Source: Owenia fusiformis (taxonomy: Eukaryota > Annelida > Polychaeta > Sabellida > Oweniidae). Taken from it: a stretch of 64,000 nucleotides of DNA. Of this stretch, positions 1 to 64,000 are shown one piece after another. The translations under genes were made by a program, and so were the position numbers. Numbering within the stretch: position 1 is the stretch's first letter; the number at the start of each line of letters is the position of its first letter. The notes under the pieces are model-generated. The model was not told the DNA's origin, did not search any database, and was given only the letters and a program-made list of their open reading frames with translations. Where the stretch lies: the NCBI GenBank assembly GCA_903813345.2, contig CAIIXF020000001.1, positions 51,787,885 through 51,851,884 of the forward strand, read 5' to 3'.

Positions 1-602
1 ACCAATTTCATCAAAATCGGAGCAATATTAGTAAAGTTACGCATGAGAAAACATTTTCTGCTTATTAGCACCATATTTCTGTGGTTACTATGGAAATGGG
101 CATTTTAGACACATTCGGTCCACATTTCATAATTGCTATTAAGCAGATCCTAATACTAGGAATCATGAGCTTTCTGACCGTACCAAATTCATGAATATGT
201 TGTCACTTAAAATTACCGTACTGAAAGAAATATGCTCATTTATCTAAAAATATGCAAAATAATGCAGTTATGACGTCACAATCAATATGCAAATGAGCTA
301 ATCTAATTTGCATAAATGTTATTTTCAAAAATGGAACTTTTCATTCTCTTTAATTTGATACCAATTTCATCAAAATCGGAGCAATTTCAGTAAAGTTATG
401 CATAAAAGATATTTTCCGATTATTAACACTAATTTGTGGTTACTATGAAAACGGACATTTTAGACACATTTGGCCCTCTTTTTGTAATTACTTTTTTAAA
501 AGTGAATCTCAAAACCAAACACTACAAGCTTTCACACGGTACCAAATTCATGAATATGTTCTAACCGTAAATAACTGTACTGAAATAAATATACTCGTTT
601 AT

Positions 603-846
603 CCTATGCCAAGTAGAGTTTTAGGGAGATAAGTTGGTAAGATATATCCCGTATCCTGATTTTAAGGTTTCCATATCCAGAACCTCCATATCTCCCGCCA
701 TATCTCCCGCTTCGGTGCATATCTTCCCGCTTCCGGTAAGTAGTGGAAATGCAATAAAATGACTTTGCATATGAATGATTTGTTTATTTTTACACCTTGT
801 ACTATTGTAATGGCCATATGCCCCTGAAAACTCTACTTGGTATAGG
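603..846. mobile_element. Foldback/MITE-like element nested in the 359-bp repeat
   Basis: The ends are inverted repeats: CCTATGCCAAGTAGAGTTTT at the left and its complement AAAACTCTACTTGGTATAGG at the right (one mismatch in 20). It is about 244 bp long with no ORF of note, as expected for a non-autonomous DNA transposon. It interrupts repeat copy 2 and is therefore younger than that repeat. Confidence 0.7.
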
Positions 847-869
847 ATAAAGCAGTTATGTACGGTCGG

Positions 870-983
870 TTTGGATATTGGGTTCATCCCTCGTGAGATA
901 TGCACATCTACCTTCGGGCCCTACGGTCCCTCAGGTAGATATGCATACATGTATCTCCCTCTGGATAAACCCCATATCCAAAA
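870..983. repeat. Short foldback element
   Basis: An imperfect inverted repeat extends from TTTGGATATTGGGTTCATCC at the left to GGATAAACCCCATATCCAAA at the right. The inner arms GAGATATGCACATCTACC and GGTAGATATGCATAC flank a GC-rich loop near 915-930. It lies 20 bp from the previous element, so the insertion in the 359-bp repeat is composite. Confidence 0.6.
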
Positions 984-1330
984 CCTCCCAGTTCATAACC
1001 CTTATTTATCAAAAATGCGCAAAATAATGCAGTGATGACGTCACAATTAATATGCACATGAGCCAATTTGCATAAATGTTATTTTCAATTTTCTTTAATT
1101 TGATACCAATTTCATTAAAATCGGAGCAATATTAGTAAAGTTATGCATTAAAACAATTATCTGCTTATTAACACCATATTTTTGTGGCTACCATGGAAAC
1201 GGGCGTTTTAGACACATTCGGCCCACATTTCGTAATTGCTAACAAGTGGACCTCAAATCTAGGCACCACAAGCTTTCCAACGGTACCAAATTTAAGAATA
1301 TGTTGCAACTGTACATTAAACTTTTTTTGG

Positions 1331-2786
1331 ACCTCCAATTCCGCCCGCCTACTGGGAAAACAGTAGTATTATGGAATAAAAGAGTTATATTTCTCACATC
1401 AAAATCTTGGTTCAGGTCTATATTCAATAACATTCATGAGTACTTGTCATGAGATCTCGAATAGCATTCGGATATCTAATTATTCGAATAAGAATTAATA
1501 TAACATCTGGACAATGTATTACGTGGTATTTCATATGTATCTTTCCGAAGAAAGGCAATGTAAAATCAGTGTCTAAATAATAAATAGTTCTCGTATTGGA
1601 TTTGTTGGAATGTTAGGCTTTGTGACATCTAGAAATGTAATCTAAATTAATCACAACACTTTAATATTGACACGCTACCTTTAATTTCCCATGGCACAGG
1701 ACTGATTCATCTCGTTTAGTTAAGAACATCTGTAATTTGTACTGTAAATACAGTATAGGGTAGGTATAGACTGTAAATCTTGGAAACACCGTGGGGAGAG
1801 TGTCTGTAAACGCAACAGACTGTTAATGTTCATTTTTCTGAAATCAATCATTTTTCAATCATATCTAGTCAAAATGTTGAAAAAACGATTTGCAATTCCT
1901 TTGTATGATTTAAAGGATCATGTAGGAAAGTCTGTTTGTTTCATCATATTTAGTTTCTAAACAATATTGAAGTATCGCATTGTCAAAGGGTTAGAAAATG
2001 GTACACATCTATCATCTGATACAACCTTGGATGGTTTGATAAATCTCTATGAAGTCTCAAACTCAGGGATCCGACTGTTAATCATTTAAGACCAACATTT
2101 TGTATTATTTATTGGCATGTTTGAATTCTGAGTGTAATTTTCTATTAAAACAACTGATTTTCACAAATGTTTACTTTAATTCAAATTGAGTTTTACATAA
2201 ATATAAATCATCAAAGCCCATGCTTTAAGCCAGCTTTCTCTATGCTATCAATAGCTAGTATTCTGGCCCTGCCAATATCATCTATTTATGCTCAGATAGA
2301 ATTTCGTGAATTCAGCTTCTGGTTATCGGCTGACGTAACGCCCAATAATTCTTTGAGTAGCATGGAAAAATCCCTTGACATCTTCAGCTGACTACATCTG
2401 CCAAATGTTTTAGGTGTTCCAAGGCGGGCTTTAATTTAAACCTTTCATTCGCGCTATGAAATCAATTGTTATTAATAGTGAAACGATGTTACTGCGATTT
2501 CACATTTTATGATTACATTTTCGCTTATTTTCAAAAACGTTTTACTGTTAAAATGGTGGGAATCTGAGTGAAAAGGATAAATTTTCAAATGATTGTTGCA
2601 AGGGAAGCGATGTAAGATCTGAATAAAGTTAAGAAAAATAACCATCAATATTCATTGCTATTTATTTCATTTGTGACAGATGCTCTTTGTACTTTGTGTT
2701 TGAAAATGTGATTCAATCCAATGTCAATAATACTAAAGGGACAAAATACCAAGCATTCAAAATTGAATTTTCTACATCTCTGTCTC
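1331..2786. other. No gene recognised
   Basis: AT-rich DNA with only short open frames. No splice-flanked exon, no GPCR TM1 exon and no clear repeat is seen here. It is either upstream intergenic DNA or an intron of the GPCR gene. Confidence 0.5.
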
Positions 2787-2944
2787 CATCTGGTTACAAA
2801 AACGTTACGTCTTTATAACAAAATGGATTTTCACCAAGAAGGAGGTCGAAATATATCTAAATATTTTACCCGTATGTTAATATTAACATCCGACAGAAGT
2901 TCATCCATTTTGTTATAAAGACGTAACGTTTTTATAACCAGGTG
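2787..2944. mobile_element. Hairpin MITE just upstream of a GPCR exon
   Basis: Two arms of about 40 bp (2787-2827 and 2904-2944) are inverted copies sharing AACGTTACGTCTTTATAACA and its complement, with only a few mismatches, around a 76-bp loop. The 158-bp unit lies 142 bp before the acceptor of the first visible GPCR exon, presumably inside an intron. Confidence 0.75.
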
Positions 2945-3085
2945 AGGACAGGTGTACATTAAGACTTCACCATCATATATAGATGGTGCTAGAGAAAAGG
3001 GATCCATATATTGCAGCAGAACATGAAATGCACTTTTGCGACATCTATTTCCATGATGTGTATTTGATGACAATCTCCATTTCAG

Positions 3086-3181
3086 TGTGTATCTTCTGTA
3101 TACCTTTGACTGCTGGCAACATTGTCTACAACATGTGGATCTACGGGGAGGTGCTTTGTAAACTGTCAGCATACCTTCAAG
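3086..3181 (+). CDS. Peptide-type class A GPCR, exon for the end of TM2 to the start of TM3 (gene partial)
   Basis: The exon follows a TTTCAG acceptor and ends at the donor G|GTAAGA, starting with two codon bases and ending with one. The peptide runs from the end of TM2 (CIFCIPLTAGN) through the WxxG of extracellular loop 1 (MWIYGEVLCK), with the disulfide cysteine at the top of TM3, to AYLQG. It joins in frame to the exon at 3392 and forms the usual peptide-receptor string YLQG-VSVAAS. Upstream exons encoding the N-terminus and TM1 were not found in the window. Confidence 0.85.
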
Positions 3182-3391
3182 GTAAGATGATTAACCTTTT
3201 TACTCAACAAAAATGAAAAATTAATATTCCATACAGCGCGGTCCACGTTACCCTTTGTATTCGTTTGACTTCACTTCTTAAAAGGGTGCTTCGTCTTAGT
3301 TTAACTAGACTCTGCACGCAGGGTAGGTCCACGTGGAAATTCGTTAACCACATTGCCGAATCCCATCATCGATTGTTCACATTCATTCCAG

Positions 3392-4074
3392 GTGTATCCG
3401 TGGCAGCAAGTACATTGACCATTATGGCCCAAAGTGCTGATCGCTACATAGCTATTCGACACCCTGTCAAGGCGAGACGTTTTGCAACTATGCGTAATGC
3501 AAGAATATTGATAATCTGCATATGGACATTGGCCTGTGGTCTCATGATCCCATTGATTATAATCCGAAAACTGCACTCGTTTGACCTTGGTCCTTATTCC
3601 GCAGAGTTGACAGTCTGTAAAGAAGCTTGGCAAAGCTCGTTTGATAATAAACTGTACGACTCATTCCTTCTTGCTTTTATCTATCTCATCCCTGGATCCG
3701 TGGTGATCATCCTTTATTCTATGACAGGCTGTCGGCTACTGATGAGCGATACATTCCTGCAGAGGAACAACTCCGGTGTATCAAGAAGGAATAACCTCAT
3801 GGCAGGTCGAAGGAAGGTAGCCCGGATGTTACTCATTATAGCTATATTATTTGCTGTCTCTTGGCTTCCATACTACATTGTTAACCTGTCCATGCTATAC
3901 GATGACAAATACCAAACAGGGGGCTACCTGGAAGCCTTACCATTCGCCCTATTATTGGGGCACTCGAACAGTGCCCAGAACCCTCTACTATGTAGCTTTA
4001 TGAACACTCACTTCAAAGAGAGGATTAAGGGCATGCTAAAAGGGAGGTGTCACCAACAAGATGTCAATAGGCAG
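3392..4074 (+). CDS. Peptide-type class A GPCR, main exon TM3 to helix 8
   Basis: This exon carries most of a rhodopsin-family seven-helix receptor: TM3 with the DRY motif (SADRYIAIRHP, bases 3439-3447), TM4, an extracellular loop 2 cysteine (TVCKEAW), TM5 with a proline (IYLIPGSVV), a basic third loop (GRRKVARM), TM6 with a reduced CWxP motif (AVSWLPYY), and TM7 with NSAQNPLLC in place of NPxxY. The TM7 tyrosine is thus a cysteine (3991-3993), which is unusual because that tyrosine normally takes part in activation. The style of TM2-TM3 and TM5 resembles orexin/CCK/QRFP-type neuropeptide receptors; the exact subfamily cannot be fixed by eye. Acceptor TTCCAG|G at 3391/3392 and donor CAG|GTAATA at 4075 keep the frame with both neighbours. 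The product would be a plasma-membrane receptor coupling to G proteins. Confidence 0.88.
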
Positions 4075-4227
4075 GTAATAATGTTTTACTATGATTATCT
4101 CATTGCTACCACACTGTGATAATTTTTCAAATTCTTGACCAATATTGCTTTGTAATGCTAAAGTGTTCGTCCCATTAAACTTGGAAACTTACTAATTAAA
4201 CTTACAAAAGAGATTTTTTCATTTCAG

Positions 4228-4581
4228 AATAGTACATACATGCAATACAGCGAAAGAGTGGGTTCAGAGAGGGTGGAACTGTCCTTCAAAAGAATTTTTA
4301 GACAGTCAACCCACAGTAATGGCACGCGTACAAGTTCTTTGAAAGAATTACCAGGGGCTGAAAAGTTCTCTCTCAACGGATCCATTCACTCTAGAATATC
4401 TTCCCACAAAGCCCCTGCGTATATCCACAAACATTCTAACCAACCGAGTGATAAAAATGTAAAAAACGCGAACGATGTTAGTTTTGTTGTGGCTAAAACG
4501 ATCGTGGACGTCTCGAGGGAGTCATCGAGTAAAGATGAGAATAGACAATTAGATGACACTACTGAAATAACTAATAAATGA
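4228..4581 (+). CDS. Peptide-type class A GPCR, last exon: cytoplasmic tail
   Basis: It follows an ATTTCAG acceptor in phase 0, matching the donor at 4075, and runs 117 codons to TGA at 4579-4581. The tail is rich in Ser, Thr, Lys and Asn with no hydrophobic segment, as expected for a long intracellular C-tail with phosphorylation sites. No palmitoylation-type cysteine is seen near the start. An AATAAA lies 12 bases after the stop and another near 4917, so more than one 3' end is possible. Confidence 0.78.
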   Translation, partial: NSTYMQYSERVGSERVELSFKRIFRQSTHSNGTRTSSLKELPGAEKFSLNGSIHSRISSHKAPAYIHKHSNQPSDKNVKNANDVSFVVAKTIVDVSRESSSKDENRQLDDTTEITNK

Positions 4582-4591
4582 GCGAGAGAGA

Positions 4592-4597
4592 ATAAAT
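4592..4597 (+). terminator. Candidate poly(A) signal, GPCR gene
   Basis: AATAAA sits just after the GPCR stop codon. A second AATAAA near 4917 is an alternative and would give a longer 3' UTR. Which one is used cannot be told from sequence. Confidence 0.35.
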
Positions 4598-5139
4598 CTG
4601 CTTGTATCACCAAGTTATGAGAAGTGTGAGTGAAATATTAGAAGAGATGTATACGTACTTTGTAAAGTTACTTTTGTCACCAAGTTAAGAGTGATATTTG
4701 CAAACCTTTTTGAGAAGAGTGTTTTAAATTACCTTAGTCATTAAGGTAATATTGGGTTGCGCCCCTGTAGGCTGTTTGAGTAATCACGATGAGATAAGAA
4801 ACATGTATAACGACCAATTTGAATTGAAACTCATCACATTTTCTGTTTCAACAGAAGCAGGGTAAGGAGAAACGAGATCTCATGGTTTATCATGATGTGA
4901 AACTACCTACTCACAAAATAAAGACAAAATTATGAAAACTGCCCAAATCACACAGTAAAGACACAAGCTTGAAATTCTATAACACTTTAAGAAACTACCT
5001 AAAGCTTTGTCCTTGCATGGAACTTCTCAACGACTCACATAGTATAGAAATGAGTGTTACAGTTGAAAGGAGTGTAAGAACATTATATATTCGAACTACC
5101 AGAGTTCTGGAGCTATGAGTTAGGAAGGTATACTACACC

Positions 5140-5392
5140 GGCGTTTAACGTAACCCGGATATACTACTCCCTAACGTTAAGATCGTGATACATGTATATC
5201 TATGGGGTTTTGTAAATTCATTAGATCATTTATTTGATATATTTGTCAACCACAAATGGTGTGAGTGGAATTTTATGCATATTTTAGATTGGTAAAATGT
5301 AATATTAGAAAGATTTGTTAAAAGATTTCAGTCGATTTGTATCATGATCTTAATGTTACGGAGCTAGTATATACGGGTTACGTTAAACTTGG
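5140..5392. mobile_element. Foldback/MITE-like element
   Basis: Inverted arms of about 52-55 bp lie at 5140-5191 and 5339-5392. The left arm has GTTTAACGTAACCCGGATAT and the right arm has the complement ATACGGGTTACGTTAAAC. The central ~147 bp is not coding. It lies in or after the GPCR 3' UTR. Confidence 0.65.
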
Positions 5393-5835
5393 CATTGAAA
5401 ATAAGCAAGTTTTACTGTAAATATTATGCAAGGCCAATGATGTTCTCAGGGTATTAAATGTAAAGGAGGTTAAAACTGTATAGACAAAATTCATTTCGTA
5501 TGTTTGTCTGTTCGTCAGCTCATACTCATCCCGAAAAAAGTCAAGGATAGCCTACATTCACATTAGCAAATGTTTTTACTAATTACACAAATCACAATAT
5601 TGAGATGATCAAAACAAAAAGTGAACTATATTCATTCAATTTATCTTTAGAACAGGTTTCATTATTAACATTACAGAATTGTTCATGTATGATATCGGCA
5701 TGCTATGTAAAGACTAGTCAAAAATATGTGGTAGATTGGTATGTGTGAAAATATTCCAAAAAAACTCAGAAATAAAAAAATATTCAAAAAGTTCGAATGA
5801 AAGATTCTAATATTTTGATGAGTTTCTAACTATTG

Positions 5836-7640
5836 AAGACACATACACACATGGTACATGCACATAAGACATAAACCTAAAAGATACATACACATATGAT
5901 ACATGCACATAAGACACAAACATAGAAGACACATACACACATGCACATAAACCTTGAAGATCCATGTGTAGATAAGACACACACGTAGTGTACACATATG
6001 ATACATGCACATAAGACACAAACATAGAAGACACATACACATATGATTCATGCACATAATACACAAACTTAGAAGACACACACATATGATACATGCACAT
6101 AAGACACAAAAATAGAAGACACATGCACATATGATACATGCACATAAGACATAAACCTAGAAGATACATACACATATGATACATGCACATAAGACACAAA
6201 CATAGAAGACACATACACATATAATACATACACATAAGACACAAACATAGAAGACACATACACATATAATACATGCACATAAGACACAAACATAGAATAC
6301 ACATACACACATGACACATGCACATAAACCTTGAAGATACATACACATATGACATGTGTACATAAGACACACACGTAGTATACACATATAATACATGCAC
6401 ATAAGACACAAACATAGAAGACACATACACATATGATACATGCGCATAAGACACAAACATAGAAGACACATATGATATATGCACATAAGACACACACGTA
6501 GAATACACATATGATACATGCACATAATACACAAACTTAGAAGACACACACATATATGATACATGCATATGAGACACAAACATAGAAGACACATATGATA
6601 CATGCGCATAAAACACAAACATAGAAGACACATATGATATATGCACATAAGACACACACGTAGAATACACATATGATATATGCACATAAGACACACACGT
6701 AGAATACACATATGATACATGCACATAAGACACAAACATAGAAGACACATACACATATGATACATGCAGATGATACACAAACTTAGAAGACACACACACA
6801 TATGATACATGCACATAAGACACAAACATAGAAGACACATACACATATGATACATGCACATAAGACATAAACCTAGAAGATACATACACATATGATACAT
6901 GCACATAAGACACAAACATAGAAGACACATACACATATAATACATGCACATAAGACACAAACATAGAAGACACATACACATATAATACATGCACATAAGA
7001 CACAAACATAGAAGATACATACACATATGACATGTGTACATAAGACACACACGTAGTATACACATATGATACATGCGCATAAGACACAAACATAGAAGAC
7101 ACATATGATATATGCACATAAGACACACACGTAGAATACACATATGATACATGCACATAAGACACAAACATAGAAGACACATACACATATGATACATGCA
7201 CATAATACACAAACTTAGAAGACACACACATATATGATACATGCATATAAGACACAAACATAGAAGACACATACACATATGATACATGCGCATAAGACAC
7301 AAACATAGAAGACACATATGATATATGCACATAAGACACACACGTAGAATACACATATGATACATACACATAAGACACAAACATAGAAGACACATACACA
7401 TATGATACATGCAGATGATACACAAACTTAGAAGACACACACACATATGATACATGCACACAAGACACAAACATAGAAGACACATACACATATGATACAT
7501 GCACATAAGACATAAAGCTAGAAGATACATACACATATGCCATATGTACATAAGGCACACACGTAGAATACACATATGATACATGCACATAAGACACAAA
7601 CTTAGAAGACAAAACGTATATGACAATTACACATGAGACA
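5836..7640. repeat. Minisatellite with 45-bp and 39-bp units (about 40 copies)
   Basis: The array is built on GATACATGCACATAAGACAC followed by AAACATAGAAGACACATAC and ACATAT. Full units are 45 bp. Shorter variants with ACACGTAGAATACACATAT are 39 bp. Nearly all length variants are multiples of three, so two minus-strand frames stay open for 601 and 489 codons, reading as repeats such as YVHVSYVYVSSMFVS. Two overlapping open frames, extreme composition and no flanking exon signals argue against a protein. Higher-order blocks, in which sets of variants recur, suggest growth by unequal exchange. Confidence 0.9.
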
Positions 7641-7716
7641 AAAACAAAAATGACACACGTACATTGGGTCCAAACGCCGAAGACACAGACATAGAATAGA
7701 TCAAATGTGACATTTT

Positions 7717-8063
7717 GTAGACCTTCATGACTATCTAAAAATTATAGATTAAAGTATTCTGCATGTTGATATGAATTAAGTCCGACATCAAATATGACAT
7801 AAGTCACAAAAAATGACATAAGTAGGCCTTCATGACTATCTACAAATTATAGATTAAAGTATTTTGGATGTTAATATAAGTTAAGTACGACATCAAATAT
7901 GACATAAGTAGACCTTCATGACTATCTAAAAAATATAAATTAAAGTATTCCGCATGTTGATATGAATTAAGTTCGATATCAAACATGTAGACCTTCATGA
8001 CTATCTAAAAATATAAATTAAAGTAGTCCGCATGTTGATATGAATTAAGTCCTACATTTCATT
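7717..8063. repeat. Four-copy tandem repeat, units ~79-105 bp
   Basis: Copies begin GTAGACCTTCATGACTATCT at 7717, 7908 and 7987, and GTAGGCCTTCATGACTATCT at 7822. Each continues with ATTAAAGTA, GATGTTAATAT or CATGTTGATATGAATTAAGT. Unit length shrinks from 105 to 86 to 79 bp. It lies directly after the minisatellite and is noncoding. Confidence 0.85.
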
Positions 8064-9185
8064 CCATATGTTCCATGGAGGATAATCATATACATTTTCT
8101 AAAGCACTTCTAAAATTGCATTCTTGCACGAGGAAAACAGATATTCAATATATCTAGTTACCTATGTTTTAGAATGGCTAATTGAGCTCATGATCAGTAA
8201 TGACATCTATTTAATTTAGCTTATTTTGAAATGGTTCATCTATATGCCACGGGATTTACATTACGATTCATAAATAAATAAAAATACAAGCTACACGCTT
8301 GTTACGCCACCAGTTGTTGTGGACATATGCTTCTATAAAGTAGGAGGGTGCTCTACAAGCAAACAGATCTATTTTCGAATGACAATTGTTGGACTACTGA
8401 CAGTAGTGATGCGAGGGTGATCCATTGACAAATAAATATACTATTACTAATTTGATGGCGTTAATGAAAGAGATGAAGCAAACATGCAAGTGTATATACG
8501 TAATTCTAGAGGACAATACTTTATTAATCAACTAGACGCCTTCAACGTATATGAGCTACAGTGACCTATTCTTGTAGTTTTGTATTTCTAAGACGCCTGC
8601 TGATGACGTAAATGAGGACCCCTTTTACACGACTCCTTCCCCCCTTCCATCTATCAACGTGAATCCATTTTATAGAGTAGTAATGCATCACAGATGTTTA
8701 TACAAAAAATTTGAATCAGGAATTGCAATTTGCAATTTACGATTACCTATTATTTATTCTAACTTGAAGACATATAGTTAATATTCCAGAAAGCTTTCGG
8801 TTGAACGAACTCTAGACCGAGCAATAAATCTAGAAAATTGTTTTTTGTACACATTACAATTACGTTATTTGAAGCTTCTGGGATAAAAACATGTATGGAA
8901 ATTACTCTTGATATCTAACAACCGCAGGATCACCTAGTATCAATTTTCTAGAGTTAGAATAGCAAAATTATTTGAACAAACAACCGTTCAGCATGTTCTC
9001 GTTAAACCCATTCTTCAATAACTATACATTCAAAATGACAAAATATAAACTTTTGGTTTAATTCCAAAGCCACCAAAATTTTTCTTTTGTTTTTTTGTTC
9101 ATGAAAAGGTGGTCGTTTGCTATTTTCGGAAAAATGGCCGTTCCATTCTCAAGGGTTTGCTACAAGTTTTTTTGCGTAATCGGGC
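8064..9185. other. No gene recognised
   Basis: AT-rich sequence with no long open frame, no splice-flanked exon and no clear internal repeat. Confidence 0.5.
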
Positions 9186-9481
9186 TTGCGCATTGTTGGT
9201 GAACCAGGAACGACACATTCTATATTTGAGATCGTTAATCATAAAAAAAACATTTATATAATGTTAAGTTTTTCCAGGGAATTGTATAGTATTACCGGAG
9301 AAAATCGTCGTATTAAATTAGTTAGTAAGATGTTTGCAATTAAAGGTATTTTATTCATTCAAAATGGAGTTCGTCTTGATGACTTTTAGTTTGAGAACTC
9401 TATACAATCTGGCGGTCATATGACATATCATATTGTCCTTGGATATAACCGATACCTCTCCAATCCCTCTCAAAATAAATG
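9186..9481 (+). pseudogene. Possible relic of a ubiquitin-like domain
   Basis: One frame reads weakly like the second half of a ubiquitin-like fold. LFIQNGVRLDD matches the spacing of the ubiquitin segment LIFAGKQLED, and after one in-frame TAG (9387-9389) the frame goes on as FENSIQSGGHMTYHIVLGY, like the final beta strand. The start is not an ATG, a stop lies just upstream, and about four residues before LFIQ would be missing. It would be a decayed fragment. The similarity is judged by eye and could be chance. Confidence 0.25.
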
Positions 9482-10138
9482 ATCATGATATTAGTATGTC
9501 ACGTGAATACTGATATACTTGTTGCCAATACATATATCAATATCAATATTGCCACTTGTCCGAATGAATATCTGAAAAATCATTTGATGAATTGAGCCTT
9601 CTTACGACCACGTTTATTTGGGACTTGGAGATATCATAAGCCAGCTGCATAATATATAAGCACCGTATATTAAATAAAGTCATTGCACTCTAGAATTCAA
9701 AAATTGCTTATCACCTTATTAGATCACTTATCAACATAACGTGATAATGAGTCATTTTCGACTTTTTGCAGTTGTTTGTTGAGTTTTCTACATGGATACG
9801 AATGTTGCACTGCGGCATAATTCACTTCTAGAGGCAAGAATTTGTTCACCTAACTGTGCTGCTAATACAGTCTCAGATGTTTCCGAATGCTAATTGATGC
9901 CTGCTGCTATAAATTGGAACGTCGCAATACTGTAATTTGAAATCAAATACAGCCAATTTCTAATTTCTTCGAATCAATTCCCGACCGAAACAATGCCAGA
10001 TGTACATTGTAATGCTATACGTATACGAGGCCCAGGATAAGGTTGGCGAATAGAACAAATCGATTAAACTACATTTCAAAATCAACATTACTTTGGGCAA
10101 GAACTTGGTACTTGGTGGGAGATTCAAAGAATTGACTA

Positions 10139-10397
10139 ATGGCGCTGGTAGAGGAGGCAGAGAATGCGCCGTTGAGTCATTCCTTCAGGCTTGTCATATT
10201 GGGCTCGCCGAAGACAGGTAAAACCAGCATCGTTTCAAGATTCTTAGACAATAAATTCACAGATGTTTATACACCTACCATTGAGGATTTTCACAGAAAG
10301 GTTTATCGTATACGCGGGGAGGCGTATCGACTTGATATCCTGGACACATCTGGGAATCATCCTTATCCAGCTATGCGTCGTCTTTCTCTCCTCACAG
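10139..10397 (+). CDS. RASD: RASD1/Rhes-type Ras GTPase, exon 1
   Basis: The ATG follows an in-frame TGA (10133-10135), so the start is well defined. Residues 1-87 contain the G1 P-loop GSPKTGKTS (22-30), the effector loop YTPTIEDFHRK (44-54), which is a hallmark of the RASD1/RASD2 (Dexras1/Rhes) family, and the G3 motif LDTSGNHPYPAMRR (68-81), where the RASD family has SGNH in place of the AGQE of classical Ras. The exon ends one base into Gly87 at the donor G|GTAAGC. It joins in frame to the exon at 17187; the complete product is 266 residues, the same size as known family members. RASD proteins are membrane-bound small GTPases that modulate G-protein and cAMP signalling. Confidence 0.95.
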
Positions 10398-10659
10398 GTA
10401 AGCAATTCAATACATTTGGAATTCATTTTAGCTCATACTGCTGGTGTTTTTAGTTTTCCAGCATTGGAATGCAGTTTTAATGTATTTATCTGATTTGTTA
10501 GATTTGTTGCATTTCTTGCATCTGTGCATCTCGGCCAAGCACTCAGAAGACCTCGAGCTCCAACAACACGAGGTGTCATAACATACACCAAAATGGGGAA
10601 TGGAGTGGAGGAACTTTTTCAGATTTAGCATTGCGTGTACCTGTATAGGACTGAGACAT

Positions 10660-10960
10660 GCATGGAACCTCAATCAATTGGACCTCATGAGACTAGCTTG
10701 TGGAACTACGTTGAATTTTACCTCATTTAAGACCACTTAGGCCCTTATTGAACTTTACCTCCTAAGACTACGTGGTACCCTTAGGATTCTACCTCAGAGA
10801 CCATCTGAGATCTTACTTTCTCTCATGAGAGTAGTGTGACCTTGTTGACCTTTGCATCATGAGACATGTTGGACCTAAATTGGTCTTCACCTCTGGAGAC
10901 AACCTGGGACCTTGTTGGACCTCGCATGGTCTTGCTCCATTTTGCAAAACAGACGTCAAG
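10660..10960. repeat. Degenerate ~50-bp repeats
   Basis: Variants of a phrase like GGACCTCATGAGAC, TTACCTCATTTAAGACCAC and TTACCTCCTAAGACTACGTG recur about six times, each joining a TTGGACCT or TTGAACTTTACCTC word to an AGAC word. Units are strongly diverged, so this is an old minisatellite inside the RASD intron. Confidence 0.5.
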
Positions 10961-12344
10961 GTCACACTATATGGTTCACCAAAAAGTGCCCTTAGCTCAT
11001 TTATATTAGATATTGCTGTCAAAATGAAACATTGACGAGCGTGAACCTCGATTCGATGATTTGGGAAAAATTGAAATTAAAACGCAGAATATATGTAGCG
11101 TTTATCTTTGTTATGAACGTGTACCTGTATACGATCGATCATGGACATGGACACACAAAGTACGTACATACACTTCAACCTAATTAATTATTTTATAACG
11201 ACATATTGTAAACAAAAAACTTGCGGTTCTAATTAATTTGACTGGATTTGTTGATTTAGATAGTTCTAGATAACAAAATAACAAATTGGCGCCGTCAAGA
11301 ATGTTAATGAATTGAAAAATGTATTGTTGAAAAATCAATATATAGCCCAAAATTAGGATACAAATTAAAGTGTTTCTGAAATTATATAACGTCGACTAAG
11401 TAAATTCCATGGGCGAGTTCATTTTAAAAGGGGCGCACATATTCACATTATGGGACACATTATGAAATTTGTTACAAATGTTTTGTCACAAATTGAGAAC
11501 TAGGTCACTGATGGTATTTCCTTGGATACTGTAAGAAAAATAAGCTTCGCAATAGCAAAACTTCTTTCTCCGTACCACATGTAGGATTTTCATAAACAAT
11601 CGTTGTTTTAAGGAAAACACGAATTGTTTCTAAAAGATTCATTGATATCCTGAAGAAAGTGCCAAAATATGTTTTTCGATCTGATCTTGAAAACGAACGT
11701 TGGTACTTGGTTTTTCGGGTAAGAAAGGTGGATAACGCGTAGAGTCTAGTTAAAAACGAAGCTCTCTTTTAAAAGGCGAAGTCGAACGAATGCAAAGGGT
11801 AAACATCAGTCGAAATAACGAAAAACTGTTGCAAATGGACATTTTACGGTTTTCTTAATAAATTATACCTTCTTCCAATATCCGTTCAATTTTCGTAAAT
11901 ACATTTTATCTTTCTAGAAAATGTTCTCATAATAATGTTCGCCTTATTGTATCCTCCTCGTTGGTTTTCGAGATATCATATTTGTTTCTTGTTCCTGGAT
12001 ATTTAATGGCTTCCAGGACTTTGAAGGGATTACGCCGAACATGAAAGCCAAGCCAATATCTACTTTATCAAACCTCTGTGAGATAAAATGAGACATTAAG
12101 GGATTTACTTGAGACATTATAACATGGGAAATACGGTGTTTAATCTGGGGCTAAGAGCATTTATGGTATAACCAATATGTCAACAATTTCTCTTTTGGTA
12201 GAGTACCATGACAACGAGTTTTTTCTCACTGAAAACGTATGCTAAATACTATATCTAGTGTTTTTTAGTATTCATATTGAAGAACACTTAGACTTTTTAA
12301 TTGAATTAGATATATCCAATCTACAATCTATTTGAAATATCATA

Positions 12345-12557
12345 TATTATCCTACACTTAGTGTACTAAATGTATAATAACATTAAAATTGAATAACCGG
12401 AGGATATTGCCACACTATACTCCGGAAAACCAATATGCGGAGGATATCGTGACGATATACTCAACTTATTGATACTCCGCCAAATTGAACTATTTGACAT
12501 TTTTAATTTTCAATGATATTATACATTTACTACACTACTAGTAAGTGTAGGATAATA
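12345..12557. mobile_element. Foldback element in the RASD intron
   Basis: TATTATCCTACACTTAGTGT at the left pairs with ACTAGTAAGTGTAGGATAAT at the right, and the inner arms AAATGTATAATAACATT and ATGATATTATACATTTA also pair. Between them lie short inverted CGGAGGATAT / ATACTCCG words. About 210 bp, noncoding. Confidence 0.6.
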
Positions 12558-12769
12558 AGAGCATCCTATAATTTTTTAAGAATATCATTTTAATCTACTC
12601 GGTAATATTGATCTATGCACTCGTTCGCTTTGCTCTCTCGTGCAGATATCAATATCACCTCGTAGATAAAAATGATATTCCTCAAAATCACAGGATATCC
12701 TATATTTTAGTTCAAGATGGAATAAATAAGGGCCATGCGTCTCACTGTTACCAATAGGCAAGGTGCAAG

Positions 12770-13130
12770 TAGAAATAATCTTGATTTACTTCATTTAAAA
12801 TTCAAATCATATTTAAAATTTATATGTAAAATTACATCTAGAAATGTCGTTCTCAAAAGTGTTTATCAACTTTGAAAATGTGACTTCTCGATCGGGGAGA
12901 AACCCCCATGTTATAAAAATCACAAAAAGTGAAATATCTTTTCTTGTATTGGACAGATAATATTTTCCTTTACTGGACATATTTTGATTTGTATAAGTAT
13001 CAGATATATTGAGGGAAATATGAAAACTGAATTATTAAAACAGATGAATAATCAACTTTCTAATACCATGCCATTTTATCTGCTCCACCTGGTGGTGAAA
13101 CTAGTTATTACATGCTCGCATCTATAAACA
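12770..13130 (+). repeat. Dispersed repeat, copy 1 (partner at 62.2-62.65 kb, opposite strand)
   Basis: Segments such as AAATATCTTTTCTTGTATTG plus GACAGATAA, CAACTTTGAAAATGTGACTT and CACCTGGTGGTGAAACTAG reappear in order, inverted, at 62215-62640 with roughly three-quarters identity. It is an interspersed element of about 400 bp with no ORF. Confidence 0.6.
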
Positions 13131-14954
13131 TAGATACATTTATTTCTCGGTCCCAATAGTTAAAGCCCCCATATAAAGTTTAAACCACTTTGGCTTATAT
13201 TATAGTCTTTACCTAATGTTATATATCCAAGTGTGATATGTTAATTTTTTTAATTTCAAATATTCAAATTTCAAATAATTTCAAAATGCATTTGAAGGAC
13301 TAAAAATCTCTAAAATAACTTTTAAAGTAATAGTAAATGAATGATAAAAACATATTTTCAAACTTTACAAGGGAACATTAAGAATCTTATAACATTTCTA
13401 ATTCATGATGAAATACTATCAGCCTACTTTAAATGTACATTGCTTCACCTTGCTCCACCAAGCTTTGGAACTGTCTACTCAGGAGGACCATGGTTATGAA
13501 GAGCTTGCAAATACCTGAGAAATCGGAGTAATTGAGGATGGGTTGGGCGATTCGTCAATGATTCATTATTAGGTAAACGGATTCAAGAAGACAACTTGGG
13601 CAGCCATTTTTCCCCTTTTTTCGTTTATATGGTATTACTTTGAACTGAAATAGAGCATCTCGTACATTCTTCACATTTCCTAAAGCAATTTCGGGTTTCT
13701 CAATTTGTTTGCCATAATATCGTTCACTCCTAGAATATTATACGCTATGTCAGAGTTAGTTAATTAAACATCATATCTCTTAGACGCATTTTCCTTTACG
13801 AGATCTTTGCTCGCGAGGTTATGTGCAATAAACGAACTGACGAGGATATTAATTGTTGCTCTTAGGGTTATTTATTGTTTCATTTTGAGAATTCAAACCC
13901 AGGAGGATTAGGGACATCCTACTTATAAGTCATCATTCTATGTATAAGTTAGACTCCGGGGGATTATAATTGGCTTGTTTGTCAAGATTATGAAGTCTCA
14001 TTTCACAATACATGTGATTAACACTTAAAGCACAAGAAACAAGCCAATGTACTGGAAAAAATAATGGAAATTAATGAATTAAATCCATTGAATTTCATAG
14101 ACAATATCTCTAATAAATAGATCATCTCGAATACTTGTAGTATCTTTCAAATAATGCCGCAAGTAGAAAAGCTTTTCAATAGGTGTTAAGTTACATTAAG
14201 TATAATATTTGTTATTAATCTTTTCAAAAGCTAACATTTGAATGGTTAAAACTTATTCCCGCTCAGTAAAGTTTGAAAATTACTTGTCAATCGAATACAA
14301 TATGCGCCTTTACTTTTTAAATATTTCAACTCACCGCTGTTATCAGGGGTTATAGAATTGACAAAAAAATATGAAAAAAACAAAACAAGCCATACATTTT
14401 ACACGGGACCTTTAAAAAATATATGGAGTTTTTAGGTATCATTTGAAAATGTGCTGTCTCTAACATAAGAATCTTAACTGAGACAGCCAGATAAACATTT
14501 TATATACTAATTTTAGAACTATCACATCATCTTATAAAATGTCTAATAGTTGGTGGCAGAGTCTATTGAGGCCAATAAGTATTTGTCACGAATCACTATG
14601 AGTTAACAACAAAGCTTGTAGATAGAAGCTCATCTTCATCAATACGTAGGCTACTTCATCATTTAATAATCAACTAGAAGATAGGAAACAAGAAGATGAC
14701 AACGGAACCCTTGTGTCTAATGAAAACTCATATAATGTAACAGTGAATTCTTCTATTAAGTAAATGGCTTCTAAGATTTTCTTGGGTAGAATAGGCTATC
14801 CTTTTAAAAAGATTGGAGATAAATAAATATAGGTATGAAATAAAGGAATAAAGCAGAGACATTATGACATATATTATTTATATTTGATACATACGATTTG
14901 ATAATTTTGTGATGGTTATCACAGAACACAACGCCCGACTGTGAATGAATCAGC

Positions 14955-15244
14955 CAGAATGCATCACGTCTTGAGTTTAAATTATTTCCACACATTCCCA
15001 AATATTTTATACGAAATCACCTAAAAGATACGTTTTCACTAAAAAACACAGTTTCAATATTATTGCAAGGGTGGGTCAAGTTGGCAAAGTATTAATTTCA
15101 ATCTAGAGAGTCGAGTTGTTACCTTGACAACCATTCAACAAATGACCTTGAGTGGGTTCTTGGTTATATATGCAGTTCAGTTATGCGAAATACTGTGCTC
15201 GGATTGGTTGGAGTCGGACACACCTTGCCTAGCTATGTGTGAAT
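14955..15244 (+). repeat. Segment homologous to DNA just upstream of gene B
   Basis: From CTTGAGTTTAAATTATTTCC through CTAAAAGATACG, TTGGCAAAGTATTAATTTCA and GACACACCTTGCCTAG to ATGTGTGAA, this tracks 49873-50118 in order and orientation with roughly 75-80% identity. It could be a dispersed repeat or a remnant of segmental duplication. It is in the RASD intron here, while the partner ends about 330 bp before exon 1 of gene B. Confidence 0.65.
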
Positions 15245-16059
15245 TTCAAATTTTGACAACTGTTCTTCTCATTGGGATCATTTTCTTTCGGGCTGCACTC
15301 CTAATACTGTTTGCAATCACTCGCTCCATGGGCTAGATGTACGTTTTTACGAGTATACAGTTAAAGTATTATTTGATCGGATTTCTGTTCCCATTTCACC
15401 GAAATATTTTTTCTCTGTGCATACTTAGCGTGGATTAAGTCACAGCGTTCATCTCACGATAAAGTACGTACACCTTCTCCAAATTACTAATCGACCCCTG
15501 AGTTGAGACTCTATGGCATAGTGCATAGTCTACTTCTATTATAATCTGATAAATGGTTTCCCAATGAATTGCTTAATCAATCAGGTCTGAAAGCTACACG
15601 ATAAAATATTTCTTGATGCGGAAATTAATTCAGCCATGCTCGTCGGGTCCTTTGTTAGATAACATAATTCAGAGGTTAATTCAGAGGTATATTGATGCAT
15701 TTGTGGAAAATACATTTTAAGTGACATTTCATTATAACGTTACATTTGTTGAGTTGTTTTTGAAAGCACAATCCATGCCACATTTCGAAATGCACTTCAA
15801 AATTACTATTTGCCTGTCAAAATGATATAGAAAAACATTTGTTACCGCACCCTACTCGTCCATTTGTCATTTTCTGACCATATTCATGAATGTTTAAAAG
15901 TACGATGTTTTATTGTGCAATCACTATCGTTAGGGGTTTATGAAGTGATTTAGCTGGGTTGCCAAAAAATCAACTCTGGGGAAAAAATTAACCACAACAA
16001 CGGCAACGCCAAAGCGTAGCGAATCCCATCGAACAGAAATGGCTGTCATTTTTACAAAC

Positions 16060-17050
16060 GAAATCGCACACACGTACATGTAAATGGTGGCCATTTTTGC
16101 AATCCTTACGAGTATTTAGTATTCACATATCAAATATGAACAAAATCGCTCTATTACTTTTTGAGTTATAATAAAAAAATGTAAAATAACACACATAAAA
16201 ATGGTGGCCATTTTCAAAATGGCCGACTACTCCCCAAAGTTTGAATAGACAATGTGCCATGCTTAAAGTATTCACATATCAAACATGAACAAAATCGCTC
16301 CACTACTTTTCGAGTTATGGTAAAAAAATGTAAAAATGACAGCCATTTTTTAAAATGACCGCCAACTACGCGAAGTGTCATAAGACAGTGTGCAAGGCTC
16401 ATGAGTATTATCAAATATGAACAAAATCGCTCCACTACTTTTCAAGTTATAGTAAAAAACGTAAAAATGGTGGCCATTTTTCAAAATGGCCAACTACTTC
16501 CAAAAGTGTCATTAGACAGTGTGTCAATTGCTTATAGTATTCACATATAAAATATGAACAAAATCGCTCTACTACTTTTTAAGTTATTGTAAAAAATGTA
16601 AAATAGCACACGTAAAAATGGCGGCCATTTTTCAAAATGGCTGCCTGCTACCCAAAATGTCAATAGACATTGTGCCATGCTTAAAGTATTCACTTACCAA
16701 ATATGAACAAAATCGCTCAACTACTTTTTGAGTTACAGTAAAAAATGTTAAATAACACATTGTAAAAATGGTGGCCATTTTTCAAAATGGCCGCCTACTA
16801 TCTAAAATGTCATTAGACATTGTGCCATGCTTAAAATATTCACATACCAAATATGAACAAAATCACTCCACTACTTTTTGAGACACAGTAAAAAATGTTA
16901 AACACACATAAAAATGGCCGCATACTACCCAAAATGTTATTAGACTTTGTGCCATGCTTAAAGTATTCACATACCAAATGAACAAAATCGCTCCACTACT
17001 TTTCAAGTTATATCAAAAATCGTAAAATGCATTGTGACACACTTGATGGT
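16060..17050. repeat. Tandem repeat, ~140-150-bp units (about 7 copies), RASD intron
   Basis: Each unit contains AATATGAACAAAATCGCTCC, ACTACTTTTTGAGTTATAGT, AAAAATGGTGGCCATTTTTC and CATTAGACATTGTGCCATGC. Copies start near 16130, 16280, 16415, 16550, 16695, 16845 and 16975. Within a unit ATGGTGGCCATTTT..AAAATGGCC is a small palindrome. Short open frames here are not coding. Confidence 0.85.
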
Positions 17051-17186
17051 ATCCAGAAAAAAATGGTTGCAAATTATTGAATGAAAAAGTTAATTTTTGT
17101 TGCTACCCATTTTTTGAATTGAGAAAGTTGACTATCAAATTATTTTGAATTAGATAAATTCAAAAATTATTTTCGTATTTTTTCAG

Positions 17187-17728
17187 GAGACCTCTTTCTG
17201 CTTACATACAGCATCGACAATTTCGAATCATTTGAAGAAGTAAAATGTCTCCGAGAACAAATCCTAGAGACAAAGGGAATAACTCCGAACCAACGAGAAA
17301 AGCTTCTAGAGATCCCAATGGTTGTTATTGGAAACAAAGTCGACAAATCAGATTTACGTGTTGTGGATAGAAATCTCGTAAAGGACTATTGTGCTTCTCA
17401 GATAGGAGTCGCTCACATCGAAGGCTCGGCAAAGAAAGATATTAACATCGAAGCAGTGTTTTTAAAACTGTTTATGATGGCGCATCTACCGACAGAAATG
17501 AGTCCTTCTTTACATAGAAAGGTCACTCCTAATTACGTCGGCAGCTCCAGCCCCAAGGGTCTTAGGGCTGTTGGACTTCGGCGAAAACTAAGCGATGCAT
17601 GCGGTGCAATCACACCCCATGTGAGAAGACCAAGCATACGCACTGATCTCATGATTATACAAGCCAAACAAAGTAGTACAGATAAAGATGATGTAAAACG
17701 AAAAGAAAGTAAATGTTGTTTAATGTAA
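17187..17728 (+). CDS. RASD: RASD1/Rhes-type Ras GTPase, exon 2
   Basis: It begins after TTTTTTCAG, completing Gly87, and encodes residues 88-266: the hydrophobic strand DLFLLTYSIDN, the guanine-specificity motif GNKVD (135-139), the G5 motif GSAKK (166-170), the RASD-typical extension MAHLPTEMSPSLHRKV and the downstream stretch RRPSIRTDLMIIQAK. The chain ends in CCLM, a CAAX prenylation box; Met at the last position favours farnesylation. Stop TAA is at 17726-17728. The extended C-terminal region beyond the G domain and the CAAX box separate RASD from classical Ras or Rap. All five G motifs are present and no break is seen, so the gene looks functional. Confidence 0.95.
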
Positions 17729-17746
17729 AATTAATGTCCTTTGCAA

Positions 17747-17752
17747 AATAAA
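17747..17752 (+). terminator. Poly(A) signal of RASD
   Basis: AATAAA lies 19 bases after the stop codon in an AT-rich context. Cleavage shortly downstream would give a very short 3' UTR. Confidence 0.5.
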
Positions 17753-17759
17753 AAGTAGG

Positions 17760-19776
17760 AAAATCCATGGATTATCCAAGTTAATTCTATTGATGAAATG
17801 TACTTAGAAATTAGCAGGCTAAACATTCAAAAAGCCCGCGCCTGCTCACTTTCATAACTTTTGATTGTAAGATTCTTGTAATAACATCGATCATGCTGCG
17901 GATAAATGCCATTTCAGATTCGTTCAATGTCTTGTATATAGTTATTACAAAAATCAATTACAATATTGTTATTTAAATAGGCCTAAGAAATAAAAACTAA
18001 TGTTTTGACTTTATTAACTTTCAAATTATGAACTGTACATTTCCCAATTTAAATTTAAAAAAAACATTTGTGTCCGGAGTGGGAAAGTTAGATATCTTTA
18101 TAGGGGAGTTAACCTCAAGAAAAAAGCAAGATTTATCAGTTATCAAAAACATGTCCTGGGTATGAAAGATGATAATCAAATGCATTGGCAGATATGTTTG
18201 AATTAATGGTGCGCTACTGAATCTTCATCTGGTTTACGGAACCGTCGCCATAACCTGGACTTAGTGGCTTTGAATATTCATAAGTCGCGTCACGTCGACT
18301 CTACAAATTTCAGCATTTTGATTGGCTCAAAGAATGAGCATGCGCTAACGTTGGGCGGCCACATTCAAGCTACTAACAATAAACACGAAAATAAACCGAA
18401 TTGCATTCTACGTAGTTCAGACTTTTAATAACCTTAATTTTGATGTCGTCGTATCATTGCAGACCTAAGGACAAGAGAGACCAAAAGTAGGAGATTCAAG
18501 TGGTGTTATTAAAAATCGAAGTCCATACTGTTAATAAGAGTGACTATTTGAAACCTGTTTAATAACCGAAAATATAAAACCTTTCTAATATGAATACCCC
18601 TCAGTCCCATTTTAAATCTGACATAGAGTAGCATTGTTGAATTAATACTTTAAAATGTAAACACTTACGAATCAGAATATTTCTTCCCAATCTGAATACT
18701 TCTTCGGATAAACCATTTGTATTGTCTTTTTTATTAAAGGCAGGCTTTTAACTTTTAAGATGAATAATAATAACAATAAAATTCATAAGTTTTACAACGC
18801 GTTGAATGACGAGTGAAGGACATTAAGATTCACGATCAGATGATATTTACAACAAACAAATCATTATCATATATCATTGTATAAAGTACTTCTCAATGTT
18901 TTATATAGTATATACATAGACCTCGTTGTTTAATCAACTGTTAAGCAATAACCGCTCACATTAACAATAAAAAATGAAATTGGTTGGTACAACTTAAACA
19001 ATGATGTACAGACGTGGCTGCTGTTTGAACTATAAAACAGGTACATGGATATAAGACATCAACGTGGTATACTATAAAACCAAAATTTGTGAGCCGTCTA
19101 AACCATCGCAAAATTGGATTTAAGGTGAGCAACATAAGGTATAGGTATAGTTTTAATAAGCAATGGGGTCTACAACGCGTGTTGATCGGCCGATTATTAA
19201 GGCAATATGGAATTGAAACTTACATTTTGCGTTACAGTTGTACATGTGATGATGCAATGCTGTATATTAAAATTATATTTGATGAACTAAATCTAGAGAA
19301 TACCAAATACAGGGTGTTGATGATTATCGTCTCTCCATCCACAGCCAGTCCTTGATCACATAGCTCAATAATGCATATATCACGATAAAGGTTATCCTGG
19401 AATTATAGGGCAGATATTTGCTTGATTGATCATTGGGAACGCAATTTGTGAATTGATGTTTCGTAGTCACCATAACCCCAATTTTATTTAACTGATGAAT
19501 ATTACCTAATATGTTTAAAGAGGAGGTCTCTTTGGTAGACATATTAAAAAAATGTTCCGAATATTAAGATCATTGAGATATATCCTGAGCATCCCTCAAA
19601 TGTAATGAATTGTATACCATCAAGATAAAAACTCTTTTATTATATTGGTTTAAGGTTTTAATATAGTTTCCGAACAGGGTGCCATTTTTCAGAAAAATCG
19701 GCTCTCATTTATTGTGTTAAAGATCAAATGATCACCTTTTGTAGAGATATCTAACAAGTCCAGAATTGAACATATA
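17760..19776. other. Intergenic, no gene recognised
   Basis: AT-rich, with only short open frames. A 24-base word (17/18917-18940, starting TAGACCTCGTTGTTTAATCA) recurs exactly at 37576-37599. No exon with credible splice sites and protein similarity is visible. Confidence 0.5.
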
Positions 19777-20452
19777 TACACTCTTCTCCAAAAGTTTGGC
19801 AACCTTTGTTCATTGAACTTTCGTGTTAAAGCCTCTTTATAATATAAATGGAAATGCAACTTGACTTAATTTTTAAATATTCTTATTTTTTTCTCAATTA
19901 CAATAGGTGATAATTGATGAACATTTTTTAAAAATCGTCAGTCCCATGTAAACCAATGGGAAATGGTGGGCTCGGGGCAAATCTGATTTCAGAATATCTA
20001 TCGGTAAAAGATTTGAAGCAATCTTTTGATATAGAAAATTGAATTTTGATTTCAGAATATCTATCTATCTATTTTTGAAGACATATAACATTTTTGAACC
20101 TGCAGAAACGTAACAATTTTGTTAAATAAGGCTTGCATATTCGATTGACTACCTAATTTGTATTTTTGCCAGAAATGGATGAATATTCTATCATATGACT
20201 TGCGGCAAACATACCATTTCCCGTTGGTTTACGAAATGTCGATTTTCAAAAGTCCATCAGATTTGACATCCATTCCCGATCTATTGTAATTGCTTAAAAA
20301 TTCAGAAAAATTTGAGGTATTGGAAATGATAATTTACATTTAGTTTTAAGTTTTTATCGTTACAGGTTATGCAAATAAAAATTCAAACAAAGAGGCTTTA
20401 ATACGCAGTTCAATGAGGGAGCTAAGGTTGCCAACTTTTGGAGGGGAGTGTA
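19777..20452. mobile_element. Long foldback element with Tc1/mariner-like ends
   Basis: The left end TACACTCTTCTCCAAAAGTT pairs with the right end AACTTTTGGAGGGGAGTGTA. Pairing continues inward: TTCATTGAACTTTCGTGTTA against TAATACGCAGTTCAATGA, AGCCTCTTT against AAAGAGGCT, and CCAATGGGAAATGGT against ACCATTTCCCGTTGG. The outermost bases are TA on both sides, as after TA-target insertion. No transposase ORF remains, so it is non-autonomous (676 bp). Confidence 0.75.
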
Positions 20453-20520
20453 ACACGGGAGTATGTTATTTAAAGAATACCTATATCTTTCCCAAAACTA
20501 CTCATTTTGATATCGGAGTG

Positions 20521-20633
20521 ATTTTGTTTTGCAATATTTCGATTTATTCTTTAAATCTTTTTCAAGCAACTCAGTTGAGTTGAGTTGCTTGAAAAAGATT
20601 TAAAGAATAAATCGAAATATTGCAAAACAAAAT
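20521..20633. repeat. Perfect 53-bp palindrome with 7-bp loop
   Basis: Bases 20521-20573 and 20581-20633 are exact reverse complements (left arm starts ATTTTGTTTTGCAATATTTC; right arm ends GAAATATTGCAAAACAAAAT) around a 7-base spacer. A perfect arm of this length implies recent origin. Flanking copies of AAAACTACTCATTTTGAT at about 20500 and 20729 suggest it sits in a small repeat. Confidence 0.95.
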
Positions 20634-20864
20634 CAATTTGTTATTTTAACATAAAAACAACTACTTTTTGATATCGGAGATTAATGAAATAATGAAGTCT
20701 TCCTAAAATACGTATACTTTTCTCAAAACTACTCATTTTGATGTCGAAGATTGATGAAATAATGAAAAATCGTCGACGGTTGACTGTCACATGCTGTGCA
20801 CTAAAGCTGAACGAATTTTACCCTGTATACCCACGCGGTCCTAACTTAGACCGATAATTTGAAT

Positions 20865-21206
20865 TTTTGACCTATCGAATGTTTGAAAATCAAGGATTAC
20901 GAGTCTCATACTGCACCGTTTTTCTTCAAACGTGTTCCATTCAAAGCATAACAAAAATCCCTTTCTGATGGTACATTAATCTCTTTAACAGAGTCCCTAC
21001 TTCCAGCGGCATTTTGGTCCCCAGCTGTAAGAAGGCCTTCTAACAGCTGGGGACCAAAACGCTGCTAGAACGAGGGACTCTTTACAATAAAATAATGCAC
21101 CGACAGAAAGGCAATTTTGTTTTGCTTTTAATGGTATAAGTTTGAAGAAAAACGGTGCAGTATGAGACTCGCAATCCTTGATTTTCAAGCATCTGGTAGG
21201 TCAAAA
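20865..21206. mobile_element. Full-length foldback element (~342 bp)
   Basis: Almost the entire element is self-complementary. TTTTGACCTATCGAATGTTT pairs with the right end at ATCTGGTAGGTCAAAA; GTCTCATACTGCACCGTTTT pairs with AAAACGGTGCAGTATGAGAC; and the centre pairs CCCCAGCTGT with ACAGCTGGGG. The open frame across it is a by-product. Confidence 0.85.
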
Positions 21207-22812
21207 GTTCCAATTTTTCTTTTTTATCTATTTTTTATTTATTAAAATCAATGTAACATCTTTACAGGTTTTAGTGGCTATGACCCCCAAGAGGGAGTAT
21301 TAGGTGCCACATAATGGTATTTACAATGATTTGCTAAATATTATAAAAAGTATACATGTTATTTTGTTAAGTATGATCTTGTACATAATTGAGAAAATAA
21401 ACTGATTTAATGAAAATGATTAGAGGTCTCTTCTACAATAACAGGTGCAACAATAAAATGTGTAGAGTAAGAGAAAATATAATATGAAAATTACATTATT
21501 AAATATTATGACATGATAACATCTGATGAGATTGTGCAGTAGTTCAAGGAACTACACCTCCAAGTATAGATTGCAGTAATAATCTTTAAATGACTTTTTG
21601 AGAATAGGGATGCTTTTTGATGTTTTGATATCAGAGGTTTCATTCAATATAAGGCCAATTAACGGTCGAAGTTAGTACCGCGTGATACCCTATTCACTCT
21701 TTTAATAGTTGAATAGTAAATACAAAAGAAATCAAACTTTAAACTATTTTCCCAAAATTGGATTATGGACCACTTTCCTTTGTTAAGAGTCAGTGTCCAG
21801 TGTGTGGTTTGAGTTCAAATGTGTGACATTCTCATGAATCGTCGTCTGTACGTAAGCATATCATACTTATGTGTGAGCGCAGCAAATAAGTGAAGGTGTT
21901 GAAATCCGTGAGCGGATTTAAATTGTTATTGTTGAAAAACCATTGGATTTTCCGTTTATCCCAAGGGAAATCATTAACAGCGAAAAAATGTTGAAAAACA
22001 AAAGTAAAAATTTTGAAAACAAAAAAAAGTTAAAGGCAGAATCTGATCTATAGGGGCGACAAAATTACAAGCAACGTGTATAATTGACCTACTAATCTAT
22101 TCCTTACAATATCAAATACAATATATCCCAAAAAATTCACAATATGTTACAAATTGGTGAAGTTATAATGGATTCAAAGTGCAAAAATGGGTGAAAAATG
22201 TTTAAATTCTCCCAAATAATAAGAATGGTAACCATTCATTATTGTATTTAAAATTAAAGCTTTAGTTTTCCTATGGAATAAAGTATGCACTTTTTAATTT
22301 GATTTTTAGAAAATAGACATGAGAAGCAATGAGATGAGCCAAATATATTCTATAATTGAAACATTTTTTTGTTTAGCCTGCTCACTAGATCTGATTCTCT
22401 CTTTAAAAAAGGTTTTTAGAAGTGATATTAGATGGTTTGTTTTTTGCTAAAATATGATAAATTGATCAACATATCAAATGTATCTTCACGTGATATTCGA
22501 TCGTATATCCCTGCAACCATGGGATAAATGATTTATATACGCATCCTTGTTGGAGCGGGACATGTTATATTCACCTGAATATGGAATATATTTCCGGTTA
22601 AAATGTTCCTGAAATCTCATCATGTACGGCAAACATAAACCTTCTTATTTATCAAGGTGCATCCAGTAATCAATTATCAGTAATGTCCCAATTTATAAAT
22701 TAGTTATAGATTAATAACTAACTGATTATAATAATACTGGCCTACTGTATGGTGACATTTATAGAACAAATATGACAGGCCATAATTATTGCGAATGTGT
22801 TTCATGATGTAG
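21207..22812. other. Intergenic / promoter-side region of gene A
   Basis: No exon is recognised. The last 30 bases before the ATG (AATGTGTTTCATGATGTAG) resemble the same position before gene B (AATGTGTTCTTCGTCGTAG), so the 5' UTR is probably here. No confident TATA box or other promoter motif could be chosen. Confidence 0.45.
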
Positions 22813-22934
22813 ATGGCTTGTGTAGCTGTCACACTGCTGCTGTTGGTGACGATAAACAACGTTAAATATGCGGAAATGCAACCTCCGGAAATGTACAAAT
22901 GTCATTATGAGAGCAATATGCAACCGGTGTCGTT
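22813..22934 (+). CDS. Cysteine-rich secreted protein A, exon 1 (signal peptide)
   Basis: ATG at 22813 opens MACVAVTLLLLVTINN followed by VKYAEMQ, a typical short signal peptide with a likely cleavage near YA|E. The exon ends at the donor TT|GTAAGTAT in phase 2. It matches exon 1 of gene B (50450) in length of the hydrophobic core, the pattern TLxxLLxVTxN and preceding 5' UTR bases, which supports this start. The whole gene has eight exons (22813-36247; 467 aa predicted) with every intron in phase 2. Confidence 0.75.
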
Positions 22935-22974
22935 GTAAGTATAGTCTAAACTATGGATATGGATAAAGACCAGG

Positions 22975-22996
22975 GGAGGGGGTGGGGGGGGGGGTG
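22975..22996 (+). other. G-rich run with quadruplex potential
   Basis: A nearly pure G tract with single T or A breaks lies about 40 bases into intron 1 of gene A. Similar G runs occur at 35942-35959 (inside a repeat) and near 63215. Confidence 0.5.
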
Positions 22997-23372
22997 AAGA
23001 TTTCCCAAAGATGACCTTTCATACTGGCACGTTCGAAAACAAATTTTATTAATAGGCCTCATTTGCTATTGAAATGGATCTCCAAATGTTCGCTGTAGTT
23101 TTATGAGTATTCTCTACAAGTATGGATCGAGTAACTTCAATAGTATTACCCTAGGTTTGAAATGATGATGTTGAACTGATGTTAACGCCATTCCCACGGT
23201 TTCAAATTTAACTTTGCGCATGAGCAGCACTGAGAGAGCACGTGCTCATGATTGTTCACGTGATCACATCCTGCAATTTGATTGGAGATGATGCGGGAGA
23301 TGGCGTAATGGGGAATTCCCGAATACGATAGAATATCAAATGAATTGTGGGAGCTACTCACTTCGTCTGGAT

Positions 23373-23437
23373 AGTATCCTAAGTGACATCTATACCTATT
23401 CAGGTGAATGAGCTAATCAGTATCTTGAGTGATTTTG
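23373..23437 (+). repeat. 65-bp duplicated segment, copy 1 (partner 26212-26276)
   Basis: TATCCTAAGTGACATCTATA, then CATTCAGGTGAATGAGC-type sequence and CAGTATCTTGAGTGATTTTG, occur at both sites with only one or two differences, 2.8 kb apart in the same intron of gene A. Confidence 0.75.
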
Positions 23438-23546
23438 ACCAGAGCACACGTGTTTTGCCAAACTAATGTTACAATGTTGTTGAACAATTTACAAGTAACA
23501 CTGCATTACATTGTTTGCACTAACACTTTGGAAGGAAGGGTGGGTC

Positions 23547-23767
23547 CAGGCCTCCTAGACTTCCAACAACGCGAACATTTTCGATCAGATGCGTGGTTCG
23601 CGGTTACGGATCTCTGTGCGAGGTACAAGAAATATGTTCGGAAACAAGGAAATGGTGGTGCGCGACATAAGATTTCACGTTCGCGATATGAGATTCGTGG
23701 TTCGAGTGCAAGGAACGTAGTTCGCGGTATCAGAACTGATGTTCGCGTTGTTCTAGGAGGCCTGGGG
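23547..23767. mobile_element. Foldback element
   Basis: CCAGGCCTCCTAGA plus AACAACGCGAACAT at the left is complementary to ATGTTCGCGTTGTTCTAGGA plus GGCCTGG at the right, apart from a 6-base insert. The core is a degenerate run of TTCGCG, GTTCGCGG and GTTCGTGG words. The 207-codon frame spanning this and the next repeat (23429-24052) is not supported as a gene. Confidence 0.65.
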
Positions 23768-23883
23768 TCGAAGTGGTTGAAATTTGACTTAGGATGGAGA
23801 GAATGTTATTTTGAAACTGCCATCCTAGGCACGGATGCATTTAGAGTGTTCAGACGAATGTTGGGTGAGCATTATTTTACTTT

Positions 23884-24045
23884 ATCTAATAACCCTGTGC
23901 GACAGGGAGTCCTGTGCGACGGGACAGTCTGCGAGACTATAAATGACCATGTGCGACAAGGAGTCCTGTGCGACGGGACAGTCTGCGAGACTATAAATGA
24001 CCCTGTGCGACAGGGAGTCCTGTGCGACAGGACAACGCCTGCGAG
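23884..24045 (+). repeat. 54-bp tandem repeat, 3 copies
   Basis: CCTGTGCGACAGGGAGTCCT, GTGCGACGGGACAGTCTGCG and AGACTATAAATGA make a 54-base unit repeated three times, the last diverging to CAACGCCTGCGAGGCGATGA. The units keep frame because 54 is a multiple of three. They end against the next foldback element. Confidence 0.85.
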
Positions 24046-24815
24046 GCGATGATAAACGGTTACCTGTATTTTACAGGCGGGCAGGCGACCCAGGCGGGCG
24101 CTTTTATTTTTTCATAGGGGTGGTAGGATCAAAAACACATTCCAAAATTATTTTAATGCATGATTATCTTTGAGATTCTCTGTAACGGTGTAAGCGGTGT
24201 AACGGTGTAAAACAACATATCTGACACCCTCTGCAGGTCCTTGGGGTCGTGTGACATACGTGGTGGTTGGTACTTGGTGGTATATGTAGATATTGTAGCA
24301 GCAAATCTGTTCAAATAAAACGAGAGCGATAGCGATGTATGGGTCTGGTCTACTGCGCGCTGATTGGTCAACAGTGATCAGTGACGTCAGGGTCAAGTGA
24401 GGTCACCTGCTTGACCACTGAGAACATTACATTTAGAGAAAATCGGGACAAACTGAGCATGGCATAAGTAAACTGAACAATATTGCAAAATATTACACAG
24501 GATTTAAAAGGCCGAAACTGTTTGGAAAGTTCCTAAATTTAGTGTAATTAAAATCTTGACCGGAAGTTAAAAATCCAGTGTCCCTTGACCTGCCTGGAAG
24601 ACGACTTGATTTCCTATTTTCAAGGACAATTTGGATACTTTTAATTCGGGTAGGCCTAATGCCCAAGTATGTTAGCTTTTTTTGTTATGACAACATAATC
24701 TCAAAGATAGTCCATAAATTAATTTTACCACCCCTATGAAAAAAATAAAAGCGCCCGCCATGGTCGCCTGCCCGCCTGGGTCGCCTGCCCGCCTGTAAAA
24801 TACAGGTAACCCTTT
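24046..24815. mobile_element. DNA element with long complex inverted ends (~770 bp)
   Basis: The left end reads GGTTACCTGTATTTTACAGG then CGGGCAGGCGACCCAGGCGG; the right end is its complement with one extra ~17-bp internal GGCGGGCAGGCGACC block. Pairing extends inward through TTTTCATAGGGGTGGTA and ATTATCTTTGAGATT (arms ~125-133 bp). The interior has no transposase and contains a TGACGTCA word. It lies in intron 1 of gene A. Confidence 0.8.
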
Positions 24816-24821
24816 ATAGCA

Positions 24822-25124
24822 GTGTTTTCACCACTTGGACTCATTGTAGGTACTCTTCTCCTTGTTTTGTTTATGTGGAATATTAACAACTATTTTGATG
24901 AGGAAAATGAATTTAACTTGGAAGTTACTGATTGGGACAGACTTGAATTTAGTCCAAATCTCACATGTATGAATGGGGGAAGGGTACCTACAAGTGCAGT
25001 TCATAAAATTGAGTTATTTAATAGTTCATTGTATATTGGAAGTAGATGTCATGTTTATTTGGGAATAAGCCAGATTGGAAAGATGGTGACCCTTTCTGTT
25101 GTGAAACTAGAACACCTTTTTTAA
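24822..25124 (+). pseudogene. Unassigned 100-codon open frame with one membrane segment
   Basis: The frame has no ATG start (GTG at 24822) and begins immediately after the preceding DNA element. It encodes a hydrophobic stretch (LGLIVGTLLLVLFMW), an Asp/Glu-rich stem, a cysteine with N-glycosylation sites (NLTC, NSS), then IGSRCHVYLGISQIGK followed by VTLSVVKLEH. The last part faintly resembles the glycine loop and first strands of a kinase N-lobe, and a frame at 25660-25770 reads EVVTLGCSQRV, but the two are separated by stops and a MITE. Possibly a decayed copy of a type II membrane protein; function not assigned. Confidence 0.25.
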
Positions 25125-25249
25125 AGATTGAATAGCCAATCCGATTTATGTCACAAGTTTTTCTCTGATTGGTTTTTCAATTGACTGGTACTTTATTATG
25201 GATGAATGAGTTTAGTAATAGTGAATGCAAGAAGAGTGCTTATGATGAA

Positions 25250-25460
25250 CACACTACTATACCTAACACCTAGAAATGCATAAGATACTTTGTTTGTCTA
25301 ATTGAATTGTTTAATATATTTTTGAAAGTGCCTTACTAGCATCTAATTTTCAACCGATAAACCATTCATAAGGAACAGACAAATAAAAACAAATACATAA
25401 TCATTACTAATAAGCCAAATGGGTTGCTCATGAACACCTAATGCAAGGTATAGTAGTGTG
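25250..25460. mobile_element. Small MITE-like element
   Basis: CACACTACTATACCT and AGGTATAGTAGTGTG form exact 15-bp inverted ends, and AACACCTA also has an inverted partner further in. 211 bp, noncoding, in intron 1 of gene A. Confidence 0.6.
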
Positions 25461-26184
25461 GATGAATGGTCCTTGAACTGATTCAGATTAGTTATTACTT
25501 GGTATTACTTATGTAATATTCAGAAGTGCATTCACTACATCAGGCCATGGGATTCTTCTTTATGACATGTTTTAACGTAATTATTACCAAAATGAAATAA
25601 TAGTGACACACAAAGATCATTGGAACGTGGTGGTTATATTCCTCAGCGCTGTTTTGGTTTTCAAAATTAAGGAGGTGGTGACACTGGGTTGTAGTCAACG
25701 TGTAACTAAACCCCTTACACGGAATTTTTCTTTTGGATTGCACCAGTGGAACCATTTTCTTCATTTTTACATGCACATTGAATTTTGCGATTTGGTACTT
25801 GTATTGCAAAGTTGGTTATGGCAGCAAAATTGATATCTGAAAGGACTTGGGCTTAGGGAATTTTAAGATCATACCTGATAAAAGTTAACAGCAGCTCTTG
25901 GTTATACATGTAAGCACGTGGAGATATTCTGGTTCCATTGGTGTATGGGTTGGTAAAGACAGTAAACAGTACTTTAGGAATATAAATAGTCAAATTTATG
26001 GGTGATAATTGAAAGACTCTTGTTTTGAGTTCTCTGTTCTGTTTTTTGGGTTTTATTTTGAGTATTGGGAGGGGGATTTGGGATTTTTGTAGTGATATGC
26101 TGATTCAATGGGTATGGAATGTATAACGAATGGTTGAAACAGACAAAAATCTATTGCCCAATCCTTAAAGTGAAGTAACACTGG

Positions 26185-26235
26185 ATAGTATAGGTGTCAC
26201 TTAGGGATAGGTACTATCCTAAGTGACATCTATAC
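26185..26235. repeat. Hairpin at the start of duplicated-segment copy 2
   Basis: TATAGGTGTCACTTAGGGAT and ATCCTAAGTGACATCTATA are inverted copies with a short spacer. The right arm is the first part of the 65-bp segment that also occurs at 23373, so copy 1 carries only one arm. Confidence 0.7.
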
Positions 26236-26276
26236 CCATTCAGGTGAATGAGCTAATCAGTATCTTGAGTGATTTT
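26212..26276 (+). repeat. 65-bp duplicated segment, copy 2
   Basis: Partner of 23373-23437; see that entry. Near-identity suggests a recent duplication or two copies of a young element. Confidence 0.75.
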
Positions 26277-26863
26277 GGAATGGGTAACACAGTGTTGGGT
26301 TCATGTTGGGACAGCCTGTTGAATTAAGGGTAAGATCAGTTTGGGAAGTTTTCTTTCCCTCCCCCTCCCACCCTTGAAACTTCTATTATGTGTAGTAAGA
26401 TAGCTATCCAGTGGGCCTTCACAGTAAATAATCGATGTGAATATCATATATGCGTGCGCAATGCGGATCGAACAGTCATATTCATTTTGGATTTTCTAGC
26501 TTTAGGGTTTGGTCACTATCTATCATGAATCGAGAGAAACAGTTTGTTGCAAATACATATTGATAAGTTATGGTGATGACTAAGTGAGAGCAATTTACGC
26601 TAGTTTTAGCATTTTGCAACTTTGGCCCAGGTCCACGCCTCATAATTTGTTGACAGCACATTTTTAACTCATTTGTTATTAAATTTTCCTTTCAAATGAA
26701 AATGATCCAGACAGGTATTTAACTATTTTATGTGCCAATTATAACGCAGCTCCTTCGAAATTTGTTGCACCTCGGGAAATAGCAAAGACATCTTGCTCCC
26801 AATAGACCGACACGTGGTTGTAGAATCATGTCTCAGATTGAATTGACTTAAAATATGTTCCAG

Positions 26864-27109
26864 GTCATCTTTGTGCTGTGATGCTGTGAAAAGCTCTTGT
26901 GCAGATTCTTGTTGCGGACACGAAGATGGGATATTTTGTGACTGCTGTGCCAGAACAGAATCAGAAGTGCCGGCAGCAACGCATTTAAGCACTGGGGATA
27001 AAACATGCGAGATGAGATATACACCCGATGCTGACGGTATTCCTATCCATGAAATAAACAGCTGGAATAAATACAAATTCTTTAATCATAAAACCATGTC
27101 GGTAGACCT
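26864..27109 (+). CDS. Cysteine-rich secreted protein A, exon 2 (cysteine module 1)
   Basis: Acceptor TTCCAG|G and donor CT|GTAAGT; both ends phase 2; length 246 (82 codons). The peptide has CCDAVKSSCADSCCGHED then IFCDCC, the module CC-x6-C-x3-CC-x6-C-x-CC. A charged linker of about 50 residues with one more cysteine follows. No counterpart exon was found in gene B, so this module was gained in A or lost from B. The domain does not match the spacing of WAP, granulin, EGF or TIL modules as I know them; function unknown, presumably extracellular because of the signal peptide in exon 1. Confidence 0.75.
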
Positions 27110-27205
27110 GTAAGTAAAAGTCACTCTGACGCTTTACTTTCGTCAGTTGGGATAGCATTTTAGAGTCTTGATATATTATCATTTTTTCACTTTTTCATTT
27201 TTTAG

Positions 27206-27496
27206 ACCGGAATTTTGTTGCGAAAGTTTGAATCGTCTGAACAAATGTAAGCGTCCGGCAGTATGCTGCTACACGGACACAGAACCATTCTGCAAATGCG
27301 ATGCCCCTGGTGAAGATATCGGGTCCTTGTTTAAATATATCAAGAGCCAGAGGCCGGTAGCTGTCATTGTAAGCAAAGCAAGAATAATGGATGCAGAAGC
27401 GAAAATGAAAAAATACAGCAATACATTGTGTTTCAATGATACGGTGTCAGGTGCTGGAGATGCACTGTCGAGTGGAGGGGACACTTGGGTAAATTT
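27206..27496 (+). CDS. Cysteine-rich secreted protein A, exon 3 (cysteine module 2)
   Basis: Acceptor CATTTTTTAG|A and donor TT|GTAAGT, phase 2 at both ends, 291 bases. It encodes FCCESLNRLNKCKRPAVCCY, then EPFCKCD, a linker and the exon end DTWVNL. Gene B exon 2 (51750-52061) has the same layout (GCCERL, PAVCCYT, DPFCSC, end GWVNL), so the exon is conserved between paralogs and very likely coding. Intron 2 is only 96 bases. Confidence 0.8.
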
Positions 27497-27849
27497 GTAA
27501 GTCAGTTTTTTAATAGGACAGTGCTTTGCCCAGCAATCACAATAGGTTATATGTGATCCATCAAGCGTTGATTTTGTTGGTTACAGTAGACCTATAGCTA
27601 CCATACACGATAAAGAACGAATGGCTATAGACACCCCTGGGGTCACTTAACATTTTTTGAAAAATGCAATGTCGTTAATATCCTTGATATGTAGGACCAA
27701 ATTGTAGATAAATATGTATATTTTCAAGATATAGCAATGAAAAACATTTAAGATTACTGATATAAGTATATTTTGGTTGATTTGGGAGGTATGTATCACT
27801 TCCTGTGAAAATGTGATTTTTTTATGAGTCTCAGAAAATGTCTCCAGAA

Positions 27850-28030
27850 TATATGTTATGTTATGTTATGTTATATTTTATTTATGTCTCACGCCATTTA
27901 AAATACATACAATTATAAAACAATAATATTAAAATCGTCTGGCCCGGCCGGTGTCGACCTATGAGAGACTAGATTCATTATGACTATATAAAAGGTTAAA
28001 TTATCACAGTACGTCTTTTTAAAATCATTT
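27850..28030 (-). mobile_element. Probable LINE 3' end relic
   Basis: Read on the minus strand, a GTCTCTCATAGGTCGACAC segment leads to TGGCGTGAGACATAAATAAA and a short (AACAT)n tail. A 3' end with AATAAA and a simple-repeat tail is typical of CR1/L2-type LINE remnants. No reverse transcriptase coding is left. Confidence 0.45.
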
Positions 28031-28365
28031 TTATAAGTGTTTTGGATAGTGTCCTTTGTAGGCTCTGTGTTGACATAATATTGCAAAATTGTTGAATATG
28101 GTTAAGCTGGTGAAAGTCAGGAATTTCCTTAACACAATCTAAAAAAATGGAGTTCTATATATAATAAATATATATAAACCCAATTTGGCAGATGTCCCAT
28201 TGTTTGATTGTGTCACTCTATACATTCATTGGATTAATATTTTGTACACATAAATAGTCATTTTACAATATTCATTGAGGGGGATTAGTTATGTTTGCAA
28301 TTGTGTTGACCTACTTATTTTTTAGAGAGAGGAAGGTCATGATAAACTCTTGCTCTGTTCATACA

Positions 28366-28464
28366 ACGCCTGGTTTTTACCTAGAAAGTTATATGCATTG
28401 AGGGATTAGTGTACTTCTAACGTACTTCTTGAGGTATATAAAAATCTAGGTAAGGACCAGGCGT
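28366..28464. repeat. Hairpin, arms ~40 bp
   Basis: ACGCCTGGTTTTTACCTAGA pairs with TCTAGGTAAGGACCAGGCGT and further inward GTTATATGCATTGAG pairs loosely with TTGAGGTATATAA. Noncoding, gene A intron 3. Confidence 0.65.
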
Positions 28465-30203
28465 CATGCAAAAATGGAACTTTTATGCAATTTTCAGCAT
28501 GAATAAAATGATGTCAGCCATTTCGAAAATCCTTAGAATGATTGTGACAATTGTGTTTTATATATTCAAGTATATTTTCTTATCTAATAAATCATAATTT
28601 CATGAACTAATATTTATGCTTGCACTGAAGCATGACCTCTAGAGAAGCATATATTTTACCATGGCTCTAAACAACATAATAACTTGTAATTCCTTTCTAT
28701 ACATTCATATAAATGTACATGCAAAATTGAGATGATTGATGTACAATCATTTAATCTTCATGTGACAGGCGTCATTTTTGTCAATGAATACTTTTTTTTT
28801 ATATTATAGTTCACTGGCTGATCAAACCAATGTTCATATTTAGAAATCCAGCTCAACTTTATTGTGCAGAAGAAATATACTGTACAATCACAATCAGTAG
28901 GCGGGAAAACGACATTTGCTAATAAAATGCCCAGAGCAAAGGGAATTGTATGAATAAACTGCAATCACTCATTACCCCCTATATTGAGACAGGGGGTTAC
29001 ATCTAAATCATAGTGAACTCTTTTGAGGACTTCCTTATTTTGACTGAAGACGATGTATGTCAACTCACTTTTGGTGTATATCAAGCCAACCAATCTAAAC
29101 GATACACAGATAACCATCTTCAAATAGATGGGAAATATATGGCCTAATTTGTAAAAGCCCAGTAATAGGTTTGTGTCCTCTAAATCTCACTATACATGGG
29201 TGGAGTACAACCCAGATCCAGATATATGTAATAGTATTGATGCAATCACTGGGTGATGTTGTTCATGCCCAGTTAGGAGTAGGGCTGTAGGCACAAGGAG
29301 TATAAAAGCAAAAAGAAATGAACAAAGTTTGACATTTCAAAATCAAAAGATATGTCTGAAATGTTGTCATCTGAAGAAGATGATGATAGCTCATAGAGGC
29401 TCTTATATAATGAACAAACACATGAATGTGCTCATCTACAGAAGTACAACAGTTATGTAAAGTCCAGCGTAACCTTTTAGAAATTGTTATATTTAATGTG
29501 TTTTCAAATGTTGCCCCCTGTGCTTCCTCATTGTGATGCAAAATAATGAATTCAGTATTTTACTGCCACTTTAAAATAAACTGTATATGAGCAATTGATC
29601 TCAAGCAGATCAATATTTGATCGATTGATATGCATCTTTGACTTGTTAATTGCTTCGTGTGTTTTTTAATGTTACCCCTTGTTCTTTCTCATTGTGATGT
29701 AAATTAAAAATCTAAATATTCTTTCCTGACATATTTTTGTAGACAGTTGATCTCAATGAAGTATACAGAAGATACTATTCAATATTATTTAGCATTTTTG
29801 ACTTGTTATATTTTATGTGTTTTCGAATGTTGCCCATTATGCTTTGTCACTATTATGTAAGATAATATCAAGAGGATCAATTAAAAAGTCTTGAATGACT
29901 GTAAATAATGATTATATTGATATTAAATAGAAACAGTGAGAATAATGATGTGAAAAGAGTGATTTTTTCCTTCAAAAGGTCATTTTATATATGTTAATAG
30001 AATGACCTATATTTTGAAATATAAAGGTCAGATTGACCTAATTTTTGGATCTGGTTATCAAACGAAGTCCCTTCTTTGATATCCTGTACAATTTCTTCTA
30101 AATATCTTGGGGGCTAATATAGGGTCTTAAAGGCACTCGTCCTTTACTTTTTACTTTGAAATCGATGAAGCCATTTCCAAGTCGTCGACGGCATGTAAAG
30201 ACC

Positions 30204-32050
30204 CCTGTTACACAGGCCAGTTGAAATGCTTCGTTACGAAGCAATTTGACAAAAAGCTTCGTAACGAAGCAATTTTGGGCCAGTGTAACACCTCCGCCTT
30301 CGTTAGAAAAGCTTAGTTGATAACGAAGCAATTGAGTAGAAAATTCAACGAAGGTTAGGTCCCAACGAAGCTTTTTTGGCCTGTGTAACAGGTAGCTTCG
30401 TTAGAAATTGCTTAGTTGGCGGTTTGCGCATGCGCGTAACAAAGAGCACATTCATCATTTTGTATTAAATGAGAGGAATTGCGAGGAAAGAACATGTTTT
30501 TAAGTACGTATCATTATAATGCCACGTTTTGATTAAAATAATTACCTATTTGCGTCACTGATTGACGCTAACTCAAGCCCTAAACGCCACGTACAAATGT
30601 GATTTACCGTCTTTCGTAGCATTTCATTCGATTCCCTGCCTTTCCTCGCATTGATATGACAAAACGTATTAAATCTAAAAAACTCAGGTTCACCGTATAT
30701 ATGTATACGGTAGCTTTGAAACGTTTATCTGATCTATTTGAGAATAAACCTAGAATATTTAAATGTCCCTCTTTCGGAAAACTCCGTCTCAAGTGTGGAG
30801 GGGTAAACTTTTGAAATTACATAAGATATGCTTACTAAATAGAAAGTTGTGGCATACATGTTTAATATTAATTTTTTCTTGCGCCTTGAATAATTATACC
30901 TTGAATGTAATTCTAAAGGTGTTAATACCATGATACTGATACAATTGCTTCCCGGTGAATCACATCAGGTGAATTTAGCCGATTTGATTGATTCGAAAAT
31001 GTCTCTCTTCAGAAATCGTATTCAACTGGCTATCGCCCCATTGCAATACTTGTACTAGTCGTTCCATTATTCTATTCTTCGACGATTTTAAATTGTAATT
31101 GAATTTAAACTTCATGTTTAAATATATTGAATTAATTACGTTTCAAAACTTCCGTATACAAATACGGTAAAACCACCTGCGGACAAGGAACGGTGGCCAA
31201 AATTGTTTCGTGTCGACAGATATTTGCCACAGAGAGGCTGCATGTTTTAGGCCAGCCCCAAACACTATTGATGTGTCGTAAGACTATGCTTACAACTGAT
31301 ATTCAAGTTTCTTCCTATTTGCGCCATTTTCGAATTCAACGGACGGCTGATGGATTAACATACTAATTTATGTCAAACTCACTCAAATATGCATGGAATA
31401 TTGGCGAAACGGGTAATATTCATATTAAGATGAATTGGTCATGAAATAGTAGTTAAACCACCAGCCGAACACCAAGATATTTTAGTAATGGCTACACTAT
31501 TTGAAATATACTGAGAAGTCCATTTGGAAATTGAACGTTTTTATACGATATTACATACTAGTCCTCTGTATAAACCCCAAATCCAATTCCTCCTAGTAAT
31601 TGACATAGGCCTATTTTTATTCCATATGTTTTCCAAAGGAAATGATTGAAAATGAAAACAATACTTGTAATCGTATTGACAGGTGAAATATATAAAAATC
31701 GAAATGATAGGAAAAATGTATGGACATGTGTACGGAATGATCACATTCATCTGGTTTTATTTTCCCGAGAATTTTGATCTAGTCTTTTTCTGTGCTGAAT
31801 TGTTAAAATAAAGATTAAAAATTATATTTTTGAGTTTCATCAATTGTTTATATCAAAAGAATAAAGATATTAATCATAATAAGTGGGTGGGGCAGATGAG
31901 TAATGCGCACGCGCAACGAAGCATTTTAAGTGCAGTGTAACACCAAATAATTGCTTCGTTAGGGTTGGATATAGCCAGTGTGGACACAATTTTGTCGCTA
32001 ACCTTCGTTACAAAAATGCTTCGTTAGACTCAACCAAGCAGTGTAACAGG
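30204..32050. mobile_element. Non-autonomous DNA transposon with subterminal repeats (1.85 kb)
   Basis: The ends CCTGTTACACAGGCC and GCAGTGTAACAGG are inverted. Both subterminal regions are packed with inverted and direct copies of GCTTCGTTA / TAACGAAGC (at least eight on the left, four on the right), likely transposase-binding sites. GCGCATGCGCGTAAC at the left faces GCGCACGCGCAACGAAGC at the right. The interior (30.45-31.88 kb) has no transposase frame. No target duplication could be identified with confidence. Confidence 0.7.
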
Positions 32051-32403
32051 TACTTAAGAAGCCTCCCCCAAACAAGCTCTGATGTGTAAACTCAAGGTAG
32101 AATAGTTGACGTGACATAGTGTAGTTGGTATCTAGATTTTACGAGGGGTAGTATAGTTCTCCCGCTTTTATTTCATCTGCTGATAAACATTTGACCAGAA
32201 ATCATTTATGGGAACTCCAGTGTGTCATTTTAAAGAGATCGAGCAGCCATGCCAGAATATCAAAGTATCACAAAAAATGTTTACATTTTGGGAGATATCA
32301 TCACTGACAAAATGTTTCCAAAATCAAATCAAATCAAAAGTAGGCATTGAATTAAAGTATGGACGGATTGGAATAGTCTCGTATATCAATGATGCATTCG
32401 AAC

Positions 32404-33062
32404 TCGAAATGGTAAAGATTAAAAGGTGGATTGGATCGAGTGGATTGGATTCATGTAAAAGGTGGATTGGATTGGGAATCTTCAAAATAGGGATTTTACT
32501 TAAAAAGTTCTATTGATCTCCCTCTAAGAAGATTGTTGCTCTCCTCACTTCCACAATGTCAAATAATAGATGTAATATTATTTTGCATGGGTGGGTTAAA
32601 CTGGTGACCAAGTACCTGCTCAATGATACACAATATTATTTTCATTCCAAGGGTAATTTTAGACTTTTCATAAATCATAAGGCAGACTGGTTTGAAGATC
32701 TATATCATGTTTTCAATCCAAACTGAGAATAGCAGAAATGTTTTGCGAACATTCACACATAAATTTGAATGACAGCTTTTATCTACAGATTTATGTTTAT
32801 GATGTCTTACAAACGTTGTTTTACAAGGGAAAGCAGTTAAATACTTAAGAGTATCCATGCACTAATTGGAGTATGTATTTATCATTGCTTTGTTCTGATT
32901 TCTCAAAAGGGACCTGTAATACTGGAGAGGGAAATCAACAGAGGAAGATCAACAGAAAAAATCGTATAAGAAATTCCATATTTTGAAGACTCCCGATCCA
33001 ATCCACCTTTTACATGAATCCAATCCACTAGATCCAATCCACCTTTTAATCTCTACCCTCGA
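32404..33062. mobile_element. Foldback element with ~86-bp arms next to exon 4
   Basis: Left arm 32404-32489 and right arm 32979-33062 are inverted copies, about 90% identical, each with three GGTGGATTGGAT-type words (AAAAGGTGGATTGGATC and GTGGATTGGATTCATG on the left). The 490-bp interior is noncoding. The right arm ends 118 bases before a gene A exon. Confidence 0.85.
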
Positions 33063-33180
33063 AATAGCCTGGTCAAGCCGGAATAGTCGGGGTTTATCAA
33101 AATGTAACGTTCGATGTCACTATGATCTACAGATATTGTTTTTGTTCTATTTCTCGAACTTTTCATTTAATATGTTGCAG

Positions 33181-33378
33181 GAGTGACAAATGTTGTTTGT
33201 TTAAAGAAGCGACATTTTTAGGAAAGTGTTGCCGTATTGATGAATACGAATATTGTTTCGATTGCGCAGATGACACTTTCACAGCAGAGAAAACCCCATC
33301 CGATTGTTTCATACAAGTATCCAGTGAAATGAGCATTGCCAATGACAGGCTACCACCAAGAGAAAGAGTTCAGAGTGT
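33181..33378 (+). CDS. Cysteine-rich secreted protein A, exon 4 (cysteine module 3)
   Basis: Acceptor TTGCAG|G, donor GT|GTATGT, phase 2 at both ends, 198 bases. It encodes DKCCLFKEATFLGKCCRIDE then EYCFDCADD and a tail with one more Cys and SSEMSIAND. Gene B exon at 58968 matches closely (ECCC, EATFVGKCC, DYCYDCPDD, STEMNIVNN), which fixes the frame and both splice sites. This module differs from module 1 by lacking the single middle cysteine. Confidence 0.85.
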
Positions 33379-33948
33379 GTATGTACAGGGTGTCAAATAT
33401 ATGGTATATTCCTGCTTATTTCTGAGAAAATACCAATACCGCATATGCAACATTGAAAGTAGGTTCTAATTAGAGGCCCCACGTGAAGTTTGAGAATCGA
33501 AAATTGTTTGATCATCAAAACTTAATTATTTATTATGACTTTAAAAATATTAAAATTTTCCTAAAAAAATTGTTTGTCTTTAATTTGAAACCATTAATAA
33601 TAAATTCTGTACGCCTAATTTGAAATTCTTTTCTGTTATTGTGAGTAAATTCCATTTTATTTTTTCAACAAATATTCTTAATATTTGCTGTTTATTGATA
33701 TTTATAATGTACAGTTTCATAGACAATAGCGGGTTGAACCTTTACATTTGAGGCCCTACAATAATGTTTCAAATATTATCCGTAAAAATGAAAATATATT
33801 TAAAGTCTCATCGTTTTAAGCAACGCCCTCTCCATCTCTATCCTTGATGCTACGAGTATCACATCAGACATTCTTGGCTAAAATGATAAATGCTTGAGAA
33901 TTTCAATGTTTTTCTAAACATCAATGTTCAAATGAATTGTTGTTTCAG

Positions 33949-34056
33949 CTCATCGGTATGTTGTTCCATCTATAAATACAAAAATTGCACGACCAAGGAA
34001 AGTTGGCCATTCTGCAGACCAGGTTCAGATTCTGACTCACCACAAAGCAAGCGAAG
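33949..34056 (+). CDS. Cysteine-rich secreted protein A, exon 5 (short cysteine module)
   Basis: Acceptor TGTTTCAG|C and donor AG|GTGATT (weak), 108 bases, phase 2 at both ends. The peptide has VCCSIYKYKNC and WPFCRPG, then a Ser/Asp-rich end. Gene B exon at 60083 shares VC, WPF and the basic end before the donor, with divergence between. Shorter than the other modules (36 codons); it may form one folded unit with exon 6. Confidence 0.7.
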
Positions 34057-34530
34057 GTGATTTTTGTATCATATAAATCATAACATTGTTGTTTTTCTCA
34101 ATTTCGGAGTTATCAATGACCCACTTTGCAGAAAGTTGCAGAAAAATGTAAATTGCAGAAATAAATAAATTAAATCGTCAAGACCTACACAGAGGTAGTA
34201 CTATTTCTATAAAGGTAGAATCTCTAACAAATCGACATGATAATAAGCTAAGATGGACCTAAATTGATCATGTGAAAGTTATAATAAGTTTGATCAATTT
34301 AAAATTGTCGCAACTGAACATATTACACATATACAGCATAAAATCGATTTCCAATCGTTCGACATTTTAACCGGAAACTACTTTCTTGTTCACCTTTAAA
34401 CTAAAATAGATGTTTTAAATCGAGAAAAATATCTGTAATTGAAAATTGTATTGAGATGTAAACTTTTCTTACTGTTTTGTTGACACCTATCCGTTTTGTC
34501 AATGCTGACCATCTGACAAATAAGAATAAG

Positions 34531-34650
34531 AAAAATGAAAAGACTTGAACGAAAACACGTTAAACAGTTATACAAAGACCTGTGTTCACCGAAAACGACT
34601 TGCAACAGAAGTATGGATTCAGATTCGTTGGTTCCCTATGATGCCGACAT
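34531..34650 (+). CDS. Cysteine-rich secreted protein A, exon 6
   Basis: The donor AT|GTAAGT is clear. The acceptor is uncertain: AG at 34529-34530 is used here because phase 2 is kept, but 34523-34524 or 34541-34542 are also in phase. The conserved core is LCSPKTTCNR, matching CSKTTCKG in gene B (61381-61476), and both exons end with a similar VPY..(A/V)DM sequence before the donor. Basic residues precede the core in both. Confidence 0.6.
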
Positions 34651-34781
34651 GTAAGTTACTAAGATTTACGACATCTTAAATGTCACTCGACTTTTTTGTA
34701 ATTTTGAATCACAGAAAGCATTCTGAAGTTTCAAATTGGCGCCACGTTTAATTTTTGGCATCCGCCTAATGTATATCACTT

Positions 34782-35296
34782 CACCCTTGGTATACGCAGC
34801 TAACGAAAATTGACCGGTACGGGTCAAAAGCTGGACCGGTACGGGTTAACGGTTTTATTTGAATTTAAAATAGCCATAACTTGCTCAATATTGACTTCCT
34901 CGTGTCTAATTTGAAATATATGATGCCTCTCGATGCTTTTAAGTACCCCAATTTTTTACAGATTTTTAAACGGACCAAAACTCTCTAAATGCGCATTTAT
35001 GCTCTTTTCTCTCGAGAACGACTGTCTCATTTTCACGATAACTTTTATTTAGTACTTCTAACATATAAGATCTATTTTTCCCAATCAAGGTATGATGTAA
35101 ATGACATGCTATTTACATCTTGTGAGTTTCAATGACGCGCGTTTGATTTTATAAAAAATGCCAAACTTTGTGACAAAGAATTTCATCCTGCTTGCAGCGA
35201 GAAGACGGACCGGTTCGGGGCAATCTGCTTGCAGCGAGAAGACGGACCGGTTCGGGGCAATAGCTGAATTTTCGTTAGCTGCGTATACCAAGGGTG
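34782..35296. mobile_element. DNA element with perfect 30-bp inverted ends and CACTT duplication
   Basis: The left end CACCCTTGGTATACGCAGCT plus AACGAAAATT is exactly complementary to the right end (35267-35296). CACTT flanks both sides (34777-34781 and 35297-35301), a 5-bp target duplication. Inside, GACCGGTACGGGT recurs at the left and a 37-bp block with GACGGACCGGTTCGGGGCAA is tandemly doubled (35188-35261). No ORF; non-autonomous, in gene A intron 6. Confidence 0.85.
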
Positions 35297-35473
35297 CACT
35301 TACCTTTTATTGATTCTTTCATGAGTTTCGTCATAAATTCAGTTTGACCAGAAGTAAAATGATCATTTGAATAAATGGAGATCCAGAAATATGACACATA
35401 AATATATGGTTATACGCATTTATTACTGTAGTTCAATACATTGATATCGGTATTCTTTATGGTTATCTGACAG

Positions 35474-35677
35474 GGTTGCGGAGTGTTGTAAGATGATGAA
35501 TTGTAAGGATAAGTGCTGTGATATTGACGGGAGTCCTTTCTGTAAATGCTGTAAATCTAACCCAAAAGGGAGAAAATCACAATGTGACACCAAGTCATGT
35601 TTTGTAAAAACAGCGCCCCCAACGATAGTCCTTGCAAAGGAGTCGCCTGCGGATCAATGCGATACACCTTTATTCTT
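35474..35677 (+). CDS. Cysteine-rich secreted protein A, exon 7 (cysteine module 4)
   Basis: Acceptor CTGACAG|G, donor TT|GTAAGT, 204 bases, phase 2 at both ends. It encodes ECCKMMNCKDKCCDIDG then PFCKCC, the clearest CC-x5-C-x3-CC-x6-C-x-CC module, followed by a Lys/Ser-rich linker with three more cysteines. The matching exon of gene B would lie beyond the last B exon seen and was not found in the window. Confidence 0.8.
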
Positions 35678-35803
35678 GTAAGTCAGAATTTCAGTTCACA
35701 TCCGTTACACAAATTGAAGTTGCAAACTATATAGAATTTAGAATTCTGAATTTATTAAGGCACGGCCACTGTGTTATCAGGGCAAGGCCAGACTACTGTA
35801 TAG

Positions 35804-35994
35804 GTCCTTGCCCGTAGCCAGCTTTTACCAAGATGGGGAGCTTTTTGTGGGGGGAGTTTTTCGTTAGTTTTTGGTTGAAATTCATTCGAAAAGTGCTCAG
35901 AATGGTGGAAAACTGCATGATTTTGAAAGAATTTCTAGCCAAGGGGGGGGGGGGGTGGGCTCCCCCAGCTCCCCCTTTGGCAACGGGCACGAGG
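35804..35994. mobile_element. Small element with CCCGTAGCCA-type ends
   Basis: The left end CCTTGCCCGTAGCCAGC and the right end TTTGGCAACGGGCACGAGG are inverted over about 12 bases. The inside has a run of 13 G followed by CTCCCCCAGCTCCCCC. Sequences ending in GGCTACGGGC are common MITE ends in invertebrate genomes (general knowledge). It lies in gene A intron 7. Confidence 0.5.
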
Positions 35995-36132
35995 TGTACA
36001 TTTGGCGATTTCTTTCGATTAGAAAAGCACCACGTTAATATAATTATATTATATCTTTGAATAGCTATAGCTTATTAATATGAAAAAATATAGTGTCATA
36101 TTCTACTTTAAATGACAAAATATGTAATCCAG

Positions 36133-36247
36133 GCACGAGATATGCTGTGTCATGAGGCAGTGCGAGAACACAGGTGGAAATGAGACATCGTGCTGTGTCA
36201 GTGGAGATCTACAAAATCCATGTCACTGTTGCTTAAACGAAGAATAG
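36133..36247 (+). CDS. Cysteine-rich secreted protein A, last exon (cysteine module 5)
   Basis: Acceptor AATCCAG|G in phase 2, stop TAG at 36245-36247. It encodes ICCVMRQCENTGGNETSCC then PCHCCLNEE: CC-x4-C-x9-CC-x8-C-x-CC, with an N-glycosylation site (NETS). The chain ends five residues after the last cysteine pair. No membrane anchor or GPI-type tail is present, so the product should be secreted. Confidence 0.8.
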
Positions 36248-36328
36248 CGTGGAATGTCTAATATGATGTACAAATATATAGTTGCTCAAATATGGATATT
36301 GACACTTCACAAATCTTGATTAGTTATG

Positions 36329-36334
36329 AATAAA
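36329..36334 (+). terminator. Poly(A) signal of gene A
   Basis: AATAAA 82 bases after the stop, with a second overlapping TAATAAA at about 36339-36345. Consistent with the gene ending here. Confidence 0.5.
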
Positions 36335-36641
36335 AAAGTAATAAAAATTGATTCGTTTATTTTGTAATGGAACATGACCTTGAGTTCAATCGCAGTACAC
36401 TCCGAATGCAACCGACGGTTCTCTCAAGTATAAAACGTGTATTTCCACCATGACATTTCATAAATATATATGCATAAGTACCAAACGGAAAAATTGCAAA
36501 GAGTCCCAAAGCAGAGCAAAAACGAAACACTATAAAAGCCATCATTCAATATCGTCAAAATATAAAATGTTTGTAAAATGCCAGTGGATATTGGTGGATA
36601 GACAGAAGTATACTTGGCAGGGTATATAAGTATGTATGGGT

Positions 36642-36978
36642 TATGTTAACGAAGACACAATTCACGTATTTAGTCCCTCGCTTTTGTTACACTGACGAAC
36701 GACCAATATCAGTGTAATATTGGCAATATTAATGCCGATCGTCAGTGTAACAAAAGCGAGGGACTAAATATGTGAAATGCGTCTTCGTTAACATACCAAA
36801 CCTAATACCATCGACACATTCTCAAACTAGACTATCTCCCATAACTTCGAGCCAAATTATAATCCACATCGTGACTTATAAGTAGATGTAAATCGAGAAA
36901 TAAATTACCGAATTCAAATCCCGGAAGTAGTTCCGCCATGATACACTGACGATACGTCTGTGTAACTAGGTGGGTAGC
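36642..36978 (-). mobile_element. Repeat with terminal hairpin, copy 1 (copy 2 at 61.58-61.89 kb)
   Basis: Bases 36642-36697 and 36740-36795 form a hairpin with ~56-bp arms (GTTAACGAAGACACAATTCA, TTTAGTCCCTCGCTTTTGTT). The rest to about 36978 (ending ACGTCTGTGTAACTAG) matches 61585-61885 in inverted orientation through AGTCCC(T/A)CGCTTTTG, TTTATTTCTCGAT and TAATTTGGCTC. Dispersed element, no ORF. Confidence 0.75.
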
Positions 36979-36984
36979 AGTGAT

Positions 36985-39740
36985 ATTATTTATATCTTTG
37001 TTTAATCATCCTTCTTCTTCCAATTAAAGAGACTGTAAGCATTACTTCCAAGCATTACTTCCTGGGTAATCCTGGATCTCCCATATTCTCATATTCAAAG
37101 AAGTTTAGTTTGTTAATAACTGTACAGGTATAAAATATGGGACACTTTTTGACAAGGATAAAAAGAATTTTGGTGTTAACATATCACGTCCCATTGTTCC
37201 TAATAAGAATCGCTCATATTTTTTCTTAATGAATTATGACATGCTATTGATTATTTAAATATTTGTAATGGGAAACTTCGGCATACTAGTATACAGTACA
37301 CATAGCCATTGACAAATTTTGACGAGAGAATGACAAGTTAAACATTGTTTTCTTCATTTTTATGTTATATTTATGTTATGTTTTATGTACGACATCCCGT
37401 TCATCTCTCGCTGAATTTCCCCATATCGAATGGCCTATCATTATTTATTCCCTAAATAAAAAACGTTGTCTAATTTTGTCAGACATATTGTCAGACCTAC
37501 ATGTATATAGGGGAGCGGAGTGTATGACACTGAAAAAAACACGAAGCAAAAAGATAATATTTATTTATCAATTTATAGACCTCGTTGTTTAATCAACTGC
37601 TATTTCACAATGCATTCATGATGATGAAAACAACGAGAGATCAGCGATAACAATAACATTGTCTAGCTTTTATACTTCCTGCATGAGAAAATAAACGTCC
37701 TGCATGTGAAAAGGGCACCAAAGTGCGATATAAATTAAATGCAATTTGTTGCCAATCATTTGGTATCACGCATCGGATTAAAACAAAGGTAAGTAGCATA
37801 GATTTAGGGTATTCTCAAACGCAAAAATATATAGCTAGTTGACATGACAACTCATGTTTGCGACTGAAAAGTTGTAAGTAAGCTTGCGAATAATTTTTAT
37901 CGCTGACGGATCAGCTATAGCTAGCTAGTCAATTAAAATCCAAGTAGATGCTAGCCTAGCCCATACCCCATACTTTAGAAACATAAACCATACTGGGACA
38001 TCATTGGTTAGATGGCCAATGAGTGAACTTATGACTGACAGGTCGAATTTGAAACTACATTCTCACTACATAAAACACTTAATTACATTTGCACATCTGT
38101 TAGTCATGATAACATAATTATATAGACTCTTGACAGTTACACATAAAATAGTATTTTTTGGAATAATTACTTTTGTGTATATGCTGCCTTTAACTGAATG
38201 TCAAGGTCACTTCAACGAAAAATACAATCTTTACTTGACATAATTATTTATGATTCGTATTTATACTTACACTCCACAATTCATAAATATCTATTACAAT
38301 CTGTCAATGGAATAGAAAATGTTTAATATATTCTTGCTCAATCAAATTCACGAAATGTTTTTATGATTTAGTTCAATCTTTCATAATTTACTTTCATTGA
38401 ATTTAAAAAGCCCATAATTTTGAACTTTTCACCTTACTTGAAAATCGTTGAGATAAATTGTTGAATAGCTATGTCAGTAAGAGGCAGTAAGAGGCCTCTT
38501 TACTTTATGTTTTAACAACTCCATAACCATAGTGACATTTCTACCATATATGAGTACCTTTAGAAGAACTTAAGATCGATATTAACACTCGGAATCATTA
38601 TAACGGTGTTATTTTTACACTTATATAAATCATTTTTCGCGTACTTTGTGACTTTATTTAGAAGTGTTCCGCTATTGGGATTTTAGATAGGGATTGTTAT
38701 TTTCATACCTATTTCATCTGTATTATGCAACGAGATAAGTGTTCTTGATTCTTTTTTGTATAGTGACGCACTATTTTGCATGATTGAATACTATCTAGTA
38801 TCCAGTCTGAGACAATAATTAAACTAAAATTCAGTAAAGTGGCGGATATTCGTGCTAGTTTCAGTAGAGGCTTTTTCAAATTGCTTTGAAATCTTGCTGA
38901 AGTCTGGTTTTCAGTGAGTTTTTATGAGATCTACATTTTTAACCATTAAAAACCATTTCTTCAATTTGATCATTTTGATGGAATATTGGAGTTCTTTGTG
39001 TAATTTTCTATCACAAAAAACTTTAATTTTCACAGTTATTTACCTTTATTCAACTTTCAATTTGCAAAGAATTCCATGTTTTCTGAAAAATGCCGGACTC
39101 AATCCCCATTGACACAGTGTTGAAAAACATTTTAAAGTTCATAAGGATCACACGATTAAGGTTTAATCACAAAATATATGTTAACAAGATCATGTGTAGT
39201 TGCATTCCAAGTGGTGTATTATATGTTGATTTATATTGGAAACCATGGTAGATCAAGAAATGCCATATGTCTCCCATGTATTTTGGCCCTACCATTTTCT
39301 ACAAACACACGTGCTGCAATCAATTTTTTGATCTATATAGAAAATAGTATATTGATGAAGTGTATTATTAATACAGGGCGGGCCAAAAAGGTGAACCAAA
39401 CAAATTTTAATTTCTCAGTCATTCAGCATGCGTTTGAAAACATACTTGGCATAATTAAACCTCGTTCACTGTTCTTTCATTCCATTAATTAAGTTTGATT
39501 GGTCTATCCCTAGTGGTCACAATTTTACTAAACTGGTCACTTTTTACTAAACATGCTATAAAATGCGAGTGTCGAGTCTGGGGGCAAACTTGAACGAAGT
39601 TTTTCACTTCAACAGCATAAATGTCATGTGTGATGACTCACATCTTCCTTCTTACATATTGTCACAATGTTAATGTAGACATTAGTCCCATAGATAAAAA
39701 TCTGGGATGTTTCATGTCTGGTGAGTGCAACCTGTTTCGG
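36985..39740. other. Intergenic, no gene recognised
   Basis: AT-rich. It holds the second copy of a 24-base word (37576-37599, also at 18917) and near 39376 a lone CAGGGCGGGCCAAAAAGG that resembles the transposon end at 50933. No splice-flanked exon or protein similarity is seen. Confidence 0.5.
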
Positions 39741-39749
39741 CATTTGGAT

Positions 39750-40924
39750 GTATTGTATATGTTGTTGTTGTTGTTTTTTTTATTATCATAGTAATTTTTT
39801 TTACAAAGATTTTTCAAAAAGTTGCCGAAGCAAACATTATATTGGCAACTATACATATAAACACACTACAATAAAATTATACAAAAATATATAGATTTTG
39901 ACAATACAAAAATGGGCTGCTGGTGGTTGGTTGGTAGTTTGGTTGGAGTAGGTGAAAGGAATAGGTAGCATGATCTTATTCAACAAGTTTGATAGATTCA
40001 TTAATAAAGGTACTTGTAATAGACAAAACTTCTCTATTTGTTTCAATATTTAAAAAGTTAATTCCATACAAAAGAGTTTCAATTTTATCATCTTGTTTCA
40101 AATTGTTAAAGGAGAAATTTATGTCATGCATGGTAAATAATCCATTTAGCCTGTCAAGCATTTGGTGTCTTATATCATTGTTGAGGCGACAGTGTAAGAG
40201 GAAATGCTTTGTGGTTTGTTTTAAACCACATCTACATACATCAGAATCGATAGTTGTAAAAGAGTGGGCCATTTTATGTGCATTTAACAAGAGGCCAACA
40301 CGTAATTGGTTCAGTTTGATTTCCGAATTACGGGGAAGAGATAAATTTTGTGAATTTGTCTGAATATTTTGAAAATTTTGGAAGTGCTTTTTGATTTGGC
40401 CTTTGAAAGAAGAGATAGTAGGCACCTGCCTGAGCTGTAATGGTAAGGAGTCCCAAATTTTAGAAAAAAGGATAGCTCCACTATCCTTGAACCTGGTAGA
40501 AATATGTAATGGGATGTGATAGGTTGGCCTATCCCTTAACTCTATTCCTATTGGTACAGGTGTCAAAAGTCTAAAAATATCTCTGATATATGAAGGGCAC
40601 ATATTATGTTTTACCTTGAACATTAACACACCTATGTGTGATAATCGTCTGGCTTCTAAAGTTGGCCAGTTTAGAATTTTCAAAAGTTTGTCGCCATTTG
40701 ATCCATGCAGAGCTCCAGATACTAAGATTGCAGCTCTATAGTGCAAGGTATCTAGCAATTTTAAGGTTGTTTTGTTACTGCCGTGGTATAAAATGTCACA
40801 GTAATCGAAGTGTGGAGAAATATAAGAATTGTAAATAAGATCAAGGTGAGCTGACTTTACTTTATTTTTAATGGCCTTTAAGGGATTTAACATTTTCTGG
40901 ACCTTTGCAGTTAGTTCTCTTACG
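39750..40924 (-). mobile_element. LINE (CR1/L2/Jockey-like) 3' part: C-terminal RT region and 3' UTR
   Basis: On the minus strand the frame from 40924 to the stop at 39976 encodes the post-RT region of a non-LTR retrotransposon polyprotein: VRELTAKVQKMLNPL, YNSYISPHFDYCDILYHG, a WDSLPLQLRQ segment and the final CRCGLKQTTKHFLLHC cysteine-histidine motif. The 3' UTR runs to about 39750, near a TTG/GTT simple repeat. It continues directly, in frame, with 48354-49872 once the intervening 7.4-kb array is removed: the subtraction is 7432 bases and the joined frame has no stop for about 800 codons. Confidence 0.88.
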
Positions 40925-43900
40925 GATATAGTCCTGAGTAAGGACATTAGCGGTTACCGTTAGTGATTTGGTTTTCTGAATAAAAAGTCATTTTCTCCTT
41001 CCCTACCCCATTGGAGCGCCATCTAGCGTTTGGGAAGTGAATCGGGAATAAATATTTATAGGGTAGGTCCTAATTTATCTGAAAACATGTCAGAGTTCAG
41101 TGGGAAATCTCATTTTAAGCTGGCGGCGGAGTGATTTTGACCTTGGTGATTTTACCAGAATTCTCTGAGAAATCTGACGATAGAGGGGGTTAGTGTCTTC
41201 AAGTTTATTTATTTCAAAAATTCGGTGGACAACCCATGGTAAGATTGTTATAGCAGGCTAGGCGAGTCTCTCCCGAACACTGTGGTATGTTGCACTAGGC
41301 TTGGATACTAATCGTTAATAAGATACAGGGTAAAATGTTATAATGGCCACCTATGGGAAACTCTACTGTGATCTTCAACCTATTAGAAGGCGCTTTTTTG
41401 GGGCATTTTGAAGGTTTTATCCCTTTTTGAGGTTTTTTAGTTCATTGAGAAGCCTAATAGCGCATATCATATTAAAGGGCTGTATCTTAGCTGAACAATG
41501 CTACCAAAATCGTGACATTTTGAAGCAATTTTGGTGTTTTGGGGGCGAGGCCACTGTGCCAAGTACCCCGAATTCCATTCTCCCGTGCCATTCAATTGTT
41601 TTCGGGGCAGTTTTGAATGAACCTTTGTTTCTTCCTACCAATATGACGTCATACGATGCAATTGAACGCCTTGGCATGGATATCACTTGAAAGATAGTAG
41701 AAATCGCTTTCCAATGATACCCCATATGGCCATGTTCACCTCAGTTGGGTGTACTCAATCTGTGGTGCAATCTGTAAGGTGTACCCCTACCCCAAAGAAA
41801 TTTCAAGAAATCTCAAAATCAAATTTCCTGAATTTTGCTAAAAGGACCTGTGTCTATAAGGATTGAATTTTCCTCCGTGCTTTTTCTCAAATATAGGATT
41901 GTTATATACCATTGTGATCGGGATAATGCCTACAATGCTAATATAACCATGTTGGAAGAAAACAAACTAATTCAGTTTACTATTAGGATATAGTCCTGAG
42001 TAAGGACATTAGCGGTTACCGTTAGTGATTTGGTTTTCTGAATAAAAAGTCATTTTCTCCTTCCCTACCCCATTGGAGCGCCATCTAGCGTTTGGGAAGT
42101 GAATCGGGAATAAATATTTATAGGGTAGGTCCTAATTTATCTGAAAACATGTCAGAGTTCAGTGGGAAATCTCATTTTAAGCTGGCGGCGGAGTGATTTT
42201 GACCTTGGTGATTTTACCAGAATTCTCTGAGAAATCTGACGATAGAGGGGGTTAGTGTCTTCAAGTTTATTTATTTCAAAAATTCGGTGGACAACCCATG
42301 GTAAGATTGTTATAGCAGGCTAGGCGAGTCTCTCCCGAACACTGTGGTATGTTGCACTAGGCTTGGATACTAATCGTTAATAAGATACAGGGTAAAATGT
42401 TATAATGGCCACCTATGGGAAACTCTACTGTGATCTTCAACCTATTAGAAGGCGCTTTTTTGGGGCATTTTGAAGGTTTTATCCCTTTTTGAGGTTTTTT
42501 AGTTCATTGAGAAGCCTAATAGCGCATATCATATTAAAGGGCTGTATCTTAGCTGAACAATGCTACCAAAATCGTGACATTTTGAAGCAATTTTGGTGTT
42601 TTGGGGGCGAGGCCACTGTGCCAAGTACCCCGAATTCCATTCTCCCGTGCCATTCAATTGTTTTCGGGGCAGTTTTGAATGAACCTTTGTTTCTTCCTAC
42701 CAATATGACGTCATACGATGCAATTGAACGCCTTGGCATGGATATCACTTGAAAGATAGTAGAAATCGCTTTCCAATGATACCCCATATGGCCATGTTCA
42801 CCTCAGTTGGGTGTACTCAATCTGTGGTGCAATCTGTAAGGTGTACCCCTACCCCAAAGAAATTTCAAGAAATCTCAAAATCAAATTTCCTGAATTTTGC
42901 TAAAAGGACCTGTGTCTATAAGGATTGAATTTTCCTCCGTGCTTTTTCTCAAATATAGGATTGTTATATACCATTGTGATCGGGATAATGCCTACAATGC
43001 TAATATAACCATGTTGGAAGAAAACAAACTAATTCAGTTTACTATTAGGATATAGTCCTGAGTAAGGACATTAGCGGTTACCGTTAGTGATTTGGTTTTC
43101 TGAATAAAAAGTCATTTTCTCCTTCCCTACCCCATTGGAGCGCCATCTAGCGTTTGGGAAGTGAATCGGGAATAAATATTTATAGGGTAGGTCCTAATTT
43201 ATCTGAAAACATGTCAGAGTTCAGTGGGAAATCTCATTTTAAGCTGGCGGCGGAGTGATTTTGACCTTGGTGATTTTACCAGAATTCTCTGAGAAATCTG
43301 ACGGTAGAGGGGGTTAGTGTCTTCAAGTTTATTTATTTCAAAAATTCGGTGGACAACCCATGGTAAGATTGTTATAGCAGGCTAGGCGAGTCTCTCCCGA
43401 ACACTGTGGTATGTTGCACTAGGCTTGGATACTAATCGTTAATAAGATACAGGGTAAAATGTTATAATGGCCACCTATGGGAAACTCTACTGTGATCTTC
43501 AACCTATTAGAAGGCGCTTTTTTGGGGCATTTTGAAGGTTTTATCCCTTTTTGAGGTTTTTTAGTTCATTGAGAAGCCTAATAGCGCATATCATATTAAA
43601 GGGCTGTATCTTAGCTGAACAATGCTACCAAAATCGTGACATTTTGAAGCAATTTTGGTGTTTTGGGGGCGAGGCCACTGTGCCAAGTACCCCGAATTCC
43701 ATTCTCCCGTGCCATTCAATTGTTTTCGGGGCAGTTTTGAATGAACCTTTGTTTCTTCCTACCAATATGACGTCATACGATGCAATTGAACGCCTTGGCA
43801 TGGATATCACTTGAAAGATAGTAGAAATCGCTTTCCAATGATACCCCATATGGCCATGTTCACCTCAGTTGGGTGTACTCAATCTGTGGTGCAATCTGTA

Positions 43901-46900
43901 AGGTGTACCCCTACCCCAAAGAAATTTCAAGAAATCTCAAAATCAAATTTCCTGAATTTTGCTAAAAGGACCTGTGTCTATAAGGATTGAATTTTCCTCC
44001 GTGCTTTTTCTCAAATATAGGATTGTTATATACCATTGTGATCGGGATAATGCCTACAATGCTAATATAACCATGTTGGAAGAAAACAAACTAATTCAGT
44101 TTACTATTAGGATATAGTCCTGAGTAAGGACATTAGCGGTTACCGTTAGTGATTTGGTTTTCTGAATAAAAAGTCATTTTCTCCTTCCCTACCCCATTGG
44201 AGCGCCATCTAGCGTTTGGGAAGTGAATCGGGAATAAATATTTATAGGGTAGGTCCTAATTTATCTGAAAACATGTCAGAGTTCAGTGGGAAATCTCATT
44301 TTAAGCTGGCGGCGGAGTGATTTTGACCTTGGTGATTTTACCAGAATTCTCTGAGAAATCTGACGATAGAGGGGGTTAGTGTCTTCAAGTTTATTTATTT
44401 CAAAAATTCGGTGGACAACCCATGGTAAGATTGTTATAGCAGGCTAGGCGAGTCTCTCCCGAACACTGTGGTATGTTGCACTAGGCTTGGATACTAATCG
44501 TTAATAAGATACAGGGTAAAATGTTATAATGGCCACCTATGGGAAACTCTACTGTGATCTTCAACCTATTAGAAGGCGCTTTTTTGGGGCATTTTGAAGG
44601 TTTTATCCCTTTTTGAGGTTTTTTAGTTCATTGAGAAGCCTAATAGCGCATATCATATTAAAGGGCTGTATCTTAGCTGAACAATGCTACCAAAATCGTG
44701 ACATTTTGAAGCAATTTTGGTGTTTTGGGGGCGAGGCCACTGTGCCAAGTACCCCGAATTCCATTCTCCCGTGCCATTCAATTGTTTTCGGGGCAGTTTT
44801 GAATGAACCTTTGTTTCTTCCTACCAATATGACGTCATACGATGCAATTGAACGCCTTGGCATGGATATCACTTGAAAGATAGTAGAAATCGCTTTCCAA
44901 TGATACCCCATATGGCCATGTTCACCTCAGTTGGGTGTACTCAATCTGTGGTGCAATCTGTAAGGTGTACCCCTACCCCAAAGAAATTTCAAGAAATCTC
45001 AAAATCAAATTTCCTGAATTTTGCTAAAAGGACCTGTGTCTATAAGGATTGAATTTTCCTCCGTGCTTTTTCTCAAATATAGGATTGTTATATACCATTG
45101 TGATCGGGATAATGCCTACAATGCTAATATAACCATGTTGGAAGAAAACAAACTAATTCAGTTTACTATTAGGATATAGTCCTGAGTAAGGACATTAGCG
45201 GTTACCGTTAGTGATTTGGTTTTCTGAATAAAAAGTCATTTTCTCCTTCCCTACCCCATTGGAGCGCCATCTAGCGTTTGGGAAGTGAATCGGGAATAAA
45301 TATTTATAGGGTAGGTCCTAATTTATCTGAAAACATGTCAGAGTTCAGTGGGAAATCTCATTTTAAGCTGGCGGCGGAGTGATTTTGACCTTGGTGATTT
45401 TACCAGAATTCTCTGAGAAATCTGACGGTAGAGGGGGTTAGTGTCTTCAAGTTTATTTATTTCAAAAATTCGGTGGACAACCCATGGTAAGATTGTTATA
45501 GCAGGCTAGGCGAGTCTCTCCCGAACACTGTGGTATGTTGCACTAGGCTTGGATACTAATCGTTAATAAGATACAGGGTAAAATGTTATAATGGCCACCT
45601 ATGGGAAACTCTACTGTGATCTTCAACCTATTAGAAGGCGCTTTTTTGGGGCATTTTGAAGGTTTTATCCCTTTTTGAGGTTTTTTAGTTCATTGAGAAG
45701 CCTAATAGCGCATATCATATTAAAGGGCTGTATCTTAGCTGAACAATGCTACCAAAATCGTGACATTTTGAAGCAATTTTGGTGTTTTGGGGGCGAGGCC
45801 ACTGTGCCAAGTACCCCGAATTCCATTCTCCCGTGCCATTCAATTGTTTTCGGGGCAGTTTTGAATGAACCTTTGTTTCTTCCTACCAATATGACGTCAT
45901 ACGATGCAATTGAACGCCTTGGCATGGATATCACTTGAAAGATAGTAGAAATCGCTTTCCAATGATACCCCATATGGCCATGTTCACCTCAGTTGGGTGT
46001 ACTCAATCTGTGGTGCAATCTGTAAGGTGTACCCCTACCCCAAAGAAATTTCAAGAAATCTCAAAATCAAATTTCCTGAATTTTGCTAAAAGGACCTGTG
46101 TCTATAAGGATTGAATTTTCCTCCGTGCTTTTTCTCAAATATAGGATTGTTATATACCATTGTGATCGGGATAATGCCTACAATGCTAATATAACCATGT
46201 TGGAAGAAAACAAACTAATTCAGTTTACTATTAGGATATAGTCCTGAGTAAGGACATTAGCGGTTACCGTTAGTGATTTGGTTTTCTGAATAAAAAGTCA
46301 TTTTCTCCTTCCCTACCCCATTGGAGCGCCATCTAGCGTTTGGGAAGTGAATCGGGAATAAATATTTATAGGGTAGGTCCTAATTTATCTGAAAACATGT
46401 CAGAGTTCAGTGGGAAATCTCATTTTAAGCTGGCGGCGGAGTGATTTTGACCTTGGTGATTTTACCAGAATTCTCTGAGAAATCTGACGATAGAGGGGGT
46501 TAGTGTCTTCAAGTTTATTTATTTCAAAAATTCGGTGGACAACCCATGGTAAGATTGTTATAGCAGGCTAGGCGAGTCTCTCCCGAACACTGTGGTATGT
46601 TGCACTAGGCTTGGATACTAATCGTTAATAAGATACAGGGTAAAATGTTATAATGGCCACCTATGGGAAACTCTACTGTGATCTTCAACCTATTAGAAGG
46701 CGCTTTTTTGGGGCATTTTGAAGGTTTTATCCCTTTTTGAGGTTTTTTAGTTCATTGAGAAGCCTAATAGCGCATATCATATTAAAGGGCTGTATCTTAG
46801 CTGAACAATGCTACCAAAATCGTGACATTTTGAAGCAATTTTGGTGTTTTGGGGGCGAGGCCACTGTGCCAAGTACCCCGAATTCCATTCTCCCGTGCCA

Positions 46901-48353
46901 TTCAATTGTTTTCGGGGCAGTTTTGAATGAACCTTTGTTTCTTCCTACCAATATGACGTCATACGATGCAATTGAACGCCTTGGCATGGATATCACTTGA
47001 AAGATAGTAGAAATCGCTTTCCAATGATACCCCATATGGCCATGTTCACCTCAGTTGGGTGTACTCAATCTGTGGTGCAATCTGTAAGGTGTACCCCTAC
47101 CCCAAAGAAATTTCAAGAAATCTCAAAATCAAATTTCCTGAATTTTGCTAAAAGGACCTGTGTCTATAAGGATTGAATTTTCCTCCGTGCTTTTTCTCAA
47201 ATATAGGATTGTTATATACCATTGTGATCGGGATAATGCCTACAATGCTAATATAACCATGTTGGAAGAAAACAAACTAATTCAGTTTACTATTAGAAGG
47301 CGCTTTTTTGGGGCATTTTGAAGGTTTTATCCCTTTTTGAGGTTTTTTAGTTCATTGAGAAGCCTAATAGCGCATATCATATTAAAGGGCTGTATCTTAG
47401 CTGAACAATGCTACCAAAATCGTGACATTTTGAAGCAATTTTGGTGTTTTGGGGGCGAGGCCACTGTGCCAAGTACCCCGAATTCCATTCTCCCGTGCCA
47501 TTCAATTGTTTTCGGGGCAGTTTTGAATGAACCTTTGTTTCTTCCTACCAATATGACGTCATACGATGCAATTGAACGCCTTGGCATGGATATCATTTGA
47601 AAGATAGTAGAAATCGCTTTCCAATGATACCCCATATGGCCATGTTCACCTCAGTTGGGTGTACTCAATCTGTGGTGCAATCTGTAAGGTGTACCCCTAC
47701 CCCAAAGAAATTTCAAGAAATCTCAAAATCAAATTTCCTGAATTTTGCTAAAAGGACCTGTGTCTATAAGGATTGAATTTTCCTCCGTGCTTTTTCTCAA
47801 ATATAGGATTGTTATATACCATTGTGATCGGGATAATGCCTACAATGCTAATATAACCATGTTGGAAGAAAACAAACTAATTCAGTTTACTATTAGGATA
47901 TAGTCCTGAGTAAGGACATTAGCGGTTACCGTTAGTGATTTGGTTTTCTGAATAAAAAGTCATTTTCTCCTTCCCTACCCCATTGGAGCGCCATCTAGCG
48001 TTTGGGAAGTGAATCGGGAATAAATATTTATAGGGTAGGTCCTAATTTATCTGAAAACATGTCAGAGTTCAGTGGGAAATCTCATTTTAAGCTGGCGGCG
48101 GAGTGATTTTGACCTTGGTGATTTTACCAGAATTCTCTGAGAAATCTGACGATAGAGGGGGTTAGTGTCTTCAAGTTTATTTATTTCAAAAATTCGGTGG
48201 ACAACCCATGGTAAGATTGTTATAGCAGGCTAGGCGAGTCTCTCCCGAACACTGTGGTATGTTGCACTAGGCTTGGATACTAATCGTTAATAAGATACAG
48301 GGTAAAATGTTATAATGGCCACCTATGGGAAACTCTACTGTGATCTTCAACCT
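40925..48353. repeat. 7.4-kb tandem array: seven 457-bp A blocks and seven 605-bp B blocks inserted in a LINE
   Basis: The unit is 1062 bp: A (GATATAGTCCTGAGTAAGGA ... CTTCAACCT) plus B (ATTAGAAGGCGC ... TTTACTATTAG). A starts at 40925, 41987, 43049, 44111, 45173, 46235 and 47897. The order is (AB)x6, B, A: one A is missing between B6 (46692) and B7 (47292), where two blocks fuse at TATTAG, a word present at both A/B junctions. Copies are almost identical; the only differences I saw are GACGATAG versus GACGGTAG (A3, A5) and ATCACTTG versus ATCATTTG (B7). The insert begins with A and ends with A, and ACG flanks both ends (40922-40924, 48354-48356). The 87- and 74-codon frames in B have no recognisable product. 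Type of element unresolved. Confidence 0.95.
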
Positions 48354-49872
48354 ACGTGAACTTCATACGAAAGTGTGTCGTCCAAGTGAAAACCTATGTG
48401 TTTGTGGCTATCAACTATAGGAATGTTTTGATTTGAGAGGGTCAAAGGTTGGTGAACTGGCTTTGGAGTTCCTATTGTTCTAAAGGTCAAATCTCTGCTC
48501 TTCACAGCTTTAAAGTGCATTTTCCATAACTGAGACCATTGTTCAAGGGAGTTTAAGTCATTTTGAAGAAGTCTGCTGTTATTTGGAGAATGTTTCATAT
48601 AGGTGAAGTAAATGGACGTATCGTCGGCATAAATGTAGCTTCTTGAGTTTAAATTGTCTGGCAAATCATTAATGTATAAGAGAAAGAGCAAAGGTCCCAG
48701 GATTGATCCCTGGGGAACACCTGCATTTATATCATCATGATTTGAATATTCGGTTGAGGAGCCGTTGATAGAAACTCTAATTTTTCTATTTGTGAGGTAA
48801 GAACTAATCAATTTTATAAGATTATTGCAAAAACCATAACTTCTGAGCTTATGAATAAGTAGTTTATGCGGAACAGTATCAAACGCAGCCGCGAGATCTA
48901 GGAAAATAGTACGAACATTGTTTCCTTTACTCAATTCAGTATTAATATAATAAATAATTGAAACTAGCTGAAGTGTGGTACTGTGGCCTTTGAGGAATCC
49001 TGACTGACGTTCATATATCAAGTTATTGGAGATCAGGTAAGTGCTAAGTTTGTTATAGATAACTCTTTCATAGACTTTAGAAATGGTATTCAGCAACGTA
49101 ATTGGTCTATAATTTTCACATCTGGACTTAGGACCTTTCTTATGAATAAGGCTTACATCACCTTCTTTCCAGGTGTCAGGAAAATGATTGCCTACCAGAA
49201 GTTTGTTAAATAATTTTGTTAAAGGAAGTGACATTGCGTCTGGACACAATTTAAGCATTTCATTCGATATCTTATCAGGGCCATTTGATTTGCCATTTTC
49301 CAGTTCTTTAATCAGTTTAAGTATTTCACTAGAGTCAGTTTGAAAAGTTTCTAAAGTTAGATTTGTTCTCATTGGAAAAATAGGATAATTAACAACATTA
49401 TCAACTCTCATTTTCTTTATGAGATGTCTATGAAAAATATTAGCTTTTTCAAGGCTGGTAACACCAATAAGGTTTGTTACTGCTTCAGTAATAACTGGTA
49501 TTGCACTGTTGAACCTTTTCCCAAGTAGTTTATTAATCATTGGCCAGAAGTCATTAGAATTTGCCGTATTTTGATTAAGCTTGGTACAAAAATCATTTTC
49601 AAAGTTTTCTTTCGCTTCGCCTATTTGGCGCTCAACAACTAAGCATTGCTCCTTATACAAATCAAAGTGTGAAATAGTATTAGTTATCTTAAACCTTCGA
49701 TAAAGTCTATCACGCTTATTGATACTTCGCTTGATGGCATTATTAAACCATGGTTGATCTCTTGTTCGAATATTAACTTGCTTATGTGGTATAAATTGGC
49801 AAAACAAATTATATAATGAGTTTACAAAGTTTGAAGTTACATGATTTATTGTATATGGCCATAAAATTGTGG
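48354..49872 (-). mobile_element. LINE (CR1/L2/Jockey-like) 5' part: reverse transcriptase domain
   Basis: Minus-strand frame from about 49872 down to the array. It carries the pre-RT region (TRDQPWFNNAIKRSINKR), then RT motifs NGKSNGPDKISNEMLK, NYRPITLLNTISKVYE, RQSGFLKGHSTTLQL, FLDLAAAFDTVPH, NAGVPQGSILGPLLFLLYIN, the catalytic YADDTSIYF and HKHIGFHLDDTLSY. There is no endonuclease domain: homology to the segment shared with 15.0 kb starts at about 49873, so the element is 5'-truncated there. No stop interrupts the RT, so the copy is young. Insertion of the array at 48354 ended the ORF. Confidence 0.92.
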
Positions 49873-50118
49873 CCTTGGGCTTAAATTCTTTTCACACATA
49901 AATATTTTCAACAAAATCATCTAAAAGATACGAACATATTTTCATTGAAACTTTTCTCATGGGTCAAACTGGCAAAGTATCAGTTGCAATCTCTAGAGTC
50001 CAGTCATCACCATGACAATCGTTTAACTAGTGACCTTGAGTTTGTTATTGGTTATATAACGGAATGCAGTTACGTAAAATAGCTTGAATTGGACACACCT
50101 TGCCTAGTTATGTGTGAA
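49873..50118 (+). repeat. Segment homologous to 14955-15244, upstream of gene B
   Basis: Matches the RASD-intron segment in order (CTTGGGCTTAAATTCTTTTC, TCTAAAAGATACG, CTGGCAAAGTATCAGTTGCA, GACACACCTTGCCTAGTTAT). It lies between the LINE 5' end and gene B exon 1. It may contain promoter DNA of gene B or simply be a repeat the LINE inserted into. Confidence 0.65.
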
Positions 50119-50449
50119 TGAACTATTTTGCGTGGGTTACCTTTTTTGTCTCACCCAGTAAATGGTTTGAATTGACACTAATCTCTCTTTTAAGCATTTC
50201 CTTAGGATTTGAGAGACATTTATCAAATCACAATAATAGTACATTATTGCTTAAAACTTCAGAGAGAAGAAACCGTGACAAGCTCCTTGCTGGATTAAGA
50301 TACCCATTTGAAACAAATATACTATTAAAAAGAAGGAGAGGTAAGTCATTAGAGGTTTAATAAACAAATCTCTTAAAATAGAGAAAATCCTTTATTACAT
50401 GTGAAGTAGTACAAAATATGTACATTGCTCAATGTGTTCTTCGTCGTAG

Positions 50450-50538
50450 ATGTTCCATGGAGCTCTTACACTGGTCATGTTGCTGCCAGTGACGACAAAC
50501 TACGCCCTATATGCGCTAAAACCCCCACTCTTTTATGA
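50450..50538 (+). CDS. Cysteine-rich secreted protein B, exon 1 (signal peptide)
   Basis: ATG at 50450 opens MFHGALTLVMLLPVTTNYAL, a signal peptide aligned with exon 1 of gene A (TLxxLLxVTxN, and similar 5' UTR bases). The donor GA|GTAAGTAT is in phase 2, as in A, and joins to exon 2 at 51750. Paralog of gene A, about 27.6 kb downstream in the same orientation. Confidence 0.75.
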
Positions 50539-50930
50539 GTAAGTATGCCGCTTTTTATGACGACTGGCAATAAAATATGAAAGTTAATAAAAGGATCACT
50601 TATCACATATTCTATTAGAAAAAGAGAACTTTTACTTCGAAGAAAAATATATAATTCTATTAATAGCTTATTAAAAAGGCTGCATTTATTGTCAGAATAT
50701 AGTTATGGCGATAGATATGACTGTCTTAAATTCTCCATACCACACCAAGTCTTTTATCATTTAAAATGAAAGCCACGAAAAACCTATTGAACATTACCAA
50801 TATAAGAGGAAATACATAAAATCTGACAAAGCTCATATAACCTTTTACGATCTCTTGAAAAATAATGACACATCCTTAACTTAATCACATCTAAATGCTC
50901 ATGATCTCCTAAACGGTATATACAGGGTGG

Positions 50931-51421
50931 ACCAAAAAGGGGACACTCGTATTTCAAAATAGATTTTTTTGATGAAAACATATCATATTACATACCAGTG
51001 AATGGGGAATTTAATTATCTTTAATTTGGTATATCATAAGTTAAAATTTATTATAATGCCTGTCAACCAGCGTCCATAATACAAATGACGTAATTTTCGT
51101 TTCAAAAACGGGTTTTCAAAACTTGCAAAAACCAAATTTTCTGTCAACATAAACAGATGTTCAAAATGAACACCATTTGATCAATTATAGCCCTCAATCT
51201 TGGCATAAACTGGTTGGTAGCATCATCGATATGCTTTCGAAATAATAAATTCCATTTCTCAACAATTCTGTCCTTAAGGGACGCTGGGTGACATGTATTA
51301 CAATAAATTTGAACTTATAATTAAATTCCCCATCCAATGGCATGTAATATGACATGTTTTCGTAAATAAAATCAGTGTTTATTTTTTAAATACGAGTGTC
51401 CCGATTTTGGACCACCATGTA
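50931..51421. mobile_element. Tc1/mariner-type MITE with ~100-bp inverted ends
   Basis: TACAGGGTGGACCAAAAAGG..GACACTCGTATTT at the left pairs with AAATACGAGTGTCCCGATTT plus TGGACCACCATGTA at the right; pairing extends inward through CATATCATATTACAT and GGGGAATTTAATTAT (~100 bp). TA borders both ends as expected of TA-target insertion. No transposase. It lies in intron 1 of gene B. Similar single ends occur at 39376 and 60374. Confidence 0.82.
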
Positions 51422-51749
51422 CTATCTGGGACTTTTTTCTCATAGCTTTGATAATTAAAATAAGCTATTTTGAATTCAATTCAGCTTTATTTCCTTATAT
51501 AAAGTACTTTTTACAAATTGTTACACCACACGGTATATATATATACGGTATAAAACATATATATTGTTTTAGTATAAGGTATGCGATACACTGTAACATT
51601 GAAATTACATTGGATATTTTCATTTAATCGTCTTAGATATAAAAGACCTGAATTTTCATTATTTAACGGGTCTAAACATTAGCAAGCCATGTACAGAAGA
51701 GATAGCAGAGATCCATTACAGCCATAACCATCGGAATCCGTTCTTTCAG

Positions 51750-52061
51750 ATACAATCCTTCCGGTTGTTGCGAACGCCTGAAAAATTCCGGCAAATGTGG
51801 CGATCCAGCAGTATGTTGTTACACACACAAAGATCCATTTTGTTCTTGTAATAAGCCTAATGAGGAAGCAGAGGCCTTGGGTAAATATCGCCCTCTGAAG
51901 AGCAGACCCCCGGGATCCATGGTAAAAAGCCACGAGAGAATCATGGCTGTTCAGACCAAGCTAGCAAGGGACAGCACGAAATTATGTTATAGTGCACCAG
52001 GTCAACCAGGGCAAGCTAGGGGTGGACAAGGAGCTCCACCAGGGCAAGGTTGGGTTAATCT
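51750..52061 (+). CDS. Cysteine-rich secreted protein B, exon 2 (cysteine module)
   Basis: Acceptor TTCTTTCAG|A, donor CT|GTAAGT, 312 bases, phase 2 at both ends. It encodes SGCCERLKNSGKCGDPAVCC, then KDPFCSCNKP (CC-x8-C-x4-CC-x6-C-x-C, as in A exon 3), a basic linker, and a Gly/Pro/Gln-rich tail PGQPGQARGGQGAPPGQG before the conserved exon end WVNL. The collagen-like tail is absent in A, so this linker evolves fast. Confidence 0.8.
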
Positions 52062-53404
52062 GTAAGTCAAAATCTAATCTTTATCTTTTAGCAATTTATT
52101 TAACCAAAAACTCCAAAATGTACAAGATCGTTGTCTTCATTCTTCATATTATATGATTCATATGTGAATTAAACTTGATATCAACAAAAGTAACCATTTT
52201 CTCTAAAGGGTGTCGTTCAATAAAAAGATGCAGACGATGGTATTATTTAAAATGGCAAAAAGATGGCATTATGACACGCCTATTATCGGTTTGTTGAATT
52301 TCCAGCCAGTGAAAATCCTTCAAAGGATAAATCCAGTGCTCATGCAACAAACACAACATTCAGACATGCTTTTTCGCCCACATATCTTATAATTGATGAT
52401 GCCATTGATAGACAGTGGACTATTCTGTAGAAGTGCTCTAGAAACGCATCCTTCTTTTCAATTTATCCAATCATCAAATTTAAAATGGTAATACCTTTTT
52501 ACTGCTTCGAACTTCCTTATATTTTATACCATAGGGGTAGGATGTTTGTCTCTTTCAATTGATGCTTTCACCAGAAACATGGATATCACTAATTTTGATT
52601 CATATTTAAAATGGCGTGCATGAATAGACCTGTGTATTTTATACCAAATAGAGACACTTCCCTGGAGAGTTCTAAATCTCTCTATGTGAACAGCCTAGTT
52701 CCCACATCCCTTGTTGACTTTGCTTCCATATTTCCTGTGAAGCTGTGGAACATTTCTCTTGTTCTTCACAATTTTCCATTTTAATGTAAAACTCGATGAA
52801 TAAGGCCAATTCATATCACTTGCTTCCCTAGGTCATTTGAATTCCTTGCAATTTTTAAATCAGCAATAAAGAATAATGAGTTAAATTATCAAATAATGAA
52901 AAAGTTGCAAATGATGAGATTTGCTATATTGCTTCGAAATCTCACTGAAGTATAGTTTAACTATAGGTTAACAGGCTAAATTCTAATTGAGATAATTTTA
53001 AAGAATCTTAAACATTGACTTATTGTTTCAGTGGTCCTTTTAAAGTCCATGTATACACAATCTGAACAATGGCCTTCTGATATCATCATGTTTCAAACAC
53101 AATCTGAACATCATCAAATTCAATGCAAATGTAGTTTTACTTTAGTCCAACAGAACGAATATGATAAATCAATAGACTAAGTGACATAATGTCAAGTCAA
53201 TGGTATATGCTAGTATCTAGTCCAACTACACTGTAGCACAAGTGCTGCCATCTACCGACTAATATCAATCCATCTATCCATATACATAGCACCTAATGAG
53301 GTCACTACTTCAAGTAAAGCTTTTTCCCTTGTCTGTGGTAAAAATAAGTTAAACAGAAAAGTTAGTTTGACACCATTGGTGATGCCCACCTTGTATGGTA
53401 TAGG

Positions 53405-55891
53405 GATAAAATCTTAAACCTTATTGGTCACAAGTTCTGAAAGTTCTGTCGAATGATAAGAAATCAGCGTTCCGTATATGGAAACAACAAGGAAGACCTA
53501 GAGATCCAGGAAATGATGCTTGGATATGTTATAAGACAGCAAAGCGTGACTTTCGTAGAGAATTAAGAAGAGCTGAAGTAGCGTATGAAATTGAATGCCA
53601 GAATGAAATTGATGGTGCTTCAGATATCAGTATGAAACGATTTTGGTATCTAGTTAAGCAACGCAGAAGGAAAAGTGGTACATCATCAGCAATTAGAAGT
53701 GACACAGGTGAAATTTTAACTGAGGATCAAGCGATAAGGAGTGAGTGGATGGACTATTTCAGTCGACTTTTATCCCCTACAAATGATGACAGCTATGACT
53801 CGGATCATGAGCAGTATGTTTCCAAGAGAGTAGACGAAATGGTACTTGAGAGCGTGTTTAATGATGATAATTCTTTTGCTGAACCTATAAGTGTTGAGGA
53901 AATGGAGAAGCTAATTAGCACCCTGACAAAGAACAAAGCTACAGGGTGGGATGGGATAAGCGCAGAACACATTCAACATGGAGGTAGGGTTCTGCTCCAG
54001 TTGCTTACAGAGCTATTTAACCAAATTATTAAGGTAGAATATATTCCTGAGAGTTTTAAGCTTGGACTATTAGTTCCTATATTTAAAGGAGGAAACAAAG
54101 ATAACCTTGATAAGGACAACCACAGAGGCATCACCTTGATAGTTGCATACATGAAAATCTTAGAAAAGCTAATGGTTACAAGAAGTGAAAATGTTAAGTT
54201 ATCCGAAAAGATCTCAGATTTGCAAGCCGCAAATAAGAAACATACATCCTGCCTTCATACATCCTTCTTAGCAAGAGAAGCTATTAGTCATGGACTGGAA
54301 AATGGTGAGGACGTTATTGTTGTGTCATCTGACATCCGTAAAAGTTTCGACAGTGTGTGGCACGCAGGCCTGTTGTACAAAATGTTTAACTTGGGTGTCA
54401 ATGGAAAACTATGGAGACTTTTGCGTTTATGTTATATGGATTATAAATGTGAAGTTAGATGTAGCTCAGATGGTGTTCTTTCCGAAAAATTCAACATATC
54501 ACAAGGCGTACACCAAGGGGGTATTTACTCTATGGAATTGCATTCGTTATACATGAATAGATTAATACTTGATATTGTCAACTGTGGAAAAGGCTGCACG
54601 ATAGGTGACATTGTGTGTACATGTCCGACCTATGCTGACGACATGGTCATTATAGGATACCATAAAAACTCTGTACAATTTGTTCTTGACACAATGCATG
54701 AATATAGTAAACTTTGGAGGATTAAATTCCATCCGAAAAAATGCCAAGTGGTTGTCTTTACAAAGAAGAAGACCCCAACCGCACCCATTGAACTAAAAAT
54801 TGGAGAAAGCGTGATACCGGTCGTGACGTCTACGCAACACGTTGGCTTACCCCTGTCTGCCCGTAACAGTAACAGGGAGCTGGTAGATGACAGGATTTCT
54901 AGAGCTCGAAGGTCCATTAACGCATACGTTGGGACGACAACAAGCTGCACAGACCCCACAAACCCACTCACTGCGTCCAAATTATATTGGGCTGTAAGCG
55001 TCCCCTCGATGACTTTTGGCATGGAACTGGTCCACCTTAATGACGTTGAATATGAGGTCTTGGAACAGGGACACCGCAATATTGCGAAAAAATTACAGGG
55101 TCTCCCAGTGAGCACACCGAATGTTGCAATTCTACCACAACTTGGCTGGCATAGCATTACAACAACTATTATTATCATGAAGATGATGTTTCTTCTACAG
55201 GTGTTATCCATGACCCTTGGATCTGTTTACAGAAGCATCGCTATTAAACGTATGGTTGCATTCAGAGTCGGATCTAGACCGCTGAATAGTCTTTCTCCGA
55301 TAAATGACATTATGAACCTTGCCGAACGGTACGGGATTACAAACTGCATATATGACATGTTGGACTCTATAGAAATGCCTTCTAAGACATTATGGAAACG
55401 CATAGTACACAAAAATCCGAGATTATGACCTTAACAGATGGAAGAGAGAAGTGACCACGTATCAAAAGTTAAAACTGTACAGAGGAATAGTGCAGGATGT
55501 AAAACCTATTATATGGTGTTTGGTCGCTAGACAAGATCCAAGATACTTGAGAAGATGTGCGCTGATGGTTCGTCTTTTAACGGGACAGGGAAATTTGAGA
55601 GTAAATACTGGTGAATGGGAAGGGATCCCTTTTCAAGAGAGGCTATGCCCGCTCTGTGGAGATGAAGTCGAAACAGTAGAACACTTCACTTTATTTTGTT
55701 CAAATAATGCTGTTAATAGGAAACGCATCGAGGCCATAGTAAACACTTATTCCAGTATGAATCCTCCTATGACCACACAGGAGAAAATGATGTTGATTTT
55801 CGGAGGAGATGACCGTTTAAGTCCAAATGAACTAAAAAATATTGCATGTGACATACGAGACATGTATCTTCAAAGAGAAGGAAACTTTTAA
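53405..55891 (+). mobile_element. 5'-truncated LINE with reverse transcriptase, one frameshift
   Basis: The frame begins at about 53405 with NLKPYWSQVLK, a typical post-endonuclease start, so the endonuclease is missing. RT motifs follow: NKATGWDGISAEHI, NHRGITLIVAYMKILE, VSSDIRKSFDSVWH, the variant SQGVHQGGIYSMELHSLYMN and the catalytic TYADDMVII (about 54630). The frame stops at 55426-55428; a shift near the A run at 55408-55412 lets it continue (RDYDLNRWKREVTTY) to 55891, including the zinc-knuckle-like CPLCGDEVETVEHFTLFC. The 3' UTR ends in a GATG repeat near 56288. RT lineage differs from the 39-49 kb LINE. It lies in an intron of gene B, same strand. Confidence 0.9.
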
Positions 55892-56212
55892 ACTAGAACT
55901 TTTTATCGAGGTGATAATGGCACGCACATAAATCACTCAAAATCAATATGATCTATTTCATCTATTAGATTTTTTACGCAAACATGGGAGTAGTGATTTG
56001 CGATATTGGCTATATAACATTAGTACATACAGTATAGTTACGTATACTTGATGTTCATATATATCATTCACTATTATATACTTTCAATGCAATTTATGTA
56101 TCCTAATTATTATATATTTATCTCCTATCTTGGAGGGAAAATAAACATAATAACTAGACTTTGGAAATTGAACGAAGTTCAATTTCAGACTCCAGATCTA
56201 GACTTTTTTTGG

Positions 56213-56485
56213 CCGAGTCATCCAGAATAAGCCGAGTCATCCAAAATAAGCTGAGTCATCCAGAAAAAGATGGATGGATGGATGGATGAAAAAGGAAGGA
56301 AGGATAGGCTAGAATAGGAAGGAACGATAGGATAGAATAAGAAAGAATGATAGAATAGAATATGAAGAGGGAATAGAAAAGGAAGGATAGGAAGGAGAGG
56401 ATATGAAGGAAAGGTAGATAGGAAGGATAGGAAGGAGAGGATATGAAGGAAAGGTAGATAAGAAGGATACGATAGGATCACAAAG
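56213..56485 (+). repeat. Short-unit repeats: 17-bp, GATG and purine-rich tract
   Basis: Three copies of GAGTCATCCAGAATAAGC-like words (56214-56262) precede (GATG)n at 56267-56288 and a GGAAGGATAGGAAG-type purine tract to 56485, within which GGAGAGGATATGAAGGAAAG is tandemly repeated. The GATG run may be the 3' tail of the LINE. Confidence 0.8.
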
Positions 56486-56559
56486 GAAGAATGGATGCAT
56501 TTTTCAATATTTTCTTCTCTACTCTTGACTTTCTATCAGGATACCATCAGATCGATTTT

Positions 56560-57650
56560 TCTCGAAATTTCAAAACGCCATAACTTTTGAATCGGAAGTC
56601 GGATCGAAATTTGGTTTGCAGACTCGGATTCCTGAGAAAATTCTACCCTTAATTCATAACTCATATGTTAAATTTGGAGAACTTTTTATTTTGACCTACT
56701 TTTCGGACACCATATCTCAAAAGTGGGTAGAAATACTTTCTGACGGCAAAGGCTAACACTATAAGCACACTTTGTCCTACCTGTATACAAAATTTTGAAG
56801 CAAATCATTTAAACATAGTGTCAGAATCGCAAAAATAAGGAAAAACTATGAATTTGACCTAGATTTTGACCTGGGGATTTTGGTGTCCAAATTTTGAAGT
56901 TAGGTAGCCTTCGAGGTCCCCTTCTTTCATAGGCTTTCATTATTTTAAGCTGTACTTAGTCTATATCTCGAATTTTACACTTCAAAAAAATCTTTTTTCC
57001 CATTGACATAACATGGGGCACCAAATTTAGCGATTTTTGAGCTTTCAAAATGTCATAACTTCCGAACAGGAAGTCGGATCGAAATTTGATTTGCAGATTC
57101 GGATTCCTGAGAAAATTCTATACTTAATTCATAACTCAAACGTTAAATTTGGAGAATTTTTTATTTTGACCTACTTTTCGGACACCATATCTCAAAAGTG
57201 GGGCAAAATACTTTCTGACGGCAAAAGGCTAACACTATTAGCACACTCTTGGCTACATGTATACAAAATTTTGAAGAATATAATTAATCTGTAGTGTCAG
57301 AATCGCAAAAATAAGGAAAAACTTTGAATTTGACCTAGATTTTGACCTAGGCATTTTGGTGTCCAAATATTTATGAAAAAAAGGTCTTGTGGTCCCTTTC
57401 TTTTATGGGCTTCCATTATGTTTAGCTGTGCTTAGTCTATATCTCGTATTTTACACTTCAAAAAAATATTTTTTTCCATTGAATTAACATGGGGCACCAA
57501 ATTTAGCGATTTTTGAATTTTCAAAACGCCATAACTTCTGAACCGGAAGTCTGATCGAAATTTGGTTTTCAGATTCGGAATCCTGAGAAAATTTCCTATA
57601 AGACTGATATCCTGGACATTGGATTCGGAGAACTTTTTTTGGACCTCGTT
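56560..57650 (+). repeat. ~475-bp tandem repeat, three copies
   Basis: Copies start at about 56565, 57040 and 57515 with a variant of GAAGTCGGATCGAAATTTGG. They share GATTCCTGAGAAAATTCTA, CTACTTTTCGGACACCATAT and CATAGTGTCAGAATCGC. Copies 1 and 2 are close; copy 3 is diverged and truncated. Noncoding; gene B intron 2. Confidence 0.85.
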
Positions 57651-58967
57651 TTCGGACACTGATATCTCGAAATCGGTTTGAGATACCAAAAAACTAAATC
57701 GACCCTAGATTTTCTACTTTTTTATGAGGAACACAATGAAAAAAAACCGGATCAAAAATATTGAAGGACGACCGAGAAAATCGAAAAAAGTGACAAAGTA
57801 CTGGATTTGACCTAGTTCTTGACCTTTGACCTAGATAAAAATTTGACCCAATTTCCCACCAACTAGATACTGAACCTAAATGAACTGTATAATGGTCTTT
57901 ACTGGATACCTTATAGTTATTGAAAAAACTCTTAAAGAAAAATAATAATAATAAGAAGAAGAATACTGGCAAAAACAATAGACTCCAGATTGACATCTGG
58001 AGTCTAATAATAAAAAGGAAAGTTCATGATAACACTTACATAAAATATCCTAAGTATCTAATAATGATAATGTACATATTACAATGTTACACAATATTAG
58101 TAAATGATAATTAAATGACAATTATTGTTAGTGTAATATGTATTTTTCGCTTAATGCTGCAACAATTACACAACTACCAAAAAGTGCCACGCCCACTTTT
58201 CCCTAAAATTAGTTGTGTGTGACTATATTTGATAAATATTATTGATTTATTGGAGCATTATATCAACTTTTTAGTGCTTTAGTGTGAATATATACATACT
58301 TATACAACTTTTGACAAAGTGATAGCCACAAAATCCAAACAAATTTGCAAATATTGCACTTTGAAGGAAGGGACATATTTTGGAGGTCAAATTGAGACGA
58401 TTTTGAGATATAAATACTGTTTCCATGGTAACCATATAAGTTAGAGATTGGACATTTCTGGCACTGACTAACCATGGTATGCCCTGCCTACTATAAAACT
58501 ATGAATGTATGACATGCATTCTTTTTATCAGGTGGTATTAAAGTACCCCCAAGGTTTTCTTGGGGTGGGGGTATGAATTGACCTGAGGGCCGTCTGCCAC
58601 CCCTACATGAAGTCCAACTACCCAGAAAGTGCCCAGCATAATCATACAGACTGTTTGAAATATGTTGGAATGTGTGACCTTCCATGAAAGAAAGAAGTTG
58701 CAATTATCAGTGTAGTCCACAGTCTATGATGCTTCTTCATAAAAGACACGTTCTTCCTTTTTAAAGATTTGTTTATGACCTCTGCTTGTTTTAGTAAGAA
58801 TGCTTATACTACGCACGTTCTAACAGGTCAGAATGTACGTTAATAAGTATGCATGTATGGCATGCACGATCATTGGAGTGAATTATGTTGTTTATCAAAA
58901 AGTTCGATACAAACTGGTATAACACGATCAGTTTTCATAGTATTGCTCTACTTAACGTTGTTTGCAG

Positions 58968-59162
58968 GAGTGAATGTTGTTGTCAAATGTTTGAGGCAAC
59001 ATTTGTTGGAAAATGTTGTCACAAAGATACATTTGATTATTGTTACGACTGCCCAGACGACTCCGGAAACAAGAGAGCCATTCTACATAACAAACAACCA
59101 TGCTGGATGAGGTTCTCCACTGAAATGAATATCGTTAACAATAAAAACCAATTAACCAGTTT
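58968..59162 (+). CDS. Cysteine-rich secreted protein B, exon 3 (cysteine module)
   Basis: Acceptor TTTGCAG|G, donor TT|GTACGT, 195 bases, phase 2 at both ends. The peptide SECCCQMFEATFVGKCC, DTFDYCYDCPDD, PCWMRFSTEMNIVNN aligns throughout with A exon 4. One extra cysteine (CCC) is present at the start. The close match between paralogs indicates purifying selection. Confidence 0.85.
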
Positions 59163-59263
59163 GTACGTATTGCAATCAAATATTATTTAAACTTTTATTT
59201 CAACATATTAGACCGAAGCACTACAATTTAGCAAGTCGATCATCCGGTCGGCATGGTTCATGA

Positions 59264-59995
59264 AAGGATAGGTATCGATATGGAGAACTGAATTCAACAG
59301 TGTTTTTCTCTTAAACCAATCATTGAAAACATTCTGTAAAAAACATGGTATTTTATCTAATGTTGACTGATTGACAACAATTTAATGCGAAAATTATTTA
59401 GCAATATTTTATATAACTGTTTTTGTTAACATTTTTGTTTTTTAATGCAATTGTTTTTGCTCCTTTCTACCAATTCTTGAGAATGAAATAAAATGTCTTT
59501 ACGAACCTTGTTGGAACAAAATAGTATTAATACAACATGTTTTAGACCTCTCAATATTAAAGTTATACAAAGGAATTTTTGGTTGATTTTAAAAAAAGTA
59601 TTCAAAAAATTAAAACAAAATCCCCCAAAATAGATAGAAATCAAGAAAAACATTTTATTTCATTAACAAGATACTTTTTTAAAATCAGCCAAAATTTCCT
59701 TTATACAATTACAATATTGAGAGACCTAAACATGTTGTGTTTATGTCGTTTTGTTCCAATGAGGTTCGGAAAGATGTTTCATTTCACTCTGGAAACATGA
59801 TACCAAGAACAAAACAAGTATTTGATGTGTTTTTAAAACAATATAGATGAAAGTATGTATATCTATTTCAAATTATATTGTTACCATTCAAAAGATGGCC
59901 ATTAAATTGACAATTTGTAAGATTTTCAGAAATTTTTGATGACTGGTTTAAGAGAAACGTGTGTTCAAAAGGTTCGCCATATCGATACCCATTCT
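59264..59995. mobile_element. Foldback element (~730 bp) in gene B intron 3
   Basis: The outer ends GGTATCGATATGGAGAAC and GTTCGCCATATCGATACC pair; TTTCTCTTAAACCAATCATT pairs with GATGACTGGTTTAAGAGAAA; and inner arms at ~59470-59590 (CCTTGTTGGAACAAAATAGT) pair with ~59680-59790 (TTTGTTCCAATGAGGTTCGG). Nearly the whole element is self-complementary. No ORF. Confidence 0.8.
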
Positions 59996-60082
59996 TTGAA
60001 AATGTTGTTCGTTAAGACATTAATCTATTAAATTATTATTTTTCTGAAGATCATCAATCTATTGCGCCATCAATAAATGCAG

Positions 60083-60184
60083 AGTGTGTTCGCCCATTGA
60101 TGTATGGCCGTTTTCCAAATGTTGGGGTACCAAGCCAGACATTGTACAAAGAGGCAGAGAACGACTAGCTGCTATCACAAGAAG
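60083..60184 (+). CDS. Cysteine-rich secreted protein B, exon 4 (diverged short module)
   Basis: Acceptor AATGCAG|A, donor AG|GTAACT, 102 bases, phase 2 at both ends, no stop. The peptide VCSPIDVWPFSKCWGTK is followed by a basic region (QRGRERL). It aligns with A exon 5 at VC..WPF and the end before the donor, but the CC pair is a single C, so disulfide pairing must differ or the exon is decaying. Confidence 0.6.
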
Positions 60185-61018
60185 GTAACTATCAATATAT
60201 AAAATTGTTCTGAAGATTTAACGGTTAATGACAGAATGTGAACGAAGATCATCAAATAATTAAATTCTTTATAAAAATCTATTTCAAAATAATTATACAA
60301 TAATATAAAGATTGTGTAATGCTACAATGGATGTGATGCGCCTTACTGTCTATCTGGTGCACGTGATTAATATAACAGGGTGGGCCAAAAAAAACAATAA
60401 CCAACTTCAAATCAGGATAAAAATAATTACGTTCAATATGGTACATCGACTTACATAGTACTATCATTTTAGAGTTTATACATTTTCGAACAATTTGGTA
60501 TTTTACACTATGTCATAAAAAGGGTATATTATATAATTATACTTATTTGTGAGGCCAAGTTGCTATTAAGGTCTCTAGATTTTAGGGAGAAAATAGTAAA
60601 TCTGCGGAATTATGTTAACTTTTTATTTATAGAATATATTGTTATATTTTGTTCCTCTGTTATATTTTTTCTGCTATATTATATGGTCAACGATAATTGC
60701 CTCAACAACGGTCTATCATCAATAAAGTGCGTTTGTTTACAGTTCATGGAATGAAAAATTGAGCATGAATCCTCACCAAGAATAAAGCGTATTATTACCA
60801 CCTTGCAGGGCCTGTTCTAGGGGTTTTAGTACTAGCTGAGAAGGCATTTAAATTGCTATATTGACGTGAGCAATATTGTGTCGGGCGTTAATGACTTTAG
60901 TCGGGCAATAATGACATTATCCGCCCGGCTATATTTCCCGGGAAAAGTGATATCTTTCAGGGCGTAAGATTTTCTATTTCAAATTTGCTATTTCAGCCCT
61001 GGTCATTAACGGTGGTAA

Positions 61019-61134
61019 TAATAGTAATAACGTCATTTCTGCGGGCAAAATAGTGAAATATTGGACCTTGAGCCTGCGGCCCTTGGTCCAATATTTCACT
61101 ATATTGCCCTTTGAAATGACGTTATTGTACTATT
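61019..61134. repeat. Hairpin, ~48-bp arms
   Basis: Left arm 61019-61066 (AATAGTAATAACGTCATTTC, AAATAGTGAAATATTGGACC) and right arm 61085-61134 (GGTCCAATATTTCACTATAT, GAAATGACGTTATTGTACTA) pair with few mismatches around an 18-base GC-rich loop. In gene B intron 4. Confidence 0.8.
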
Positions 61135-61380
61135 ATTCTCAGTACTACAGAGCCAGGCTAAGTGAGCAAAATGTTACTGTGGATTAAAAAAGTATCTTGT
61201 CAAATTTTGTTACAGATTCTACAGGGTTTGCGACCTTGAAACACATTAAATCAATAGTCCCCAGGTCCAATACAATATAAATTGCAACTGCAATGTTCAT
61301 TCGTCCTTGTAGAGCATACTTTCCTGAAATTGTGATGACTGACTTTTCACGTTAACTTTTGAATGTTTCTTTTTTGGTAG

Positions 61381-61476
61381 AAGAAAAAGAAAAATCAGGT
61401 CAGAAAATGCACATTGCTCAAAGACGACTTGCAAAGGACTGAATGAAGATGTAAACGTTCCATATTATGTGGATAT
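61381..61476 (+). CDS. Cysteine-rich secreted protein B, exon 5 (last seen)
   Basis: Acceptor CTTTTTTGGTAG|A, donor AT|GTGAGT, 96 bases, phase 2 at both ends. It encodes a basic start (RKRKIRSE), HCSKTTCKGLNED and VPYYVDM, aligned with A exon 6. The exon has an open donor, so at least one more exon is needed; equivalents of A exons 7 and 8 were not seen before 64000, so the gene probably continues beyond the window. Confidence 0.65.
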
Positions 61477-61584
61477 GTGAGTATACTCTGGAGTAAATTA
61501 AAATAGTGTATTATCATATTATATATATTCAGCATTAGCAGCGTAGTCATAACCAATAAAAATACAAACATCACTGGTACTCAT

Positions 61585-61885
61585 CTAGTTACGCTGACGA
61601 TACGTCAGCGTAACAAGATGGAAGAACTCCCGGGCTTCGTTTTCGGTAAGATATTTTTATTTCTCGATTCTATACCACTTCGTTATAAGTCAAGTTGTGG
61701 ACAGTAATTTGGCTCAAAGTTAATGAAGCTAGTTTAGTATGAGAATATGCAGGCGGTTCTATGTTTGGTATATTAACGAAGACGCAGTTCACATATTTAG
61801 TCCCACGCTTTTGATACGTTGACGATCTTCATCAATATTGCCAATGTGACAATGTGGCAATATTGATGAAGATCGTCAGAAGATT
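61585..61885 (+). mobile_element. Repeat with terminal hairpin, copy 2
   Basis: Inverted partner of 36642-36978 (TTACGCTGACGATACGTCAG, TATTAACGAAGACGCAGTTC, TTTAGTCCCACGCTTTTGAT). Its end carries GATGAAGATCGTCA / TGACGATCTTCATC as a hairpin. Located 109 bases after gene B exon 5. Confidence 0.75.
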
Positions 61886-62189
61886 CCCAAGGTATGCACA
61901 TTTCAAACCCCATCAGGGGCTTTAGCACAGGGGAGAATGGAATCAACCCTGACGTGTGGTTGCATTACCCTGTATAAAATAGCAACTAGCAGCAAAGAGT
62001 TGTGAAAGCAATCGTTTCAATAAGCATGCCAATGTTTCCCTAACAATTCTGATTTTGTGATCTAGGAAATCAAGATATCTGATCATCATAATATGAGATC
62101 TTCACAATGCTTGGAATCATTGATACGAGGTCTTTGAATAACAAAATATTATATGCACTTATGCCATTTGTGGTAAACCTGTTTTTAAC

Positions 62190-62650
62190 CAGATTTGACT
62201 GACATCTTTATTTATGCCAGTAGGCATTAGTTACCAGTTTCACTACCAGGTGGCTCATTCGGACCAGATAGCATGGCGGGTATAGTAGAAAGTTCCATTT
62301 ACATGTAACTAAAATGTTCATCAGTTTTAGTGGTTCAATTTTCATATCACCCTTATGTATCTAATAGTTATTAAGCAGATTAAAATATGTCCAGTAAAAG
62401 AAAACCTTATCTGTCCGATACAAGAAAATATATTTCACGTTGTGATTTTATAATATGCGGAATCTCCCCGAACTAGAAGTCACATTTTCAAAAAAATTAA
62501 ATTTTCAAAGTTGATAAACAATTTTCGAAACCATATTTCGAGATGTACTTTTACATGTAGATTTAAAATATGACATCACTACTTTGACTGAATTTTGAAT
62601 ATATAATGACGTAAATCAAGATTATTTCTACTCGCATCCAGTCTATTTTA
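62190..62650 (-). repeat. Dispersed repeat, copy 2 (partner at 12.77-13.13 kb)
   Basis: In reverse orientation it follows the 12.8-kb copy: CTTATCTGTCCGATACAAGA, GAAGTCACATTTTCAAA, AAAGTTGATAAACAATTTT and CAGTTTCACTACCAGGTGG. No ORF. Confidence 0.6.
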
Positions 62651-63440
62651 CTTCATGATCAGACAGCCAGCTAACATATTTTCACCCAAACTATGGTTTA
62701 TGGGTTCTATGGGTTTTAGATTTGGTACCACTGAGAAAATTTAACCAAGTATCCGCATAAGTAAAACCTATTTAATACAGCATTCTTGTTGTTCAAATAC
62801 CCCGTTACAAGGATTCTGAGCACTGTGAAGCTCTAGAAATAAAATACCCGGGTGTTTATCTGTGTGGATTATCCATGAAAATGAGAAATATATTTTTGGA
62901 TCATATTGTGTAATCTTATAGTGAATAAAATGTTTTTAAGTGTATTCATGTTTTTTAGATTAAAAGCATAAAAGGAATGCATTAAAAACTTCCCAAATTA
63001 ATTTTACATACAACTCCCGGTCCTTTGATTGAATATGACTTCATTATGATTAAGGATTTTTTTTTAGCATAATATTTATTTCCTTCATAATCAAAAAATA
63101 CACAAAATATCTACTACCAATCGCCATAGGCATTCTAGGTAGTTTAAATTACAATAGAGGATTAATTACAGTAATCATAGATGGTTATAGGTAATGTGAG
63201 AGGTTGGGAGGGAGGGGGGGGGATGTCACAAGATACAAATGAGAATAACATTAATTTGATGGAAACTTATAACAGGCCTGTACAAATTTCATCACTATAT
63301 CTATCAGGATTTTCTGAGAATCAATAGTGAGTTCATTTTCATAAATTAAATATTTGACCTGTTCTGTCTTGCCAGAAATAAGTTGAGTATCAAACAATAA
63401 ATTTTGTTCACGAAGTGCAGTCATCATTTTATTACGTTAT
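62651..63440. other. No gene recognised
   Basis: AT-rich. An AG-flanked open stretch at 62770-62905 lacks the cysteine motif and is not called as a gene B exon. A short G run lies near 63215. Confidence 0.4.
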
Positions 63441-63456
63441 TTACAATTTACGTTTA

Positions 63457-63910
63457 TTACGTTACGGTATGGCGAGGGCAGGTTAGAATGAAATGCTTTG
63501 TGTCTTCAATAGAGCCACAGAGGCATTTGTTGTCAATTATTCCAGTAAAGTTATGAGTAAAGAAATGGTCTTTAAGGGCAAAATTAACTCGAAGCCTATT
63601 TAGCAGTTTTTCTTTGGTTCTACTTAAATTTAGTTTTGTAGTTGGTATGAAGTTTGAGATAGGGATAAATATCTGTTTGATAGAGCTTTTGAATCTAGAA
63701 ATGATTTGAATTTCACGAAAGGTCTGGCTTAGATGGTTCCAATCACCTATAAGTTTTAAAACTGGTGCTTTGGAGAGTCTCATTGAAATATTTCTTGGGC
63801 AGGAAAAGGGTAAGGAGTGTCTTCAAATTCTAGTTGCTTGGTTGCGATGTTGGTCAAAAAGACTATGGACATAATAAGGCACTTCCTTTCTTACAATTTT
63901 GAACATCAGT
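63457..63910 (-). pseudogene. LINE fragment (C-terminal region of an RT polyprotein)
   Basis: Minus-strand peptide segments FKIVRKEVPYYVHSLFDQ, NWN(H)LSQTFREIQIISRFKS, NRLRVNFALKDHF and CLCGSIEDTKHFILTCPRH match the C-terminal layout of CR1/L2-like LINE proteins, including the Cys-His motif seen in the 39-49 kb element. A frameshift or stop interrupts the frame near 63783-63800. The 5' part is missing or beyond the window. Confidence 0.75.
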
Positions 63911-64000
63911 CTTAGAGTTTTTGATTAAGGAATCTTGTATCTTTCTTTAGTGGAAATTTAAAAGCATGAGTGTATGTACTAACCAACACACATAATGAAT

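Follow-up and report, generated by a model that had tools for sequence, protein, structure and literature searches.

The window, a stretch of 64,000 nucleotides from the Owenia fusiformis genome, contains a LINE frame interrupted by a tandem array of two blocks, A (457 bp) and B (595 bp). Seven copies of each are arranged as A B A B A B A B A B A B B A, with a 5-bp TATTA spacer at each A/B, B/A and B/B border. A is a long terminal direct repeat (LTDR), and B is a 595-bp non-coding remnant of an internal region (INT) bearing TATTA at both tips. The features lie at the following window positions.

39979..40923, minus strand: left part of the interrupted LINE frame
40921..40923, no strand: left copy of the 3-bp target duplication (TAC)
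40924..41380, plus strand: A1, LTDR, outer left end
41381..41385, no strand: TATTA spacer, tip of the internal region
41386..41980, plus strand: B1, non-coding INT, 69% identical over its positions 194-585 to the interior end of a coding element
41986..42442, plus strand: A2
42448..43042, plus strand: B2
43048..43504, plus strand: A3 (A>G at position 257)
43510..44104, plus strand: B3
44110..44566, plus strand: A4
44572..45166, plus strand: B4
45172..45628, plus strand: A5 (A>G at position 257)
45634..46228, plus strand: B5
46234..46690, plus strand: A6
46696..47290, plus strand: B6, followed by B7 across a single TATTA (an LTDR probably lost)
47296..47890, plus strand: B7 (one substitution)
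47896..48352, plus strand: A7, LTDR, outer right end
48353..48355, no strand: right copy of the 3-bp target duplication (TAC)
48356..49891, minus strand: right part of the interrupted LINE frame (RVT_1)

A sequence-only reading of this DNA had described seven copies of a 1062-bp unit, beginning and ending with A. The terminal A blocks, the tandem layout and the number of A copies are as it described, but the units are not equal: five A-to-A distances measure 1062 bp and one measures 1662 bp, before the closing A. The longer unit is A+B+B, in which B6 and B7 adjoin across one TATTA, a doubling that had been overlooked. The copies are indeed near-identical, with a single variable site in A (position 257) and a single one in B. 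The window copy has no coding capacity, its longest stop-free stretch being 92 codons.

The array is flanked by TTACG/GATATAG on the left and CAACC/TACGTGAAC on the right, and these flanks by themselves cannot separate a TAC duplication from an ACG one. Other insertions of the family fix the ends at GGATATAG and CAACC; the duplication is therefore an exact 3 bp, as had been claimed, but reads TAC rather than ACG. Removal of 7432 bases restores the LINE as an open frame of 827 codons on the minus strand, in agreement with the earlier proposal. The right part of this frame matches RVT_1 (Pfam, 3.2e-32), and Pfam yields nothing for the left part at E 0.001. The joined, insert-free site is matched over 298 bases by five other LINE copies at 96-100% identity. 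The insert is absent from the four of the five that were read at the site, the fifth (L092) having been missed by the search word used.

Solo A, A-B-A and arrays are scattered genome-wide with the same fixed ends, GGATATAG...TTCAACC. Identical 3-bp flanks are found at 45 of 51 scored insertions and are missing at six; shuffling the right ends among loci gives a chance expectation of 5.7, with a maximum of 13 in 2000 trials. The family shows a target preference, Y-DWH-R. From 79 loci and the window, 83 chains were obtained, with both ends in hand for 49. Leaving out L037 and L077 as cut pieces of arrays gives 47 chains: 22 solo A, three solo A carrying internal deletions, 11 A-B-A (in one of which the first A is diverged), three A-B, two A-A, and single examples of AABA, ABBA, ABBBA, ABBBBA, AABBAA and the window array. 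Six further arrays are likewise enclosed by one 3-bp duplication shared between their two ends.

C2:6.60-6.65 Mb: array of 48.9 kb, duplication GAT
C4: array of 26.5 kb, duplication TAT
C12: array of 13.2 kb, duplication GAA
C9: array, duplication ACT
C3: array, duplication ATA
C2:18.80 Mb: array, duplication ATA

Twenty B-B borders were present in the fetched pieces: 14 read TATTA, four TAATA and one TTAATA, and one is irregular. A B end followed by a base other than T lies in a broken array (L031). B was also considered as a block that moves independently; in a pattern search, with mismatch allowed, for B starts that follow a base other than A, all of the 100 listed among 148 matches have the base A before B and one mismatch. 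The right end of B was considered as a working outer end, the A-B insertions L027, L062 and L069 having exact duplications. Each of these duplications starts, as the spacer does, with TA, which makes loss of the last A the simpler reading.

A search with the His-Me nuclease family led to an element with coding capacity in the same genome, at C5:31470174-31474791. Its two 459-bp LTDRs show no differences from each other and 90% identity to A, and it is flanked by a 3-bp GAT duplication. The interior spans 3.7 kb and is tipped by TATTA on either side. Over 395 bp, B shares 69% identity with the end of this interior, and positions 1-193 of B have no match to the element. Two frames occupy opposite strands of the interior. 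One encodes an I-PpoI-like His-Me nuclease (PF05551 at 7.8e-14; I-PpoI is the best solved relative, 2.2e-6). The other, of 771 codons, encodes a transposase whose two pieces match PF20700 (Mutator-like transposase) at 1.4e-25 and 5e-24. Its Kolobok identity is predicted from one DxxH motif together with the element's layout and its nuclease, the Pfam match being to a Mutator-like model. A genome pattern search for either terminal 16 bases of A, taken exactly and joined to another interior, gave no match; the C5 element is a coding relative with closely similar ends.

These features closely follow those of KolobokP, a lineage of animal DNA transposons recently described by Kojima & Bao (2022, PMC9587614), on whose account we draw in part. 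There, LTDRs of about 450 or 660 bp are directly repeated around an internal region, begin and end 5'-RR ... YY-3', and carry at their ends inverted repeats of 11-18 bp, which may be perfect or imperfect. In the present genome, A measures 457 bp and the coding element's LTDR 459 bp, with termini GG..CC and GA..CC, respectively. The ends of A form a weak inverted repeat of 10 in 17 positions, a score reached by 0.5% of interior pairs; in the C5 LTDR the score is 9 of 17, reached by 2.1%. Target duplications in KolobokP are 3-4 or 4-5 bp by family and 3-5 bp over the lineage (PMC9587614), a range that includes the 3 bp seen at the 45 insertions above; the TTAA-specific 4-bp duplication of Kolobok at large is not what is found here. 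KolobokP also forms solo LTDRs and (LTDR-INT)n-LTDR multimers, mostly flanked by duplications, with a single INT tip retained at INT-INT borders (PMC9587614), and both forms and border occur here. Coding members carry a transposase and an I-PpoI-like His-Me nuclease on opposite interior strands (PMC9587614), as the C5 element does; the window copies are non-coding. Given the fixed ends, the 3-bp duplications, the matches across the empty site, the solo, monomer and multimer forms and the coding relative, the window array is very probably a multimer of a non-autonomous KolobokP DNA transposon. It would then be a further member of the published lineage and not a new mechanism.

The earlier proposal of a mobile A-B-A element multiplied by recombination gains from the range of forms and the coding relative, and recombination itself is likely. 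An A-B-A or longer A...A piece would have inserted into a young LINE copy, with transposase supplied by a coding KolobokP such as the C5 element, which need not be the actual helper, being only 90% like A. We lean towards an array that grew mostly once it was in place, through unequal exchange or break-induced copying between adjacent A blocks. Growth between A repeats would keep A at both ends and leave the duplication intact. The doubled B would reflect loss of one A by excision or deletion, with a single spacer left behind.

B units are near-identical within each array and array-specific. Within a locus, the first A differs from the last by a mean of 2.4 bases, versus 10.1 between loci, and no separate left and right LTDR lineages are apparent among the compared A copies. 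These patterns, together with the single 3-bp duplication enclosing entire arrays, would also fit a multimer made before insertion, in which an A-B circle underwent rolling-circle copying and the resulting concatemer supplied an A...A piece that inserted whole. Local unequal exchange or gene conversion yields equal homogeneity, however, and a one-step insertion of 48.9 kb would be unusual; such an origin appears rather unlikely. A tentative further idea is that KolobokP multimers serve as a breeding form, in which local copying yields many identical units and A...A pieces of differing length are exported by transposase, making the composite structure self-renewing. Both LTDRs of a new insertion would then derive from one repeat, which would account for the lack of separate left and right lineages.

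Other identities fare much worse. A small LTR retrotransposon (TRIM) with tandem forms, similar to the bivalve biv-TRIM TDRx_I(x-1), would share the direct-repeat layout, solo repeats and arrays (PMC6934838, consulted in part), and the two A of a locus are mostly closer to each other than to other loci, as in LTRs. Yet the ends are GG..CC instead of TG..CA, as the sequence-only reading recognized in setting A apart from standard LTRs, and the target duplication measures 3 bp. As to the tRNA primer site and purine tract of LTR elements, TGG is first met 18 nt beyond the left repeat, and the best purine-rich stretch stops ~20 nt short of the right repeat instead of adjoining it. Doubled B is unexpected, and the related C5 element codes for a transposase and a nuclease; a TRIM is highly improbable. 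It is equally improbable that the array arose through faulty assembly or is an ordinary satellite trapped within a LINE. Assembling near-identical tandem units is difficult, and the exact unit number of the window array could still be wrong, but many loci have the same fixed ends with their own duplications, and the short forms A and A-B-A need no difficult assembly.

Retrozyme repeats contain a self-cleaving ribozyme. A retrozyme-like circular-RNA element integrated as a multimer would suit the tandem non-coding direct-repeat units but is the least credible reading, as no ribozyme is among six Rfam matches up to E 10 at 40900-43100 (two units, both strands), and the family has DNA-transposon ends and a coding relative. 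A Harbinger origin was also rejected: of 269 candidate PF13359 matches in the genome, 150 were scored, and five exact words from the ends of A are absent from the eight loci fetched. The PF07592 profile, linked to Zator, has no match in this genome and none in control genomes either, and is hence uninformative.

Recognition of this odd-looking array as a KolobokP multimer provides a young, genome-wide data set on how such multimers arise and how two alike terminal repeats persist. It also illustrates how a DNA transposon can give rise, at ordinary sites of insertion, to satellite-like arrays tens of kilobases long. Beyond published KolobokP, the family adds array length, near-identical array-specific B units, the lack of left and right LTDR lineages and the target preference.

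Non-autonomous KolobokP and the window family have in common an LTDR of ~450 bp (473 bp in KolobokP-4N1_CorFlu; PMC9587614), RR..YY termini and duplications within 3-5 bp. They also share the solo LTDR, LTDR-INT-LTDR, (LTDR-INT)n-LTDR and LTDR-INT forms, as well as LTDR-(INT)n-LTDR with one INT tip at the INT-INT border. The INT-LTDR form of KolobokP was not seen among the 83 chains. The monomer is ~1.52 kb, versus 1,738-3,261 bp in oyster non-autonomous families, and one array reaches 48.9 kb; the KolobokP paper reports no strong target preference (PMC9587614), in contrast to the Y-DWH-R seen here. The C5 element resembles the window element in its LTDR, TATTA tips, 3-bp duplication and B-like interior end, but differs in its 3.7-kb interior with transposase and nuclease frames, B being non-coding. 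The biv-TRIM and other tandem TRIMs show the same direct repeats, solo repeats and Rx I(x-1) arrays (PMC6934838, in part), but they are LTR retrotransposons, whereas the ends, duplication length and coding relative of the window family point to a DNA transposon. Satellite arrays borne by MITEs, such as Xstir and miDNA4 (reviewed in PMC12628747), likewise combine a non-autonomous DNA transposon with tandem arrays; an internal piece is repeated in them, whereas in the window family the repeated unit is the entire repeat plus interior.

Positions 40924-48352 of the window hold seven A blocks (457 bp, the long terminal direct repeat or LTDR) and seven B blocks (595 bp, the internal region or INT) in the order A B A B A B A B A B A B B A, with TATTA at every inner border. 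The sequence-only reading described seven 1062-bp copies inserted into a LINE reverse-transcriptase frame with a 3-bp ACG duplication. What it observed holds up, and so does its main interpretation, with two amendments. The units are not equal: five of 1062 bp are joined by one of 1662 bp, in which B is doubled, and a closing A. A 3-bp duplication is present, and the locus permits both TAC and ACG; since other insertions set the family's ends as GGATATAG and TTCAACC, and give TAC here, the duplication is TAC. Removal of 7432 bases does restore the LINE frame, with 827 codons on the minus strand; its right part matches RVT_1, and no Pfam family matched its left part. The joined, insert-free site is matched across 298 bases by five other LINE copies, and the four of these read at the site lack the insert. 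Identity to the interrupted LINE near the site is 98-99.8% for four of these copies and 94-96% for the fifth, L092, so the insertion is young. Matches of the rest of the window to A and B do not exceed 22 bases. Two other tandem arrays lie at 5836-7657 (45/90-bp unit) and 56564-57593 (476-bp unit, 2.2 copies).

The 498-Mb assembly (~12 long contigs) was searched for the opening 22 bases of A wherever the base before them is not A. All 59 exact matches, on 11 contigs and counting the window, were fetched, as were additional B-rich loci and array ends. This gave 83 block chains from 79 loci plus the window, 49 with both ends covered; removal of two cut array pieces (L037, L077) left 47.

Block chains with both ends covered (47)
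Solo A: 22
Solo A with internal deletions: 3
A-B-A: 11
A-B: 3
A-A: 2
AABA, ABBA, ABBBA, ABBBBA, AABBAA and the window array: one each

The other A-B-A copies and solo A blocks that the earlier reading proposed to look for are present in the genome, with common fixed ends. Two loci on contig C11, L020 (9.63 Mb) and L068 (15.97 Mb), carry one A insertion twice, with 12 identical flanking bases per side and A internally deleted in one of the two; the flanking DNA was thus probably duplicated after insertion. In L050, L054 and L057, A blocks are interrupted by other inserts of ~340, 380 and 650 bp.

The short flanking duplications that had been proposed as a check are identical over 3 bp at 45 of 51 insertions, against 5.7 expected with right ends shuffled. 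This count omits L020 (the same insertion as L068) and L018, whose flank was too short to score although it has exact GAG flanks, and adds six arrays for which each end was extracted on its own. The six exceptions comprise L005, L009, L064 and L065, each with a one-base difference; L004, which would fit with the end of A placed two bases later; and L017, which has no explanation. The 45 matching sites follow the consensus D-W-H (45, 44 and 44 per position), with C/T just before it in 34 and A/G just after it in 38. The target Y-DWH-R is close to a palindrome, though imperfect: the second base out is C/T in 35 of 45 on the right, and its left mirror, A/G in 26 of 45, is not enriched.

A candidate for the autonomous partner, which the earlier reading had also proposed to look for, was found through its nuclease. 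A genome search with PF05551 (the I-PpoI-type His-Me nuclease family) gave 54 matches; none of 14 control genomes matched, so the control is uninformative on sensitivity. One of five fetched loci, at C5:31.47 Mb, adjoins sequence 90% identical to full-length A. This element consists of a 459-bp LTDR, a 3.7-kb interior and an identical LTDR, with GAT outside each LTDR and TATTA at each interior tip.

Coding relative of the family
C5:31470174-31474791: whole element
Nuclease frame, interior: matches PF05551 (7.8e-14) and, among solved structures, I-PpoI (2.2e-6)
771-codon frame, interior, strand opposite the nuclease: two pieces match PF20700, a Mutator-like transposase model (1.4e-25 and 5e-24)

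B is 69% identical to the final part of this interior over 395 bases. By the similarity of both LTDR and interior, A-B-A is a non-autonomous, internally deleted relative, and the C5 copy is a candidate helper. On C313, C513, C443 and C418 the nuclease gene repeats every ~3345 and 3820 bases (4295 once, on C313), as if another coding family of the KolobokP transposon lineage lay in long arrays with an LTDR of ~475 bp sometimes absent or doubled. A 3.3-kb piece, L103, shares with the C5 LTDR short matches alone (27 bases at most).

The longest array, 48.9 kb on C2, has GAT at both ends (L034, L035). Its two inner 9.9-kb pieces that were read are block chains without breaks; elsewhere it is represented by B starts among the matches listed. 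Among the fetched units of four arrays (7, 9, 20 and 8 units), B copies from one array differ at 0-0.56 positions, and those from different arrays at 2.4-8.0. The contrast is weaker for A, which differs at 0-0.48 within arrays and at as little as 0.06 (C2 versus C4) or 0.47 (window versus C12) between them.

Comparisons of the copies argue against separate descent of left and right repeats, and with it against an A-B-A of fixed make-up that simply transposed conservatively. Across the fetched pieces, 29 loci contain two or more complete A copies; on average 2.4 bases separate the first A of such a locus from the last, the old locus L065 accounting for 35 differences; between loci the mean is 10.10 at equal and 10.10 at unequal positions. 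Measured from the first A, the last A of its own locus is closer than any A elsewhere at 15 of the 29 loci, equally close at 9 and more distant at 5. Private substitutions in A are common to all copies of a locus in 29 cases (14 of 29 loci) and confined to some copies in 50, 27 of them in L065; for B the counts are 9 (6 of 8 loci) and 9. In this one assembly, the lack of left and right lineages speaks for copying within the locus, by unequal exchange, gene conversion or nuclease-induced repair, for rolling-circle copying, or for export of pieces from homogenised arrays.

The 20 B-B borders in fetched pieces read TATTA (14), TAATA (4), TTAATA (1) and irregular (1); A-A borders read TATTA (5) and TATATAC (1). 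Both TATTA and TAATA occur at B-B borders of the C2 array, so that either INT tip could survive and A was lost at least twice, unless spacers were converted afterwards. The irregular spacers of L022 and L040, TTAATA (B-B) and TATTAATA (A-B), look like two fused spacers minus a few bases, as from LTDR excision.

By its element features, the window array is part of an already published lineage, KolobokP. Kojima & Bao (2022, PMC9587614) describe LTDRs of ~450 or 660 bp with RR..YY ends, a His-Me nuclease and a transposase encoded on opposite strands, and target duplications of 3-5 bp, and list Owenia fusiformis among the hosts. The element features compared agree, except that the inverted repeat of A is weak (10 of 17 positions). 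The forms described there are solo LTDR, (LTDR-INT)n-LTDR and LTDR-(INT)n-LTDR, and LTDR-INT forms are ascribed to LTDR excision. An INT-INT border retains one INT tip in the same account, and the B-B borders match this behaviour.
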